DNA of 64,000 nt. Source: Lysobacter solisilvae (lineage in GTDB: Bacteria; Pseudomonadota; Gammaproteobacteria; Xanthomonadales; Xanthomonadaceae). The notes under the pieces are model-generated. The model was not told the origin of the DNA. It saw only the letters and a list, made by a program, of their open reading frames with translations, and did no database searches. The first letter of the stretch is position 1; each line of letters opens with the position of its first letter. Positions 1 to 64,000 of the stretch are shown here, piece after piece. The position numbers were made by a program, and so were the translations under genes. Where the stretch lies: positions 434,001-498,000 of the forward strand of contig NZ_CP071518.1 of the NCBI RefSeq assembly GCF_016613535.2, given 5' to 3'.

Positions 1-317
1 TGGCGCACGGTGACGTTCTGCCGGTTTTCCGCGTACACCCCGTAGGTCTTGGATCCGTCGCCCGCGGCCAGGCCGCCGAGCTTGAAGTGGTTGCAGTCGA
101 TGGTGACGTTGTTGGCCGCGATCTTGATGGCGAAGCCGGTGGCCACCGCGGTGGACAGGTCCTTGCGCAGGCACCAGGTGCCCTGGCTGCTGATCACCAC
201 CGGCAGCGAGTCGATGAAGCCGGCGCAGCTGTCGTAGCTTTCGGCGGCGCGGGTGGCGCCGGGGAACAGGGCGAAGCCGGCGAGCAGCAACGCAAGGGCG
301 GGACGCACGAGGTTCAT
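1..317 (-). CDS. Secreted right-handed beta-helix repeat protein, N-terminal part only
   Basis: This gene reads off the left edge of the window, so only about 105 N-terminal residues are seen. The ATG at 317 is followed by a clear signal peptide: a short basic N-region, an Ala/Leu-rich core and a likely cleavage after ATRAAE. The mature part contains an NNVTIDCNHFKLGG stretch and then ENRQNVTVR. Alternating N, V, I and G residues of this kind mark the rungs of parallel beta-helix proteins, such as those with pectate-lyase-like or NosD-like folds. The protein is therefore probably exported, to the periplasm or outside the cell. No catalytic residue is visible in this fragment, so no enzymatic role is claimed. 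It is divergent from the sigma factor gene at 712. Confidence 0.6.
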   Translation of the reverse strand, partial: MNLVRPALALLLAGFALFPGATRAAESYDSCAGFIDSLPVVISSQGTWCLRKDLSTAVATGFAIKIAANNVTIDCNHFKLGGLAAGDGSKTYGVYAENRQNVTVR

Positions 318-711
318 GCGGAAGGGTCTCGTCTGGAAGGGAAAGGGGTCGCCCGATGGTCCGGGCTCGGCGCCGTTCGTGTCCGTACGGGGCGTTCCGA
401 TGGGCGCGCACGATCCGGTGTTCGCGATCGCGCGCACAGTGTCGTGAGTTGGGTGACTAAAGTTGGCCGGTTCGGCGGCGATTCGCGTGTCTGCCGCAAG
501 CGGGAGCGCGCCGCCGCCGGGCCGCCGCTGCCTGCGCACGCCGGGCTTGCCACGCGCGGGCGGTTGCGCGAGCCTGCGTGCACGGGGGAACGGGGACGTG
601 CCGGCGATCGGCGGCACGAAGGGGCCACCGCAAGCAGCGATGACGGCGCGAGCGCGCCGGGATTTGCAATGTCCGGTGCAACGGCATCCGGACGGCCCGA
701 GGGATCCGAGC
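318..711. other. Divergent intergenic region, 394 bp
   Basis: This is the shared upstream region of the beta-helix gene on the minus strand and the ECF sigma gene on the plus strand. Open frames cross it on both strands, but they show no family similarity and look like GC-rich chance frames. Promoters for both genes should lie here. I see no hairpin with a T-tract and no convincing -35/-10 pair. Confidence 0.5.
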
Positions 712-1371
712 ATGTCCGACGCCAATCCACCCCCGTCCGCCCCGCCCTCGCCGGCGCTCACGCCCGACCACGACAGCGCCGGCGTCACCCGCCTGCTGCG
801 CCAGGCGCGCGAGGGCGATGCCGCCGCGGGCGACGCCGCGTACGGGCTGATCTACGACCAGCTGCGCCGCGCCGCCCATCGGCAACTGCGCGGCAACGCC
901 AGCCAGACGCTGTGCACGACGGCGCTGGTCAGCGAGGCCTGGCTGAAGTTGTCCGGCGCCCGGCTGGAGGTGAGCGATCGCGACCACTACCTGGCCCTGG
1001 CGACCCGGGCGATGCGGCAGATCGTGGTCGACAAGGCGCGGCGTGCCGTGGCCGACAAGCGCGGCGGCCAGGACGGGCTGCGGATCACCCTGGACACCGC
1101 GCTGCACGCGCCGGACGTCGGCGAGGACGTGCTCGCGCTCGACGCCGCGCTTGAACGGCTGGCGCGGGTGGACCCGCGGCTGGCGAAGGTCGTGGAGTGG
1201 CGGTATTTCGGCGGCCTGACCGATGCGCAGATGGCCGGGCTGCTGGGGGTCACCGAGCGCACGATCAACCGCGACTGGCGCAAGGCGCGCGCGTTCCTTT
1301 ATGGGCAGATCGGCGGCGACATGGCGGGCGGCGCGGATGCCGACGGCGGCGGCGGCGGCGGTCCGGCATGA
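712..1371 (+). CDS. ECF-like RNA polymerase sigma factor, TIGR02999/ECF43 type
   Basis: Predicted 219-residue sigma factor that should direct RNA polymerase to a small regulon. The N-terminal ~20 residues are Pro-rich. Sigma region 2 covers about residues 22-115 (YDQLRRAAHRQLRG, then TTALVSEAWLKL and LATRAMRQIVVDKARR), and region 4 covers about 140-200 with the helix-turn-helix LTDAQMAGLLGVTERTINRDW. The YDxLRRxA and ALVxEAWLxL signatures match the TIGR02999 group, which is usually encoded beside Ser/Thr kinases. I chose the ATG at 712, preceded by a GAGGGA-like site, over an upstream in-frame ATG at 463 because the extra 83 residues have no sigma features. The C-terminal tail is a Gly run. 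The kinase gene starts 13 bp downstream, so the two are probably cotranscribed. Known ECF43 factors are switched on by phosphorylation from the partner kinase; that this pair works the same way is inference. Confidence 0.85.
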   Translation: MSDANPPPSAPPSPALTPDHDSAGVTRLLRQAREGDAAAGDAAYGLIYDQLRRAAHRQLRGNASQTLCTTALVSEAWLKLSGARLEVSDRDHYLALATRAMRQIVVDKARRAVADKRGGQDGLRITLDTALHAPDVGEDVLALDAALERLARVDPRLAKVVEWRYFGGLTDAQMAGLLGVTERTINRDWRKARAFLYGQIGGDMAGGADADGGGGGGPA

Positions 1372-1384
1372 GCATGATTGCCCC

Positions 1385-4054
1385 ATGAGCATCCGCCCGC
1401 CCAGCGACACCGACCTGAGCCAGCGCGCGCTCGCGCTGTTCGACGACCTGCTCGATCTGGACGATGCGCCGCGCCAGGCGCGGCTGGACCGCCTCGCGGC
1501 GGACGACCCCGCGCTGCATGCGCGCGTGCGGGCGCTGCTGCGCGCCGACGCGCATGCCGCCGGCGTGCTCGAGCATCGTCCCGAGACGCTTTTCCCCGAC
1601 GCTGGCGACGAGCCCGACGACGGCCTGGTCGGCCATCGCATCGGGCCGTGGCGGATCATGGGCATCGTCGGGCGCGGCGGCATGGGCGCGGTGTACCGCG
1701 GCGAGCGCGCCGATGGCGAGTTCCGCCAGGCGGCGGCGATCAAGCTGATCCGCCGGGGCCTGGACCGGCCGGAACTGCGCCGCCGATTCCTGCGCGAGCG
1801 GCAGATCCTGGCGCAGCTGCGCCATCCCAACATCGCCACCCTGCTCGACGGCGGCGTGACCGAGCAGGGCGCGCCCTACTTCGCGATGGAGTTCATCGAC
1901 GGGCTGCCGATCGATGCCTGGTGCGAGGAGCACCGCGCCGACCTGCCCACGCGCGTGCGCCTGTTCCTGCAGGTCTGCCACGCCGTGCAGCACGCGCACC
2001 AGAACCTCACCGTGCACCGCGACCTCAAGCCCAGCAACATCCTGGTGACGCCCGACGGCCAGGCGCGGCTGCTGGATTTCGGCATCGCCAAGCTGCTGGA
2101 GGACGACGCCGAGGACGCCGACGGCACGACGGTGGACCGGCCCTTCACCCCCGAGTACGCGGCGCCCGAACAGCTGCGCGGCGAAGCCGTCACCACCGCC
2201 ACCGACCTCTACTCGCTGGGCGTGGTGCTGTATGCGCTGCTGGCGGGGACGCATCCGCTGGGCATCACGTCGCGGGCGGCGGCGCGCTCGCCGGCCGCGC
2301 TGCTGGGCCGCGAACCCGAGTCGCTGCCGCGCGCCGCGCAGCGGATCGAGCCAGAGGCCGCGCTCACGCGCGGGCTGAGTCCGAAGGGGCTGGCCGAGGC
2401 GTTGCGCGGCGACCTGGCCGCGATCCTGCACCGCTGTCTGCAGCCGGACCCGGCGCGCCGCTACGCGTCGGCCGAGGCGCTGGGCCAGGACCTCAAGGCC
2501 TGGCTGGACGGGCGCGCCGTCAGCGCGACGCGCGGCGAACGCGTGTACCGCCTGCGCAAGTTCGCCTGGCGCAACCGGTACGCGGTGTCGGCGGGACTGG
2601 CGGCGTTCGCCGCGATCGGCATCGCGCTGGCCCTGGCCCTGTGGCAGGCGCGCGAGGCCCGCGTGCAGGCCCGGCATGCGCAGGCCAACGCCCAGGCCGC
2701 GCAGAACCATGCGCGCAATGCCCTGTCCACACGCAACTTCGCGGTGTCGCTGCTCAGCAGCGCCAGCCCGCTCAAGAGCGCGCGCGGCACGCAGACCACC
2801 GCGGTCGAACTGCTGCAGGCCGCCGCGCAGCGCGTGGACAACGAACTGGGCCAGGCGCCCGAATCGCAGGCCGAGCTGCGCGCCACGATCGGCGCCAGCC
2901 TGTACCAGCTGGGCGACCGCGACGGCGGCATCGCGCTGATCGAGCGGGGCCTGGCGCAGATGGAAGAACTGCGGCTGCGCGGCCTGCCGCGGGTGGAAGC
3001 GCTGCAGGCGCGCGCGATCGCCCGCCGCGAAAGCGGCGACGACGACGGCGCCGAACGCGACGTGCGCGCCGCGCTGGCGCAGCTGGCCGGCGTGGGCGGC
3101 GACCAGCGCCTGCAGCGGATCAAGCTGCGCACGCTGCTGTCGACCATCACCACCCTGCGGGGCCGCCTGCACGAAGCGCTGGCCCTCAACCGCGACACGC
3201 TGGCCGACCGGACCGCGCTGCTGGGCAAGGACCACGAGGAGACGGCCGTCGACTGGAACAACCTGGCCAACGCCCACCTGCGCGTGGACGAATGCGCGCT
3301 GGCGCAGAGCGGGTTCGAGCATGCCGACGCGATCCTGGTGCGCCACAAGGGCGTGGATTTCCCCCGCCGCGTGTGGCCCCTGATGGGCGTGGCGGCCGCG
3401 CGCATGTGCCGGGGCGACGCCATCGCGCTGGCGGGACAGGCGCTGGACGAGGCCGAGCGGGTCATGCTCGCGGGCCTGGGCGCGGACCATCCGATCAGCG
3501 TCAGCCTGCTGGCCAACCGCGGCAGCGTGCAGCTGCGCCAGGGCGACCCGGCCGGCGCGCAGCGCTTCTACGAACAGGCGCTGGCCAAGGCCCGCGTGCA
3601 CCACGACGCCAACCTGCACCAGCTGCAGAGCCAGCTCGGCATCAGCCTGCTGCAGCAGGGCCGCACGCAGGCCGCGCTGGTGCACCTGGTGCCGGCGGTG
3701 GAGGCGATGGCGCATGACCGCGTCACCAGCGAGCCGGCGCTCAACCGTGCGCAGGCGGCACTGGGGCGGGCGCGGTTCCTGGCTGGCCAGCAGGCGGACG
3801 GGGAACGCGAGATCCGCGCGGTGCTGGACCGCCTGACGAAGGCCGGCTTCGCCGCCACCGACGATTACGGCGAAGCGGCGAACGACCTGGCCTATGTGCT
3901 GGCCGCGTCCGGGCGCACGGTGGAAGCGGCGACGTGGCAGGCGCGTGCGTACGCCACGCTGGTGCGGGTGTATGGCGCGACGCATCCGCGCACGCGGGCG
4001 CTGGCGCCGGGCGTGGCCAAGGTCGCGCTGCCTGTGGCGGCGGCGGTGCGGTGA
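1385..4054 (+). CDS. Membrane-anchored Ser/Thr protein kinase with TPR-like sensor region
   Basis: Predicted 889-residue Hanks-type kinase. The kinase domain spans about residues 85-375: glycine loop GRGGMG at 96-101, catalytic Lys120 in AAIKLI, HRDLKPSN at 211-218, DFG at 231-233 and an APE-type motif at 260-262, so it should be active. One transmembrane helix lies at about 400-420. It is followed by a coiled Ala/Gln-rich segment and about 420 residues of TPR-like helical repeats, including ETAVDWNNLANAHL, which would lie on the far side of the membrane. The start at 1385 lies 13 bp after the sigma gene; an upstream in-frame start would overlap that gene. The sigma/kinase pairing resembles EcfK-PknS of Xanthomonas and EcfP-PknT of Vibrio, where the kinase senses a stress and phosphorylates its ECF partner. 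The signal sensed here is unknown. Confidence 0.88.
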   Translation: MSIRPPSDTDLSQRALALFDDLLDLDDAPRQARLDRLAADDPALHARVRALLRADAHAAGVLEHRPETLFPDAGDEPDDGLVGHRIGPWRIMGIVGRGGMGAVYRGERADGEFRQAAAIKLIRRGLDRPELRRRFLRERQILAQLRHPNIATLLDGGVTEQGAPYFAMEFIDGLPIDAWCEEHRADLPTRVRLFLQVCHAVQHAHQNLTVHRDLKPSNILVTPDGQARLLDFGIAKLLEDDAEDADGTTVDRPFTPEYAAPEQLRGEAVTTATDLYSLGVVLYALLAGTHPLGITSRAAARSPAALLGREPESLPRAAQRIEPEAALTRGLSPKGLAEALRGDLAAILHRCLQPDPARRYASAEALGQDLKAWLDGRAVSATRGERVYRLRKFAWRNRYAVSAGLAAFAAIGIALALALWQAREARVQARHAQANAQAAQNHARNALSTRNFAVSLLSSASPLKSARGTQTTAVELLQAAAQRVDNELGQAPESQAELRATIGASLYQLGDRDGGIALIERGLAQMEELRLRGLPRVEALQARAIARRESGDDDGAERDVRAALAQLAGVGGDQRLQRIKLRTLLSTITTLRGRLHEALALNRDTLADRTALLGKDHEETAVDWNNLANAHLRVDECALAQSGFEHADAILVRHKGVDFPRRVWPLMGVAAARMCRGDAIALAGQALDEAERVMLAGLGADHPISVSLLANRGSVQLRQGDPAGAQRFYEQALAKARVHHDANLHQLQSQLGISLLQQGRTQAALVHLVPAVEAMAHDRVTSEPALNRAQAALGRARFLAGQQADGEREIRAVLDRLTKAGFAATDDYGEAANDLAYVLAASGRTVEAATWQARAYATLVRVYGATHPRTRALAPGVAKVALPVAAAVR

Positions 4055-4086
4055 GGGCAAGCGCATTGAGCGCGGCTTGTTTTGAG

Positions 4087-4568
4087 TTGCGACGCGATCG
4101 TCGCCCCACCCCAACCCTCCCCCGCGAAGCGGGGGAAGGGGCTGATCGACTTGCTCCTTCCCCCGCTTTGCGGGGGAAGGTTGGGATGGGGGCAGCAGGT
4201 CGCCGCGAACCTGATGGACGCCTTGTCTGAAAAGTTCTCGCTGAACCCCAGAAGCAAAGTCGCCGGATCCACTCGTCTCCCAGGCGCGACGCGACCTGTC
4301 CCCCACCCCAACCCTCCCCCGCGAAGCGGGGGAGGGAGTTGATTCCACTCGCCTTTCGAATTGCGACGCGACCTGTCCCCCACCCCAACCCTCCCCCGCG
4401 AAGCGGGGGAAGGGGCTGATTCCACTCGCCTTTCGAATTGCGACGCGACCTGTCCCCCACCCCAACCCTCCCCCGCGAAGCGGGGGAGGGGGCTGATCGA
4501 CTTGCTCCTTCCCCCGCTTCGCGGGGGAAGGTTGGGATGGGGGCAGCAGGTCGCCGCGAACCTGATGG
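4087..4568. repeat. REP/BIME-like palindrome array
   Basis: This array fills most of the 727-bp gap between the kinase and degQ. The core is the palindrome CCCCCGCGAAGCGGGGG with flanks CCCCACCCCAACC and GAAGG. Four forward cores lie near 4110-4135, 4305-4333, 4383-4410 and 4460-4488, and inverted cores lie near 4160-4185 and 4510-4535. Two 131-bp direct copies, 4087-4217 and 4438-4568, are nearly identical and free of indels; each holds a forward and an inverted core, as in a BIME. Between them is a tandem with a period of about 77 bp (roughly 4265-4340, 4341-4417 and 4418-4494). No transposase is encoded here. The rest of the gap, 4569-4781, shows no feature beyond a stray copy of a REP end at 4569-4580. 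Confidence 0.85.
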
Positions 4569-4781
4569 CGGGGGAAGGAGTTCACCCCCACGCTTTCATC
4601 CCCGGTTCGGAGGCCGATGGAGACACTCGGCCGGTCGGGCCTGCGGGGCCGCGCGCGCATGCCGTGCGCGTGGAACCCGCCCCCCGCTTGAAACCGGCGC
4701 GAACGCCGCGATCTTGCAGGCATCGAGTCACCCGCCTTGTTCCAGCCCTCTCTTCCACCCTTTCCAGCCGAGCCAGCCGCC

Positions 4782-6218
4782 ATGCGCCTGACCCCCGCCC
4801 ACAAGACCCTGATCGCCCTGTCCTGCGCCGCCGCCTTCGGTGGCTTTGCCGCCACCGCGATGCGTGATGCGCTCGAGTCACCCGCGCTGGCCTCGCCCGG
4901 CGCCGCCACGCAGGCCCCCGCCATTGCCGCGCTGCCCGCGGCCGTGGGCACCACGCCCCTGCCCTCGCTGGCGCCGATGCTGGCGCGGGTCACGCCCGCC
5001 GTGGTCAGCGTGCACACCAAGCAGCGCGTGCGGGTGAGCCCGTTCGCCGGGGACCCCTTCTTCCGCCGCATGTTCCCCGAGCTGAGCCAGGAACGGATCA
5101 ACGAGTCGCTGGGCTCGGGCGTCATCGTAGACGCGGCGCGCGGGCTGGTGCTGACCAACCACCACGTGATCGAAGGCGCCGACGAGGTATCGGTGACGCT
5201 CAGCGACGGCCGCACGCTCAAGGCCGAATTCGTCGGCAGCGACCCGGATACCGACATCGCGGTGATGCGCGTGCAGGCGCCGAACCTGAGCGCGATCACC
5301 TTCGCCGACACCACCGAGCTGCGCGTGGGCGACTTCGTCGTCGCCGTCGGCAACCCGTTCGGGATCGGGCAGACGGTGACCTCGGGCATCGTCTCGGCCG
5401 TGGGCCGCAGCGGCCTGCGCGGGCTGGGCTACCAGAACTTCATCCAGACCGACGCGTCGATCAACCCGGGCAATTCCGGCGGCGCGCTGGTCAACCTGGA
5501 AGGCGCGCTGGTCGGCATCAACACCGCCAGCTTCAATCCGCGCGGCTCAATGGCCGGCAACATCGGCCTGGGCTTCGCCATCCCGGTGAAGCTGGCCCGC
5601 GACGTGATGGGCCAGCTGGTGGCGACCGGCGAAGTCCGCCGCGGCACGCTGGGCCTGGAGACGCAGGACGTCGATGCGCGCATCGCCCAGGGCATGGGCC
5701 TGTCCGAAACCCGCGGCGCGGTGGTCACGCGGGTGTTCGCCGGCTCGGCCGCCGCGCAGGCGGGCGTGCGGGTGGGCGACGTCATCCTGGCGGCCAACGG
5801 CGAGCGCATCGACGACCGCAACGCGCTGCGCAACTTCGAGGGCCTGCAGGCGGTGGGCAGCCGGGTCACCCTCGACGTGCTGCGCGACGGCAAGGCGCTG
5901 CAGCTGGGCACCGGCCTGCGCGAACAGCCGCGGACGCTGGCCGGCACCGAGCTCGATCCGCGCCTGGACGGCGCCACCATCGCCGAGCTGCCCGCCTCGC
6001 TGCGGCAGTCCGGCGCCGGCGGCGTGCTGGTCGAGGCCGTGGCCCGCGGCAGCCGGGCGGCCCGCAACGGCCTGCAGAAGGGCGACGTGATCGTTGCCGC
6101 CAGCGCCGGCAGCTTCGACGACCTGCCGGGCTTCCGCGCCAGCTTCACGCCGGCCCCGGCACAGTTGGTGCTTCGCGTGGTCCGCAGCGGCCGCCAGGGC
6201 GACCTGCTGATGCAGTGA
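4782..6218 (+). CDS. degQ: DegQ/DegP-type periplasmic serine endopeptidase
   Basis: Predicted 478-residue HtrA-family protease for quality control of envelope proteins. An N-terminal export segment (about residues 8-27) is followed by a low-complexity Ala/Pro linker. The protease domain spans about 60-260 with the full triad: His128 in TNHHVI, Asp158 in DTDIAVM and Ser232 in GNSGGALVNL. Two PDZ domains follow, at about 285-375 and 385-475; the second is shorter and ends near the C-terminus. The long Q-rich loop of E. coli DegP is absent, which points to DegQ rather than DegP. I chose the ATG at 4782 because the 15 codons upstream of it in frame do not look like a signal sequence. The gene stands alone after the REP array. 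MucD is an alternative family name. Confidence 0.85.
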   Translation: MRLTPAHKTLIALSCAAAFGGFAATAMRDALESPALASPGAATQAPAIAALPAAVGTTPLPSLAPMLARVTPAVVSVHTKQRVRVSPFAGDPFFRRMFPELSQERINESLGSGVIVDAARGLVLTNHHVIEGADEVSVTLSDGRTLKAEFVGSDPDTDIAVMRVQAPNLSAITFADTTELRVGDFVVAVGNPFGIGQTVTSGIVSAVGRSGLRGLGYQNFIQTDASINPGNSGGALVNLEGALVGINTASFNPRGSMAGNIGLGFAIPVKLARDVMGQLVATGEVRRGTLGLETQDVDARIAQGMGLSETRGAVVTRVFAGSAAAQAGVRVGDVILAANGERIDDRNALRNFEGLQAVGSRVTLDVLRDGKALQLGTGLREQPRTLAGTELDPRLDGATIAELPASLRQSGAGGVLVEAVARGSRAARNGLQKGDVIVAASAGSFDDLPGFRASFTPAPAQLVLRVVRSGRQGDLLMQ

Positions 6219-6248
6219 GACACGTATGGGGTTGCGTGGTGGCGCGGG

Positions 6249-6270
6249 TCACGGGTGGCGACACCCGTGA
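6249..6270 (+). other. Hairpin downstream of degQ
   Basis: A perfect 9-bp stem, TCACGGGTG with CACCCGTGA, encloses a GCGA tetraloop 30 bp after the degQ stop codon. No T-tract follows, so it may protect the 3' end or be a weak terminator. Confidence 0.4.
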
Positions 6271-6441
6271 TCGCGGCGCATGCTGGGGCACCCTCACACG
6301 GGCATCAGGCGTTCCCGTGTCCGATGCGGGCGACACCCGCTGCGGACACCCGGCCGCGGCCCCGTGTACGCGGCAACGGTGGGCCGGCAACAGCGGCCGC
6401 ATCAGAGCGTTTTCCCAATGAAGGCTGGTCAGGAGCGTCCC

Positions 6442-6801
6442 ATGAGCAACAGCACCGAAGGCATGAAGTCCAATCTCACCGAGGCCGGCGGCCACATGCG
6501 CCAGGCGGCCGTCGATACCGGCGATGCGCTGCGCAACGCGGCCGTGGCCGCGGCCGATGAACTCCGCCTGGGCAAGGCCAACGTCAAGGCCGACCTGGCC
6601 GACGGCGCGCTGGCCGGCATCGGCGCGGCCGAGCACGCCGGCGGCGCCGCCCGCGAACAGATGGACGCGCTGATGGACAAGGGCCGCGACCTGATCGACA
6701 GCGCGTCCGAACTGATCCGCGAACGCCCGCTCGCCTCGTTCGGCGTGGCCTTCGCCGCGGGCTGGATCATCGCCAAGCTCGCGCGCGGCGGCGACCGCTA
6801 A
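6442..6801 (+). CDS. DUF883 (ElaB/YqjD-like) membrane-anchored protein
   Basis: Predicted 119-residue protein. Residues 1-90 are an amphipathic helical stretch, and a single C-terminal transmembrane segment (about 95-113) contains the FGVAFAAGWIIAKL signature of DUF883/YqjD proteins. In E. coli, YqjD and ElaB are inner-membrane proteins that bind stationary-phase ribosomes. The ATG at 6442 has an AGGAG site 7 bp upstream, which decides the start over the longer frame beginning at 6280. The next genes, a YqjE-like holin-family protein and a small helical protein, mirror the E. coli yqjD-yqjE-yqjK order. A stationary-phase or stress role is inferred from the family only. Confidence 0.82.
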   Translation: MSNSTEGMKSNLTEAGGHMRQAAVDTGDALRNAAVAAADELRLGKANVKADLADGALAGIGAAEHAGGAAREQMDALMDKGRDLIDSASELIRERPLASFGVAFAAGWIIAKLARGGDR

Positions 6802-6961
6802 GCGCCGCCAGCGATCCCTCTTCGTGCTGCGACATCCGCGCTCCGCCAGCTGGCCGGGCGCGGCGTCGGCGCGTCGGCCCATCGGGCGGCGGCGCGAGGC
6901 ATGATCGGAGACGCAAGATCCCAAGGCATGTCCCAAGCGCCCATGTTGTAAAGATGCATGC

Positions 6962-7086
6962 GTTGAAGAGGCATGCTGTTGAAGAGGCATGCTGTTGAAG
7001 AGGCATGCTGTTGAAGAGGCATGCTGTTGAAAGAGCGTGCTCTTAAGCAGGCATGCTCTTGAAAGGGCGTGCTCTTAAACAGGCAT
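6962..7086. repeat. 16-bp tandem repeat upstream of the yqjE-like gene
   Basis: The unit GTTGAAGAGGCATGCT occurs four times without change at 6962-6977, 6978-6993, 6994-7009 and 7010-7025. Degenerate copies (GTTGAAAGAGCGTGCT, CTTGAAAGGGCGTGCT and partial units) continue to 7086. The array occupies the end of the 283-bp gap after the DUF883 gene and runs to within 40 bp of the next start codon, so it would sit in that gene's promoter or leader. Each unit contains a GCATGC palindrome. Confidence 0.9.
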
Positions 7087-7120
7087 GATCACCGCCGTGC
7101 CCCCGACTCCTCGAGGCCCC

Positions 7121-7714
7121 ATGCAAGAGCCCGGCCCAGATTCCCCGCAACGCCCGTCGCAAGGGCCTTCGCATGCGCCGCCGAACGAGCCGCCCGCCGG
7201 TCCGGCGCCCGACCTGGCCGACTCGCTGCGTGCGCTCGGACAGAGCGGCAAGGCCGGCCTGTCGGCCGCCAACGACGCGGCCAAGGCGCTGCGCATCCTG
7301 ATCAGCGCCGATATTTCCCTCGCCCGCAGCGCGTTCGGCCGCACCCTGGCATTCACCGGCGTGGCGATCGCCTTCGGCGCTTCGGCCTGGCTGCTGATGA
7401 TGGCCACCCTGATCGCCGCGCTGCACTTCGGCCTGGGCTGGTCGTGGGTGATGGCGCTGGGCCTGTGCGCGGTGCTGAGCCTGATCGCGACCGGCATCGG
7501 CGGCTGGCTGGGCATGCGCTACTTCGAACACACCCGCCTGCAGGCCACGCGCCGGCAGCTGGCGCGGCTGGGCATCGGCGAATTGTCGGACTTCATGCCC
7601 GAACCCGGTTCGGGCGCCACCGCCGAGGCCGCGGCCGAAGTGGTCACCGATGCCAGCGACAACGGGGACGCGCCGCCGAAGAAGGGACTGGGGATCGACG
7701 TCACGCCACCGTAG
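7121..7714 (+). CDS. Phage-holin-superfamily-III (YqjE-like) membrane protein
   Basis: Predicted 197-residue protein. The N-terminal ~55 residues are Pro/Ala-rich. A conserved block LRILISADISLARSAFGRTL leads into two transmembrane helices at about residues 80-103 and 110-135, and the C-terminal ~60 residues are soluble and acidic. This is the layout of the YqjE or holin-III family, whose name is historical: nothing here suggests a prophage or lysis. I placed the start at 7121, where GAGG lies 5 bp upstream; an ATG at 7085 would add 12 residues and falls at the edge of the tandem repeat. The gene lies between the YqjD-like and helical-protein genes and probably belongs to the same envelope-related unit. 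Confidence 0.7.
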   Translation: MQEPGPDSPQRPSQGPSHAPPNEPPAGPAPDLADSLRALGQSGKAGLSAANDAAKALRILISADISLARSAFGRTLAFTGVAIAFGASAWLLMMATLIAALHFGLGWSWVMALGLCAVLSLIATGIGGWLGMRYFEHTRLQATRRQLARLGIGELSDFMPEPGSGATAEAAAEVVTDASDNGDAPPKKGLGIDVTPP

Positions 7715-7947
7715 CGCTGCCGCCCGCGCCCTGAACACGCGGCGCGGGGCCGGGTCGGCGACGGCGATGCGCGCAGTACGATCGTCACGGACCACGCTTC
7801 ATCGTCGCGCATGCGACACACGCGGGCAGGGACGCGGGTCCACGCGGCCGATCCTTGCGGCCGTGCGCTGCCGCCGATCCACCAACAGTTCCTGCTCCGC
7901 CCGAACCACGACCCTCCGCCGAACACCTGCCGCCAGCGAGCCATCCC

Positions 7948-8505
7948 ATGGGATTCAAGCAACTCATTACCAAGGTGCAGCAGGCCGAAACGGCGCTGGA
8001 GGCGAAGGAGCGCAAGGCCAGCGCGCAGTGGGAGCAGATCAAGCTGGAATGGCTGGCGGCGTGGACGCCGGGCCGCATCGTGCTGGCGGGCCTGGCCGCC
8101 GGCTTCGTGACCGGTCGGGTGCAGCCGCTCAAGACCGCCGCGCGCAGCGGCCAGATCATGCAACTGGTGACCATGATGTCGGGGCTGTTCGCCGGCGGTT
8201 CGGCGAAGGTCGCCGCCGACCAGGCCGAACACGCGGCGGAAACCGCCGAGAACGTGGCCGACGCGGTCGCGCCGGAAGCCGCGGTGGCCCATCCCGATGC
8301 GCGGGGCGGACCGATGGGCGGTACCCGCACCGTGACCACCGATCCGCCGCACGCGCCCGACGACCCGCACGCGGACGCCAACGCCGAAGACGCCGTGCGC
8401 GATGCCATGCAGGCGGCGGCCGCGTCGGCGCCGACGCCGGCCGACAGCCCCGCGGTGGCGACCGGCCCCGCGGGCACGCCGTCGCCGCAGCGCAGGCAGC
8501 CCTGA
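7948..8505 (+). CDS. Small helical membrane-associated protein in the yqj-like cluster
   Basis: I do not recognise this 185-residue protein by name. Residues 1-45 are a charged amphipathic helix (QQAETALEAKERKASAQWEQIK). A hydrophobic stretch WTPGRIVLAGLAAGFVTGR at about 48-66 and another around MMSGLFAGGSA follow, and the C-terminal half is a disordered Ala/Pro/Asp-rich tail. The position after the YqjD and YqjE homologs corresponds to yqjK, but I see no clear sequence match. The stop codon is 2 bp before the GTG of the permease gene, so the two are likely translated together. The ATG at 7948 was chosen because upstream frame positions have no family-like sequence. Confidence 0.65.
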   Translation: MGFKQLITKVQQAETALEAKERKASAQWEQIKLEWLAAWTPGRIVLAGLAAGFVTGRVQPLKTAARSGQIMQLVTMMSGLFAGGSAKVAADQAEHAAETAENVADAVAPEAAVAHPDARGGPMGGTRTVTTDPPHAPDDPHADANAEDAVRDAMQAAAASAPTPADSPAVATGPAGTPSPQRRQP

Positions 8506-8507
8506 CC

Positions 8508-9770
8508 GTGGCCGCCCGCCAGGACCACCGCGAAACCCAGGCGCCGGCCGGCCCGGACGCCGGCCCGCCGACGCGCGCACGCACCGCCGAGGCCGGCGAG
8601 CCGGCTGGCGCGGACGACGCGGACGATCTGGACGATTCCGCACCCGGTGAGGGCCTGCTCGAAGAGCTGCTGCCGGACGAAGGCCTGATCGAGGGCGACG
8701 ACGACCGCCAGCTGCCCAACGAGCCGCCGCCGTTCGAACGTCCGCAGTCCTCGCGCGCCGCGCTGCTGATCGCGACCCTGCTGCTGGCCGCCGCGTTGTG
8801 GGCGGCGCAGGGCCTGGTCCTGCCGATCCTGCTCGCGCTGTTCTTCTCGCTGGTTGGCAATCCGATCATCCGCACGCTGCGCCGGTTGTGGATTCCCCGC
8901 TTCCTGGGCGCGCTGCTGGTGCTGGCCGGCGGCCTGTTCCTCGCCGGCGCGCTGGTCAACCAGCTGATCGAGCCGGCCTCCGAGTGGGTGCGCCAGGTGC
9001 CCAAGGAAATGCGCGAGATCACGCCCAAGCTGCGGCAGATGGCCAAGCCGATGCAGGAGGCCAACAAGGTGGCCGAGAACATCGCCACCGCAGCCGGCGG
9101 CGAGTCCAAGCCGGTGCAGGTCGTGCGCACGCAGGTGCACGATCCCTACCGCACGCTCACCGAAACCCCGCGCATGGCGGCGTCGATCCTGGCGGTGGTG
9201 CTGCTGACCTTCTTCTTCATGGTCTATGGCGAGAACCTGCAGCGCAACGCGATCGCGCTGCTGCACAGCCGCCAGCAGAAACGGCTCACGGTGGAGATCC
9301 TGCAGTCGATGGAGCAGGAGCTGTCGCGATACGTATTCACCATCAGCCTGATCAACGCGGTGGTCGGCCTGGTGTTCGCCATCTGCCTGGTCCTGCTGGA
9401 GATGCCGCTGCCCGAAGCGCTGTTGTGGGGCACGATGGCGGCGATCCTCAACTTCGCGCCCTACGTGGGCCCGCTGCTGGGCATCGGCATCATGCTGCTG
9501 ATCGGACTGACCACGTTCGACGACTGGATGGCGCTGGCGCCGGCGGGCATCTACCTGGTGCTGCACACGCTGGAAGGCCAGATCATCACCCCCATCGTCC
9601 TGGGCCGGCGCATGCGCCTGTCGCCACTGGTGCTGATCGTGGCCCTGATGGTGTTCGGCACGCTGTGGGGCATCGTCGGCCTGCTGCTGGCGGTGCCGCT
9701 GCTGGTGTGCGTCAAGCTGGTGCTCGAACGCATCGAGGGCATGGACGGCTGGGCGCGGCTGCTGGAATAG
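8508..9770 (+). CDS. AI-2E family transporter (PerM-like permease)
   Basis: Predicted 420-residue inner-membrane protein. The first ~80 residues are a highly acidic cytoplasmic tail ([14 protein letters not shown]...). About eight transmembrane helices follow: a pair around 85-135, a soluble helical loop of about 90 residues ([17 protein letters not shown]), then the C-terminal bundle with [14 protein letters not shown], typical of the AI-2E/PerM family. Members have been linked to export of small signals, ions or cell-envelope substrates; the substrate here cannot be told. The start is the GTG at 8508, two bases after the preceding stop. No ATG lies nearby in frame. Confidence 0.82.
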
Positions 9771-9781
9771 CACGACCGTAG

Positions 9782-9828
9782 GCGCCGCGGCGGACGGCTC
9801 GACCGTCCGCCCGACGCCACCGCGGCGC
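9782..9828. other. Nested hairpin after the permease gene
   Basis: An inner stem GCGGACGG/CCGTCCGC with loop CTCGA (9790-9810) sits inside an outer stem CGCCGCGG/CCGCGGCG (9783-9790 with 9820-9827). It lacks a T-run but separates the permease from the HAD gene and may reduce read-through. Confidence 0.35.
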
Positions 9829-9867
9829 GTACCGGCGGCAAAGACCGTGCCAACGGGCTCGGCTAGA

Positions 9868-10647
9868 ATGGCGTCCATGCCGTCACCCGTCCCCGCGCAC
9901 CCCGACCTCCGGCCCGTCCCCGGCCAGGCCTTCCCGGTGCGCGCCATCACCCTGGACCTCGACGACACGCTGTGGCCCTTCGCCCCGATCGGCGCGCGGG
10001 TCGAGACCGTGATGCACGACTGGCTCGCCGCGCACTGCCCGCGCACCGCCGCGCGCTTTCCGCTCCCGGCCATGCGTGCGCTGCGCGACCAGCTCAACGC
10101 CCAGCACCCGCACCTGGTCCACGACTTCAGCGCGATGCGCCGGATGACGCTGGAACACGCGATGCGCCAGGCCGGTGACGACCCCGATGTCCACGCCGAC
10201 GCGGCCTTCGAAGCCTTTTTCGCCGAACGCAACCGGGTGGAGTTCTACCCCGACGTGCTGCCCGCGCTCGCCCGCCTGGCCGCGCACGTGCCGCTGGCCG
10301 CGCTGAGCAACGGCAACGCCGACCTGACCCGGATCGGCGTGCACGGCCATTTCAGTTTCCAGCTCGGCGCGCGCGAACACGGCGCGCCCAAGCCCGACGC
10401 CAGCATTTTCCTGGCCGCGTGCGAGCGGCTGGGCCTGCCGCCGGCCCAGGTGCTGCACGTGGGCGACGACATCGAGATGGACGTGGTCGGCGCCGCGCAG
10501 GCCGGCCTGCGTACCTGCTGGCTCAACCGCGAGGGGCGCGAATGGCCCCTGGCGCAGATCGCGCCCGACCTGCACATGACCTGCCTCACCGCGCTGGCCG
10601 ACTGGCTGGACTCGACACGCCCTTCCATGGATATCGCCGCCGCATGA
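9868..10647 (+). CDS. HAD-family hydrolase (HAD-IA phosphatase)
   Basis: Predicted cytosolic phosphatase of 259 residues. The four HAD motifs are present: LDLDDTLW with both nucleophile-loop Asp residues, LSNGNAD (motif II), the Lys of KPDASIF (motif III) and HVGDDIEMDVVGA (motif IV). A helical cap of about 100 residues follows motif I, the HAD-IA type. The substrate cannot be read from sequence. The start is uncertain: ATG at 9868 and ATG at 9877 are both preceded by a TAGAAT hexamer at 9863-9868 that could act as a -10 element for a nearly leaderless message. The TGA overlaps the ATG of the aminopeptidase gene (ATGA), so translation is coupled. Confidence 0.8.
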   Translation: MASMPSPVPAHPDLRPVPGQAFPVRAITLDLDDTLWPFAPIGARVETVMHDWLAAHCPRTAARFPLPAMRALRDQLNAQHPHLVHDFSAMRRMTLEHAMRQAGDDPDVHADAAFEAFFAERNRVEFYPDVLPALARLAAHVPLAALSNGNADLTRIGVHGHFSFQLGAREHGAPKPDASIFLAACERLGLPPAQVLHVGDDIEMDVVGAAQAGLRTCWLNREGREWPLAQIAPDLHMTCLTALADWLDSTRPSMDIAAA

Positions 10648-12020
10648 ACCTGCTGCCCGGTTTCACCCTCGACGGCACGGACGCCCTGCCCCTCCACATC
10701 GTGGGGCGCCACGACTTCGCCGCCTGGCGCGACGGGCAACCCGCGGCGACCGCCACCTGGCTGCAGGCGCAGGGATTCGACGGGTCGGCCGGGATGGCGC
10801 TGAGCGTGCCCGCGGCCGACGGCGGCATCGCCGCCGCCGTGCTGGGCGTGGGTGACCCGTTCGATCCGATGTCCTACGCGCATGCGCCGTTCGCATTGCC
10901 CCCGCGCGACTGGCGGCTGGCCGCCACGCCGGGGGCCGACGCGCTGGCCGCGCTGCAACTGGGCTGGGCCCTGGGCAGCTACCGCTTCAGCCGCTACAAG
11001 ACGGCGGTGCGCACGCCCGCGCGGCTGGTGCTGGAGGGCGACGCCGCCGACGCGCTGGACCAGGCCGCCGCCTGCGTGCGCGTGCGCGACCTGGTCAACA
11101 CGCCCACCGAGCACATGGGACCGGACCAGCTCGAGCAGGTGTGCTGCGAGATCGGCGAGCGCTTCGGCGCGGCGATCGAGGTGATCAGCGGCGACGACCT
11201 GCTCACCCGCAACTTCCCCGCGATCCACGCGGTGGGACGGGCCTCGCACCGTGCGCCGCGCATGATCGCGCTGCGCTGGGGCGATGCCGCGCACCCGCAC
11301 GTGGCGATCGTCGGCAAGGGCGTGTGCTTCGATACGGGCGGGCTGGACATCAAGCCGGCCGACGGCATGCGCAACATGAAGAAGGACATGGGCGGCGCGG
11401 CGCATGCCATCGCCCTCGCCGAACTGGTGATGGCGCGCAAGCTGCCGCTGCGCATCACCCTGCTGGTGCCGGCGGTGGAGAACGCCGTCGGACCGAACTC
11501 GTACCGCCCCGGCGAAGTGGTGGCCACGCGCGCCGGCGTCAGCGTGGAGATCGACAACACCGACGCCGAAGGCCGCGTGGTGCTGTGCGACGCGCTGGCC
11601 TGGGCCGCCGAGGACAAGCCTGCGCTGCTGGTGGATTTCGCCACGCTCACCGGCGCGGCGCGCATCGCGCTGGGCCCCGACCTGCCGGCGCTGTACGCCA
11701 ACGACGATGCGCTCGCGCAGCAATGGCTGGATGCGGGCATCCGCCTGCGCGACCCGCTGTGGCGGATGCCGCTGTGGCGGCCGTACTGGCGCTACCTGTC
11801 CAGCACCGTGGCCGACATCGCCAACGCCGGCCCGTCGAAGATGGCCGGCAGCATCACCGCGGCGCTGTACCTGCAGCGCTTCGTGCCGGTGGACCAGAAG
11901 TGGGCGCACCTGGACGTCTACAGCTGGAACGACAGCGACCGCCCCGGCCGACCGGCCGGCGGCGAGGCCCAGGGCCTGCGCTCGGCGTACGCGCTGCTCA
12001 AAGCGCAAGCCGGGCTCTGA
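10644..12020 (+). CDS. M17 leucyl aminopeptidase family protein
   Basis: Predicted 458-residue metallopeptidase that removes N-terminal residues from peptides in the cytosol. The C-terminal catalytic half has all M17 metal and active-site residues: GKGVCFDTGGLDIKP, MKKDMGGAA and the signature NTDAEGRV. The N-terminal ~170 residues are divergent from PepA, as in the smaller PepB-like or Xanthomonad aminopeptidase branch, so I give no gene symbol. The start overlaps the HAD gene stop by 4 bases. A 407-bp gap with a tandem repeat follows. Confidence 0.85.
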   Translation: MNLLPGFTLDGTDALPLHIVGRHDFAAWRDGQPAATATWLQAQGFDGSAGMALSVPAADGGIAAAVLGVGDPFDPMSYAHAPFALPPRDWRLAATPGADALAALQLGWALGSYRFSRYKTAVRTPARLVLEGDAADALDQAAACVRVRDLVNTPTEHMGPDQLEQVCCEIGERFGAAIEVISGDDLLTRNFPAIHAVGRASHRAPRMIALRWGDAAHPHVAIVGKGVCFDTGGLDIKPADGMRNMKKDMGGAAHAIALAELVMARKLPLRITLLVPAVENAVGPNSYRPGEVVATRAGVSVEIDNTDAEGRVVLCDALAWAAEDKPALLVDFATLTGAARIALGPDLPALYANDDALAQQWLDAGIRLRDPLWRMPLWRPYWRYLSSTVADIANAGPSKMAGSITAALYLQRFVPVDQKWAHLDVYSWNDSDRPGRPAGGEAQGLRSAYALLKAQAGL

Positions 12021-12310
12021 GCCGGGCGAGGTTCGACGGGTAGTCTGCCGGCTGGCAAGAGGCCGGCGGCGGGCAGCGTGGAAGGCCGGACGCGGCTATT
12101 GCGCGTGCGACATCCGTCGTGCCGGCGCACAATACGGCCGCCCCGGGTGTGCGTCGTCGTCGGCATCGCGTGCCGTGACAGCGTCGGATGCGCAGGGCAC
12201 GTGCATCTCGTACGCTGCGCTGCCGGCGGCGGTGCCGCTCGCCGGAAACTGACTTCCGGCAGGTTGGAGCGCGCCGTGCACCGCCGCACACTGGCGGCCG
12301 CTTTTAGCCG

Positions 12311-12415
12311 GCACGATCTGCACGGGCACGATCTGCACCAGCACGATCTGCACCGGCACGATCCGCACCCGGCATGATCCGCCCCGGCATCACGGCGCCG
12401 GGCACGACCTCAGGA
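12311..12415. repeat. 15-bp tandem repeat upstream of the adaptor gene
   Basis: The unit GCACGATCTGCACCG recurs in phase at 12311, 12326, 12341 and 12356, with degenerate copies (GGCATGATCCGCCCC and others) to about 12415. The array ends 13 bp before the ATG of the MacA-like gene, inside its leader. It lies in a 407-bp intergenic region (12021-12427); I see no other clear feature in the rest of that gap. Confidence 0.85.
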
Positions 12416-12427
12416 TGAAGGCTCGCA

Positions 12428-13680
12428 ATGAACAACTCCGCTGACCTGCTCAAGGGACTGCGCATCGACCGCAGCGCACCGCCCCCGGCGACGAACCGGC
12501 GCGCGCTGTGGCTCGGGCTGGGCATCGCCGCGGGCGTGCTCGTCCTGGGCGGCGTGGGCTACGCGCTGTTCGCAGGCGACGACGCGGTGGAAGTGCGCAC
12601 CGCGACGGTCACCGCGACCAGCGGGGCCGGCGGCAGCGCCTCCGTGCTGGACGCCACGGGTTATGTCGTCGCCCGGCGCATGGCAACGGTGTCGGCCAAG
12701 ATCACCGGCAAGGTGCGCGAGGTGCTGATCGAGGAAGGCCAGCACGTGGACGCCGGCCAGGTGATGGCGACGCTGGACCCGATCGAAGCCGATGCGCAGC
12801 GCGACCTCGCCGCCGCGCAGGTGGGCGCCGCGCGCAGCCAGATCGGGAACATGCAGGCGCAGCTGCACGAGGCCGAAGCCAACGCCACCCGCCTGGGCGG
12901 GCTGGTGAAGCAGCAGCTCGTGTCGCAGGCCCAGTACGACCAGGCCGTCGCCCAGCGCGACGCCCTGCGCGCGCAGGTGATCACCGCGCAGCGCAACGCC
13001 CAGGTGGCCGGCGGCCAGCTGCGGCTCGCCGAGCAGGGCGTGGACAACACGGTGGTGCGCGCGCCCTTCGCCGGCGTGGTGATCGCCAAGGCCGCGCAGC
13101 CGGGCGAGATCGTCTCGCCGCTGTCGGCCGGCGGCGGCTTCACCCGCACCGGCATCGGCACCATCGTCGACATGGATTCGCTTGAGGTGGAAGTCGACGT
13201 CAGCGAGGCCTACATCGGCCGCGTGCAGCCGAAGATGCCGGTCGAAGCGGTACTCAACGCCTACCCGGACTGGCGCATTCCCGCCGAGGTCATCGCCATC
13301 ATTCCCCACCGCCGACCGCGCCAAGGCGACGGTCAAGGTGCGCATCGCGCTCAAGAGCCGCGATGCGCGGATCGTGCCGGACATGGGCGTGCGCGTGTCG
13401 TTCCTCGAGCAGCCCGGCCAGGACGAGGCGAAGGCCACCGCCGCACAGGCCGCCCCGCGCACGCAGGTGCCGGTCGCCGCGCTGCGCAAGGACGGCGGCC
13501 AGGACATCGTCTTCGTGCTGCGCGACGGTAAGGCCGAGCGCCACGCCGTGCGCCTGGGCGGCACCCTGGGCGAGGACCGCCAGGTGCTGGCGGGGGTTGC
13601 CGCGGGCGACGCCGTGATCCTCGAGCCCCCCGGCGACGCTGAAGGACGGCGACGCGGTGCGGATCGCCGAATCCGAGTAA
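12428..13680 (+). pseudogene. MacA-like periplasmic adaptor (HlyD family) with two apparent +1 frameshifts
   Basis: Frame-corrected, this encodes about 416 residues of a membrane-fusion adaptor that would bridge an ABC exporter to an outer-membrane channel. A membrane anchor lies at about residues 25-48, and the split biotinyl-lipoyl domain (GKVREVLIEEGQHVDAGQVMA and VVRAPFAGVVIAKAAQPGEIV) surrounds a helical hairpin. The frame breaks at 13304-13307, where CCCC replaces an expected CCC in IIPTADRAKATVKVR, and again at 13626-13631, where six C replace five before PATLKDGDAVRIAESE. Removing one C at each place restores one continuous frame ending at TAA 13678-13680. Both breaks are in C runs, so a sequencing or assembly error is more likely than real decay. 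The three genes that follow are intact and complete an exporter. Confidence 0.75.
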
Positions 13681-13751
13681 TGACCCGGGGCCCCGTCAGC
13701 GGCGCCCCGTGCACGAACAAGCGAACTCTCAAACACCCATCGAGGCCCGCA

Positions 13752-14459
<708 letters not shown>

Positions 14460-14499
14460 TGCGCGCCGCCACTTCGCGCGCTTCCCGGAGGATCGGAGC

Positions 14500-15657
14500 A
14501 TGACCAAGACCGGATTCGTATTCGCCAACCTGTTCCGCAAGAAGACCCGCACGATCCTGACCCTGCTGTCGGTGATCATGGCCTTCCTGCTGTTCGGCCT
14601 GCTGCAGTCGGTGAACCACATCTTCGACGCGGGCGCCGACTTCATCGGCGCCACCCGCCTCGCCACCCAGGCGCGGGTGTCGTTCACCCAGCCCATCCCG
14701 CTGAGCATGCTGCCCAAGATCGAGAGCGTGCCCGGCGTGGCGCGCGTGGCGCACATGCAGTGGTTCGGCGGCGTGTGGCAGGAGAACACCCCGCTGTTCG
14801 TGTTCGCCGTGGACCCGATGCGCCAGCACGAGGTGTATCCGGAATGGGTGATGCCCGAGGCCCAGTGGAAGGCCTTCGCCAACACCCGCACCGGCATGGT
14901 CGCCGGGCGCATCCTCGCCGACCAGTACGGCTGGAAGATCGGCCAGAAGATCCCGATCCGCTCCAACATCTATCCGCAGAAGGACGGCAGCAAGGCCTGG
15001 GCGTTCGACCTGGTCGGCATCTACGACGGCTCCGACGAGAACTGGCAGAAGCAGACCAACGCGGTCTTCATCAACCACGAGTACTTCGACGAGGCCAACC
15101 AGTTCAGCCACGGCCGCACCAACTTCTTCATGATCAAGCTGGCCGACACCAACCAGGCCGAGAAGGTCAGCCGCACGATCGACGCGATGTTCGAGAACTC
15201 GCCCGACGAGACCAAGACCCAGACCGAGAAGGACTTCAACATCGGCTTCATCAAGCAGATCGGCGACATCGGGATGATCGTGCGCTGGATCCTGTTCGCG
15301 GTGTTCTTCACCCTGCTGCTGGTGGTGGGCAACACCATGGCGCAGAGCGTGCGCGAGCGGATCCCGGAGCTGGCGGTGCTCAAGACGCTGGGCTTCTCCG
15401 ACGGGACCGTGTTGTGGTTCGTGCTCGCCGAGGCCGGCGCGTTGTGCCTGTTCGGCGGCCTGGTGGGCATGTCCATCGCGACGCTGTTCGGCGCGATGAT
15501 CGAGAAGGGCACCGGCGGCCAGTTCGCGCTGAGCGTCAATGGCTGGGTGTGGATGACCGGCCTTGCCACGATCGTGCTGATGACCCTGGCCGTGGGCCTG
15601 CTGCCGGCGCTGCGCGCGCGCCGCCTGAAGATCGTCGATGCGCTGGCCGGACGCTGA
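14500..15657 (+). CDS. FtsX-like ABC permease, first copy
   Basis: Predicted 385-residue permease with the MacB/FtsX layout: one N-terminal transmembrane helix (about 20-42), a periplasmic domain of about 230 residues, and three C-terminal helices with the [10 protein letters not shown] ending. GGAGGATCGGAGC precedes the ATG at 14500 and supports this start. It pairs with the second permease (15670) as a likely heterodimer driven by the ATPase at 13752. The substrate is unknown. Confidence 0.85.
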
Positions 15658-15669
15658 GGAGAACACATC

Positions 15670-16848
15670 ATGCTGAGCCAAATCATGGCCATCACCGGCC
15701 TGAACCTGAAAAGCATCCCCGAGCGCTGGGCCTCGTCGCTGGTGATCGTCGTCGGCCTGGCCGGCGTGGTCGCGGTGTTCACCGCGCTGCTGGCCATGGC
15801 CGCGGGCTTCGACAAGACGCTCTCGGCCACCGGCCGCACCGACAACGCGATCGTCCTGCGCGGCGGGTCGGACACCGAGCTTAACTCCGGCCTGGACCGC
15901 GACTCGGTCACCCTGATCAAGCAGGCCGCGGGCGTGCGCAAGGGCGCCGACGGCAAGCCGCTGGCCTCGGGCGAGATGATCGTCATCGCCGAACTGGTGC
16001 GCCAGGGTGACGAGAAGAACGGCGCCAACATCACCGTGCGCGGCGTGGACGCCAACGCGTTCGCGCTGCGGCCGCAGCTGAAGATCGTGCAGGGCCGCAA
16101 GTTCCGCACCGGCCTGCGCGAGCTGATCGTGGGCCGCGGCGTCACCCGCCAGTTCCAGGGCGCGGAGATCGGCAAGACCCTGCGCATGCGCGGCTCCGAC
16201 TGGCAGGTGGTGGGCGTGTTCGAATCCGGCGACGCGCACGACAGCGAACTGTGGGCGGATGCGGAGGTCGCGCAGTCGACCTTCAGCCGCCAGGGTTTCA
16301 GCTCCGTGCTGGTGGGGCTGGACGGCGCCAATGGGCTGAAGACGCTGCAGGACCAGCTCAAGACCGATCCGCGCCTGACCGTGGACGTGAAGGGCGAGCA
16401 GGAATACTTCAGCGGCCAGACCAAGAACTTCCGCAAGCAGATCGGCTTCCTGGCCGGCGTGGTCACCTTCATCATGGCGCTGGGCGCGATCTTCGCCGCG
16501 CTCAACACGATGTATGCCGCGGTGGCCACGCGTGCCAAGGAGATCGCCACCCTGCGCGCGATCGGGTTTGGCGGCGGGCCGGTGCTGGTGTCGGTGATGA
16601 TCGAGTCGCTGGTGCTGGCCTTCGTCGGCGGCGCGCTGGGCGCCCTGATCGCCTACCTGCTGTTCAACAACTTCTCGGTGTCGACGCTGGGCGAGAACTT
16701 CACCCAGGTGGTGTTCGCCTTCAAGGTCACGCCGGCGCTGGTGCTGACCGGTCTGGTGATCTCGCTGGTGATCGGCTTCTTCGGCGGACTGCTGCCGGCG
16801 TGGCGCGCGGCGCGGATGCCGGTGACCACGGCGTTGCGCGCAGGTTGA
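15670..16848 (+). CDS. FtsX-like ABC permease, second copy
   Basis: Predicted 392-residue permease with an N-terminal transmembrane helix at about 22-46, a MacB_PCD-type periplasmic domain (ITVRGVDANAFALRPQLKIVQGR) and three C-terminal helices that carry the conserved TRAKEIATLRAIGF and PAWRAARMPVTTALR motifs. It starts 12 bp after the first permease with GAGGAG upstream and ends just before a strong terminator, so it is the last gene of the adaptor-ATPase-permease-permease operon. Confidence 0.87.
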   Translation: MLSQIMAITGLNLKSIPERWASSLVIVVGLAGVVAVFTALLAMAAGFDKTLSATGRTDNAIVLRGGSDTELNSGLDRDSVTLIKQAAGVRKGADGKPLASGEMIVIAELVRQGDEKNGANITVRGVDANAFALRPQLKIVQGRKFRTGLRELIVGRGVTRQFQGAEIGKTLRMRGSDWQVVGVFESGDAHDSELWADAEVAQSTFSRQGFSSVLVGLDGANGLKTLQDQLKTDPRLTVDVKGEQEYFSGQTKNFRKQIGFLAGVVTFIMALGAIFAALNTMYAAVATRAKEIATLRAIGFGGGPVLVSVMIESLVLAFVGGALGALIAYLLFNNFSVSTLGENFTQVVFAFKVTPALVLTGLVISLVIGFFGGLLPAWRAARMPVTTALRAG

Positions 16849-16872
16849 CGCGGGCGCCACTGGAACGACAGA

Positions 16873-16900
16873 AGCCCGGGCGGTGACGCCCGGGCTTTTT
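16873..16900 (+). terminator. Rho-independent terminator of the ABC exporter operon
   Basis: A 10-bp perfect stem (AGCCCGGGCG with CGCCCGGGCT) closes a GTGA loop and is followed by five T, 25 bp after the permease stop. Confidence 0.92.
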
Positions 16901-16944
16901 CATTTGGACGGTGGTCGTGCGACACGGGCCCGCGTCGGGCCGAC

Positions 16945-17865
16945 TCACGCGGTGACGGGTACCGCCGGGCGGCGCAGGCGCCACCAGCCCTCGCACGCGA
17001 AGATCAGCAGCCCCACCCAGATGAAGGCGAAGCCGACCAGGCGATCGGTGTCGAATGCTTCGTGGAAGACGAACACGCCGCACAGGAACTGCAGGGTCGG
17101 CGCGATGTACTGCAGCAGGCCGACCGCGGACAGGGGCACGCGCCGCACGGCGTAGGCGAAACCGATCAATGGCAGCGCGGTGAGCGCGCCGCCCAGGATC
17201 AGCAGCGCGTCCGCCCCCGCGCCCCACCCGGCGCCGCCCAGCGGCAGGAAGCCGCCCTGCCCGTGCGTTTCGCCCCACATGACCACGACCAGGGCGGGCA
17301 GCAACAGGTAGAGGTTCTCCACGCCCAGGCCGGCCACCGCGTCGATCGCCAGCAGCTTGCGCAGCAGGCCATAGAGCGCGAAGGACAGCGCCAGGCAGAT
17401 CGCGATCCACGGCGGCTGCCCGAACTGCACGGTCAGCCACACCACGCCCACCGCCGCCAGCGCGACGGACACCCATTGCACGGGCCGCAGCCGTTCGTGC
17501 AGGAAGGCCACGCCCAGCACCACGTTGAGCAGCGGATTGATGAAGTAACCCAGGCTGCTCTCGACGACGTGGCCGGCATTGACGGCCCAGATGTAGAGGC
17601 TCCAGTTGAAACCGATCAGCGTGCCGCTGAGCGCGAGCATCCACGCCGCGCGCGGCCGCTCCAGCGCGGCGCGCAGCCAGCCGCGGCCCTGCTTCCACAG
17701 CAGCCAGGCCAGCACCAGCAACGCGCTCCACACCACGCGGTGGGCGACGATCTGCAGCGAGGGCACGCTCTTGAGCAGGTGCCAGTACAGCGGCATCAGC
17801 CCCCACAGCACGAAGGACGCGACGGCGACCCACAGGCCGCTGTGCTCGCGGGGCGAGGAGGTCAC
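16945..17865 (-). CDS. rarD: RarD-type EamA transporter
   Basis: Predicted 306-residue inner-membrane protein with ten transmembrane helices, built from two EamA repeats. The start VASFVLWGLMPLYWHLLKSV, the SLGYFINPLLNVVLG stretch and the LQYIAPTLQFLCGV stretch are characteristic of RarD (first named for chloramphenicol resistance), whose physiological substrate is unclear. The start codon is GTG at 17865, overlapping the stop of the upstream EamA gene (GTGA). The two drug/metabolite-type exporters are therefore translationally coupled. Confidence 0.88.
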   Translation of the reverse strand: MTSSPREHSGLWVAVASFVLWGLMPLYWHLLKSVPSLQIVAHRVVWSALLVLAWLLWKQGRGWLRAALERPRAAWMLALSGTLIGFNWSLYIWAVNAGHVVESSLGYFINPLLNVVLGVAFLHERLRPVQWVSVALAAVGVVWLTVQFGQPPWIAICLALSFALYGLLRKLLAIDAVAGLGVENLYLLLPALVVVMWGETHGQGGFLPLGGAGWGAGADALLILGGALTALPLIGFAYAVRRVPLSAVGLLQYIAPTLQFLCGVFVFHEAFDTDRLVGFAFIWVGLLIFACEGWWRLRRPAVPVTA

Positions 17866-18821
17866 GCCGCGCCCTCGCGCGCGTCGGCCGCGTCGGGCCG
17901 TCGCGTGGCCGGCGGCGGCGTGGCGGCGCCGGCGCGCGCCTTGGCCAGGGTGATGATCACCACGCCCACCAGGATCACCGCCATCGCGCCCAGGTCGTGC
18001 GCGGTGAAATGTTCACCGCCCAGCATCGCGCCGAAGAACACGGCGATGGGCGGATTCACGTAGGCGTAGCTGGTCGCCAGTGCCGGCCGCACGTGGTGCA
18101 GCAGCCAGATGTAGGCAGTGAAGCCGAAGATGGAACCGGCGACGACCAGGTACAGCATCGCGGCGGTGGCTTGCGCCGTCGGCACGGCGGTGATGCGCTC
18201 GCCGGTGACCAGCGCCGCGGCCAGCATCCACAGGCTGCCCGCGAGCATCTGCGCGGCGGCCGACATGAAGGGCTCCGGCAGGTCCTGGTCGCGGCTCCAG
18301 ATCGAACCCCAGGCCCACGAGATGGCGGCGGTGGCCAGGCACACCATGCCCAGGACCGAGCCGGACAGTTCGCTGCCGGCGTTGAGCCAGATCACGCCGA
18401 GGAAGCCGATGATCGTGCCCACCCATTCGACTTTCGTCGGGTGCCGTCCGCGCAGCATCGCGAACGCGCCGGCGAACAGCGGCATCGAGGCCACCGCGAT
18501 CGCCGCCAGGCCCGAGCCGACTTCGGTCTCGGCCAGGTTCACCAGGCCGTTGGACAGCAGCACCATGAAGATAGACAGCACCGCCAGCGTGCGCCATTGC
18601 CTGCCCGTCGGCGCCTTCGCGCCGCGCCAGCGCAGTACCGCGTACATCAGCGCGCCGGCGATGGCCATGCGGATCGCGCCGAGCAGGAACGGCGGGTAGC
18701 TTTCCAGCGCGAAGCGGATGGCCAGATAGGTCGACCCCCACAGCACGTACACCGCGGCCAGCGCCAGGGCGATGGCGAGGGCGGAAGCGGCGCGGGGCGC
18801 GTGCGAAGCGGAGGCGGTCAT
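17862..18821 (-). CDS. EamA-family metabolite exporter (YedA-like)
   Basis: Predicted 319-residue ten-helix DMT transporter. The hallmark block VYVLWGSTYLAIRFALESYPPF in the first helix pair and ATSYAYVNPPIAVFFG in the second repeat match the YedA group, thought to export amino acids or drugs. I chose the ATG at 18821, directly before the export helix; a longer frame to 18926 adds a Pro/Arg-rich leader unlike the family. It is first in a two-gene unit with rarD. Confidence 0.82.
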   Translation of the reverse strand: MTASASHAPRAASALAIALALAAVYVLWGSTYLAIRFALESYPPFLLGAIRMAIAGALMYAVLRWRGAKAPTGRQWRTLAVLSIFMVLLSNGLVNLAETEVGSGLAAIAVASMPLFAGAFAMLRGRHPTKVEWVGTIIGFLGVIWLNAGSELSGSVLGMVCLATAAISWAWGSIWSRDQDLPEPFMSAAAQMLAGSLWMLAAALVTGERITAVPTAQATAAMLYLVVAGSIFGFTAYIWLLHHVRPALATSYAYVNPPIAVFFGAMLGGEHFTAHDLGAMAVILVGVVIITLAKARAGAATPPPATRRPDAADAREGAA

Positions 18822-18847
18822 GGTGTGGGGAACCGGAAGGAGGAGAG

Positions 18848-19372
18848 TCAGGCCGCGAGGCGCTGGGCGTCGATGCGGGACAGCAGCCATTGCAGGCCGG
18901 CCAGGTGCTGCTGGTCGTGGCTGCAAAGAAGGTGCACCAGGCCCCGCAGCGTGACCGCGCCAAGACCTTCGAAGGTCGCCGGCCGCGTGAGCTGCGCGGG
19001 CGTCAGTGCGGCCAGCATCGCCACCGTCTGGGCGCGGGCGGCGGCGAAGTCGGCGAGTGCCTGCGCGGCGTCATCGCCGACGGCCGTGGCGTAGCCGCGC
19101 TGGGCGGCCAGTTCGTAGCTGTCGATGTCGGCCAGCAACGGGCCGTCCTCGTCGCGCGTGCGGCCCAGCCGTACGTGATACCCGATCCGCTCGATGTCGC
19201 GCACGTGCAGCAGTTGCTCGATGGGCGTGAAGCGTTCGCTCGGGATGCCCTCCCACGCCGTCGGCGCCCACTGCGCAAAACCGGCGGGGATGGCGGCGTA
19301 GTGGTCGCGCAGCACCTGCGGGAATGCCGCCAGGGCCTGCAGGGTGGGATCGAGGGAGGCGACGTTGCTCAT
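18848..19372 (-). CDS. DinB-family four-helix protein
   Basis: Predicted 174-residue DinB-superfamily protein. The helical bundle carries spaced His residues: LLHVRDIERIGYH near the middle and HLLCSHDQQHLAGL near the C-terminus, the usual metal-binding triad positions. DinB-fold proteins include thiol transferases and damage-inducible proteins of unknown activity. The ATG at 19372 fits the family length; a much longer overlapping frame running to 20155 is chance. It ends 26 bp before the EamA gene start and may be cotranscribed with it. Confidence 0.75.
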   Translation of the reverse strand: MSNVASLDPTLQALAAFPQVLRDHYAAIPAGFAQWAPTAWEGIPSERFTPIEQLLHVRDIERIGYHVRLGRTRDEDGPLLADIDSYELAAQRGYATAVGDDAAQALADFAAARAQTVAMLAALTPAQLTRPATFEGLGAVTLRGLVHLLCSHDQQHLAGLQWLLSRIDAQRLAA

Positions 19373-19503
19373 GCGGGACGCTCGGGGGACGGGAGAGAGA
19401 CGCCACGGCGATGGACGGCGTGGCGGGAGTCGCCGGTGTCGGCAGGCGACGGCAGGAGGCTGCGATGGACTGCAGGCGATGAAGACAGTCGCTGCAGCGG
19501 GGG

Positions 19504-20142
19504 CTACAGCAGGCGGCGCGGTTCCAGCGCCATGCGCATCGCCAGGCCGCCCAGGACGCTGCCCATGAGCCAGCGCTGCGTGGCCAGCCAGGCCGGTTTG
19601 CGCGCGAACCAGGACGACACGCCGGCGGCGGTCAGGGCGATCATCAGATTGAAGGTGAAGCTGATCGCGATTTGCACCGTACCCAGTAGAACGCTCTGTG
19701 CGAAGACGGAGCCGTGCGCGGGATCGACGAACTGCGGAAGGATGGACAGGTACAGCACCGCGACCTTCGGGTTGAGCAGGCAGGTCAGCAGGCCCATGCG
19801 GTACAGGCGACCCGTCGGATCCGGCGACAGGGGTGCGGGATCCAGCGGCGATCGCGCGCCGGGCTTCACCGCCTGCCAGGCCAGGTACAGCAGGTAGGCG
19901 GCGCCGGCGAACTTGACCGCCTCGTAGGCCAGCGGGACCGCCATGAACAGCGCCGTGAGGCCGGCGGCGGCGGCGGTCATGTGCAGCACCAGCGCGGTGA
20001 CCACGCCCAGCAGCGACACCACGCCGGCGCGCGGGCCCTGGCTGATCGACCGCGAGATCAGGTAGATCATGTTCGGCCCCGGCGTGAGCACCATCATCAG
20101 GGCGATCGCCGCGAAGACCAGGAGTTGTTCGGCTGGGATCAC
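19504..20142 (-). CDS. LysE/RhtB-family amino acid exporter
   Basis: Predicted 212-residue inner-membrane exporter with about six transmembrane helices. The N-terminal ALMMVLTPGPNMIYLISRSI is the LysE-family signature, and LLTCLLNPKVAVLYLSILPQF is the second conserved block. Such proteins export amino acids or related small solutes. It is divergent from an Lrp-type regulator 174 bp away, a common arrangement in which the regulator controls the exporter in response to its substrate. That regulation is inferred. Confidence 0.87.
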   Translation of the reverse strand: MIPAEQLLVFAAIALMMVLTPGPNMIYLISRSISQGPRAGVVSLLGVVTALVLHMTAAAAGLTALFMAVPLAYEAVKFAGAAYLLYLAWQAVKPGARSPLDPAPLSPDPTGRLYRMGLLTCLLNPKVAVLYLSILPQFVDPAHGSVFAQSVLLGTVQIAISFTFNLMIALTAAGVSSWFARKPAWLATQRWLMGSVLGGLAMRMALEPRRLL

Positions 20143-20284
20143 TTCGGAACCTCACGACGGGCCGGCCCCATCCGGGCCGGAGGGGAGCAGGTGCGGGGAA
20201 GACGGTCGCGTCGAACCTTGGACTGGCAGGCGGCGGACGCCTTCGACCCGATCCACACTACCGGCGCGGCGAGCATCGCGCTTG

Positions 20285-20314
20285 AAAATTCATGCAGATA
20301 AGCGCAAGAATTTT
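20285..20314. promoter_or_regulatory. Inverted repeat, probable Lrp-type operator
   Basis: AAAATTC at 20285-20291 and GAATTTT at 20308-20314 form an AT-rich inverted repeat in an otherwise GC-rich intergenic region between the divergent lysE-like and lrp-like genes. It ends 2 bp before the regulator's ATG. Lrp/AsnC proteins bind AT-rich imperfect palindromes, so this is a likely autoregulatory site. Confidence 0.5.
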
Positions 20315-20316
20315 GC

Positions 20317-20814
20317 ATGGCTAGCGGCCCCCTCGCCCTCGACGAATTCGATCACCGACTGCTCGAGCTGCTGCAGCGCGATGCCGGCGTCACGCTCACG
20401 GCGCTGGGCGACGCGGTGGGCCTTTCGGCCAGCGCGGTGCAGCGGCGCATCAAGCGCTACCGCGAGAGCGGCCTGATGCGGCAGGTGGCGGTGCTCGATC
20501 CCTCGCTGCTGGGCGCCGTCACCCTGGCCACCGTGCTGGTGCAGTTCGAGCGGGAGTCGGCCCGCAACCATGCCGCGCTGTTCTCGCGGGTCCGCGCGGT
20601 GCCGGAAGTGCAGCAGTGCTACGTGCTGGCCGGCGAATGGGATTACCTGGTGATCCTCGCCACCAGTGGCGTCGCCCACTGCCGCGAGGTGGTCGAACGG
20701 CTGTTCGCCGGGGACGACAACCTCAAGCGCTACGAAACGCGGCTGGTGTTCGAGCCGGTGAAGCTCGGGCTTGCGCTGCCGACGCGGCCACCGACGGCGC
20801 GGCGGCGCAGGTGA
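20317..20814 (+). CDS. Lrp/AsnC-family transcriptional regulator
   Basis: Predicted 165-residue DNA-binding regulator. The N-terminal winged helix-turn-helix (DEFDHRLLELLQRDAGVTLT and VGLSASAVQRRIKRYRESGL) is followed by the RAM/AsnC ligand-binding domain with VPEVQQCYVLAGEWDYLVIL. Members sense amino acids and often control a neighbouring exporter; the divergent LysE-like gene is the natural target. The AT-rich palindrome at 20285-20314 abuts the start codon. Confidence 0.88.
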   Translation: MASGPLALDEFDHRLLELLQRDAGVTLTALGDAVGLSASAVQRRIKRYRESGLMRQVAVLDPSLLGAVTLATVLVQFERESARNHAALFSRVRAVPEVQQCYVLAGEWDYLVILATSGVAHCREVVERLFAGDDNLKRYETRLVFEPVKLGLALPTRPPTARRRR

Positions 20815-20824
20815 GGCCGAAACT

Positions 20825-20869
20825 CCGTGGCGCGATGGAGTCGACCCGACCTCCTCGGGCGCGCCACGG
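20825..20869. other. Stem-loop between convergent genes
   Basis: CCGTGGCGCG (20825-20834) pairs with CGCGCCACGG (20860-20869) around a 25-nt loop, in the 58-bp gap between the convergent lrp-like and AraC-alkyltransferase genes. There is no T-run, so it is at most a weak bidirectional terminator. Confidence 0.3.
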
Positions 20870-20872
20870 CCG

Positions 20873-21766
20873 TCACGCCGCCCGTTCGCGCGCCAGCAGC
20901 TGCTCCTTGAGCGGCAGCCCCCAGCGGTATCCGCCCAGCGATCCGTCGCCACGCACGACCCGATGGCAGGGGACGGCGATCGCCACGCGGTTGTGCGCGC
21001 AGGCGCTGGCCACGGCGCGCGCGCCGCGCGGCACGCCCAGGGCATTGGCCAGTTCGGCGTAGCTGCGGGTCTGGCCGCGGGGAATCTTCATGAGCGCGTC
21101 CCAGACCCGCTTCTGGAAGGCCGTGCCGATCAGGTCGGTGGCGACCTCCGAGGGGCGGCCGGCCAGCGCGTCGGCCACCGCCTGCAGACGTGGCGCGAGG
21201 AACTCGTCGCGCCCGGCATCCACGCGCTCAAGCCGCGCCTTGGGGAATTCGGCGCGCAGCGTGGCTTCCAGTGCGTCGGCATCGCGGCCCAGTTCCACCA
21301 TGCAGATGCCACGGCGCGTGGTGGCGACCAGCGCCTGGCCCAGCGAGGTGTCGAGCAGGCTCCAGCGGATGTCCTCGCCCTCGCCGCCCGCGCGGTAGCG
21401 GGCCGGCGTCATGCCCAGACGCGCAGCGCCGGCTTCGTAGACGCGCGAGGGCGACCCGTAGCCGGCGTCGTACAGCGCGCGCGAGACGTCGTGCCCCTCG
21501 CGCAGCGCCTGCTTCAGGGTGCCGAGCTTGCGCTGGTCCAGGTACTGGGCGGGACTGATCCCGAAGTGGCGGGTGAAGCGGCGCTGCAACGCGGTCGGGC
21601 TCATGCCCACGGCCTGGGCCAGTTCGACCAGGCCGGGCTCGCCGACGTCGAGCATGGCCCGCGCCTGTTCCATGGCGCGGGCATCGGCGGACGCGGACCC
21701 CAGGGGGCGAGGCTTGCGCATGGCGGTGTGGAGGTCGGCGCTGAATTCGGTGTTGAAGGTGTCCAT
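20873..21766 (-). CDS. AraC domain - methylated-DNA cysteine methyltransferase fusion
   Basis: Predicted 297-residue repair protein. Residues 28-125 form an AraC-type helix-turn-helix (LVELAQAVGMSPTALQRRFTR). Residues 130-295 form an O6-alkylguanine alkyltransferase with acceptor Cys267 in AVPCHRVV and the recognition helix RSYAELANALGVPRGARAVASA. It would transfer methyl groups from O6-methylguanine to itself. The N-terminal zinc domain of E. coli Ada, with the phosphotriester-repair cysteines, is missing, so methylation-triggered activation as in Ada is not expected. The ATG at 21766 was chosen over 21787 because it fits the family start. Confidence 0.85.
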   Translation of the reverse strand: MDTFNTEFSADLHTAMRKPRPLGSASADARAMEQARAMLDVGEPGLVELAQAVGMSPTALQRRFTRHFGISPAQYLDQRKLGTLKQALREGHDVSRALYDAGYGSPSRVYEAGAARLGMTPARYRAGGEGEDIRWSLLDTSLGQALVATTRRGICMVELGRDADALEATLRAEFPKARLERVDAGRDEFLAPRLQAVADALAGRPSEVATDLIGTAFQKRVWDALMKIPRGQTRSYAELANALGVPRGARAVASACAHNRVAIAVPCHRVVRGDGSLGGYRWGLPLKEQLLARERAA

Positions 21767-21780
21767 GGCCCAAACGGTAA

Positions 21781-21800
21781 CGGGCACCCGAGGGTGCCCG
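21781..21800 (-). other. Hairpin between prc and the alkyltransferase gene
   Basis: CGGGCACC and GGTGCCCG form an 8-bp stem with a CGAG loop in the 77-bp gap after prc. No T-tract follows in the direction of transcription, so termination is uncertain. Confidence 0.4.
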
Positions 21801-21843
21801 CTATCCGATTCCTGCAGGGCCGGGCCCGGTTATCGGGCGGCCC

Positions 21844-24099
21844 TCAGTCCGCCCAGTGACCGGGGGTCGCGGCCTGCGGCAGTACCTGCGCCGACAGCGT
21901 GCGGTCGGCGTTGAGCAGGCGTACCGCGTCGGCCAGGATCGCCGCGGATTCGCGCAGCAGGGGGTCGGGGCGCTGCTCGGCGAGCTTCTCGCGGGCGGCG
22001 TCCTTGGCGATGTCGCGCTCGCCGGCGGCCAGGCCGTCGTCGCTGCTCTCGTCGGCCAGCGGATCGATCGCCAGGCCCAGGGCCTTGCGGGCTTCCTGGC
22101 GCTGCTTGCGCTTGACGTCATCGCGGTCGCGCTCGGCGCGGCGCTCGGCTTCGTTGAGCGAGACCGACTTCTTCGCACGCTCGGTGCGGAACTCGGCCAC
22201 GTCCTCACGCCACCACTGGAATTCCTTGTCCTTGGCCACGCGCTGGGCGTGCAGGGCCTCCAGCTTGGGCAGCAGCGGGGCGAAGTTGCCGTAGCGGGTG
22301 TGCTGGACGGAAGCGATACGGGTCCACGGCAGGGCGTTGTCGTAGGTGCTTTCGCCGAATTCGCTGGCGTCGACGGTCACCGGGTAGGCGATGTCGGGCA
22401 CCACGCCCTTGTTCTGCGTGCTGCCGCCGCTGACGCGGAAGAACTGGGCAATGGTCACCTTGACCTGGCCGAAGCGCGCGGTCTCGTTGGCGGGCCAGCG
22501 GTCCAGGTCGAACAGGCTCTGCACGGTGCCCTTGCCGAAGGTGGTCTCGCCGATCACCAGGCCGCGGCCGTAGTCCTGGATGGCGCCGGCGAAGATCTCC
22601 GAGGCCGAGGCCGAACCGCGGTTGATCAGCACCGCCAGCGGGCCTTCCCAGGCGATGCCGGCATCGGAGTCGCCTTCGACGCTGACCTTGCCGCCGGACT
22701 CGCGCACCTGCACGACCGGACCGCGGTCGATGAACAGGCCGGTGAGTTCGATCGCCTCGGTCAGGGAACCGCCGCCGTTGTTGCGCAGGTCGAGCACGAC
22801 GCCGTCGACCTTTTCCGTGCGCAGCTTGAGCAGCAGCTTGGCGACGTCGCGGGTGGCCGATGCGTAGTCGCCGTCATTGCGGCGGCGGCCTTCGAAGTCC
22901 TGGTAGAAACCGGGCAGCTTGATCACGCCGACGCGGCGCGCGGGCTGGCCGTCGGTGCCGGGGAGCGAGATGACCTCGGACTTGGCCGCCTGGTCTTCCA
23001 GGCGCACCTTGTCGCGCACCAGCACGATGCGCTGCGGCTTGCTGTCCAGCGTGGCCTCGGCCGGGATCACGTCCAGACGCACGCGGGTGCCCTTGGCGCC
23101 GCGGATCTTGGCCACGACATCGTCGATGCGCCAGCCGATCACGTCCTCCATCAGGCCGCTGGAGCCCTGCCCGACCGCGACCACGCGGTCGCCGGGCTTG
23201 AGCTTGGCCGACTTGCCGGCCGGACCGCCGGGGACGATCTCGCGGATCGCCACGACGTCGTCCTGCTTCTGCAGCACCGCGCCGATGCCTTCCAGCGACA
23301 GCGACATCGTCATGTTGAAGTTGTCGGCCGTGCGCGGCGTGAAGTAGTCGGTGTGCGGGTCGATCGAGTTCGCGTAGCTGTTGAGGAAGGTCTGGAAGAC
23401 GTCCTCGCCCTTCAGCTCGGCCACGCCCTTGGCCATGTTGAGGTAGCGCTTGTCGAGCGTCTTGCGGATGTCGTCGGGCTTCTTGCCGGCCAGCTTCAGG
23501 CGCAGCCAGTCATTGCGGACCGACTGCTTCCACAGCGCGTCGAGCGCGGCGGCGTCGGCCGGCCACGGGGCGTCCTCGCGGTCGTACTCGAAGCGGTCGG
23601 CACCGGTGAACTGGAAGATGTCCTGCTTGAGCAGGCTGCGCGCATAGGCGACGCGCTCTTCGAAATGCTGGCGGTACACGGCGAAGATCGCGTACGCCGG
23701 ATCGAGCTTGCCGCTCTTGATCGCGTCATCGAACTTCGTCTTGTGGACGTCGAACCGGGCGATGTCCTGCGCGGTGAAGAACTGCTTGCCGTTGTCCAGC
23801 GCTTCGAGGTAGCGCTTGTACATGTCGGCCGACAGCGCATCGTCCAGCGGACGCGGGCGGTACGCGTACCGGCTGTCGGACAGCAGGCCGTGGGCCAGTT
23901 TCGCGGCCGTGGTCTGGTCGGTGGTCGCCGAACTCGGCAACGCGCGACCGGCTCCCGACTTGATCAGCGAGGTGTCACTGGTCGGCGGCGTGGGCAGGCT
24001 GGCCGTGTTCCTGGCGTCGTCCGCGGCGAGTAGCGCGACGGGCGTGGCCAGCAAGGCGGCGATCAGGACAGTGACAGCGCGGGGAGTCTTGGTATTCAT
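21844..24099 (-). CDS. prc: Tail-specific protease Prc (carboxy-terminal processing protease)
   Basis: Predicted 751-residue periplasmic protease that cleaves proteins from the C-terminus and trims cell-wall enzymes and lipoproteins. A signal peptide (about 1-25) is followed by a helical N-terminal domain, a PDZ domain at about 255-345 (SLEGIGAVLQ, then KPGDRVVAVGQG), the S41 protease domain and a C-terminal DUF3340-type helical tail. The catalytic Ser/Lys pair is visible: Ser498 in GSASASEIFAG and Lys523 in TTFGKGTVQ, with Asp509 between them. The ATG at 24099 opens the signal peptide; longer frames upstream are unlikely. A 295-bp gap with no obvious feature separates it from lipA. Confidence 0.9.
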   Translation of the reverse strand: MNTKTPRAVTVLIAALLATPVALLAADDARNTASLPTPPTSDTSLIKSGAGRALPSSATTDQTTAAKLAHGLLSDSRYAYRPRPLDDALSADMYKRYLEALDNGKQFFTAQDIARFDVHKTKFDDAIKSGKLDPAYAIFAVYRQHFEERVAYARSLLKQDIFQFTGADRFEYDREDAPWPADAAALDALWKQSVRNDWLRLKLAGKKPDDIRKTLDKRYLNMAKGVAELKGEDVFQTFLNSYANSIDPHTDYFTPRTADNFNMTMSLSLEGIGAVLQKQDDVVAIREIVPGGPAGKSAKLKPGDRVVAVGQGSSGLMEDVIGWRIDDVVAKIRGAKGTRVRLDVIPAEATLDSKPQRIVLVRDKVRLEDQAAKSEVISLPGTDGQPARRVGVIKLPGFYQDFEGRRRNDGDYASATRDVAKLLLKLRTEKVDGVVLDLRNNGGGSLTEAIELTGLFIDRGPVVQVRESGGKVSVEGDSDAGIAWEGPLAVLINRGSASASEIFAGAIQDYGRGLVIGETTFGKGTVQSLFDLDRWPANETARFGQVKVTIAQFFRVSGGSTQNKGVVPDIAYPVTVDASEFGESTYDNALPWTRIASVQHTRYGNFAPLLPKLEALHAQRVAKDKEFQWWREDVAEFRTERAKKSVSLNEAERRAERDRDDVKRKQRQEARKALGLAIDPLADESSDDGLAAGERDIAKDAAREKLAEQRPDPLLRESAAILADAVRLLNADRTLSAQVLPQAATPGHWAD

Positions 24100-24394
24100 C
24101 GTGGGGAGCTTCGCGGGCCGTGTTGCCCAGGTCGAGAATGGCAGGGGGTTCGACAACCCCACAGTGCCGGAAGTTGCGGGCCCTGTCACGCATGCGGGAC
24201 GCGACAAAACGTGCCAAGTGGCCCCGATCGGGGCTCGCGTGCACGACTGCCGGGAAAGGTTCAGCTTGGTGGAGGGCGGGTCAGGAAGACCGTCGTGGCG
24301 CGGGCAACGTTCGTGCCACCCCACCGGTACCGGGTGCCGTGCTCACGCGGCCCGGTTCAGGCGCCCGCGAATCGAGTGCGCGGCCCCGCGCGAC

Positions 24395-25411
24395 TCAGGC
24401 CGGCGCGAAGCCGGCTTCGATCGCCGAGCGGTCGGCATGGTAGGACGAGCGCACCAGCGGCCCGGACGCGACGTGACTGAAGCCCAGGGCGTAGCCGAAA
24501 GTTTCCAGTTCCTTGAACTCGTCGGGGGTCCAGTAACGCATCACCGGATGATGGTGGGGCGTCGGCTGCAGGTACTGGCCGATCGTGACCATGTCGACGT
24601 CGTGCGCGCGCAGGTCGCGCAGGGTGGCCTGCACCTGCTCCATCGTCTCGCCCAGGCCCAGCATGATGCCGCTCTTGGTCGGCACCGCCGGGTGCTGCTG
24701 CTTGAAGCGCTGCAGCAGGGTCAGCGACCACTGGTAGTCGGCGCCCGGACGGACGTTGGTGTAGAGGTCCGGCACCGTCTCGATGTTGTGGTTGAACACG
24801 TCCGGCGGGCCGCCGGCGAAGATCTCCAGCGCGCGGTCCATTCGGCCCTTGCCGCGGAAATCGGGCGTGAGCGTCTCGATCTTCGTCTTCGGGCTGTGCT
24901 CGCGGATGGCCCGGATGCAGTCGACGAAATGCTGTGCGCCGCCGTCGCGCAGGTCATCGCGGTCGACGCTGGTCACCACGACGTACTTCAGGCCCATGTC
25001 GGCGACGGTGGTCGCCAGGCTCAGCGGTTCGGAGGCATCGGGCGGCTTCGGCCGGCCGTGGGCGACGTCGCAGAAACTGCAGCGGCGGGTGCAGACCTCG
25101 CCCAGGATCATGAAAGTGGCGGTGCCGTGGCTGAAGCACTCGTGGATGTTCGGGCAGCTCGCCTCCTCGCACACCGTCACCAGGCGGTTCTCGCGCAGGC
25201 GGGCCTTGAGCTGCTGCACGGAGTTGCCCGAGGGGATGCGCACGCGGATCCACGACGGCTTGCGCAGCACGGGCGCGTCGGCGAACTGCACCGGCGAGCG
25301 GTTGATCTTGTCGCCGCCCAGCTGCTTGGCGCCCGCCTCCAGGGTCGCGGCTCCCGGAGTCGATGTCGCCACCACGGCGAGCGGGATGGTCTTGGCGGAG
25401 GAGTCGGTCAT
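24395..25411 (-). CDS. lipA: Lipoyl synthase
   Basis: Predicted 338-residue radical SAM enzyme that inserts two sulfurs into octanoyl groups on lipoyl domains of dehydrogenase complexes. Both clusters' ligands are present: the auxiliary [12 protein letters not shown] (Cys81, Cys86, Cys92) and the radical [12 protein letters not shown] (Cys107, Cys111, Cys114). It lies 52 bp after lipB, the octanoyl donor enzyme, in the conserved ybeD-lipB-lipA order. Confidence 0.95.
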
Positions 25412-25463
25412 CGGGGCGGGCGTCAGGGGGCCGGGGCGGCGCGGCGGCGTCAGTTCGGCGCCG

Positions 25464-26189
25464 TCAGGATCCGGAAGCGAAGTCCGCGGCGGGCGCGGGG
25501 TCCGTCGCGTCGGCGATGACCACCGCCAGTCCGAACTGTCGGGCGATCTGGTCGATCAGCACCGGTTTGACGGCATCCAGCCCGGAAGGGCCGCCCAAGT
25601 CTACCACCGAGGTCACCTGGAGCCCGGCGTAACCGCAGGGGTTGATGCGGTGGAAAGGCGACAGGTCCATGGCGATGTTGAAGGCCAGTCCATGGAAGGT
25701 GCAGCCGCGCCGGACGCGGATGCCCAGGGCCATGACCTTGGCGCCACCGACGTAGATGCCGGGCGCGCCTTCGCGCCGGGACCCCTCGATATTCCACTCG
25801 GCAAGCGTGTCGATGACCGCCTGTTCGATGCGCTCGACGTATTCGCGCACGCCCACCTTCAGCCGTTTCAGGTCGAGCAGCGGGTACAGCACGATCTGGC
25901 CCGGGCCGTGGTAGGTGACCTGCCCGCCGCGGTCGACATGAAGAACCGGAATGTCGCCCGGCATGAGGACATGCTCGGGTTTGCCCGCCTGGCCCAGGGT
26001 GAAAACCGGATCGTGCTCGACCAGCCACAACTCGTCGGGCGTGTCGGGGCCGCGGGCATCGGTGAAGGCCTGCATCGCCCGCCACACCGGCTCGTAGGCA
26101 CGGCGGCCCAGGTCGCGCACCAAGGCCGGCGGAGGTGCGCGATGCGCGAGCTCCGTGACCGGATCGAGGGCGCCTGCCGAATCGCTCAT
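25464..26189 (-). CDS. lipB: Octanoyl-[acyl-carrier-protein] transferase
   Basis: Predicted 241-residue enzyme that moves octanoate from ACP to lipoyl domains, the step before LipA. It has the family signature [14 protein letters not shown], the catalytic Lys in [12 protein letters not shown] and the catalytic Cys in INPCGYAG. An N-terminal extension of about 25 residues relative to E. coli LipB is plausible for this family of bacteria. It starts 22 bp after the ybeD stop. Confidence 0.94.
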
Positions 26190-26211
26190 GGCGCGGGGCC
26201 GGGGCGTGCGG

Positions 26212-26490
26212 TCACAGCGTCCACTTCACCTCGGGATGCTCCCGCAACACCTGGTGCGCGAGGTCGTACTGCTCGCGGTTCTCGGCGCGGAAGCTGATCC
26301 GGACCGACACGTAGCGCCCGTTGGAGGAGTGCTTCCAGCTCACCGCTTCGTGCACGACCTCGAGGCCTGCATCGAGCAGGAGCGTGGGCAGCACGGTCTC
26401 CAGGTCCTTGTCGGCGGTGCCCATGGCGGACAGCTCGAATGTGCCGGGAAACTGGAAGCCGTGCTCGGGGTTGTCGGATCGGATTTCCAT
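26212..26490 (-). CDS. ybeD: DUF493 (YbeD-like) small protein
   Basis: Predicted 92-residue ferredoxin-like-fold protein of the DUF493/YbeD family. [13 protein letters not shown] at the N-terminus and [23 protein letters not shown] at the C-terminus match the family. Its biochemical role is not settled; it is conserved upstream of lipB and between dacA and lipB in E. coli. The ATG at 26490 fits the family start better than the one at 26520. Confidence 0.88.
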
Positions 26491-26679
26491 GGCCGGATTA
26501 TGGAGGCGCCGGACCGCCAACCCAAGTGAACGCGGCGGCGCTGGCCGACTTCAGCCCGCTCCCGCGTTTATGCCAGCATTCGGCCCGCGTCTTCGTACCG
26601 GCTTCAACCCCGAACCGCCAGCCCACGGGCGCCCGCGACCGGGCCGCCGCGTGGTCGCGCGTCCACCACCGAGGATCAC

Positions 26680-27636
26680 ATGACGTCATCGTTCCGCAGC
26701 AGCACCCTCACCCTGATTGGCACGGGCCTGGCCATCGCCGCCGTGCTCGCCACGCCCGCCGCCCGCGCCGCCAGCGCGCAGGAAGTGAAGGCGCAGAAGA
26801 CCGCCGAAATCCCGGTGTGCAGCAAGAACCTGGGCGCGATCGCGGTGATCGAGCCGGAAAACCACTGGTGGAGCAGCTACCAGCTCGAGTCCCCCGCCGC
26901 GCTGATCAAGCTGTTCGTCAACCGCTCCCGGTGTTTCACCCTGCTCGACCGTGGCAAGGGCCTGGCCGCCGCGCAGGGTGAGCGCGACCTGGCCGCCAGC
27001 GGCGAGCTGCGCGGACGTTCCAACATCGGCAAGGGCCAGATGCGCGCCGCCGACTACGTGCTCGTCCCCGACCTCATCAATGCCAACTCCAACGCCGGCG
27101 GCAACGCGATCGGCGGACTGCTGGGCGGCCTGGTCGGCGGCAATGCCGGCGCGGTGCTCGGCGGCATCAATATGAAGAAGAAGTCGGCCGACGTGCTGCT
27201 CACCGTCACCGACGTGCGCTCCTCCGAACAGCTGGCGATGGCCGAAGGCCACGCCTCCAAGACCGACCTGGGCTGGGGTGGCGCGGGCTCGCTGTGGACC
27301 GGCAGCCACTTCGGTTCCGCCGGCGCCAGCGGCTACAGCAACACCGAGGTGGGCCAGGTGATCACCCTGGCCTACCTGCAGGCCTACAGCGACCTGGTCG
27401 CCGAGCTGGGCGGCCTGCCGGCCAATGCCTCGGCCGCCAACGTCCAGCAGGCCGTGAGCATGACGCGCCCCGGTCGCCTGTTCACCAATGCCCAGGGCAA
27501 GGGCGTGGTGCGCGACCTGGACCCGGGCATGCTGCTCTACCCGACCGGGCAGAAGCAGGGCGTCATGTGGGAAGTCGAGGACGAACTGGGGAACAAGGGC
27601 TGGGTGTCCTCGTCGCTGGTGGAACTGGCGCGCTGA
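26680..27636 (+). CDS. CsgG/HfaB-like secreted protein with C-terminal SH3-like region
   Basis: Predicted 318-residue exported protein. The signal peptide ends after ARAAS. Residues 45-250 resemble CsgG/HfaB-type lipoproteins (KNLGAIAVIEPENHWW, then SRCFTLLDRGKGLAAAQGERDLA, a Gly-rich GNAIGGLLGGLVGGNAGAVLGG segment split here by residues, and DVLLTVTDVRSSEQLAMAEG). Residues 260-318 look like an SH3-type fold (PGRLFTNAQGKGVVRDLDPG, then GNKGWVSSSLVELAR). A classical lipobox is not evident, so it may be soluble in the periplasm. It is inserted on the opposite strand between dacA and ybeD and ends at a bidirectional terminator. An envelope-assembly role is inferred only. Confidence 0.65.
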   Translation: MTSSFRSSTLTLIGTGLAIAAVLATPAARAASAQEVKAQKTAEIPVCSKNLGAIAVIEPENHWWSSYQLESPAALIKLFVNRSRCFTLLDRGKGLAAAQGERDLAASGELRGRSNIGKGQMRAADYVLVPDLINANSNAGGNAIGGLLGGLVGGNAGAVLGGINMKKKSADVLLTVTDVRSSEQLAMAEGHASKTDLGWGGAGSLWTGSHFGSAGASGYSNTEVGQVITLAYLQAYSDLVAELGGLPANASAANVQQAVSMTRPGRLFTNAQGKGVVRDLDPGMLLYPTGQKQGVMWEVEDELGNKGWVSSSLVELAR

Positions 27637-27658
27637 GCCCGGCCACCCGCGGCATGGA

Positions 27659-27687
27659 AAAGGCCGGCTTTCGCCGGCCTTTCTTTT
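27659..27687. terminator. Bidirectional terminator between the CsgG-like gene and dacA
   Basis: AAAGGCCGGC and GCCGGCCTTT form a 10-bp stem with a TTTC loop, followed by TTCTTTT on the plus strand; on the minus strand the stem is followed by TTTTCC. It serves both convergent genes. Confidence 0.9.
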
Positions 27688-27715
27688 ACATCCGGACCAC
27701 GGCGTCCCGGGAAGC

Positions 27716-28924
27716 TCAGTCCGATTCCCACCACATCCAGAACTCGTCCCACAGGCGCTTGAAGAACCCGCCGGCCTCGACCGCGTTGATGGCCACCAGC
27801 GGGCGCTGCGCGATCACCTTGCCGTCCAGCATCACCTTCACCGTGCCGATCTTCTGGCCCTTGGCGATCGGCGCGACCAGCGTCTTGGGCAGGTCCATCG
27901 ACGGCTTGAGCTGCGCGTAACGCCCGCGCGGCACCGTCACCAGCATCGGCTGGGCCACGCCCAGCTGCACTTCGTCGGCCGCGCCCTTCCAGATCTTCTG
28001 CTTGGCGATCGCCTTGCCGGCGTCGTAGAGCTTGTGGGTCTCGAAGAAGCGGAAACCCCAGTTGAGCAGGGCCAGCGAATCGGTCGCACGCTGGGCTTCG
28101 GACGTGGAGCCCATCACGACGCTGATCAGGCGCTGGTCGCCGCGCTTGGCCGAGGCCATCAGGCAATAGCCGGCGCCGGAATGGTGGCCGGTCTTGATGC
28201 CGTCGACGGTCGGGTCACGCCACAGCAGCAGGTTGCGGTTGGGCTGGGTGATCGGCCCGACCGTGAATTCCTTGATCTTGTTGTAGGCGTAGGTTTCCGG
28301 GTAGTCCCGCACGAACGCGCGTCCCAGCATGGCCAGGTCGTGCGCGGTGGAATAGTGGCCTTCGGCCGACAGGCCGTGCGCGTTGACGAAGTGCGAGTTC
28401 TTCATGCCGATGCGCGCGGCGTAGGCGTTCATCAGCGCGGCAAAGGCGTCCTCGCTGCCGGCGACATGCTCGGCCAGAGCGATCGCGGCGTCGTTGCCGG
28501 ACTGCACGGCCATGCCCTTTTCCATCTGCTCCAGCGGCGCGGTCTTGTTGACCTCGAAGCCGCTGTAGCTGCCCTCGGTCGCGGCGCCGCCGGTGCGCCA
28601 CGCGTTCTCGCTCATCATCACCTGGTCGGTGTGCTTGACCTTGCCTCCGGCGATCTCCGCGGCGATGGTGTAACTGGTCATCACCTTGGTGATGCTCGCC
28701 GGTTCCAGGCGGGTGTCGTAGTTCTCGCCGGCCAGGACGTTGCCGCTGGCGAAATCCACCAGCACCCAGGCGGTGCCGGTGATCTTCGGCGGTGGCGGCA
28801 CCGGCAGGGCGTCGCTGGCGGGCCGGGGCGCCGGGGCGGCGGCGGGCGCGGGCGACTGCGCGAGCGCGACGCCGAGCGTCGAGGTCACGAGGAATGCGGC
28901 GGCAAGGGCGAGGCGGGCTTTCAT
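27716..28924 (-). CDS. dacA: D-alanyl-D-alanine carboxypeptidase (PBP5/6 family)
   Basis: Predicted 402-residue periplasmic enzyme that removes the terminal D-Ala of peptidoglycan stem peptides. The signal peptide is followed by an Ala/Pro linker. The active site has Ser77-I-T-Lys80, Ser145-G-Asn147 and Lys247-T-Gly249. The C-terminal beta domain ends in FFKRLWDEFWMWWESD, an aromatic amphipathic helix that would anchor it to the inner membrane. It is the last gene of the elongation cluster, next to lipB/lipA as in E. coli. Confidence 0.92.
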   Translation of the reverse strand: MKARLALAAAFLVTSTLGVALAQSPAPAAAPAPRPASDALPVPPPPKITGTAWVLVDFASGNVLAGENYDTRLEPASITKVMTSYTIAAEIAGGKVKHTDQVMMSENAWRTGGAATEGSYSGFEVNKTAPLEQMEKGMAVQSGNDAAIALAEHVAGSEDAFAALMNAYAARIGMKNSHFVNAHGLSAEGHYSTAHDLAMLGRAFVRDYPETYAYNKIKEFTVGPITQPNRNLLLWRDPTVDGIKTGHHSGAGYCLMASAKRGDQRLISVVMGSTSEAQRATDSLALLNWGFRFFETHKLYDAGKAIAKQKIWKGAADEVQLGVAQPMLVTVPRGRYAQLKPSMDLPKTLVAPIAKGQKIGTVKVMLDGKVIAQRPLVAINAVEAGGFFKRLWDEFWMWWESD

Positions 28925-29079
28925 GGACTGCTCCGGTGGCCGGGTACAACCGGCCGGCGTGCGACATCGGGTTGGAAATCGATGCGCCGGCGGACCGTCG
29001 CACCATCAGATTCGGATCAATCACGCCGGACGGGCCAGCGGGGTGAAGCGGGGCGCGATCCTTCGCGGCGTGCCGGATG

Positions 29080-30360
29080 CTACTCCCGCACGCGTTGCGG
29101 CGGTCCGAAGCCCAGACCCCGGATACGGGCGGCCAGTTCCGGCGCCTGGTCGGCCGCGAGCGGGCCCACGCGCAGGCGCCACACCTTCTGTCCATTGCTG
29201 TCGACATCGTGCAGCCGCGCCTGGCCGATGCCCGCGCCCTGCAGCATGGCCAGCGCCCGGTCGGCATTGGCGCGCGCCGAAAACGCGGCGACCTGCAGCG
29301 TCACGGCCTCACCGGTCTGCACGGCGCCGACGGCGGGCGTGGAAGGCGCCCCGTTCGCCGGTGCGGCCGCCACAGGGACGGGCAGCGCGACGGTTCGGTC
29401 GTCCGGGGTGGCGTCGGTGCTGGCGTCGGCGCGGACGTCCGGGGTGCCGGGCTTGCCCGTCGCCACGCGGACGCGGCGCTTCTTCATCCAGGCCTCGAAC
29501 TCGTCGGCGGTCATGGTGCGGCCGTCCTGGCGCATGTCGAAGCGGTAATCGCTGGCCTGCGTGCGCGGGCCCGGCGTATCGGCCGCGGCGGCGCGGGCCA
29601 CGGGGATGGCCGCGACCAGCTTGTCCATCGCGCTGCCCGCGGCGGGCGCGGCGGTGCGTGGTGCCGGCGGCGGATTGTTGCGGGCGCTGGCGAAGGTCGG
29701 CTCGGTCTCGCCGGGCGTCAGCGCGCGCACTTCCACGCGCGCCGTGCCCTTGCTGACGTAGCCCAGCTTGGCCGCGGCGGCGTAGCTGAGGTCGATCACG
29801 CGCCCGGGATGGAAGGGACCGCGGTCGTTGACGCGCACCACGACCGACTTGCCGTTGTCCAGGTTGGTGACGCGCGCGAAGCTGGGGAGCGGCAACGTCT
29901 TGTGCGCGGCGCTGAAGGTGTACATGTCGTAGACCTCCATGTTGGAGGTCCGCCGGCCGTGGAATTTGTTGCCGTAGAACGAAGCGGTGCCGGTCTCCAC
30001 GAAATCGCGCGCGCTGTCCATCACTTGGTAGCGCTTGCCCAGGACCGTGTAGGACTTGCGGTTGCCGACGGCGGAGCGCGGTTCGTCCGTCACCTCGGGC
30101 TCGGGAATGGCATCGACGTCGGGCAACTCACCGGGGACGCTGTCGCGCTCGCCGGGCGCGTACAGACCGCCGGCGACGTAGTTGCCGCGCTTGCTGTGGT
30201 CTTCCTGCGCCGGGGCGTAAGGCGAGACCTTGCGGCCGGCGGCGGCAGCGGCCGGGGATGCGGAGGACTTCGCCGCGGGCGGCGGCGCCGATGCGCGGGG
30301 AGGAGCGCCGGCGCAGGCCGTCAGGCCCAGCGCCAGCATCATGGCCAGCAGCGCCTTCAT
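29080..30360 (-). CDS. rlpA: RlpA septal-ring lytic transglycosylase-like lipoprotein
   Basis: Predicted 426-residue lipoprotein. The lipobox is LTACAG. A double-psi beta-barrel (about residues 95-185) carries FYGNKFHGRRTSNMEVYDM and VRVNDRGPFHPGRVIDLS, with the conserved Asp residues of the active site. The C-terminal ~75 residues are a SPOR domain (VTLQVAAFSARANADRALAM) that binds denuded glycan at the septum. RlpA of Pseudomonas cleaves such glycan. The ATG overlaps the mltB stop by four bases. Confidence 0.9.
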   Translation of the reverse strand: MKALLAMMLALGLTACAGAPPRASAPPPAAKSSASPAAAAAGRKVSPYAPAQEDHSKRGNYVAGGLYAPGERDSVPGELPDVDAIPEPEVTDEPRSAVGNRKSYTVLGKRYQVMDSARDFVETGTASFYGNKFHGRRTSNMEVYDMYTFSAAHKTLPLPSFARVTNLDNGKSVVVRVNDRGPFHPGRVIDLSYAAAAKLGYVSKGTARVEVRALTPGETEPTFASARNNPPPAPRTAAPAAGSAMDKLVAAIPVARAAAADTPGPRTQASDYRFDMRQDGRTMTADEFEAWMKKRRVRVATGKPGTPDVRADASTDATPDDRTVALPVPVAAAPANGAPSTPAVGAVQTGEAVTLQVAAFSARANADRALAMLQGAGIGQARLHDVDSNGQKVWRLRVGPLAADQAPELAARIRGLGFGPPQRVRE

Positions 30361-31622
30361 GCGCCGGCGGGACCGGGTGCAGGGCTGGCGGGAATGCCGG
30401 CGGGAATGCCCGGGGGTACGCCCGCCGACCCGCTTGCCGAAGCGTCCGTGGACTCTTCCGGCGCGCCTGCGACTTCGCGTCCGGCAATCGCCTCGGCCAA
30501 CTGGTAGACGGCCGTCGCGTAGCGAATCGAGTTGTTGTAACTCCAGATCGCGCGGAAATTGCGGAACGTCAACCAGTGTTCATTCCCGGAGACGCCGTCG
30601 AGCACGATCGGTGCGCCGGTGATGCCGGGCGGCAGTGGCGACTGCGGCTTGTAGCCGGCCTGCGCCAGCGTGGCCAGGTCGTGGATCGGCTCGCCCTTGG
30701 AATCGACCAGGGCCAGCGTGCCCGGCACGTAGTCCGCGCGCACCATCACCGGCCGGCCGCGCTCCCAGCCGCCCTTCCTGACGAAGTAGTTGGCGACCGA
30801 GGCGAACACGTCGTCGAGGTCGGTGAACAGGTCGCGCTTGCCGTCACCGTCGCCGTCCACCGCATAGAGCCGGTAGCTGGAGGGCATGAACTGGCCCCAG
30901 CCCATCGCCCCGGCGTAGCTGCCGGTGAGCGTGGCCACGTCCATGCCGGTGTCGCGGCCGAGCGCGACGAGCTGCGCGAGCTCGTCGCGGAAGAAGGCCT
31001 CGCGCTGGTTCTCGCGCTCGATCTTGTCCGGCAGGTTGGTGCGCGGGTAATTGAAAGCCAGCGTGTAGAGCGCATCCAGGACGGGCGCATTGCCGGTGTT
31101 GCGGCCCCAGCTGGTTTCCACGCCGAGGATGGCCACGATGATCTCGGCCGGTACGCCGTACTGCGCCTCCACTTTCGCCAGTGCGTCGCGATGTTGCGCG
31201 AGGAACGCGCGGCCACCTTCGATGCGTTGCGGGGTGACGAAGATCGGGCGGTAGTCGCGCCACGGCTTGGCTTCGGCCGGACGCGCCATCGCGGTGACCG
31301 TGCTTTCACGCAGCTGCGCGCGCGCCAGGACGGATTCGACCTGGGCCGGGTCAAGCCCGTACTTCGCAACCGCCTCGCGCACGAACCGGGCGCGTACTTC
31401 GGCCGTGGGATGACGCGGCGCCGGCAGCGGCGTGGTGACGGTAATCGGCCCCGTCGACGCGGGCACGGGCGCGGCCGGTGCGGGCGTGACGGCGGGTGTG
31501 GCGGGCGGCGCCGCCGCAGCGCGCGGGGCGGGCGGCTTCTGCGTCGCACAGGCGCCCAGGGCGAGCGCCAGCGCGAGCGGAAGGGTGTTGCGCGCGCGGA
31601 CGTGGATCGGGCTTCGGCTCAT
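30357..31622 (-). CDS. mltB: Membrane-bound lytic murein transglycosylase B
   Basis: Predicted 421-residue lipoprotein (lipobox LGACAT) that cleaves peptidoglycan glycan chains with anhydro-muramic acid formation. The catalytic Glu is in ILGVETSWGRNTG, and the family motifs AGAMGWGQFMPSSYR and DGDGKRDLF are present. An Ala/Pro-rich linker follows the lipobox, and a Pro/Gly-rich tail with GIPAGIPASP repeats ends the protein. The start at 31622 is preferred over 31640 because the signal sequence begins there. It is coupled to rlpA by an ATGA overlap and lies 109 bp from rodA. E. coli keeps mltB elsewhere in its genome. Confidence 0.9.
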   Translation of the reverse strand: MSRSPIHVRARNTLPLALALALGACATQKPPAPRAAAAPPATPAVTPAPAAPVPASTGPITVTTPLPAPRHPTAEVRARFVREAVAKYGLDPAQVESVLARAQLRESTVTAMARPAEAKPWRDYRPIFVTPQRIEGGRAFLAQHRDALAKVEAQYGVPAEIIVAILGVETSWGRNTGNAPVLDALYTLAFNYPRTNLPDKIERENQREAFFRDELAQLVALGRDTGMDVATLTGSYAGAMGWGQFMPSSYRLYAVDGDGDGKRDLFTDLDDVFASVANYFVRKGGWERGRPVMVRADYVPGTLALVDSKGEPIHDLATLAQAGYKPQSPLPPGITGAPIVLDGVSGNEHWLTFRNFRAIWSYNNSIRYATAVYQLAEAIAGREVAGAPEESTDASASGSAGVPPGIPAGIPASPAPGPAGA

Positions 31623-31731
31623 CGCGGCCGAGGGTAGCACGCGTTCATATGGGGCAACACCCGCGCGGCCTTCTTCACATGAACGACGCGGTCAGCTTGA
31701 CGCGGCGCGACGCCCGCAGCGATCGCGCACA

Positions 31732-32844
31732 TCAGCGCGTATGCACCGGCCGGTGCGCCTGCACCGCCATCACCACGCCCAGGCCCGCCAGCAGCGAAAC
31801 GGCGGACGTGCCGCCATAACTGAGCAGCGGCATCGGCACGCCCACCACCGGCAGCAGGCCCGCGATCATGCCGCCGTTGACGATCACGTAGACGCAGAAC
31901 GCGAGCCCGAGCGCGCCGGCGATCAGGCGCGAATAGCCGTCACGCGCGCCGGCCGCGATCCACAGGCAGCGGCCGATCACGAACAGGTACAACGCCAGCA
32001 CGGTGATGACGCCGATCCAGCCGAACTCCTCGCTCAGCACGGCGAAGATGAAGTCGGTCGTGTGCTCGGGGATGTAGTCCAGGTGCGACTGCGAGCCCTC
32101 GCCCCAGCCCTTGCCGGTGAAGCCGCCGCCGCCGATGGCGATCTTGGACTGGATGATGTTCCAGCCGGTGCCGAGCGGATCGGATTCGGGATTGAGGAAG
32201 GTGAGGATGCGGTCCTTCTGGTACGGCCGCAGCAGCCACAGCCAGGCCACGGGCGCGATCGCCGCCACCGAGGCCAGCGCCGCACCGAACCACCACCACG
32301 GCAATCCCGCCAGATAGAGCACGAAGGCACCGCTGATGCCGACCAGCATGGCGGTGCCGAAGTCGGGCTGCATCAGGATCAGCCCCGTGGGTGCGCCGAT
32401 GATCACGGCCGCCATCAGCACCACGCCCAGCTTGGGCGGCAGTGGCCGGCGATTGAGGTACCACGCGGCCATCATCGGCAGGCTGAGCTTGAGCAGTTCG
32501 GCCGGCTGGAAATAGAACACGCCCAGGTTGATCCAGTGCCGGCCGTGCTTGCCCGTGCCCAGGAACAGCACCGCGACCAGCGGCACCAGCGAGATCGCAT
32601 AGACCCACGGCGTCCAGTTGCGCAGCTGCGCCGGCGGCATGCGCGACAGCAGCCACATGAAGCCCAGTCCGACGCCAAAGCGCGCGCCCTGGGCGATCAC
32701 CAGCTTCGGCGACTGGTCGCCGGCGCTGTAGAGCACGGCCAGGCCGATGCCCATCAGCGCGAGCAGCGCGCCCAGCAGCGGCAGGTCGAGGGTGCGCGTG
32801 AAGCGCAGCACCAAGTCGAACAGCCAGCGCAGCAGGTATCTCAT
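31732..32844 (-). CDS. rodA: Rod-shape-determining glycosyltransferase RodA
   Basis: Predicted 370-residue SEDS-family polytopic protein with about ten transmembrane helices. RodA polymerises lipid II into glycan strands together with PBP2. The conserved stretch MQPDFGTAMLVGISG and the HTTDFIFAVLSEEFGWIG block with PEHTTDF are present, as is MPLLSYGGTSAVS near the C-terminus. It overlaps the mrdA stop by four bases, so the two partners are coupled. Confidence 0.95.
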   Translation of the reverse strand: MRYLLRWLFDLVLRFTRTLDLPLLGALLALMGIGLAVLYSAGDQSPKLVIAQGARFGVGLGFMWLLSRMPPAQLRNWTPWVYAISLVPLVAVLFLGTGKHGRHWINLGVFYFQPAELLKLSLPMMAAWYLNRRPLPPKLGVVLMAAVIIGAPTGLILMQPDFGTAMLVGISGAFVLYLAGLPWWWFGAALASVAAIAPVAWLWLLRPYQKDRILTFLNPESDPLGTGWNIIQSKIAIGGGGFTGKGWGEGSQSHLDYIPEHTTDFIFAVLSEEFGWIGVITVLALYLFVIGRCLWIAAGARDGYSRLIAGALGLAFCVYVIVNGGMIAGLLPVVGVPMPLLSYGGTSAVSLLAGLGVVMAVQAHRPVHTR

Positions 32845-34979
32845 CGCACCGGCTCCGTCGTCGTGGCGGGGCGTGGCGCCGTGTCGTTGCGACCCGCCGC
32901 GGCGCCCGGCAACGGCGGGCGCACGACGGGCGACGGGACGGTGGCGTTCGCGCCCGTGTTCGCGCCGACCTTCGCGGCGGCCGCGGGAGTGCCGGTCGCA
33001 CGGGTGCCAGGTGCCACTGCCGTCGTGGACGGGCCGGTCTGGTGCCCCGCGGCCGTGCCCTCCGGCGGCTCTTCAACCGGTATCAGCGACGCGCCGCCCT
33101 GCGGCGAACGGGTGAGGTTCTCGTCGGCTTCCGGCATCGTGCCGAGCAGCCAGGCATCGAATACCTTGCGTGCGATCGGTGCGGCGGCGGTGCCGCCGAA
33201 GCCGCCGTGCTCGACCACGACCGCGATGGCGATCGTCGGGTTCTCGGCCGGCGCGTAGCCGACGAACAGGGCCTCGTGGCGCAGGTGGTAAGGCAGCGAA
33301 TGCGGATCGAAGCTCTGGCTGCCCTTGCGGCTGATCTTCTGCGCGGTGCCGGTCTTGCCGGCCATCATGTAGGGCGCGCCGCGCGCCATGGCGGTGGCCG
33401 TGCCGCCGCCGTGGATGGTGGCGATCATGCCTTCCTGCACCGCGCGCAGGTGCCCGGCGTTGTCGGTGATGCGCTCGGGCACCGGCTGCTGCAACGGGGC
33501 CCACGGCTTGTCGTAGCCGTCGCGGCGCGCGGCCGCCAGGTGCAGGCGGCGCAGCTCGCCGCCATTGGCGATCGCGGCGGTGCCGCGCGCCAGCTGCAGC
33601 GCGGTGGCGACCCAGTAGCCCTGGCCGATGCCGGCGTTCACGGTCTCGCCCGGGTACCAGCGTTCCTTGGACCGCTTGGCCTTCCATTCCGGCGACGGCA
33701 CCACGCCCACGTTCTCGCCCAGCAGGTCGATGCCGCTCTTCTGGCCGAAGCCATAGCGGTACATGTACTGGTCGAACTTCTCGATGCCCATCTCGTAGGC
33801 GAGCTTGTAGTAGTAGAAGTTGACCGACTGCGAGATCGACTTGCGCAGGTCCGTCCACCCCGCGCCGCCGTGGGCATCGCGCCAGCCGCGCCCCGTGCCG
33901 GGGAGGTAGAACGTGCCGGTGGAGAACACCTTGTATTCGGGCGTGCGCAGGCCGCTGTCCAGGCCGGCCAGGCCGATCAGCGGCTTCACGGTCGACCCCG
34001 GCGGGCCGCCACCGAGCACGTTGCGGTTGAACAGCGGACGCGAGGGATTGGTGGTCAGCGCCTTGTAGTGCGTATGCGAGATGCCGTTGACGAACAGGTT
34101 CGCGTCATAGGCCGGCAGGCTGACCATCGCCAGGATCTCGCCGGTGCGCGGATCCACCGCCACCGCCGACCCGTCCTTGTCGCCGAACGCGGTGACCATC
34201 GCCTGCTGCAGGTCCAGGTCGATGCTCAGGCGCAGGTCGGCGCCGGGCTTGGCGGGGTCGCGCCCGGCCGAATACATCGGGCGGCCGTCGACGTTGGTGA
34301 CGATCTTCTCGAAGCCCACCTGCCCGCGCAGCGCCTTTTCGTAGTAGCGCTCCAGGCCGGTCTTGCCGATGTGGCTCAGCGCGGTCTCGCCGCCGCTGAG
34401 GGTCTTCATGTCCGCGGCGTCGATGCGGCCGACGTAGCCGATCACGTGCGAGGTCAGCTCGCCATGCAGGTAGCGCCGGTTGAGATAGGACTGCAACTCG
34501 ATGCCCGGGAAGCGCCAGCGGTCGACCGCGAAGCGGGCCGCCTCTTCCTCGGTGACGCGCAGCTTCAGGGTGACGGGCTTGAAACCCCGCGCGACATGGC
34601 GGCTGGCCTGGTAGTTCGCGATGTCTTCCGGCGTCAGCGCGACGATGCGCTGCAGCTGCGGCAGCCAGTCCTCGACCGGGCCGGCCTCCTTGGGCGTCAC
34701 GTCCAGGCGGAACGCCGGCACGTTGTCGGCCAGGATCCGGCCCTTGCGGTCGTAGATCAGGCCGCGTGCCGGCACGACCGGGCGCAGCTTGATCCGGTTT
34801 TCCTCCGAACGCGTGGCGTACTCGCTGTGCTGCCACACCTGCAGGCGGAAGTACCACAGTGACAGCCCGGCCAGGGCGAGGACCACGCCCATGAACGCCA
34901 GCGCCGCGCGGCGGCGGAACTGCTCGGCCTCCATCGCCGCGTTCTTGAGCACCCGCCGGCGCGGTCGCAGGGAATTCAT
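32841..34979 (-). CDS. mrdA: Peptidoglycan DD-transpeptidase PBP2
   Basis: Predicted 712-residue class B penicillin-binding protein of the elongasome. A transmembrane anchor (about 25-46) is followed by the pedestal domain and the transpeptidase with Ser329-T-V-Lys332, the SVN motif in ISQSVNFYYYK and the KTG motif in AGKTGTAQK. A Pro/Ala/Thr-rich tail of about 90 residues after the catalytic domain is longer than in E. coli PBP2 and likely disordered. It sits between mreD and rodA in the operon. Confidence 0.94.
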   Translation of the reverse strand: MNSLRPRRRVLKNAAMEAEQFRRRAALAFMGVVLALAGLSLWYFRLQVWQHSEYATRSEENRIKLRPVVPARGLIYDRKGRILADNVPAFRLDVTPKEAGPVEDWLPQLQRIVALTPEDIANYQASRHVARGFKPVTLKLRVTEEEAARFAVDRWRFPGIELQSYLNRRYLHGELTSHVIGYVGRIDAADMKTLSGGETALSHIGKTGLERYYEKALRGQVGFEKIVTNVDGRPMYSAGRDPAKPGADLRLSIDLDLQQAMVTAFGDKDGSAVAVDPRTGEILAMVSLPAYDANLFVNGISHTHYKALTTNPSRPLFNRNVLGGGPPGSTVKPLIGLAGLDSGLRTPEYKVFSTGTFYLPGTGRGWRDAHGGAGWTDLRKSISQSVNFYYYKLAYEMGIEKFDQYMYRYGFGQKSGIDLLGENVGVVPSPEWKAKRSKERWYPGETVNAGIGQGYWVATALQLARGTAAIANGGELRRLHLAAARRDGYDKPWAPLQQPVPERITDNAGHLRAVQEGMIATIHGGGTATAMARGAPYMMAGKTGTAQKISRKGSQSFDPHSLPYHLRHEALFVGYAPAENPTIAIAVVVEHGGFGGTAAAPIARKVFDAWLLGTMPEADENLTRSPQGGASLIPVEEPPEGTAAGHQTGPSTTAVAPGTRATGTPAAAAKVGANTGANATVPSPVVRPPLPGAAAGRNDTAPRPATTTEPVR

Positions 34980-34988
34980 GACCCGACC

Positions 34989-35471
34989 TCAGCGCCTGCG
35001 CCAGGTGCCCAGGCGCAGGCTGTCGAGGATGGCGAACACCGGCACCCACAGCACCATGCCGATGACCGGCGCGGCCCAGGCCAGCGGCGGCGACGTGGGC
35101 ACGCCCAGGGTGAGATGCAGCGCGGCGGTGACGATGCGGTCATTCAACAACAGACCACCGATGGCCAGCGATTGCTGCCAGATCGGGAAGAACCGCAGCC
35201 GGGCCCGGAAGCGCTGCAGGATGAAGGTCATCACCACCAGGCGCAGCGCGTGTTCACCCAGCAGGCTGCCCACCACCAGGTCGGCGGCCAGGCCGATGAG
35301 GAAGGCGAAGCCCATGCCGGCGTGGTCGGGATCCTCCATCACCCAGTAGGCCATGGCGAGGGCCAGCCAGTACGGGCGCAGCGGCAGCAGCGCCTGCGGC
35401 ATCGGCAGCAGCATCAGCAGCAGGGCCACCAGCAGGCTCAAGGGCTTGACCCAGGGCGAACGCGGGCGCAT
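34989..35471 (-). CDS. mreD: Rod-shape-determining protein MreD
   Basis: Predicted 160-residue inner-membrane protein with about five transmembrane helices and a family-typical GFAFLIGLAADLVVGSLLGEH block. MreD is part of the MreBCD-RodA-PBP2 elongation complex. Its ATG shares one base with the mreC stop (TGATG), so they are coupled, and mrdA begins 9 bp after its stop. Confidence 0.9.
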   Translation of the reverse strand: MRPRSPWVKPLSLLVALLLMLLPMPQALLPLRPYWLALAMAYWVMEDPDHAGMGFAFLIGLAADLVVGSLLGEHALRLVVMTFILQRFRARLRFFPIWQQSLAIGGLLLNDRIVTAALHLTLGVPTSPPLAWAAPVIGMVLWVPVFAILDSLRLGTWRRR

Positions 35472-36727
35472 CAGCGACGCTCCTGCGAGGTGGCAGCCGG
35501 CGCCGGGGTCGGCGCTGGGGTCGTGGCCGCCGGATTGGAGGGCGACGACGGGGTGGTCGACGGGGTGGTCGACGGGGTGGTCGACGGCGTGGTCGACGGC
35601 GTGGTCGACGGCGTGGTCGACGGCGTGGTGGCGGGCGGCGGCGGCAGGGCCGGTTCGCGGCGCGGCGGCGCCTCGGGGCTCGCGACGGGGGCGGCCTCCC
35701 CCGGGGGCGGCGAAGCCGGCCGGGTCGTGGCCCTCGCCGGCGCGGCAGCGGCGGCGGACGTCGGCGCGGCCGATACGGACCCGGGGCCGGCAGGCGATCC
35801 GGCGCCGGATGCCGTCCTCACGCCGGGCTGGCCGGCGCCCTCACCCGGCGTGGCGGCCGGCGGCGGCGCGGGCACGATGACCGGTCGCGGCGGCAGGGTG
35901 CGCAGCACCAGGACGTCGCGGCCGCGATCGAGCTGGGCGGCCGGCCTGACGTCGCCCACGAGGAACGCGCGGCTCTCGTCGGGGCGCAGCGCGGTGATGG
36001 TGCCCACCGGGAACCCGGCGGCGAAACGCCCGCCCAGCCCCGAGGTCACCAGCACGTCGCCCACCTTCACTTCGCTGGAAAGCGGCACGCTGGCCAGGGC
36101 CAGCTGGTCCACGCGCCCGGTGCCGTAAGCGACCAGGCGCACGCCGTTGCGGGCGACCGCCACCGGAATGGCGTGGTCGGGGTCCGTCAGCAGGAGCACG
36201 GTGGACTGCAGCGGCCCGGCGTCGATGATCTGGCCGAGCACGCCGCCGGCGTCGATCACCATCTGCCCGGCGCGCACGCCCTCGCCGGCGCCGGCGCTGA
36301 GCACCAGGCGCTGGCGGGTGGGATCGAGGTCGACGTTGAGCACCGGCACCAGCTGGACGTCGAGCGCCCCGTCCTCGGCGGCGGCGAGCAGGCCGCGCAG
36401 GCGGGCGTTGTCCGCGCTGACCGTGGCCAGGCGCGCCATGCGGGCCCGCGTGACCAGCAATTCGTTGCGCAGGCGGCGGTTCTCGGTGGTCAGCTGGCCC
36501 AGCGTGCCGGCGTCATCGGACACCCGGCCGATCAGCTGGCCCGGCACGCCCGCCACGGTCCGCAGGGGCTGGATCACGCCCTGCGCCTGCTGGCGCGCGC
36601 GGCTGAGCCAGCCGCCTCGGTGGTCGAGCACGATCAGGATGACGGCCAGCGCCAGGTAGGCCAGCAGCCGCAGGCTGCCGGCGATGTCGCCGGAGCGGCT
36701 GGCGGAGGGACCGGCGTAGGAAGGCAC
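35471..36727 (-). CDS. mreC: Rod-shape-determining protein MreC
   Basis: Predicted 418-residue bitopic protein. A transmembrane helix (about 20-38), a coiled coil (LTTENRRLRNELLVTRARMARL) and the beta-barrel periplasmic domain (to about residue 285) match MreC, which activates PBP2/RodA. Residues 285-418 are a low-complexity tail: Pro/Ala-rich, then seven TTPS repeats, then Pro/Ala again. E. coli MreC lacks such a tail. The repeats come from a 12-bp DNA tandem at 35553-35624. Confidence 0.92.
   Translation of the reverse strand: MPSYAGPSASRSGDIAGSLRLLAYLALAVILIVLDHRGGWLSRARQQAQGVIQPLRTVAGVPGQLIGRVSDDAGTLGQLTTENRRLRNELLVTRARMARLATVSADNARLRGLLAAAEDGALDVQLVPVLNVDLDPTRQRLVLSAGAGEGVRAGQMVIDAGGVLGQIIDAGPLQSTVLLLTDPDHAIPVAVARNGVRLVAYGTGRVDQLALASVPLSSEVKVGDVLVTSGLGGRFAAGFPVGTITALRPDESRAFLVGDVRPAAQLDRGRDVLVLRTLPPRPVIVPAPPPAATPGEGAGQPGVRTASGAGSPAGPGSVSAAPTSAAAAAPARATTRPASPPPGEAAPVASPEAPPRREPALPPPPATTPSTTPSTTPSTTPSTTPSTTPSTTPSSPSNPAATTPAPTPAPAATSQERR
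35553..35624. repeat. 12-bp tandem repeat in the 3' part of mreC
   Basis: Six units of GTGGTCGACGGC (or GGG at the end) run from 35553 to 35624, with a partial unit on each side. Each contains a GTCGAC site and encodes T-T-P-S on the minus strand. Copy number is likely to vary between strains. Confidence 0.9.
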
Positions 36728-36754
36728 TGGGAGGGGGTCAGGAGCGGGAACGGG

Positions 36755-36882
36755 GGACGGGGAACAGGGAAGCGAACGTCCCCGCGGCGGAAGCCTGCCA
36801 ATGCTGGGGCAGGCACGCGTTGCAAGCAGGAAGCGGCGTCACAGGAATCGCCGGGAAACGTCCGTTTCCCTGTTCCCCGTCC
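36755..36882. repeat. Long inverted repeat between mreB and mreC
   Basis: GGACGGGGAACAGGGAA (36755-36771) and its perfect complement TTCCCTGTTCCCCGTCC (36866-36882) enclose 94 bp, and the pairing continues imperfectly inward. It fills most of the 174-bp gap between mreC and mreB and would fold in the operon transcript, where it could set the MreB:MreC ratio. It also resembles a mobile intergenic repeat unit. Confidence 0.75.
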
Positions 36883-36901
36883 CGCGGTCCCGCCTTGGCC
36901 A

Positions 36902-38005
<1,104 letters not shown>

Positions 38006-38205
38006 CTACGCCTGGCCCCTTGTCCAAACAAGGAATTTCTCCGCAGAAACGGGCATTCCGCAGCCCCCGCGGCTGGCCCGATCCCGGTTCAGCGGCTACC
38101 CTACCCGCCGCACGGCCGCTGGCGGCCCCGGGGCAGCCCGGCCCGCCCTTCACCCCTGCCCCGCGCCGGGGCCCGACACCCACCCAACCCAGGACCCTCC
38201 TGCCG

Positions 38206-39138
38206 ATGTCAGCCCTGATCTGCGGCTCGCTGGCCTACGACACCATCATGGTGTTCCCGGACCAGTTCAAGAACCACATCCTCCCGGACAAGGTGCACAT
38301 CCTCAACGTGTCCTTCCTGGTGCCGCGGATGCGCCGCGAATTCGGCGGCTGCGCCGGCAACATCGCCTACAACCTCAAGCTGCTGGGCGGCGACCCGATC
38401 CCGATGGCCACGGTCGGCCAGGACTTCGGTCCCTACCGCGACTGGTTCGCCGAGCAGGCCATCCCGCTCGACCATGTGAAGGTGATCGACGAGCTGTTCA
38501 CGCCGCAGGCGTTCATCACCACCGACCACGACAACAACCAGATCACCGCCTTCCACCCGGGCGCGATGATGCGTTCCTACGAGAACCACGTGCGCGACGT
38601 GCCGGGCGTCACCTTCGGCATCGTCAGCCCCGACGGGCGTGAAGGCATGCTGCAGAACGCGAAGGAATTCGCGGAGGCCGGCATCCCCTTCATCTTCGAT
38701 CCCGGCCAGGCGATGCCGCTGTTCAACGGCGCCGAACTGCGCGAGTTCATCGACCTGGCGCAATACGTCACGGTCAACGACTACGAATCCAATCTGCTGC
38801 AGGAACGCACCGGCTGGGACGAGAAGGAAATCGCCGCCAAGGTGAAGGCCTACATCACCACGCGCGGCCCGCAGGGCGCGCTGATCTACGCCGACGGCAA
38901 GCTCCACGACATCCCGCCGGCCCACGAGCGCCGCGTCACCGATCCGACCGGTTGCGGCGACGCGTTCCGCGCCGGCCTGATCTTCGGCATCGAGAAGGGC
39001 TACGACTGGACCACGATCGGCCGCATCGGCAACCTGATGGGCGCGCTGAAGGTGGAACACCCCGGCACGCAGAACCAGCGCTTCGATTACGAAGAATTCG
39101 CCGAGCAGTTCAAGCAGCAGTTCGGCTACGCGTTGTGA
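38206..39138 (+). CDS. PfkB-family carbohydrate/nucleoside kinase
   Basis: Predicted 310-residue kinase. The N-terminal sugar-binding region includes EFGGCAGNIAYNLKLLGGDP, and the C-terminal PfkB signature DPTGCGDAFRAGLIFG carries the catalytic Asp. The NIAYNL variant and small size are typical of adenosine-kinase-like or ribokinase-like members in this family of bacteria; the true substrate is unknown. It is divergent from mreB, 254 bp away. The stop overlaps the GTG start of the next gene. Confidence 0.82.
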   Translation: MSALICGSLAYDTIMVFPDQFKNHILPDKVHILNVSFLVPRMRREFGGCAGNIAYNLKLLGGDPIPMATVGQDFGPYRDWFAEQAIPLDHVKVIDELFTPQAFITTDHDNNQITAFHPGAMMRSYENHVRDVPGVTFGIVSPDGREGMLQNAKEFAEAGIPFIFDPGQAMPLFNGAELREFIDLAQYVTVNDYESNLLQERTGWDEKEIAAKVKAYITTRGPQGALIYADGKLHDIPPAHERRVTDPTGCGDAFRAGLIFGIEKGYDWTTIGRIGNLMGALKVEHPGTQNQRFDYEEFAEQFKQQFGYAL

Positions 39139-39815
39139 GGGCCCGGGCCCGCGGCCTGGCAGGACTGCTCCTGCTGGCGGCGGGCCATTTGGCCTGGGCG
39201 CAGGAAACGGTCACGCCGCCCGCCGCGGCGCATGACCCCTCGCGGTTGGACGTCGCGGTGCGCCACGCGGTGGCCGAGTTGACCGATATCGTCGCGCGGC
39301 GCGATCTCGACGGCTTCAGGCAGCACCTGCGTGCCGACGCGAACATCAGCTTCGGCGGCGACGTCGGGCCGCAGGGCCTGGACCTGGTCTGGGAACCCAC
39401 GCAATCGGACACGAAGCTGTGGCGGGCGCTGCAAGAAATCCTCGCGCTCGGCGGCGTGCAGGAAACCGACGAATACGGCACGCCACAGTGGTGCGCGCCC
39501 TCGCCTGCCTGCGTCGATGTCACAGCCGACCCCGCGCTCACCGGTTACGACGTGGTCGTGGTCACCGGCACCGGCGTCGCGGTGCGCGCACGTCCCGCCG
39601 CGGACGCGCCCGTGCTGGGGCGCGCCAGCCATCGCACGCTGGTGCTGGCCGACGACAACTTCGCCCAGGGCGCTCAGGACTGGTGGGCCGTCCAATGGCA
39701 GGGCCGCACCGGCTACGTGCGCGGCGACCTGGCGCGCTCGCCGGTCGACCAGCGCATCGCCCTGCGCGTGGATGCGCGGGGATGGTCGGTGGTCTACTTC
39801 GTCGCCGGCGACTAG
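39135..39815 (+). CDS. Secreted SH3-domain protein
   Basis: Predicted 226-residue exported protein. GTG at 39135 overlaps the kinase stop by four bases and opens a signal peptide ending at HLAWAQE. Residues 30-130 are a domain I do not recognise (RHAVAELTDIVARRDLDGF). Residues 140-200 are a bacterial SH3-like domain: GTGVAVRARPAADAPVLG, then WWAVQWQGRTGYVRGDLAR. Such domains often bind peptidoglycan. It ends just before a terminator. Confidence 0.68.
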   Translation: MRARARGLAGLLLLAAGHLAWAQETVTPPAAAHDPSRLDVAVRHAVAELTDIVARRDLDGFRQHLRADANISFGGDVGPQGLDLVWEPTQSDTKLWRALQEILALGGVQETDEYGTPQWCAPSPACVDVTADPALTGYDVVVVTGTGVAVRARPAADAPVLGRASHRTLVLADDNFAQGAQDWWAVQWQGRTGYVRGDLARSPVDQRIALRVDARGWSVVYFVAGD

Positions 39816-39824
39816 CCGGCCATG

Positions 39825-39844
39825 GCGCGCGCGGCGCGCTTTTT
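39825..39844 (+). terminator. Terminator after the SH3 protein gene
   Basis: GCGCGC/GCGCGC stem with a GCG loop followed by five T, 9 bp after the stop codon. Confidence 0.7.
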
Positions 39845-39905
39845 CGAGTCCGCCCGCGGACCGCGGACACTGCTGGATGGGCCGGACGGCCCGGAGGTAA
39901 CAGGG

Positions 39906-41849
39906 ATGTGGCTTCGAAATGGGCGTTCAGATCGTTGCTGCATGACGTGGCCGCGCCTGCGCGGCCGGGGGCCCGCAATCCGGCGTTCCGCGACCTGGGT
40001 CCTGGCGGGCCTGCTTGCGGTCCTGCTGCCGCCCGCGCACGCACACGCCTCGCCGACATTGCACGTACAGGTCGAGCAGGCGCTGCGTGAAACCGGTACG
40101 CCCGGCGCCGTCTGGGCCACGGTCGACCGCGACGGCCGCATCCACGCCGACGCGGCCGGTCTGCGGCACGCGCCCAGTGCCGCCCGCATGCGCGTCGACG
40201 ACAAGGTGCACGTGGGGTCGGTCACCAAGACGCTGATCGCCACCGGGCTGCTGCAGCTGGCCAGCGCCGGCCGCGTGGACCTGGACGCTCCGCTCGTGCG
40301 CTACCTGCCCGGGCTGGTGCTGCGCAATCCCTCGCCAGCCACTCCGGTACGCGTGCGCCACCTGCTCGACCACACCGCCGGGCTCGACGACATGCGCCTG
40401 TGGCAGTTGTTCAGCACGCGCGCCACGCCCGATTCACCGCTGAGCGACGCGTTCACCCGCGATCCCTCGGTGCTGGCGCTGCGCTCGCGCCCGGGGGCGC
40501 GCGCGTCCTACTCGAACATGGGCTACACGCTGGCGGCGATGGTGATCGAGTCGGTCACGGGTGAACGCTACGAGGACTGGCTCGATCGCGAGCTGCTGCG
40601 TCCGCTGGGCATGACCGACAGCACGTTCCACTTCCGCACCCAGACCAGATCGCCGAGCCTCGACACGCCGGACGTCGATGCCCGCGTCATCCCCAGCCTC
40701 CACGACGCCGACCCGCGCCTGGCCTGGGGCCACCTCGACATCCACACGCCGGCCCCCGCCCTGCCCGTCTATCTGCGTCCCGCCGGCCAGTTCACGACCA
40801 CGGCCCGTGACCTGGCCGTCTTCGCCCGCTTCCTGCTCGGCGATGGCCGCGTCGACGGTCGCCTGCTGGTGCGCACGGACCTGCTGCGCGCGATGGGAAA
40901 TGCGACCACGACGCAGGCCGCCCGCGCCGGCCTGCAGGCCGGCTACGCACTCGGCCTGCGGCGCCGCGACCGCCACGGCGTGGTGGGCCTGTGCCACGAC
41001 GGGAGCGTGGTCGGCTTCCACGCCATGCTCTGCCTGTTCCCCGAAGCGCGCGGCGGTGGCAGGGCATTCGTGACCGTGCAGAACGTCGACGGCGATGGCG
41101 TCGACACTGCACGCTTCGACGCCCTGCTCATCCGTGCGCTGGACATTCCCTTTCCACCGCCGGTGCCGGCGCAGGCCGCCCCCGCCGACGTGCGCGCATG
41201 GGAGGGCTACTACGTGCCGGCGCCGAACCGTTTCGCCGCCTTCGCCTACCTGGACTACATCTTCGACCGGTCACACCTGTCCTGGGACGGCGCGGCATTT
41301 CGCCTGGCGCCCCTGCAGGGGCCCGTGCGCACGCTCTCGCCCGCGGGCGGGCGACGCCTCGTCGCGCACGACCGGCGCACGCCCTCGCACGTGCTGATGA
41401 TCGATGCAGACGACGGCCGGCTGCTCGGCGACGGCATGCGCACCTGGCGCCGCGTGGACGTGCGCACCCACGGCCTGGTGGCGGCCAGCCTGGTGTTCGG
41501 GCTTGCTGGCCTGCTGTGGTTCCTGGTCGTGGTGCCGGTACGCGCCCTCGTGGGCCGCGAACGCCTGCGCGCACCGGGCGTCGCTGCGGCCTGGCTGCTG
41601 GCGGCGCCGGCACCGGCGTTCCTGCTCCAGAGCTACGTGCAGCTGGGCGACCGGACCGTCGCCAGCCTGGCGCTGTACGCGGCCACCGCCGCGCTGCCCG
41701 CCCTGATGGCCTGGCAGGCCTGGCGCAGCCTGCGCCATCGCGACGGCCTGGCACGCGGGCGCGTCAGTCTCGTGGCCGCGCTGGCAGTCCTGCAGTGGTG
41801 TGCCGTGCTGATCGCCTGGGACATGCTGCCCTTCGCGCTCTGGCGCTGA
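39906..41849 (+). CDS. Class-C-like serine hydrolase with C-terminal membrane domain
   Basis: Predicted 647-residue envelope hydrolase. A signal peptide (about 28-48) is followed by a beta-lactamase/esterase (AmpC-like, DUF302-free) domain with Ser105-V-T-Lys108 and Tyr201-S-Asn203. Beyond about residue 530 there are about four transmembrane helices separated by short loops. Members of this type are D-aminopeptidases, esterases or of unknown substrate; true beta-lactamase activity is not indicated. GGAGGT 9 bp before the ATG at 39906 decides the start. The gene follows the terminator at 39825-39844. Confidence 0.8.
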   Translation: MWLRNGRSDRCCMTWPRLRGRGPAIRRSATWVLAGLLAVLLPPAHAHASPTLHVQVEQALRETGTPGAVWATVDRDGRIHADAAGLRHAPSAARMRVDDKVHVGSVTKTLIATGLLQLASAGRVDLDAPLVRYLPGLVLRNPSPATPVRVRHLLDHTAGLDDMRLWQLFSTRATPDSPLSDAFTRDPSVLALRSRPGARASYSNMGYTLAAMVIESVTGERYEDWLDRELLRPLGMTDSTFHFRTQTRSPSLDTPDVDARVIPSLHDADPRLAWGHLDIHTPAPALPVYLRPAGQFTTTARDLAVFARFLLGDGRVDGRLLVRTDLLRAMGNATTTQAARAGLQAGYALGLRRRDRHGVVGLCHDGSVVGFHAMLCLFPEARGGGRAFVTVQNVDGDGVDTARFDALLIRALDIPFPPPVPAQAAPADVRAWEGYYVPAPNRFAAFAYLDYIFDRSHLSWDGAAFRLAPLQGPVRTLSPAGGRRLVAHDRRTPSHVLMIDADDGRLLGDGMRTWRRVDVRTHGLVAASLVFGLAGLLWFLVVVPVRALVGRERLRAPGVAAAWLLAAPAPAFLLQSYVQLGDRTVASLALYAATAALPALMAWQAWRSLRHRDGLARGRVSLVAALAVLQWCAVLIAWDMLPFALWR

Positions 41850-41861
41850 CGCGCGCGCCGG

Positions 41862-42329
41862 CTACATCACGTGCGCCAGCCACAGCAGTTCGGGCTGGGC
41901 GAGCTTCTCGAACTCTTCGTAGGGCATGCGCACCGCATCGGTGTGCGAGCCGGCGTTGAAGGCGATTTCCGGCTGCTGCGCCAGGCGGGAGTCGACGTAC
42001 ACCGGCATGCCATAGAGGTGGCCGAACGGCGGCATCGCACCGAGCTCGCAATCAGGGAAGGCGTCGCTGAATTCGGTTTCGCCCGCCAGTTCGACCATGC
42101 CGCCGCCCAGCGCGCGCGACAGGCGGGTCAGGTCGATGCGGTAGGAGGCGGGCATCACCATCATCGCGAGCCTGCCGTCGACCTTGAGCATCACGGTCTT
42201 GGCGAACTGCTGGCGCGCCACGTGCGCGGCGGCGGCGGTTTCGTGTGCGGTGACGGTGCGGTCGTGCACCAGCGTCTCGTACGGCGCGTGGCGCTCGTCG
42301 AGCAGATTATGCAGGCGTGGGGAAAGCAT
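41862..42329 (-). CDS. YbaK/EbsC-family aminoacyl-tRNA deacylase-like protein
   Basis: Predicted 155-residue protein of the YbaK fold, which hydrolyses misacylated tRNAs such as Cys-tRNA(Pro) or Ala-tRNA(Pro). It has the family blocks QQFAKTVMLKVDGR, MVMPASYRIDL and FPDCELGAMPPFGHLYGMPVYVD. A free-standing YbaK-like deacylase is most likely, but substrate specificity cannot be assigned. It is convergent with the serine hydrolase gene; a 241-bp gap upstream holds nothing I can identify. Confidence 0.78.
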   Translation of the reverse strand: MLSPRLHNLLDERHAPYETLVHDRTVTAHETAAAAHVARQQFAKTVMLKVDGRLAMMVMPASYRIDLTRLSRALGGGMVELAGETEFSDAFPDCELGAMPPFGHLYGMPVYVDSRLAQQPEIAFNAGSHTDAVRMPYEEFEKLAQPELLWLAHVM

Positions 42330-42570
42330 GACTGCCTCCGCGAGGCATCCGCCGGTCATCCCTCGCGGCGGCGCCGCTGTGGACGTGGCGCACGCGTCCT
42401 GCGTCACGCCCTTTCGGCGCTGCAGCCCACCGGGGCGCTGCTGGAACGCCGACGGGGAAACCTTACTCCTGTGCTGTCGGGGTTGCGTTAACCCACCGTG
42501 GTGACACCGGCGGGCGCGGCGCGCGCAACGGATGCGCGCGCCCCCCGCTTTCACCACTTGGGTGTGGCCT

Positions 42571-43320
42571 TCACCACTTCGGCATCTTCGCCGGATCCAG
42601 GCCGCCGACTTCGAACACGGCGGTGCGCTTGCCGCCGGCGCGCACCGGGAACTCGATCGCCATCGTCTTCGCGTTCCTGGCGTGCTTCCACAACGCGGCC
42701 TCGTCCTCGATGAACATCGCGATGGCCTCGTCGGTCTTGGGGCGCGAGGCCGCCATGGCGCGGGGCGCCTGGTCGTCCAGCGTGACCTGCACGCGGCAGC
42801 CGCCATAGCAGTCGAAGTCGCCGTTCTCGAGCACCAGGTAACTGCTGCGGCCCCAATCGGGATGGTCGCGGAAGATCAGGCGCACCGGCTGTTCGGCGCC
42901 CCCGCCGGTATCCACCGCAGCCTTGGAATAGATCGCGGCCGACCGCTGGTCGCCCCCCTTCACCGGCTGGGTGAGGTAGTCCCACAGCGCGGCGGTCCTG
43001 AGGGTTTCGCGTGCGGCCAGCGCCTTGGCCTTGGCTTCCTCGTACTGCGGCCGGATCCGCGCGGTCACCGGACTGTCGGGATGCAATTGCACCAGTTCCT
43101 CGCCCAGGGCGGCCGCCAGGTCCCACTTGCCCTGCCGGTAGTGGCCGTCGAAGGCGGTGCCCAGCTCCTGCGCCTGGCCTTCCTTGGCGGCCACCTGGGT
43201 GGTGGTGCCCGATGGAGCCTTGGGCGTGTCGGCAGGCTGGCAGGCCGCGAGGGTTGCCGCCAGGGCAAGCGCGGACAGGTGGAGCGAGGCGGTTCGGGGG
43301 GTGGTCTTCGATGCGGTCAT
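42571..43320 (-). CDS. Lipoprotein of unknown function
   Basis: I do not recognise this 249-residue protein by family name. The N-terminus has a signal peptide with lipobox LAACQPAD. A helical segment (residues 45-105, with QGKWDLAAALGEELVQLHPDS) may be TPR-like. The C-terminal half is beta-rich (SSYLVLENGDFDCYGGCRVQ) with a Cys pair that could form a disulfide. It overlaps the upstream alpha/beta hydrolase gene stop by four bases, so the two are coupled. Confidence 0.65.
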   Translation of the reverse strand: MTASKTTPRTASLHLSALALAATLAACQPADTPKAPSGTTTQVAAKEGQAQELGTAFDGHYRQGKWDLAAALGEELVQLHPDSPVTARIRPQYEEAKAKALAARETLRTAALWDYLTQPVKGGDQRSAAIYSKAAVDTGGGAEQPVRLIFRDHPDWGRSSYLVLENGDFDCYGGCRVQVTLDDQAPRAMAASRPKTDEAIAMFIEDEAALWKHARNAKTMAIEFPVRAGGKRTAVFEVGGLDPAKMPKW

Positions 43321-44339
43321 GGAGACTTCCGATCAGGGTGTGGGGACGCGGGGGGCGAGGCGGCCGGCACAGCCGCGGGCGCTGTCGCGATCAGCGCATC
43401 GACGGCCTGCGCGACTTCGTCGGGGCGTTCGACCAGCGACATGTGGCCGCAGCCGTCGAGCAGCACCTGGCGCGTGCGCGCGATCCGCGCAGCGTACAGT
43501 CCCGCCGCGCTCGGATCGATCACGCGGTCCTGCCGGCACCACAGCAGCAAAGTGGGCTGGGCGATCCTGCGCGCCAGCGCTCCGGGCAGCAGCGCCGCGT
43601 CGCCCCGGCCGATGCGGTCGAGCACCTGCTGTTCGAACGCGCCGTCGTGCCGGCGGTGGGCGATGAATCCGCGGGACGCGGGCCAGGGAATGCGCGGCCG
43701 CGCGGCGGGATCGTGGAACAGGATGTCGAGGTAGTTCGACAGCGAGGCTTGGTCCGCCACGCCGAAGGGATTGCGTCCGGCGACCACGTCCCGGCCGAAG
43801 GCGTTGTCGCGGAAGCGGACACCCGACGCCGCCAGCAAGCCCAGCGCCCGCACATCATCGGGATACCGGGCCGCCACGACCGCGGCGATGCCGCCGCCCA
43901 TCGAATGGCCCAGCAGCACCACGGGGGTGCGCACACCGCGCGCCTGCAGGAAGGCGTGCACGCGCTGCGCCTGGGCGGCGTAGCCGTAGTCCTGCCCGTC
44001 CCGCCGCTCGCTCGCGCCCCATCCGGGCAGGTCGGGGATCAGCAGCCGGTACCGCCCATGCAACCGGCGCGCCAGCGGGTACCAGTTCTCCTTGCTGCCG
44101 GTGTAGCCATGCAGCATGACCACCGTCGGCGCATCGGCCGGGGCGTCGTCGCTGTACGCATACGACCAGCGATGTCCCGCGGCACGCATGCTGTCCGCCG
44201 ACAGGCCGGCGACGAGGCGCTGGCGGCCGTACTCCAGCTGCACGAGCCGGTACGGATCGAGCGCCACCGCCGTCACGGCCGCCGCAAGCAGTACGGCCGC
44301 CACGAGGGCGGCCGCATGCAGGGAACTTCGAAGGCGCAT
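43317..44339 (-). CDS. Alpha/beta hydrolase, membrane-anchored or secreted
   Basis: Predicted 340-residue hydrolase. An N-terminal signal anchor (about 8-27) precedes an alpha/beta fold with the oxyanion-loop HGYTGSKENWYPLA, nucleophile elbow LLGHSMGGG, acid in WCRQDRVID and the catalytic His in DGCGHMSLVERPDEV. The family covers esterases and lipases; the HGYTGSKENW start resembles lipase/BioH-like enzymes. The C-terminal 30 residues are Ala/Pro-rich. It is coupled to the lipoprotein gene downstream and ends up near the M1 peptidase gene. Confidence 0.83.
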   Translation of the reverse strand: MRLRSSLHAAALVAAVLLAAAVTAVALDPYRLVQLEYGRQRLVAGLSADSMRAAGHRWSYAYSDDAPADAPTVVMLHGYTGSKENWYPLARRLHGRYRLLIPDLPGWGASERRDGQDYGYAAQAQRVHAFLQARGVRTPVVLLGHSMGGGIAAVVAARYPDDVRALGLLAASGVRFRDNAFGRDVVAGRNPFGVADQASLSNYLDILFHDPAARPRIPWPASRGFIAHRRHDGAFEQQVLDRIGRGDAALLPGALARRIAQPTLLLWCRQDRVIDPSAAGLYAARIARTRQVLLDGCGHMSLVERPDEVAQAVDALIATAPAAVPAASPPASPHPDRKSP

Positions 44340-44367
44340 TGCGCGCGACAGCCGGGACGCAGTCTGA

Positions 44368-46317
44368 TTACGGCTGCGTCGGCTTGCCGCCCGCGGCCTC
44401 GGCGATGGTGGCCTCCACCGTGGTGCTGGTGATCGGGTGGTAGCCCGGACGCGCCTTGGCGAACGTGTCCTGGGCGAGCTTGAGCCCGGCGGGCGTCTTC
44501 ACCAGTTCCTTGTAGGTCGGGATGATCAGCTTGCGCCGGCCCACGCGCTGCAGGAATGCGGAGATGGCCTCATTGGCGGCGGTGTAGCCGCTGCGCACCG
44601 CCAGCGGATACCAGCGCTGCGCGATCTCGCCATTGGGCGTGCCGGTGAAGTGGTACGCCGCGTCGAGCGCCGCCAACTGCTCCTGGGCCAGCGTCTTGGG
44701 CATGCCTTCGATGAAATGCACCCATTCCTGCGTCGTCCACTTGCCGGTAAGGGACGCAGCCGGCAGCGAGCCGGTGTCGAGCCACACCTTGCGCGCGGCA
44801 TCGACCGCGTCGAAGCGCGCCGACAACACCTGCGGCGCCGTCGACGGCACGCCGGGCTCGTACAGCCAGGCGTCGAACTCGGCCTGGGTGACCTTGCCCG
44901 GATACTTGTCGAGCAGGTTCGCCTTCGCGTAATCGGCGAACTGCTTCGAGGAAATCGACTGGAAGGCGAAGTGGTCGAAGTACCCGCGCAGGAAGGCATC
45001 GAACTCCGCCCGGCCGATGCGCTGCTCCAGGAACTGCATGAACCATGCGCCCTTGGTGTAGACCGTCGAACTCAGGTTCTCGTCCGGATCCTTGAGCACG
45101 CCCGGCTTGACCGCCAGCGCCTGCAACGCGGTGTTCTCCGGCGTGAACTCCTCCTTCAGCTCGTTGCGTTCGATCACGCTTTCCATGTCGGCGCGCTCGC
45201 GGCCGTACAGGTCCTCGATGATGCGGTTCTCGACATAGCTGGTGACGCCTTCGTTGAGCCAGGCATCCTTGGCCGTCGAGAAGGTCACCAGGTTGCCGGA
45301 CCAGCTGTGCGCCAACTCGTGCGCGATCAGTGCCACCAGCGACTTGTCACCCACGATCACGGTGGGCGTGAGGAAGGTCATGCGCGGGTTTTCCATGCCG
45401 CCGTACGGGAACGACGGCGGCAGCAGCAGCATGTCGTAGCGGTCCCAGCGGTACGGGCCGTACAGCTTCTCGGTGGTGTCGATCATCTTCTCGGTGTCGG
45501 CGAACTCGGCCACCGCCTTGTCCACCGCGGTCGGTTCGGCCCACACGCCGCTGCGCGGACCGACCGGCTTGAACACCAGGTCGCCGGCGCCGATGGCCAG
45601 CAGGTAGGACGGGATCGGCTGCGGCATCTTGAAGCTGTAGTCACCGTCGCGCGCGGCCTTGGGATCGGTGTCGGCGCTCATCACCACCATCGTGTCCTTC
45701 GGTGCGAGGACGTGGGCGGTGTAGGTGAAGCGCACGCTCGGCGTGTCCTGCAACGGCACCCAGGAGCGGGCATGGATCTGCTGCGACTGGCTGAACATGA
45801 AGGGCGTCTTCTTGCCCTCGGTCATCGCCGCGGTCAGCCACTGCAGGCCCGAGGCCTCGGGCGAGGTGGCGTAGGTGATGCGCACGCGCGCGTTGCGCTG
45901 GGGCATCTGCACGGTCAGCTTGCTGCCCAGCAACGGGTCGCGCGGCGCCAGTTCGAACTTGAGGTCTTCCCACTTGCCGTCGGCGCGCTCGCCCAGCACT
46001 TTCTCGATGGCCAGGTCGCGGGTGTCGAGCACGAGCTGCGTGGCGCCCTTGTCCAGCCAGTCCAGCGCGAGCGTGGCGCTGCCGGCGAGCTGCTTCTTGT
46101 CGAAGTCCAGCTTCAGTTCGAGCGCCAGGTCCTTGACCTTGACCTTGTCCGGCTGCGCGTAGGAGTGCTCGTCGATGCGCGCCTGGGCGTCCGCGGCGGT
46201 GGCGGGCGCGGTCGACGCGGTCGGGGCCGTGTCGGCCGGGGTGGTGGCGTCCTTCTTGCAGCCGGCGGTCATGGCGAGCGCGAGGGCCAGGCAGATCGTC
46301 AGGGGTGTGTGGCGCAT
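44368..46317 (-). CDS. M1-family aminopeptidase lipoprotein (LTA4H-like)
   Basis: Predicted 649-residue zinc aminopeptidase. The lipobox TAGCKK shows attachment to a membrane. The M1 domain carries substrate-binding PYGGMENP, zinc motif HELAHSW and, 18 residues on, the third ligand in LNEG, followed by a helical C-terminal domain as in leukotriene A4 hydrolase-type peptidases. It probably removes N-terminal residues from peptides in the periplasm. The ATG at 46317 begins the signal; longer upstream frames are unlikely. Confidence 0.88.
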   Translation of the reverse strand: MRHTPLTICLALALAMTAGCKKDATTPADTAPTASTAPATAADAQARIDEHSYAQPDKVKVKDLALELKLDFDKKQLAGSATLALDWLDKGATQLVLDTRDLAIEKVLGERADGKWEDLKFELAPRDPLLGSKLTVQMPQRNARVRITYATSPEASGLQWLTAAMTEGKKTPFMFSQSQQIHARSWVPLQDTPSVRFTYTAHVLAPKDTMVVMSADTDPKAARDGDYSFKMPQPIPSYLLAIGAGDLVFKPVGPRSGVWAEPTAVDKAVAEFADTEKMIDTTEKLYGPYRWDRYDMLLLPPSFPYGGMENPRMTFLTPTVIVGDKSLVALIAHELAHSWSGNLVTFSTAKDAWLNEGVTSYVENRIIEDLYGRERADMESVIERNELKEEFTPENTALQALAVKPGVLKDPDENLSSTVYTKGAWFMQFLEQRIGRAEFDAFLRGYFDHFAFQSISSKQFADYAKANLLDKYPGKVTQAEFDAWLYEPGVPSTAPQVLSARFDAVDAARKVWLDTGSLPAASLTGKWTTQEWVHFIEGMPKTLAQEQLAALDAAYHFTGTPNGEIAQRWYPLAVRSGYTAANEAISAFLQRVGRRKLIIPTYKELVKTPAGLKLAQDTFAKARPGYHPITSTTVEATIAEAAGGKPTQP

Positions 46318-46372
46318 GAGGGGTCCGGCAGGATGGAAAGCGCCGAGTTTAGCGCCACCCCGCCGCCCGGCG

Positions 46373-47365
46373 TCATGCCGATCGGGCCAGCTCGGCGTGG
46401 CCGCCGTCGTCGCACACCAGGGCCCCGCCGCCCCGCGCCTTGGCCTTGTACATCGCCGCATCCGCCTCGCGGTACAGCTGCAGGGCGTCCAGCCCGGGCC
46501 GGAAGTGCGCGCAGCCCACGCTCACCCGGATCGGCACGCCGTCCCGGTCGGCGATGGCCAAGCGGCGCAGCCACCGGTGGACCGCCTGGGTGGCGGCCGC
46601 GTGCTCGGCGTGCACGCCGACCAGGAACTCGTCGCCACCCCAGCGGCCGATCCAGCCGTCGCCATCGAGCCAGCCGCGCGCACTCGTCACCAGGTCGACC
46701 AGCAGCGCATCACCCGCGGCATGGCCCAGTTCGTCATTGACCGGCTTGAGGTTGTCCACGTCGATGACGTAGAGCATGAATGAGCCCGCCTGCTCCCTAT
46801 CGGTCAGATTTCTTTCGGCGTGCTCCCGTCCGGCGTGCTCCCGTCCGGCATGCTCCCGTTCGGCGTGCCCGCGTTCGGCATGAAGGCGTTCGGCCCGTTC
46901 CACGCTGGCCTGCAGAGCGCGATCCGTGCCGCGCCGGCTCAGCGCGCCCGTCAGCGGATCTTCGAGGGCGACACGCTCGAGCTCACGCATGCCGCTGTCG
47001 ATCTCGCGCAGGCCGCAGTTGATGCCCCGCATGAGCATGCCGACTTCGTCCCCGCCGACCTCGGGCAGGTTCGGCAAGCGGTGCTCGCGGTAATAGTCAT
47101 GGACGACCTCGGCCATCAGCCGCAGCGGCGACAGCAGCTGGTACACCAGCACCATCGCCACCACGCCACCGACGAGCGTGGCACCCAGCGCGACAATGGA
47201 ACCGGCCAGCAGGCGCTCGGGCGCCGCGCCGTTGTGGGTCATCAGCCACACCACAAGCGCCGCAAGGGGTGCGACCGTGCAGCCGACCATCACCGCCATC
47301 AGCTTTGCGCGGAACGATCGGGGAAACACTCGGGAAAAAGCGCGGTACACCCCGAGTCCGGCCAT
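46373..47365 (-). CDS. GGDEF diguanylate cyclase with repeat insertion
   Basis: Predicted 330-residue membrane signalling protein. Two transmembrane helices (about 20-45 and 55-80) are followed by a HAMP-like linker and a GGDEF domain (from VALEDPLTGALSRRGTDRAL) with an intact GGDEF active site in RWGGDEFLVG. Between the DPLTGALSRRG start and FMLYVIDVDNLKPVNDELG is an insertion of about 30 residues with HAEREHAGREHAG repeats, encoded by a 15-bp tandem at 46816-46890. It would synthesise c-di-GMP if the insertion is tolerated. The ATG at 47365 with GGACGGAG upstream is preferred over a GTG at 47395. Confidence 0.82.
   Translation of the reverse strand: MAGLGVYRAFSRVFPRSFRAKLMAVMVGCTVAPLAALVVWLMTHNGAAPERLLAGSIVALGATLVGGVVAMVLVYQLLSPLRLMAEVVHDYYREHRLPNLPEVGGDEVGMLMRGINCGLREIDSGMRELERVALEDPLTGALSRRGTDRALQASVERAERLHAERGHAEREHAGREHAGREHAERNLTDREQAGSFMLYVIDVDNLKPVNDELGHAAGDALLVDLVTSARGWLDGDGWIGRWGGDEFLVGVHAEHAAATQAVHRWLRRLAIADRDGVPIRVSVGCAHFRPGLDALQLYREADAAMYKAKARGGGALVCDDGGHAELARSA
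46816..46890. repeat. 15-bp tandem repeat inside the GGDEF gene
   Basis: Units of CGGCGTGCTCCCGTC or CGGCATGCTCCCGTT start at 46816, 46831, 46846, 46861 and 46876. On the coding (minus) strand they encode five-residue repeats of the REHAG/AERGH type. Confidence 0.88.
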
Positions 47366-47469
47366 GGTGTGACTCCGTCCCGGGAGATGTTCCACAACTT
47401 ACGGCAAAGCCGGTCATGGACGCCGCGACAAACCTGACTCCGCGCCGGCCAGCTCGACCGTAGCGGGCG

Positions 47470-48267
47470 CTAGACGCGGTAGCCGGTATGGATCGCCACG
47501 ATGCCGGCCGACAGGTTGCGATAGCCGCAGCGCGCGAAGCCGGCCGCCTCCATCATGGCGCGCAGCTCATCCTGGGGCGGATGCTTGCGGATCGATTCGG
47601 CCAGGTACTGGTAACTGTCGGCGTCGCCGGCGAACAGCCTGCCCAGCTTGGGCAGGATGTTGAACGAATGGAAGTCGTAGATCGGCTTGAACCAGTCGGC
47701 CTTGACCTCCGAGAACTCCAGCACGCGGGCCTGCCCGCCGACCTTGAGCACGCGGTGCATCTCGCGCAGCGCGGCGTCCTTGTCGGTGACGTTGCGCAGG
47801 CCGAAGGCGATGGTCACCAGGTCGAAGCTGGCGTCGGGAAACGGCAGCGCCTGCGCGTTGCACTCGACGAATTCGATCCCGGCCACGACGCCCCGGTCGA
47901 TCATTCGATCCCGGCCCACCTTGAGCATCTCGCCATTGATGTCGCCCAGCACGATGCTGCCCTGGACCTGCCCGTCCTGGTCGCGCCGCAGCACGCGGTC
48001 ACGCAGCAGCAGCGCGATGTCGCCGGTGCCGCCGGCCAAGTCGAGCACGCGGTCGCCACGCTTCACCTGGCAGGTGCCGACGAAATAGCGCTTCCACACC
48101 CGGTGGACGCCGAGCGACATCAGGTCGTTCATCAGGTCGTACTTGCCGGCGACCGAGGAGAAGACTTCGCCGACCAGCTTCTGCTTCTCGCCCACGGGCA
48201 CGTCGCGGAAGCCGAAATGAGTGGTGTCGGGGGTGCGGGTGTCGGGCCGGGAGGTGGGTTCGCTCAT
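47470..48267 (-). CDS. ubiE: Ubiquinone/menaquinone methyltransferase UbiE
   Basis: Predicted 265-residue SAM-dependent C-methyltransferase of quinone synthesis. The family start [19 protein letters not shown], the SAM motif [10 protein letters not shown] and [20 protein letters not shown] are intact, as is the C-terminal [17 protein letters not shown]. The ATG at 48267 begins the conserved region after a short Thr/Pro leader. It is divergent from the deaminase gene. Confidence 0.95.
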
Positions 48268-48334
48268 GCGGGGATTATCGCATTGCCGACCGCCCCGGCC
48301 GCACGGCGTGGCAGGCGCGGCGTGAAAGGGCATC

Positions 48335-48820
48335 ATGGATCGACCGCAACCCGCCACCACGCCCATGCTCGAGACACCAGATTACCGCGCCCTGCTCGCC
48401 ACAGCCGTCGACGAGGCCCGCCGCGGCCTGGCCGAAGGCGGTATTCCCATCGGCGCGGCGCTGTACGCCGGCGACGGTCGCCTGCTGGGCTGCGGCCACA
48501 ATCGCCGCGTCCAGGAGGACGACCCCTCGGTGCACGGCGAAACGGACGCGTTCCGCAAGGCCGGCCGGCAGCGCAGCTACCGCAGCACGATCATGGTGAC
48601 CACGCTGGCCCCGTGCTGGTACTGCAGCGGCCTGGTGCGGCAGTTCAACATCGGCACGGTGGTGGTGGGCGAATCGGTCAACTTCCGCGGCGGCATCGAC
48701 TGGCTGCGCGAGCACGGCGTGCGGGTGGTCGACCTGGCCGACCCCGAATGCATCGAACTGCTGGGCGGCTGGATCGCCGGGCACCCGCAGCTGTGGAACG
48801 AGGATATCGGCGAAGACTGA
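48335..48820 (+). CDS. Yeast-type cytosine deaminase (nucleoside deaminase family)
   Basis: Predicted 161-residue zinc deaminase. HGETDAF and [13 protein letters not shown] provide the zinc His/Cys/Cys and the catalytic Glu. The C-terminal block [20 protein letters not shown] and the ending [11 protein letters not shown] closely follow fungal Fcy1 cytosine deaminase, unlike the amidohydrolase-fold CodA of E. coli. It likely converts cytosine to uracil or a related pyrimidine. The ATG at 48335 is used; 48365 is possible and would trim ten residues. It stands alone between ubiE and hslU. Confidence 0.8.
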
Positions 48821-48873
48821 AGCGGCCTGGCGGGCCGGCGACAGGACGCCGGCCTCGCAACGCAACGCATCGG

Positions 48874-50268
48874 CTACAGGATGTACCGGCTCAGGTCCGG
48901 ATCCTTCACCAGCTCGTCCAGTTGCGCGTCGACGTAGGCCCGGTCGATGACGACCGAATCGCCATCGCGGTCGGGGGCTTCGAAGCTGAGCGTGTCCAGC
49001 AGGCGCTCCAGCACCGTATGGAGGCGCCGCGCCCCGATGTTTTCCTGGCGGTCGTTGACCTGCGCGGCGATCTCGGCGAGGCGATCGATGGCTTCGGGCT
49101 GGAAGCCCAGGGTCACGCCCTCCGTGCGCAGCAGTTCAACGTACTGGGTGATCAGCGCGGCCTTGGGCTCGGTGAGGATGCGGACGAAATCGTCCTTGCT
49201 CAGCGCGCCCAGCTCGACCCGGATCGGGAAGCGGCCCTGCAGTTCGGGGATCAGGTCGCTGGGCTTGGCCAGGTGGAAGGCGCCGGAGGCGATGAACAGG
49301 ATGTGGTCGGTCTTCACCGATCCGTACTTGGTGCTGACCGTCGAACCTTCCACCAGCGGCAGCAGGTCGCGCTGCACGCCTTCGCGGCTGACGTCGCCGC
49401 CGACAGTGCCGGCGTCGCTGCGCTTGGCGACCTTGTCGATCTCGTCGATGAAGACGATGCCGTGCTGCTCGCAGGCTTCGATCGCCTCGTCGCGCACGTC
49501 GTCCTCGTTGACCAGGCGCCCGGCCTCCTCCTCGATGAGCTGCGCGCGCGCGGCCTTCACCGTGAGCTTGCGCTTGTGCGTCTTGCTGCCGGCCATCTGG
49601 GTGAACATCTGGCGCAGCTGTTGGCCCATCTCCTCCATGCCGGGCGGCGCCATGATGTCGACGCCGACGTTCACCGCGAAATCGACGTCCACTTCGCGGT
49701 CGTCCAGCGCGCCGCTGCGCAACTGCCGGCGCAGCTTGGTGCGCGTCTTGTCGTCCTCGGCGTCCTGCGCGGCGTGCTCGGCCTGCTGTTCGGCCTGCGG
49801 ATCGCCCTCGAACCCGAACAGGGTGACGGCGCGACGCGGCAGGAGCACGTCCAAGATGCGGTCCTCGGCGCGATCCTCGGCCTGCGTGCGCACCCGTTGC
49901 TTGGCCTGCTCGCGGTACATCTTGACGGCCGTGTCGGCCAGGTCGCGCACGATCTGCTCGACGTCCTTGCCGACGTAGCCGACCTCGGTGAAGCGGGTGG
50001 CTTCGACCTTCACGAACGGCGCGTTGGCCAGCGTCGCCAGGCGGCGCGCGATCTCGGTCTTGCCCACGCCGGTCGGACCGATCATGAGGATGTTCTTGGG
50101 CATGACCTCGTCGCGCAGTTCCGGGTCCAGCTGCATGCGCCGCCAGCGATTGCGCAGCGCGATGGCGACCGCGCGCTTGGCGGCCTGCTGGCCGACGATG
50201 TGGCGGTCGAGTTCCTGCACGATCTCGCGCGGAGTCATGGTGGCGGAAATGGAGTCGGGCTTGGGCAT
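48874..50268 (-). CDS. hslU: HslU, ATPase subunit of the HslUV protease
   Basis: Predicted 464-residue AAA+ unfoldase. [17 protein letters not shown], Walker [10 protein letters not shown], the pore motif GYVGKD and Walker [14 protein letters not shown] are present, as is the C-terminal LSRYIL tail that docks into HslV. It feeds substrates to HslV at 50449. The ATG at 50268 gives the family start; the gap to hslV is 180 bp, longer than in many relatives. Confidence 0.95.
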
Positions 50269-50448
50269 GGGGAAGTTTTTTTCGGAGATGGCGCGGGGGT
50301 GGTGGAACGGGAAAGCGGATGCGGGAACCAGGAGATGATCAGCAAAGCCGGAGCCAGCGGCGCAAACCGGGTGGGTCGTCGGAGCATCGCGACGCGGGCG
50401 TGAGGGCCTTGCCACGTGCGCGCCCTCCGCCCCGCACCCGATTTCCCG

Positions 50449-51000
50449 TCAGAGCTCTTCCACCACGATGTTTCGATTGGTGTAGATGCACACGTCGCCC
50501 GCGATGTTGAGCGATTCGTTGACGATGGTCCTGGCGTCGAGCTGGGTATGCGCCGCCAGCGCGCGCGCGGCGGACAGCGCGTAAGGGCCGCCGGAACCGA
50601 TCGCAACGATGCCATCCTCGGGCTCGATGACATCGCCGGTGCCGCCGATGATCAGCGAGGTTTCCTTGTCGGCCACCACCAGCAGTGCCTCGAGCTTGCC
50701 CAGGCGGCGTTCGGTGCGCCAATCCTTGGCCAGTTCCACCGCGGCGCGGGTGAGCTGCCCGTACTTGTCCAGCTTGGCCTCGAACAGTTCGAACAGCGTG
50801 AACGCATCGGCGGCGGCGCCGGCGAAGCCCGCCAGCACCTGGCCTTCCCGGCCGAGGCGACGCACCTTGCGCGCGTTGGCCTTCATGACCGTGTGTCCGA
50901 GCGTGACCTGGCCATCGCCGCCGACGGCGACGCGGCCATCACGGCGTACCGACACGATGGTCGTGGCGTGGATGACGTTGGGGTTGCGACTGGGGTCCAT
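50449..51000 (-). CDS. hslV: HslV, peptidase subunit of the HslUV protease
   Basis: Predicted 183-residue N-terminal threonine peptidase. The conserved [12 protein letters not shown] follows a short pro-sequence, and [22 protein letters not shown] is a family block. The pro-sequence [12 protein letters not shown], cut before Thr13, is longer than in E. coli but usual in this family. The start at 51000 matches relatives; a longer frame to 51021 adds seven codons. Confidence 0.94.
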
Positions 51001-51110
51001 GCGGCCTCCGTTATTTCCCACGACGTGGGGGCGTGGCGGGCGCGTTCAAGCACCGGGGGCCGGAATGGGCCGGCCACGCCACGGCGCGGGCACCCGCGGT
51101 CAAGGCCGCT

Positions 51111-52124
51111 TCAGGCCTTGGCCGGCTTGCGTCGCGCGCGCGGGTGCGCGGCGTCGTAGACCTTGGCCAGGTGCTGGTAGTCCAGGTGCGTGTAGATCTG
51201 CGTGGTCGCGATGTCCGCGTGTCCGAGCAGTTCCTGCACGCCACGCAGGTCGCCGGAGGATTCGAGCACGTGGCTGGCAAAGGAGTGGCGCAGCAGGTGC
51301 GGATGCACGCGCTTGAACAGGCCTTGCCGCTGCGCCAGCTGGCGGATGCGCAGTTGCACCGCGCGCGGCGTGATGGGGCCACCACCGCGACCGGGAAACA
51401 CGGGCAGCGCCGAGGTCGCGCCCGTGGACGCACGCCAGTCGTGCAGGGCGCGGCGCGCGTGCGAACCGATCGGTACGCTGCGTTGCTTGCGGCCCTTGCC
51501 CAGCACGGTCACCAGGCCGTCGGCCAGGTCGAGGTCGCCCCAGCGCAATGCGCACAGTTCCGACAGGCGCAGTCCGGAGGAATAGAACAGTTCGAGCAGC
51601 GCGCGGTCGCGCAGCCCCAGTGGTGCGTCGGTCGGCACTTCGACCAGGGCCTGCGCCTCGTCCGGATCGAGCACCTGGGGCAACTTGCGCGGCGCCTTGG
51701 GCGCCCGGACGCCCTGGGCCGGGTTGGCGGCAATCCGGCCGTGCCTGAGCAGCCAGGCGAACAGGCTGCGGCAGGCCGACAGGCGTCGTTGCAGGGACTT
51801 GGGCCCCAGGCCCCGCCGGTGCTCGGCGGCGATGAAGCCGCGCAGGCCTTCGGAGTCCAGCGTGGTGAACGGACGACCCTGCGCCTGCACCCAATGGGAG
51901 AGCGCGAGGAGGTCGCGGCGATAGGCATCGAGCGTATGCGGCGAGGTCTGCCGCTCCACGCGCAGGTAGGCCAGGAAGCCCTCGATTTCGGGCGGCCCGG
52001 TTTCCGGCGGCGCGGTTTCCGGTATTGCGGTTTCGGACGGTATGGCGTCCGCGCCGCGTTCGGCGTCGCGTTCGGCGTCGCGTTCGGCGTCGCGGGCGGC
52101 GTCGCCGCTGCCGTGTTCGCTCAT
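51111..52124 (-). CDS. xerC: Tyrosine recombinase XerC
   Basis: Predicted 337-residue recombinase that resolves chromosome dimers at dif with XerD. The core-binding domain begins at PPEIEGFLAYLRVERQTSPH, and the catalytic domain holds the Arg in SSGLRLSELCALRW, Lys in GKGRKQRSV, HPHLLRHSFASH, GHADIATTQIYTH and the Tyr nucleophile in IYTHLDYQHL. An N-terminal extension of about 45 residues consists of DAER and PETAP-like repeats encoded by DNA tandems at 51991-52103. The ATG at 52124 is preferred; a GTG at 52175 adds 17 residues. The position between DUF484 and hslV is conserved. Confidence 0.93.
   Translation of the reverse strand: MSEHGSGDAARDAERDAERDAERGADAIPSETAIPETAPPETGPPEIEGFLAYLRVERQTSPHTLDAYRRDLLALSHWVQAQGRPFTTLDSEGLRGFIAAEHRRGLGPKSLQRRLSACRSLFAWLLRHGRIAANPAQGVRAPKAPRKLPQVLDPDEAQALVEVPTDAPLGLRDRALLELFYSSGLRLSELCALRWGDLDLADGLVTVLGKGRKQRSVPIGSHARRALHDWRASTGATSALPVFPGRGGGPITPRAVQLRIRQLAQRQGLFKRVHPHLLRHSFASHVLESSGDLRGVQELLGHADIATTQIYTHLDYQHLAKVYDAAHPRARRKPAKA
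51991..52103. repeat. 15-bp and 12-bp tandem repeats in the 5' end of xerC
   Basis: A 12-bp unit GCGTTCGGCGTC repeats at 52056, 52068, 52080 and (variant) 52092, and encodes D-A-E-R. Next to it, 15-bp imperfect units around CGGTTTCCGG at about 51991-52035 encode PETAP-like repeats. Confidence 0.8.
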
Positions 52125-52217
52125 GGCGCCGGCGCTGGCGCGCAGCGTGGCTTCACGGGCGCTGGCGCGGCTCACCGGTTGTCCCGGCGCCGAGGAAGGC
52201 GTTGCTGCGTGGCGCGG

Positions 52218-52892
52218 TCAGCGCGCATACCTCGCCAGCGCGGCAGTGAGCGCTTCGCCCATCATGCGCAGGAACAGCGTGCCCATGCCCGGGAAGAACC
52301 GGTTGGCGTCGAGGCTGCCCACGGCGACCAGGCCGACGCCGCCCAGCGGCAGCAGCGCGGTGGACTGCACGTCCGGCGCGCGGTCGCCGTAAAGGACCTC
52401 GTGCTTCTCCGGCTGCAGCCGGCCGCACAGCGGTTCGCCGTCGGCCAGGCAGTCGCGGAAGCTCTGCAGGCGCGGATCGTCCGCCGCGATGTGCTGCAGC
52501 CACGGCGCCTCTTCCAGGCCGGCGACCGGTTCGAACAGCACGACCCGCACCAGGTCGCCGTTGAAGTCCTCGGCCAGGCTGGCGGCCATCGCCCGCAGCG
52601 TGTCGGCGGCGTTCTCCTGGCGCATCAGCTGCAGCGTGAGCTGGTGCGTGCGCACCGCCAGGCGCTCGTTCTCCTGCGCGTTGGCGAACAGGTCCTGCAG
52701 GCGGCGGGCGAGCTCGCGGTTCTTGTCGCGCAGCACGTCGAGCTGGTAGCTGGCCAGCGACGCGGCCGGACCCTCGTCGCGCGGCACCACCAGGCTCAGG
52801 GCGAGGTCAGGGAACTGGCGCAGGAACTGCGGATGCCGGCGCAGCCAGGCGGCCACTTCATGCGCGGAAAGGGTTTCCTGGATCTCGCTCAT
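52218..52892 (-). CDS. DUF484 family (GAF-like) protein
   Basis: Predicted 224-residue protein of the DUF484 family, conserved beside xerC in gammaproteobacteria. It has the N-terminal helical domain ([20 protein letters not shown]) followed by a GAF-like domain ([20 protein letters not shown]). The function is unknown. Its ATG at 52892 overlaps the dapF stop by four bases, so it is coupled to dapF. Confidence 0.88.
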
Positions 52893-53776
52893 GCCATCCA
52901 CTCTCCTTCGAATACGAATGCGGCCGGACCGGCCATGGTGATCGGGGCATCGTCTCGCGGCCAGGCGATGCGCAATTCGCCGCCAGGCAGGGCGATGGCG
53001 ACGTCACGGTCGATGCGGTCGCGCCGCATCAGCACCGCCGCAGCGGCGCAGGCGCCGCTGCCGCAGGCCAGGGTTTCGCCGACGCCACGCTCGTACACAC
53101 GCAGGCGCACGCGTCCGCGCGATTCGACCTGGGCGAAGCCCACGTTGACGCTGTCGGGGAATGCGGCGTCGCGCTGCAGGCGGGCGCCCAGGGCGTGCAC
53201 GGGCGCCGAAGTTGCATCGGCAACCTCGATCACCGCGTGCGGGTTGCCCATCGAAACGGCGCCGAACTCGACGGACTGTCCGTCCACGTCAAGCCGGTAG
53301 GTTTCCTGAGCGGCAGTGAACCCCCGTAGTGGAACCTGCTCGGGAGCCCAGCGCGGCACGCCCATGGCGATCCGGTAGGTGCCGTCGGGCAGGCGCGTGA
53401 CTTCATGCGCGCCGGCGGGGCTGTCGACGGTGAACACCGCGTCGCGCGCGACGCCCTCGCGGACCAGCCACGCCGCCACGCAGCGCGCACCGTTGCCGCA
53501 CTGGCCGGCGCGGGAACCGTCGGCATTGAAGATGCCGTAGCTGGCCACGGCGTGGGGGCTGCGCGGATCTTCGATGGTCAGGATCTGGTCGCAGCCGACG
53601 CCGGTGTGGCGGTCGGCCAGCGCGCGGCAGAGCGCCGGCGCCGGTGCGGGCCGGCCATGGCGCAGGTCGATCACCACGAAATCGTTGCCGGCGCCGTGCA
53701 TCTTGCTGAAGCGCAGGCGCGACGACGCCGCGTCGGCGGGCGCCGCAGCCCGTGCCGCGGCGCGGACTTCAGCCAC
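52889..53776 (-). CDS. dapF: Diaminopimelate epimerase
   Basis: Predicted 295-residue enzyme that epimerises LL-diaminopimelate to the meso form for lysine and peptidoglycan synthesis. The conserved start [16 protein letters not shown] and both active-site cysteines, in [12 protein letters not shown] and [11 protein letters not shown], are present. No ATG lies at the family start, so I use the GTG at 53776, inside the end of lptM, giving a 21-residue Ala/Arg leader. It overlaps lptM by 8 bp and DUF484 by 4 bp. Confidence 0.92.
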
Positions 53777-54047
53777 CGTCGTCCTCGGCTTCCGGTGTTT
53801 CGGGGGCCGGAGTTTCAGGTGCCGGAGTGGGTTCTTCGCCCGTGGTCGGGGCCGGGTCTTCGGCGGCCTGGGTCGCGGCGGCATCGGCTGCGCTTTCGGC
53901 CGGCGTGGCCGGCGCATCGGTGGCCGGCACGGTGGCCGGATCCAGCGGCGGCGGCGCGGGCGGCAGTACCAGGGGCCCCTTGTTGCCGCAGCCAGCCAGG
54001 GTGGCCAGCACGGCGGCGGTGAGTGCGATTCGGACGATTGCGTTCAT
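53769..54047 (-). CDS. lptM: LptM (YifL-like) lipoprotein, LPS transport chaperone
   Basis: Predicted 92-residue lipoprotein. [14 protein letters not shown] after the signal peptide is the LptM/YifL signature; LptM helps assemble LptD in the outer membrane. The rest is a Pro/Glu/Ala-rich acidic tail, longer than in E. coli. It is first in the lptM-dapF-DUF484-xerC group, an order also known from E. coli (yifL-dapF-yigA-xerC). Confidence 0.85.
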
Positions 54048-54178
54048 GGCCCGAGTATAGCCGGGGCGCGGCGCGCCTCTACCCGTCGCGGGCCGGACTG
54101 CGGAACCCGGTCGCGATCGCGTGCCGGGCGTCGTCCCGCGGACCGATCAGCAGGGCTCGAAAGGCCCCTCGCTGCGGC

Positions 54179-54207
54179 GCCCCGTCGTGGCCGGGCCACG
54201 ACGGGGC
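54179..54207 (-). other. Hairpin after the oligopeptidase B gene
   Basis: GCCCCGTCGTGG and CCACGACGGGGC form a 12-bp perfect stem with a CCGGG loop, 8 bp past the stop of the gene at 54215. Only scattered T follow, so it may be a terminator or an RNA-stability element. Confidence 0.5.
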
Positions 54208-54214
54208 CTGCAAG

Positions 54215-56353
54215 TCATCGCAGTTCCGTCGCGCCCAGCTGGTCGAGCATGAACGCATACAGCTCGGCGCGTTCCTCGTGGCGACGGAAGCGACCCGACT
54301 TGCCGCCGTGGCCGGCGGCCATGTTGGTCCGGAACAGCACGGTGCGGTCGGAGGTGTTCACGTCGCGCAGGCGCGCGACGTACTTGGCCGGCTCGAAATA
54401 CTGCACCTGCGAATCCCACAGGCCGGTGAACACGAACATCGCCGGATAGGCCTGCGGCTTGAGGTTGTCGTAGGGCGAGTACGACAGCATGTAGTCGTAG
54501 TACTCCTTCTTTTCCGGATTGCCCCACTCGTCGTACTCGTTGGTGGTCAGCGGGATGCTGGCGTCGAGCATCGTGGTCACCACGTCCACGAACGGGACCT
54601 CGGTGAGGATCACCCGATAGCGGTCGGGCGCCATGTTGCTCACCGCGCCCATCAGCAGGCCGCCGGCGCTGCCGCCGTGGGCGGCGACCCGGTCCTTGGC
54701 CGCGTAGCCTTCCTTGACCAGGAAATCGGTGACGTCGATGAAGTCGGTGAAGGTGTTCTTCTTCTTCAGCAGCTTGCCGTCCTCGTACCACTGCCGGCCC
54801 ATCTCCTGGCCGCCACGGATGTGCGCGATCGCGTATACCAGGCCACGGTCGACCAGGCTGATCGCGCCGTTGCTGAAGCCCGGGTCCATCGAGCTGCCAT
54901 AGCTGCCGTAGGCGTACTGCAGCATCGGCGCGGTGCCGTCCTTCCTGAAGCCTTTCTTGTACAGCAGCGACACCGGCACCTTGGTGCCGTCGCGGGCCGT
55001 TGCCCACAGGCGCTCGGTCACGTACTGCGTCGGGTCATAGCCCGGGACCGGGTCGCGCTTGAGCAGCTTGCGCTCGCCGGTGCGGGTGTTGAGCTCGTAG
55101 GTGGTGTTAGGCGTGGTCATCGACGTGTAGCTGTAGCGCAGCCACTCGCTGTCCGGTTCGGCGTTCACCGACAGGCCCATCGAATAGGCCGGCTCGTCGG
55201 CGTCGACGAACTGGGCGCTGCCGTCCGCGCGCAGCATGCGCACGCGCTCCAGGCCCTGCGAGCGCTCGGCGATCGCGGTGAAGGTGTCGAACAGCTCGAA
55301 GCCTTCGATGTAGACGTCATCGCGGTGCGGCACCCAGTCCACCCAGTCGGCACGCGAAGTCGAACCGCTCGGCGCGGTGACGATCTTGAAGTTCTTCGCC
55401 GGCACGCCCTTGCCGTTCGGGGCGTTGGTGCGGATGACCCAGCGACCGCCGTGGTGGTCGGCTTCGTACTCGACATCGCGCTCGCGCGGCGACAGCACGA
55501 CGAACTGCTTCGGGTCCGCGGCCGGTGCGCAGCGCATCTCGTCGGACACGGTGCTGCTCACGCCGATGCAGATGAACTTGTCGTCGCGGGTGCGCGACAC
55601 GCCCATGTAGAAGCTGTCGTCGTGTTCCTCGTAGACCAGCTCGTCCTGCGAGGACGGCGTGCCCAGCACGTGCTTCTTGACGCGCACGGTGAGCAGGGTC
55701 TCCGGGTCGTTCTCGACGTAGAACAGGGTGCGGTTGTCGTCGGCCCAGACCAGGTTCGGCGAGACGCCGGTGACCGTGTCGGGATGGATCTCGCCGGTGG
55801 CCAGGTTCTTGAAGCGGATCGTGTACTGGCGGCGGCCGACGTCGTCCTCCGCCCAGGCCAGCAGCTGGTTGTCCTGGCTGACCTCGTGGTCGCCGACGCT
55901 GAAGTACTCCTTGCCGGCGGCCATGGCGTTGACGTCGAGCATGACCTCCTCCGGCGCATCCATGCTGCCCTTGTGGCGCACGTGGATGGGATAGTCCTGG
56001 CCCGTCTGGTAGCGCGTCTGGTACCAGTAGTCGCGCTCGCGGAACGGCACCGAACTGTCGTCCTGCTTGATGCGCGCGATGATTTCGTCGTAGATCTTCG
56101 TCTTCAGCGGCTGCAGCGGCGCCAGTGCCGCGTCGGCGTAGGCGTTCTCCGCCTTCAGGTAGCCGAGCATCTCCTCGTTCTTGCGCGAGTCGTCGCGCAG
56201 CCAGTAGTACTCGTCGCTGCGCTGCGCGCCGTGCGGCGCCTTCACCGAATGGGCCTTGCGGGCCACGTCGGGCGGAGCAGGCAGCTCGGCGGCCTGGAGG
56301 GAGAAGGTGGTCGTCATCAGCAGCGTCGCCAGCAGGGGAAGAGTCGGATTCAT
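54215..56353 (-). CDS. Oligopeptidase B-like S9 peptidase, secreted
   Basis: Predicted 712-residue serine peptidase. The signal peptide (cleavage near LQAAE) marks it as exported, unlike the cytosolic E. coli PtrB. A beta-propeller of about 330 residues is followed by the catalytic domain with nucleophile AHGGSAGGLLMG and the catalytic His in AAGHGGKSGRF. PtrB-like enzymes cut after Arg or Lys in short peptides. It is followed by a second S9 enzyme of the same length upstream in the same direction. Confidence 0.88.
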   Translation of the reverse strand: MNPTLPLLATLLMTTTFSLQAAELPAPPDVARKAHSVKAPHGAQRSDEYYWLRDDSRKNEEMLGYLKAENAYADAALAPLQPLKTKIYDEIIARIKQDDSSVPFRERDYWYQTRYQTGQDYPIHVRHKGSMDAPEEVMLDVNAMAAGKEYFSVGDHEVSQDNQLLAWAEDDVGRRQYTIRFKNLATGEIHPDTVTGVSPNLVWADDNRTLFYVENDPETLLTVRVKKHVLGTPSSQDELVYEEHDDSFYMGVSRTRDDKFICIGVSSTVSDEMRCAPAADPKQFVVLSPRERDVEYEADHHGGRWVIRTNAPNGKGVPAKNFKIVTAPSGSTSRADWVDWVPHRDDVYIEGFELFDTFTAIAERSQGLERVRMLRADGSAQFVDADEPAYSMGLSVNAEPDSEWLRYSYTSMTTPNTTYELNTRTGERKLLKRDPVPGYDPTQYVTERLWATARDGTKVPVSLLYKKGFRKDGTAPMLQYAYGSYGSSMDPGFSNGAISLVDRGLVYAIAHIRGGQEMGRQWYEDGKLLKKKNTFTDFIDVTDFLVKEGYAAKDRVAAHGGSAGGLLMGAVSNMAPDRYRVILTEVPFVDVVTTMLDASIPLTTNEYDEWGNPEKKEYYDYMLSYSPYDNLKPQAYPAMFVFTGLWDSQVQYFEPAKYVARLRDVNTSDRTVLFRTNMAAGHGGKSGRFRRHEERAELYAFMLDQLGATELR

Positions 56354-56404
56354 GGATGGGGTCCGCAGGGGGTTGGCGCAATGGGTCGCGGGGCCTGAAA
56401 CCAG

Positions 56405-56428
56405 ACGCGGGCGCCTGGGCGCCCGCGT
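56405..56428 (-). other. Hairpin between the two S9 peptidase genes
   Basis: ACGCGGGCGC and GCGCCCGCGT form a 10-bp stem with a CTGG loop in the 144-bp gap after the gene at 56498. Only CTGGTTTCAG follows on the minus strand, so it is a weak terminator candidate. Confidence 0.45.
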
Positions 56429-56497
56429 GCGGTGGTCCGGCCGGTTCAGGTCACCGGAGGGAGGTCCGGCGGCCGGGCCGCCTTCACTCCAGCCGCC

Positions 56498-58636
56498 TTA
56501 CTTCAGGGTTTCCCAGAGGAAGGTGTAGGCCAGCGCGCTCATGTGCGCGGCCTGGGCGTTGTTCGCCGAACCGCCGTGGCCGCCTTCGATGTTCTCGTAG
56601 TAGGTCACGTTCTTGCCGGCCTCGATCATCCGGGCGGCCATCTTGCGGGCGTGGCCGGGATGGACGCGGTCATCGCGGGTCGAGGTCATGAAGATGACCG
56701 GCGGGTACTTCTGGTCGGCCTTGAACAGGTGGTAGGGCGAGAAGCGCTGGATGAACTCCCAGTCGGCGGTGTCCGGGTCGCCGTATTCGGCCATCCAGGA
56801 CGCGCCGGCCAGCAGGTGGCTGTAGCGCTTCATGTCGAGCAGCGGCACCTGTACGACGACGGCGCCGAACAGCTCCGGGTACTGCGTCAGCATGTTGCCG
56901 GTGAGCAGGCCGCCGTTGCTGCCGCCCTGCACGCCCAGGTGCGGCGTGGAGGTGATCTTGCGGTCGATGAGATCCTTCGCGACGGCCGCGAAATCCTCGT
57001 AGGCCTTGTGGCGGTTGGCCTTGAGCGCGGCCTGGTGCCAGCGCGGACCGTACTCGCCGCCGCCGCGGATGTTGGCCACGGCGTAGACGCCGCCCTTCTC
57101 CAGCCAGCCCTTGCCGACGCTGCCGGAGTAGCCCGGGGTCAGCGAAACCTCGAAGCCGCCGTAGCCATACAGCAGGGTCGGGGCGCTGCCATCGAGCTTG
57201 AGGTTCTTCGGCCGGACCAGGAAGTACGGCACGCGGGTGCCGTCCTGGCTGGTGGCGAAGTGCTGCTCGGCCACGTGGGTGCTGGCGTCGAAGAAGGTCG
57301 GATTGGTCTTGAGCACCTGCGGCGCCTGGCCGATGTCGGCCAGCGCCAGCGTGCTGGGCGTGAGGTAGTCGGTGGTGGTCATCCACACCGCGTCGCTCTC
57401 GTCCGCGTCGACCGCGCCCACGCTGACGGTGCCCAGGCTGGGCGCGCCGACGAAGGCTTCGCGCTTCCACTCGCCGGCGGCGGGGGTGAGCACGCTGATG
57501 CGGTTCTTGACGTCTTCCAGCACGTTCAGGACGAGGTGGTTCTTCGTCCACGAGTAGCCGGACAGCGAGGTGCGCTCGGTCGGGGCGAACAGCACGGTGA
57601 ACTCGCGCTTGCCGGCCATGAAGTCGTCGAAGCGGGTGGCGATCAGGCTGCCGGCCGCGTAGGTGGTGCCAGCGGCCTGCAGCGGCTCGCGCAGCTCCAG
57701 CAGCAGCCATTCCTTGTGCACCGACTTGCTCGCCGAGTTCGGCGCGTCGACCTTGGCCAGCTTGCCGTCGGCGCCGCGCACGTAGATCTCGTCGTTGTAG
57801 AAGGCCAGGGTGCGGCTGACGAAGTCGCGCACGAAGCCGGCGGTGGGATCGCGGTAGGCGGCGATGTACATGTCATCGGCCTTGCCTTCGTACACCACCT
57901 GTGCCGATTCGATCGGCGTGCCGCGCTTCCATTCCTTGACCACGCGCGGGTAGCCCGACGAGGTCATCGTGCCCTGGCCGAAGTCGGTGTAGACGTAGAC
58001 GCGGTCGCGGTCGATCCAGCCCAGTCCGCCCTTGGCCTGGGCGCGATGGAACCCGTCCTTCACCCAGCTCTTCGTGCCCAGGTCGAACTCACGGGTGACG
58101 TCGGCGTCCGAACCACCCGGCGACAGCGCGATCAGGCAGCGCGTGTAGTCGGGCTTGAGGCAATCGGCGCCGTGCCACACCCACTGCTTGCCTTCGGCAA
58201 TGCCTTCGGCTTCGTTGAGGGCATCCAGGTCGATCACCGTCTCCCACTGGGGATCGGGCTTGCGGTATTCCTCCAGCGTGGTGCGGCGCCACACGCCGCG
58301 CTCGTGCTGCGCGTCCTTCCAGAAGTTGTAGTAGTACGGGCCGATCTTCTCGACCGCCGGAATCTTCGCGTTCGAGTCGAGCACGGCGCGGATGTCCGCC
58401 TCGAGCTTGCCGAAGCCCGGCGCCGTGGTCAGTGCCGCCTGGGTGCGGGCGTTCTGGGTCTTGACCCAGTCCAGCGGAGCCTTGCCCTCCACTTCCTCCA
58501 GCCAGGCGAACGGGTCGGCGGCGTCTTTCATCCTGGCAGCATCCTCGGCATGGGCGGCGCCTGCGATCGCGGCGAGGCCCGCGGTGAGGAGGACGGACAA
58601 CACGTGGCCCCGCGGGGCCTGGAACGTTGCGGGCAT
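56498..58636 (-). CDS. Prolyl oligopeptidase-family S9 peptidase, secreted
   Basis: Predicted 712-residue exported serine peptidase. The signal peptide ends at GAAHAED. The propeller domain is followed by the catalytic domain with nucleophile VQGGSNGGLLTG, Asp in TSTRDDRVHPGHARK and His in EGGHGGSANNAQ, the S9A signature of prolyl endopeptidases. It likely cleaves Pro-containing peptides in the periplasm or medium. It is adjacent to the oligopeptidase B-like gene; the two are only distantly similar. Confidence 0.88.
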   Translation of the reverse strand: MPATFQAPRGHVLSVLLTAGLAAIAGAAHAEDAARMKDAADPFAWLEEVEGKAPLDWVKTQNARTQAALTTAPGFGKLEADIRAVLDSNAKIPAVEKIGPYYYNFWKDAQHERGVWRRTTLEEYRKPDPQWETVIDLDALNEAEGIAEGKQWVWHGADCLKPDYTRCLIALSPGGSDADVTREFDLGTKSWVKDGFHRAQAKGGLGWIDRDRVYVYTDFGQGTMTSSGYPRVVKEWKRGTPIESAQVVYEGKADDMYIAAYRDPTAGFVRDFVSRTLAFYNDEIYVRGADGKLAKVDAPNSASKSVHKEWLLLELREPLQAAGTTYAAGSLIATRFDDFMAGKREFTVLFAPTERTSLSGYSWTKNHLVLNVLEDVKNRISVLTPAAGEWKREAFVGAPSLGTVSVGAVDADESDAVWMTTTDYLTPSTLALADIGQAPQVLKTNPTFFDASTHVAEQHFATSQDGTRVPYFLVRPKNLKLDGSAPTLLYGYGGFEVSLTPGYSGSVGKGWLEKGGVYAVANIRGGGEYGPRWHQAALKANRHKAYEDFAAVAKDLIDRKITSTPHLGVQGGSNGGLLTGNMLTQYPELFGAVVVQVPLLDMKRYSHLLAGASWMAEYGDPDTADWEFIQRFSPYHLFKADQKYPPVIFMTSTRDDRVHPGHARKMAARMIEAGKNVTYYENIEGGHGGSANNAQAAHMSALAYTFLWETLK

Positions 58637-58756
58637 GGGCGGCGCGGTTGAGTGGAAAGGAGGTCACGCTAGCACAGGGTCGCCGCCGCCCTGCCTGTGC
58701 CCGAGGTCATGGATGCGCCGGTCTGGCCGCAGCGGCCCGATTCGGCCAAGCCGGCT

Positions 58757-59137
58757 TCATGCCAGCGCCTTGGAGCCCCCACCCTGCGGGCCCGCACCTT
58801 TGGAGCCTGCACCTTTGGAGCCCGCACCTTTCGAGCCCGCACCCTTCGACCAGGCCGGCCGCGGCCCGGGCCGCACGCGGCGCCGGGCCTGCGGGCCACG
58901 GCGACGGGCGGACAACGGGCGGGCCGCGACGGGCGCCGACCCACCCGGTAGCGCGAACCCGTGGACGGCCCACAGCGCGGTCGCCGGCATCGCCAGCAGC
59001 CACATCGGCCACCACCCCAGCCATTCGCTGGAGCCCCGCGCGGCCGGCAGCAGCAGCACCAGCATCGCGCCGATCGCCAGCAGGTAGCGCGGCACATCAC
59101 GCAGGGAGGAAGCGGCAGGCGCGGCTGAAGGGTTCAT
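58757..59137 (-). CDS. Small membrane protein with KGAGS repeats
   Basis: I do not recognise this predicted 126-residue protein. Two hydrophobic segments (about residues 16-34 and 42-64) are followed by an Arg/Pro/Ala-rich stretch, then about four KGAGS repeats and a short end. The repeats stem from the 15-bp tandem at 58771-58845. The reading frame is plausible but unsupported by a family match. Confidence 0.5.
   Translation of the reverse strand: MNPSAAPAASSLRDVPRYLLAIGAMLVLLLPAARGSSEWLGWWPMWLLAMPATALWAVHGFALPGGSAPVAARPLSARRRGPQARRRVRPGPRPAWSKGAGSKGAGSKGAGSKGAGPQGGGSKALA
58771..58845. repeat. 15-bp tandem repeat in the KGAGS gene
   Basis: Units of TGGAGCCCGCACCTT, with variants, start at 58771, 58786, 58801, 58816 and 58831. 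They encode KGAGS on the minus strand. Confidence 0.85.
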
Positions 59138-59282
59138 GGCAGGGCTCCGTTGGACGTGGCCCTACCCTCCGCCATCGTCATCTCAGGGGTTGCGACGCGC
59201 AGGGGGCCGGCCCACCGGGGCGTCCGGACGCGGGCATCCGCAGCAGCTTCGGCAGCGGCGACAGCGGGTTTGGCCGCCCGAC

Positions 59283-61055
59283 TCAGGCCGTGCGCGCCAG
59301 CTCCGCGCCTTCCTCGGGCTGGCCGGCGCAATACACGCTGACGCGGTTGCGGCCTTCGCGCTTGGAGCAGTACAGCATCCCGTCGGCATGCGAGAGCAGG
59401 CGCGTGAGGTCGTATCCGGACAGCGACGCCGTGGTCACCCCGAAGCTCGCGCTGACCCCGAACGTGTGGCCACTGCCCTGGGTGTCGACCGCGGCGATCT
59501 TCTCGCAGCACACCTGCGCCATGCGCGTGGCGGCGGCCAGGTCGGCGCCGATCAGCAGGATCGCGAATTCCTCGCCGCCGATGCGGCCGATGCGGTCGTT
59601 GCGACGGCAGCACGCGCGGCAGGCCTGCGCGACCTGGCGCAGCACGAAATCCCCGGTGACGTGGCCGTACAGATCGTTGATCTGCTTGAAGTGGTCCAGG
59701 TCGAACATGATCAGGCCGACGTCCTGGCCGCTGCGCGCGCAGAAGGCCAGCGCCTCCTCCGCCTGGCGGGTGAAGTGGTGGCGGTTGCTGATGCCGGTGA
59801 GTGCGTCGGTTTCGGCCAGGCGGCGGAACGACATCTGCATCCGCTTGGTCTTGTAGGCGAAGTAGCCGATGAAGGCCAGCAGCGTCGCCAGCAATGCCGC
59901 GATCAGCTGCGTGTTGCGTGCCGCGGCCCGGTCCACGCGCTTTTCCAGTTCGAGCACTTCGTTGCGGCGGTTGAGCAGCTCGATCTGCTGGTTCTTCTGC
60001 AGCGTTTCCTGGCGCACGATCTGGTAGGACAGTTCGCGCGCCTTCACGTCGTTGAGGTAGGCCTTGTCGCTCTCGGCGTAGTTTCGATAGTGATGGAGCG
60101 CGGCCACCGGGTCGTTGCGGCGCGCGGCGATGTCGTAGAGGGTCCTGTGCGCCATGACCAGCGGCAGCGAGTTGGCCATGCCCGAGCTCTGCGCGATCGA
60201 GGCCCGGGCGTGCCGTTCGGCGCCGTCCACGTCGCCTTCGGCCAGCATGAATTCCGCCTGCAGCGATTCGATCTCGCCGATCAGCCGCGGATAGCGGGTG
60301 GCGGCCACTTCGGCGGCATGTTCCTGCAACAGCGCGGCGGCCTTGCGGCGCTCGCCCCTGGCTGCCCACTTGCGCGCCAGGATGGCGCGGCTGAGGTTGG
60401 TCCACACCGCCTCGTGCTGCACCCGGCACCGCTCGATGACCTGCATGACCGGCGCGTCCTCCTCGCCCAGCACGCCCAGGTGCAGCGAGGCTTCCAGCTT
60501 GAGCATCCCGGCGTAGCATTCGGCCCGCCCGGAGGTCGGCGCGGCCAGGATCTGGTCGGCGTAGCGCAGGCCCAGTTCGTACTGCCCGATCTGGTTGTAG
60601 AGCACGGCGGCGACGGCCAGGCCCTGCTGGCGCAGGTCCGGGTCGCCCACCTTGTCGGCCAGCGGCAGCATCTGCTCGAGCTGGCGCAGTCCCTCGACGA
60701 ACTGCCGCATGGCCGCGTGGCTGTTGACGATCAAGGCGCCCGCCCGGTACTGCAGGCTGACATCTTCGGTCGTCTCGATCAGCCGCTGCGCCTGCGCGAT
60801 GGCGACGTCGAAATGGCCGGCGTAGGCCTGCGAATAGGCGTTGAGATAGGCCAGCCGGTCGCGCTGCGCGGGCGATGCCTGCGCGATCAGCGCGTTGAGC
60901 TGGGCCAGCCGCTTCTGGAAGCTGGCCGGATCCGAACTGCGCACGGCGTCCGCGCGGTCCAGCAGCACGTCGAACTGGCTGGCGGCGCCGCCTGTCCGCG
61001 GCACCGCCAACAGGACGGTCGCCAGCAGCGCAAGCCCTAGCAGGCGTGCGGACAT
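59283..61055 (-). CDS. TPR-GGDEF diguanylate cyclase
   Basis: Predicted 590-residue membrane protein. The signal peptide (cleaved near GGAAS) is followed by about 370 residues of helical TPR-like repeats outside the membrane, a coiled coil (QKNQQIELLNRRNEVLELEKRV), one transmembrane helix, and a C-terminal GGDEF domain with an intact GGEEF in RIGGEEFAILL. It would make c-di-GMP in response to a periplasmic signal. The ATG at 61055 is used. It begins only 25 bp after the stop of the borosin-like precursor gene, so it could be cotranscribed, though it is not obviously part of that pathway. Confidence 0.83.
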   Translation of the reverse strand: MSARLLGLALLATVLLAVPRTGGAASQFDVLLDRADAVRSSDPASFQKRLAQLNALIAQASPAQRDRLAYLNAYSQAYAGHFDVAIAQAQRLIETTEDVSLQYRAGALIVNSHAAMRQFVEGLRQLEQMLPLADKVGDPDLRQQGLAVAAVLYNQIGQYELGLRYADQILAAPTSGRAECYAGMLKLEASLHLGVLGEEDAPVMQVIERCRVQHEAVWTNLSRAILARKWAARGERRKAAALLQEHAAEVAATRYPRLIGEIESLQAEFMLAEGDVDGAERHARASIAQSSGMANSLPLVMAHRTLYDIAARRNDPVAALHHYRNYAESDKAYLNDVKARELSYQIVRQETLQKNQQIELLNRRNEVLELEKRVDRAAARNTQLIAALLATLLAFIGYFAYKTKRMQMSFRRLAETDALTGISNRHHFTRQAEEALAFCARSGQDVGLIMFDLDHFKQINDLYGHVTGDFVLRQVAQACRACCRRNDRIGRIGGEEFAILLIGADLAAATRMAQVCCEKIAAVDTQGSGHTFGVSASFGVTTASLSGYDLTRLLSHADGMLYCSKREGRNRVSVYCAGQPEEGAELARTA

Positions 61056-61080
61056 GGCCCCGTGGAACTGCAGTGGACGA

Positions 61081-61371
61081 TCAGTCCGCGCGGTCGGTGT
61101 CCGGCGACTGTTCGGGGGCCTCGCCCTCGCCCTCGCCTTCGCCGTCGTCGCGCTGCGGTTCGTCGTTCTCGGCGGGCACCAGCCCGAAGAACATCGTGGC
61201 ACGGCCGCCGAGCAGGTCGTTCAGTGCGGCATGGTCGCGATCGAGCAGCGCGCGCTGCTGCGCGGCGTCGATGTCCAGGCGGGCGACGGTGGCCGCGTAC
61301 TCGCTGTCCGACATCGCTGCCGTGGACGACGTCCGACCCATGGCTTCCAGAAACTTGAGCACTGCAGACAT
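61081..61371 (-). CDS. Candidate borosin precursor peptide (separate substrate protein)
   Basis: Predicted 96-residue small protein. Residues 1-57 are helical: VLKFLEAMGRTSSTAAMSDS, then EYAATVARLDIDAAQQRALL and DRDHAALNDLLGG. This arrangement resembles the clasp region of OphMA (PKALAEYKADHRAFAQ, then LTPQERAALELGD) and the borosin-binding domain of SonA-type precursors. A hydrophobic segment RATMFFGLVPAENDEP (about 57-72) follows and is the likely core; residues 73-96 are an acidic EGEGEGE tail. A good Shine-Dalgarno, AGGGAGAG, lies 5 bp before the ATG. The gene is 221 bp downstream of the methyltransferase. The family assignment is by eye, and the methylated positions are unknown. Confidence 0.7.
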   Translation of the reverse strand: MSAVLKFLEAMGRTSSTAAMSDSEYAATVARLDIDAAQQRALLDRDHAALNDLLGGRATMFFGLVPAENDEPQRDDGEGEGEGEAPEQSPDTDRAD

Positions 61372-61398
61372 GGCGCACTCTCCCTGCTTAGTTGAATG

Positions 61399-61415
61399 CC
61401 ACGGATCTTCCGTGG
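61399..61415 (-). other. Hairpin in the leader of the precursor gene
   Basis: CCACGGA and TCCGTGG pair perfectly around TCT, 28 bp upstream of the precursor ATG. It may affect the precursor mRNA; there is no T-tract. Confidence 0.35.
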
Positions 61416-61499
61416 TCCCCCAGGCCAGACGACCGGCCGGCGCGGCGACCGCGCGAAAACGCGTGGTGCTGCCTTCAGCGATCGAGGCTCCCCGAAGGC

Positions 61500-61527
61500 A
61501 CCATATCGGATCAGCGTTGAATTGCAA
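61500..61527 (-). promoter_or_regulatory. Possible promoter for the precursor gene
   Basis: TTGCAA (61527-61522) and TATGGT (61505-61500), 16 bp apart, resemble sigma-70 boxes, in the 221-bp gap between the methyltransferase and precursor genes. This would allow more precursor than enzyme to be made. Confidence 0.3.
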
Positions 61528-61592
61528 CCGCGCGGGAACGGCGGTGCGGCCCCGTGCGTGAAGCCGATGGTGGGCGGCCGCGGCCCGCCGAC

Positions 61593-62528
61593 TCAGGCCC
61601 CGCCCGGCACGCGGTGCGCGTCCAGCCGGGCGATGCGGTCGAGCATGGCCTGGTTGGGCTGCATCGCCATCGCCGGCGGAATGACCAGGGTCGATTGCAG
61701 GTGCAGCGTGGCCTCGACCAGCCCCGACAGCGGCAGGCGCTCCATCCGCGGGGAGGTGATCGGCAGTGTCGCGGCTTCGTAGATGATCACTTCGTGGTCG
61801 CGGGGATAGTCCTGGGCCAGCAGGTCGACCAGCAGCGCGCGGTGCTGCGCGTCGGTGGAATAGCGGCGCAGGCTGCGGTCGCCCGCCAGGCCGATCTGCC
61901 ACAGCACCAGGTAGGCCGAAGGGTCGATGCGGCGCTGGTAGAACATGAACTGGCTGGCTTCGAAATGCGCGCAGCCCACGCGGCCCGGGTCGATGCCCAG
62001 GTCCGCATACAGGCAGTCCTCCGCCGACACGCCCGGCTCCATGTGCGCCAGGAAGCCTTCGCTGCGCGCCTGCCCGACCGCATGGTGCGGCACCTGGGCG
62101 AACACGCCGGGATGGCCGTAGAACGCGCCGCACACGCGCCGGCCGGCACGGACTTCGACCATCATCGCCTCGACCATCTCCCGATAGGTGTCGTGACGCG
62201 ATTTACCTTCGGCGTAGAAGGGCTGCAGGCTGCGCACGTCGCCGTGCATGTCCTGCAGCCACAGCTCGACCAGCGCGTCCGACACGGCCGCGAAGACCAC
62301 ATCCGCCTGCTCGATGTAGTTGCGTGCACGCGGGCCGATGTGCGCCCCCAGCATCATGCCCAGGCCCACGCAGGCCAGGCTGCCTTCGGTCTTCGCGCCG
62401 GCATCGGGTGCGCGGTGGACCGGCGTGCCGTGCGTGGGCACGCTGTCCTTGTGCATGCTGTCCTTGTGCATGCTGTCCTTCTGCATGCTGTCCGTGTGCG
62501 TGCCGTCCTGCAGGGTGCCGGTCATCAT
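61593..62528 (-). CDS. Borosin-type peptide backbone alpha-N-methyltransferase
   Basis: Predicted 311-residue SAM-dependent enzyme of the tetrapyrrole-methylase fold. After a leader with three DSMHK-like repeats (residues 13-30), the enzyme begins at GSLACVGLGMM. The blocks FYAEGKSRHDTY (about 104-115), GAFYGHPGVFAQVP and PGVSAEDCLYADLGIDP (about 165-181) match the fungal omphalotin enzyme OphMA almost residue for residue, including the Arg and Tyr equivalent to OphMA Arg72 and Tyr76, known to matter for catalysis. It lacks the C-terminal clasp and core peptide that OphMA carries on the same chain; those features appear in the separate protein at 61081. It should methylate backbone amides of that substrate. 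The ATG at 62528 has AGGAC upstream; an in-frame upstream start would overlap the acetyltransferase gene. Confidence 0.88.
   Translation of the reverse strand: MMTGTLQDGTHTDSMQKDSMHKDSMHKDSVPTHGTPVHRAPDAGAKTEGSLACVGLGMMLGAHIGPRARNYIEQADVVFAAVSDALVELWLQDMHGDVRSLQPFYAEGKSRHDTYREMVEAMMVEVRAGRRVCGAFYGHPGVFAQVPHHAVGQARSEGFLAHMEPGVSAEDCLYADLGIDPGRVGCAHFEASQFMFYQRRIDPSAYLVLWQIGLAGDRSLRRYSTDAQHRALLVDLLAQDYPRDHEVIIYEAATLPITSPRMERLPLSGLVEATLHLQSTLVIPPAMAMQPNQAMLDRIARLDAHRVPGGA
62436..62510. repeat. 15-bp tandem repeat at the 5' end of the methyltransferase gene
   Basis: Units of GTGCATGCTGTCCTT start at 62436 (variant), 62451, 62466, 62481 (variant) and 62496 (variant), and encode the DSMHK-type repeats in the leader of the enzyme. 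Confidence 0.88.
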
Positions 62529-62589
62529 GGTCGTCGTTGTCCTGTGCGCTTGCCGCCGCGTGCGGCGGCGTTCCGGAACGGTGGCCTGC

Positions 62590-63249
62590 TCATGCGCCCG
62601 GTGGGTTCCGGCCGCGATGATGTCCAGGCGAATGCTTTTCGGCCGCGAGTTCTTCAGCCATGTATCCACGCCAGGCCGCTGCCGTCAGCTCCCAGCGAAG
62701 GTCGAAGCGCGCGTCGAAGCGATCGGTCGGCTCCACGGGAACGGGCCGGAACCCCAGCCGCCGCAGGACGGCGATCGAACCGGCATTGGTCGCGGCGTGC
62801 CGTCCAACCAGCATCGGCAGGCCCAGCACCTCGAATGCGTGCGTCGCCAGCTGGCGGAGCGCCTCCACCGTGTAGCCGCGACGCTGCCAGGCCGGCAGCA
62901 CCATCGAGCCGACGTCGGCGCCCTTGCGCGGCTGCGCGTTCGTCACCAGCGCGGCCAGGCCGATGTCGACGTCCTGCGCGGCTTCGTGCATCACCCACAG
63001 GCGCCAGCGCGGCGCGCGGCCCTGCACGATCCGGGTGAAGCAGTCGCGGGCAGCGGCCGGAGGCAGGGGATCGGCGACCTGCGCCATGAGGACCGGGTCG
63101 CAGTAGATGCGTTCGTACAGCGCCTCATCGCCCGCCGCCAGCGGGCGCAACCGCAGCCGCGCCGTCCGCATCTCCGGCAGTGCGGGATCCTCCGCGTTCC
63201 GGCTTGCGCCCGGCGGCGACAGCGCGACGCCCTCGGGCCGCGCCCTCAC
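62590..63249 (-). CDS. GNAT-family N-acetyltransferase
   Basis: Predicted 219-residue acetyltransferase. MRTARLRLRPLAAGDEALYE is a GNAT start, AWQRRGYTVEALRQLATHAFE holds the acetyl-CoA loop region (QRRGYT), and HAATNAGSIAVLRRLGFR is the RimJ/RimL-type end. Its target is unknown: a peptide N-terminus or amine of the neighbouring product is one possibility. GTG at 63249 overlaps the protease stop by four bases (GTGA); the conserved region starts 27 residues in. It lies 61 bp before the methyltransferase gene. Confidence 0.78.
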   Translation of the reverse strand: MRARPEGVALSPPGASRNAEDPALPEMRTARLRLRPLAAGDEALYERIYCDPVLMAQVADPLPPAAARDCFTRIVQGRAPRWRLWVMHEAAQDVDIGLAALVTNAQPRKGADVGSMVLPAWQRRGYTVEALRQLATHAFEVLGLPMLVGRHAATNAGSIAVLRRLGFRPVPVEPTDRFDARFDLRWELTAAAWRGYMAEELAAEKHSPGHHRGRNPPGA

Positions 63250-64000
63250 GCCTCCTGCGCCCGTGCAACGCGCAGCACGCCGGTGCCGCGGCGATCGAAG
63301 ATGCAGTAGCAGCCACTGAGCAGCGGCAGGCCCAGGATGCTCTGCCGCGGCCAGCCCGGCAGCTGTTCCAGCAGCAGGAAGAAGCTCTGGCCGGCGTGCA
63401 GGGCATTGGCCTGCCAGTAGTCGCCCGGTGTGCAGCTCAGCCGGACTTCCTGGCCGTCCTCGCCTTCCAGGTGGAAATGCAGATCCGGCCAGTCGCGGTG
63501 GTCGACCAGCCGGTTGGGCAGGCCGGACTCGGTGCGGAAGGCTTCCTCGAACCGCTGGATCACGCCGGGAAAGTTCGCGTCATGCCGTCCGAAGGCGTCC
63601 AGCACCGCCGCGTACACCGAGGCCTCCAGCACCAGGAAGCTGCTGCCCGTGTCGAAGATGGCATTGCTCGCGGCGCGGTCGAGCTCGTCGGCGGCCAGGG
63701 CGGGCACCGGGATGCGCGGCTGGTCGCCGACCTGCACCGAGATCAGGTTGGCGTTGTAGTACAGCTCATGGACCAGGCGCACGTTGCGGAAGGGGCCCTC
63801 GTACAGGTCCTGGTGTTCCTCGCCGCCGCCCAGGATCAGCACGCCCTGGTTGAGCGGATCGCCGGCCAGCGTGTGCAGCGCGGCCTCGTCGTCGAGCACG
63901 TGCACGAGCGAGCGGCGGATCAGCATGGCGAACTTGTCGGTGACCACGTGCGCTTCCCCGGCCGCGGTGAACAGCGGGGTCACACTCACCGGCGGCTGCC
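63246..64000 (-). CDS. Pepsin-like (A1-family) aspartic protease, C-terminal part
   Basis: The gene continues past the right edge of the window: the frame is still open at 64000, so the N-terminal lobe and start are not seen. About 250 residues are visible. GVLILGGGEEHQDLYEGPF resembles the pepsin GGxDxxxYxG region, NAIFDTGSSFLVL holds the second catalytic Asp-Thr-Gly, and SILGLPLLSGCYCIFDRRG fits the C-terminal ILGDxFLRxYYxVFDR motif of pepsins. Pepsin-fold proteases are uncommon in bacteria; shewasins of Shewanella are known cases. It is coupled to the acetyltransferase by a GTGA overlap, so it is probably the upstream gene of the borosin-like group and might process the modified peptide. 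Confidence 0.72.
   Translation of the reverse strand, partial: QPPVSVTPLFTAAGEAHVVTDKFAMLIRRSLVHVLDDEAALHTLAGDPLNQGVLILGGGEEHQDLYEGPFRNVRLVHELYYNANLISVQVGDQPRIPVPALAADELDRAASNAIFDTGSSFLVLEASVYAAVLDAFGRHDANFPGVIQRFEEAFRTESGLPNRLVDHRDWPDLHFHLEGEDGQEVRLSCTPGDYWQANALHAGQSFFLLLEQLPGWPRQSILGLPLLSGCYCIFDRRGTGVLRVARAQEA

Follow-up and report, generated by a model that had tools for sequence, protein, structure and literature searches.

A split-borosin cassette in Lysobacter solisilvae and the predicted pairing of its peptide with an adjacent TPR-GGDEF sensor

We describe a five-gene cassette of Lysobacter solisilvae in which a split-borosin methyltransferase and its candidate precursor peptide are followed by a gene for a putative membrane diguanylate cyclase with a TPR-like domain. 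Judged from sequence, the locus almost certainly belongs to the split-borosin family, and a functional coupling of some kind between the peptide and the TPR sensor is very probable. In most relatives examined, too, the precursor gene has a membrane sensor gene as its neighbour, and this arrangement suggests a peptide that serves as the signal for that sensor. The reading that we consider reasonably probable is that of a split-borosin cassette that makes a predicted N-methylated ligand for a dedicated receptor, which in turn feeds c-di-GMP; for the narrower point that the peptide binds the adjacent TPR sensor as its ligand, we put the chances slightly above even.

The methyltransferase-precursor pair

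The window, a stretch of 64,000 nucleotides, spans bases 434001-498000 of a single-contig 3.93-Mb genome. All five cassette genes are on the minus strand, in the order protease, GNAT acetyltransferase, methyltransferase, 96-residue protein and GGDEF protein. The alpha-N-methyltransferase (61593-62528, minus strand; 311 aa from its ATG) matched Pfam TP_methylase, and its closest solved relative was SonM (PDB 7ltc/9ch2; phmmer E 4.5e-80, aligned over residues 49-299). Residues 49-299 thus form the SonM-like domain. Residues 1-48, about which the first-pass annotation had been silent, form an N-terminal extension with three M-x-K-D-S repeats; alignments of relatives start between residues 29 and 50. 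The OphMA-type blocks noted earlier, KSRHDTY, FYGHPGVF and PGVSAEDCLYADL, are present, and Y57, R63 and Y67 (numbering of the trimmed protein) correspond to SonM Tyr58, Arg67 and Tyr71, for which catalytic roles are given in the text of PMC8429565. These residues were invariant in 12 aligned homologues; the nearest methyltransferase among the named genomes was that of Lysobacter sp. CFH 32150 (79%). Since the SonM match stops at residue 299 of 311, the enzyme has no C-terminal clasp or core, in agreement with the first-pass annotation. Both this lack of a fused clasp or core and the identity of its catalytic residues with those of SonM place the enzyme with the split (type IV-like) borosin methyltransferases.

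The predicted 96-residue protein was found downstream of the methyltransferase on the same strand (61371-61081), its gene preceded by a purine-rich AGGGAGA. It consists of a borosin binding domain (approximately residues 1-56), a hydrophobic core (approximately residues 58-69; ATMFFGLVPAEN) that carries MFFGLVPA, and an acidic tail, with predicted helices at residues 3-15, 22-30, 36-43 and 47-53. By sequence, this agrees with the separate precursor and N-terminal borosin binding domain expected of a split borosin. With the precursor alone, phmmer found nothing in the PDB, searches of Pfam (E <= 0.1) and NCBIfam (E <= 1) came back empty, and Foldseek with its model gave only E values above 2. 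A match was obtained with the family profile only: built from 60 relatives, it found seven PDB chains at E <= 10, all seven of them SonA, with a modest best E of 0.018. The binding domain, which in split borosins is expected to fold as a five-helix bundle, showed a weak fold match to the OphA clasp. A homologous precursor ORF follows the methyltransferase in relatives and was found by a profile script in at least 73 of 80 named loci, a lower bound because the script takes a far-upstream start codon in the window and so misses the window's own precursor. With SonM as the closest solved relative of the enzyme and SonA chains as the only PDB matches of the precursor profile, the split-borosin reading first proposed for this locus is well supported.

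The nearest described system is SonM/SonA of Shewanella oneidensis, a type IV split borosin (PMC8429565), which according to the text of that paper also has a separate methyltransferase and a precursor composed of binding domain and core, and which has the same catalytic residues. In contrast to SonA, the precursor here has 96 residues, a long acidic tail and the MFFGLVPA core, and a GNAT and an aspartic protease are added to the locus. The fungal fused borosins OphMA and dbOphMA have a homologous methyltransferase (E ~1e-49), but there substrate and enzyme form one chain, whereas here they are separate. We know of no sensor gene associated with the fungal systems. The text of PMC8429565 (2021) states that no split-borosin pathway had so far been linked to a final product; a 2023 title cited in PMC10885120 announces one bacterial product.

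The adjacent TPR sensor and its conservation

The gene that begins 25 bp past the precursor gene (59283-61055, minus strand) encodes a 590-residue protein with a GGDEF domain (Pfam E 1.5e-42). The first-pass annotation had proposed a four-gene cassette; its genes are real, but it lacked this most constant partner because the piece that it covered ended at 61081. The protein has an N-terminal hydrophobic segment, an all-helical TPR-like domain (approximately residues 27-312), a long helix (316-415) that includes a TM-like hydrophobic stretch by hydropathy (approximately 382-402), and the GGDEF domain (414-571). The active site reads GGEEF and is accompanied by an RxxD I-site (RRND), as in diguanylate cyclases; among named relatives, GG[DE]EF was present in 77/77 and RxxD in 64/77. 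Pfam TPR models found no match in the window's own cyclase, and the TPR assignment comes from Pfam hits in relatives together with a fold comparison of this protein, whose AlphaFold model (pLDDT 90.8) is TPR-like by structure comparison. No Rfam family matched within 58600-64000 at E <= 0.5, and hence no known c-di-GMP riboswitch was detected in that stretch.

Pooling 180 neighbourhoods gave 170 distinct methyltransferase loci, of which 158 had an adjacent TPR-sensor gene; adjacent here denotes a match of at least 330 residues (cyclase) or 400 residues (kinase) that starts no more than approximately 3 kb from the start of the methyltransferase. Neighbourhoods were taken from six sets of matches: 53/53, 7/7 new ones, the best 80 of 570, 8/10 of SonM-type Shewanella, 23/41 and 17/17. 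The cyclase was 3' of the methyltransferase in 138 loci, 5' or fused in 10 and divergent in one, and in nine loci the sensor was a TPR-histidine kinase. The 12 loci with no adjacent sensor (L061, L064, L083-L087, L089, L094, L095, L152 and L263), which include five of seven distant class-level loci, were kept in the counts; the L152 contig ends at the methyltransferase, and that of L095 starts inside a GGDEF-methyltransferase fusion. Ten pairs among the 180 neighbourhoods share an identical methyltransferase sequence. Within the 80 named loci (the best 80 of 570), a same-strand cyclase relative lay 3' of the methyltransferase in 79, the copy in L144 being cut by the contig end; in the 80th the contig ends at the methyltransferase. 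ORF clustering of the same 80 loci recovered the methyltransferase in 79, the cyclase in 79, the GNAT in 45, the protease in 18 and precursors in 30. All other clusters reached at most 11/80, shadow ORFs (judged by position) aside; flanking genes therefore turn over, and no exporter was found among the conserved genes.

The window's genome has 42 GGDEF matches, 41 of them above the cut-off, for which we calculated a chance of approximately 1.3% of a same-strand GGDEF gene within 2.5 kb. A search of 100 relatives that scored at most 13 cyclase candidates per genome gave a full-length match in 43 of the 47 genomes that carry the methyltransferase and in 2 of the 53 that lack it (Fisher p 4e-21, indicative only, as related genomes are treated as independent). 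The tie is present in Lysobacterales, Shewanella, Rheinheimera, Neiella, Povalibacter and Steroidobacter records. Shewanella loci of the SonM/SonA type, with enzymes 67-81% identical to SonM and precursor ORFs of 70-87 aa, had a TPR-GGDEF gene next in 8/8 cases, as here.

The sensor fold resembles the Rap/Phr peptide receptors of Gram-positive bacteria, but APC/C and APPBP2 chains outscore the Rap proteins; TPR superhelices are broadly alike across proteins, which weakens the resemblance. Rap proteins are cytoplasmic, and the RRNPP family is defined by a cytoplasmic protein whose output is an HTH DNA-binding domain or the Rap helical bundle. The present protein has its GGDEF output behind a TM-like stretch and is thus not an RRNPP member but at most an analogue, membrane-bound and with a likely periplasmic sensor, a GGDEF or histidine-kinase output and a ligand that would be N-methylated. 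An N-terminal hydrophobic segment was present in 69/77 and the TM-like stretch before the GGDEF domain in 77/77 of the sensor proteins, with script-chosen starts; together these would place the sensor part in the periplasm, apart from the precursor.

Accessory enzymes, rearrangements and alternative readings

The pepsin-like aspartic protease (63246-64490 in window numbering, minus strand; 7246-8490 of L004) has its C-terminal part in the window (63246-64000). At its full length of 414 aa it contains LLLDTGSS and AIFDTGSS, the two DTGS motifs expected of pepsin family A1, and the full protein matched Pfam Asp (E 2.1e-12) and beta-secretase 2 (E 4.1e-12, aligned in both halves). It starts without an evident signal peptide, as judged by eye, which fits a role in cytoplasmic maturation. 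The GNAT gene (62590-63249, minus strand; PF13302, E 2.5e-25) has a GTG start that overlaps the protease stop; its true start may be a later ATG at residue 27. By profile, a GNAT was near the methyltransferase in 48/80 named loci (42 upstream, 6 downstream) and a pepsin-like protease in 18/80, with none found in the other 62; neither was found in the eight SonM-type loci. The earlier suggestion that both enzymes are pathway partners therefore applies to part of the family, where they are accessory and not constant. Likewise, the order protease-GNAT-methyltransferase-precursor is common to some Lysobacter and Shewanella loci and is not family-wide: the four-gene idea is right for one branch and wrong for the family. 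Omphalotin is macrocyclized by a prolyl oligopeptidase, and two genuine prolyl oligopeptidase genes lie downstream of the GGDEF gene (54215-58636). As candidate macrocyclases they were rejected from the cassette, since the nearer one is not conserved with it, occurring among 41 neighbourhoods only in the window itself and in L073 (other strand), and among 19 further ones only in L088 (other strand).

The tie between precursor and sensor was also seen where the gene order differs. Cyclase and methyltransferase are fused in one ORF in six relatives; Pfam confirmed GGDEF and TP_methylase in four of these ORFs, with TPR above the cut-off in L072 and weaker in L073, L074 and L088. In the same four loci a SonA-like precursor lies approximately 2.0 kb upstream of the methyltransferase, just before the cyclase, and it does so too in L090, L093, L097 and L098, where the cyclase is 5' of the methyltransferase. 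This look-up covered nine loci, leaving out the fusion L091; in the ninth, L095, no precursor was visible, the contig starting inside the fusion. In one genus group and its relatives, the gene after the SonA-like precursor encodes TPR repeats with HisKA, HATPase and receiver domains, a hybrid histidine kinase output found in nine loci (Pfam was run on eight). Eight cyclase loci lack a local methyltransferase. In three of them a precursor precedes the cyclase match by 66-154 bp, and in the other five no precursor was detected; for L288, one of the three, the contig ends 265 bases past the precursor, so that a methyltransferase could lie off it. Precursor-cyclase pairs also occur in tandem with type-matched sensors, as judged in five loci by a type rule of our own, which L160_1 does not fit.

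These pairs bear on the alternative that this is an ordinary split borosin producing a secreted metabolite or a metal-binding peptide, with a cyclase that regulates production or export through c-di-GMP and senses no peptide. Pathway-specific regulators also sit as sensors beside biosynthesis genes, and the GNAT and protease resemble tailoring enzymes. Covariation is compatible with it as well: the core covaries weakly with the sensor, and the binding domain does so at least as strongly (r 0.313). With the binding domain as covariate, the core-sensor signal was r 0.166, with p from 0.005 to 0.075 (partial Mantel; 6 of 79 precursors dropped for missing values), and linkage could thus explain part of the covariation. 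Nevertheless, precursor-cyclase pairs without a local methyltransferase, type-matched tandem pairs and fusions indicate a closer bond between sensor and precursor than a generic regulator would require, and we consider this alternative unlikely.

Another possibility is that the precursor acts as an intact intracellular partner of the cyclase or methyltransferase, with no peptide freed and with N-methylation switching the protein itself. It would account for the 62/80 named loci in which the profile finds no protease and for the SonM-type loci with neither accessory enzyme, and the cyclase-methyltransferase fusion would place both on the cytoplasmic side. The hydrophobic segment (69/77) and TM-like stretch (77/77), which would put the sensor part in the periplasm, speak against it and make it improbable. 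That the adjacency is merely inherited operon order in just another split borosin, as the many loci from related genera of one order and the ten identical methyltransferase pairs might suggest, is very hard to reconcile with flanking genes that turn over (at most 11/80) while the sensor tie persists from Lysobacterales to Shewanella, Rheinheimera, Neiella, Povalibacter and Steroidobacter and survives order changes, fusion and output swap.

A predicted signalling route

For the peptide-ligand reading, we propose the following route. The precursor would use its N-terminal binding domain to dock on the methyltransferase, and the enzyme would N-methylate backbone amides of the hydrophobic core. 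A protease, here probably the pepsin-like enzyme, would then cut the core out from between the binding domain and the acidic tail, and its newly exposed N-terminus may be capped by the GNAT. The small N-methylated peptide would reach the periplasm by some route or by diffusion and bind the TPR-like domain of the adjacent membrane protein, whose long helix would pass the signal to the GGDEF domain and change c-di-GMP. The sequence shows the parts needed for docking and methylation, as well as the genetic link with the TPR-GGDEF protein; the steps from cleavage to the change in c-di-GMP, including the direction of signalling, we infer. N-methylation is said to favour membrane permeability in the text of PMC8429565, a property that would be apt for a signal lacking an exporter.

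Growth and biofilm effects in Shewanella have reportedly been described by Lee in 2024. A word search of the main text of PMC8429565 found no GGDEF or biofilm, and no description of a receptor was found there. A GGDEF-containing domain is named in the legend to Figure 1 of PMC11395268, which shows borosin architectures, so some GGDEF-borosin link is already known. The form drawn there may be the fusion that six relatives show here, in contrast to the separate cyclase gene of the window; the discussion of that paper proposes no signalling role. No paper on borosins together with diguanylate was found in the literature searched, and within that literature, outside which the main borosin surveys lie, the receptor reading alone is new.

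More broadly, we give even odds to the idea that gammaproteobacterial split borosins are mainly peptide signals, each cassette comprising an N-methylated ligand and its own periplasmic TPR receptor, whose output can be exchanged (c-di-GMP or phosphorelay), and with core and sensor co-evolving. If true, this would provide backbone N-methylated RiPPs with a general role in biology. Should the receptor reading prove right, it would explain the purpose of many split-borosin pathways, supply an instance of a RiPP ligand paired with a transmembrane diguanylate cyclase dedicated to it, and provide a list of ligand-receptor pairs that can be read from genomes.

The methyltransferase and unusual loci of its relatives

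The borosin methyltransferase begins with an N-terminal extension of 48 residues (62385-62528, minus strand) that carries three MxKDS repeats. This extension was matched weakly by TIGR02953, which scored 17.4 bits where its cut-off is 41, and the matches of relatives to the methyltransferase start no earlier than residue 29. A distant relative from the same phylum (L263:4843-8364, minus strand) encodes a 1174-aa protein with a borosin-type methyltransferase domain near its start, and no Pfam family was found in the rest of this protein at E ≤ 0.001. A Shewanella locus (L235) holds a full SonM-type match with a second, partial one beside it.

Genes flanking the borosin unit

Downstream of the cyclase gene lie two tandem prolyl oligopeptidase genes (54215-58636, minus strand), and comparison of the relatives' neighbourhoods showed that the one nearer to the cyclase does not accompany the borosin genes as a conserved neighbour. 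Upstream of the protease, in the same locus (L004:8529-9496, minus strand), a regulator gene, presumably of the WYL type, is apparently split across more than one frame, owing to disruption of the gene or to an error in the sequence.

Loci with several precursor genes

In a genome of the same family (L038), three tandem precursor genes lie between the methyltransferase and the cyclase. Two Rhodanobacter loci (L169 and L175) contain four and five precursor genes, respectively, and two cyclases. One precursor type in these Rhodanobacter loci has an EECDGSC motif, which might bind metal.
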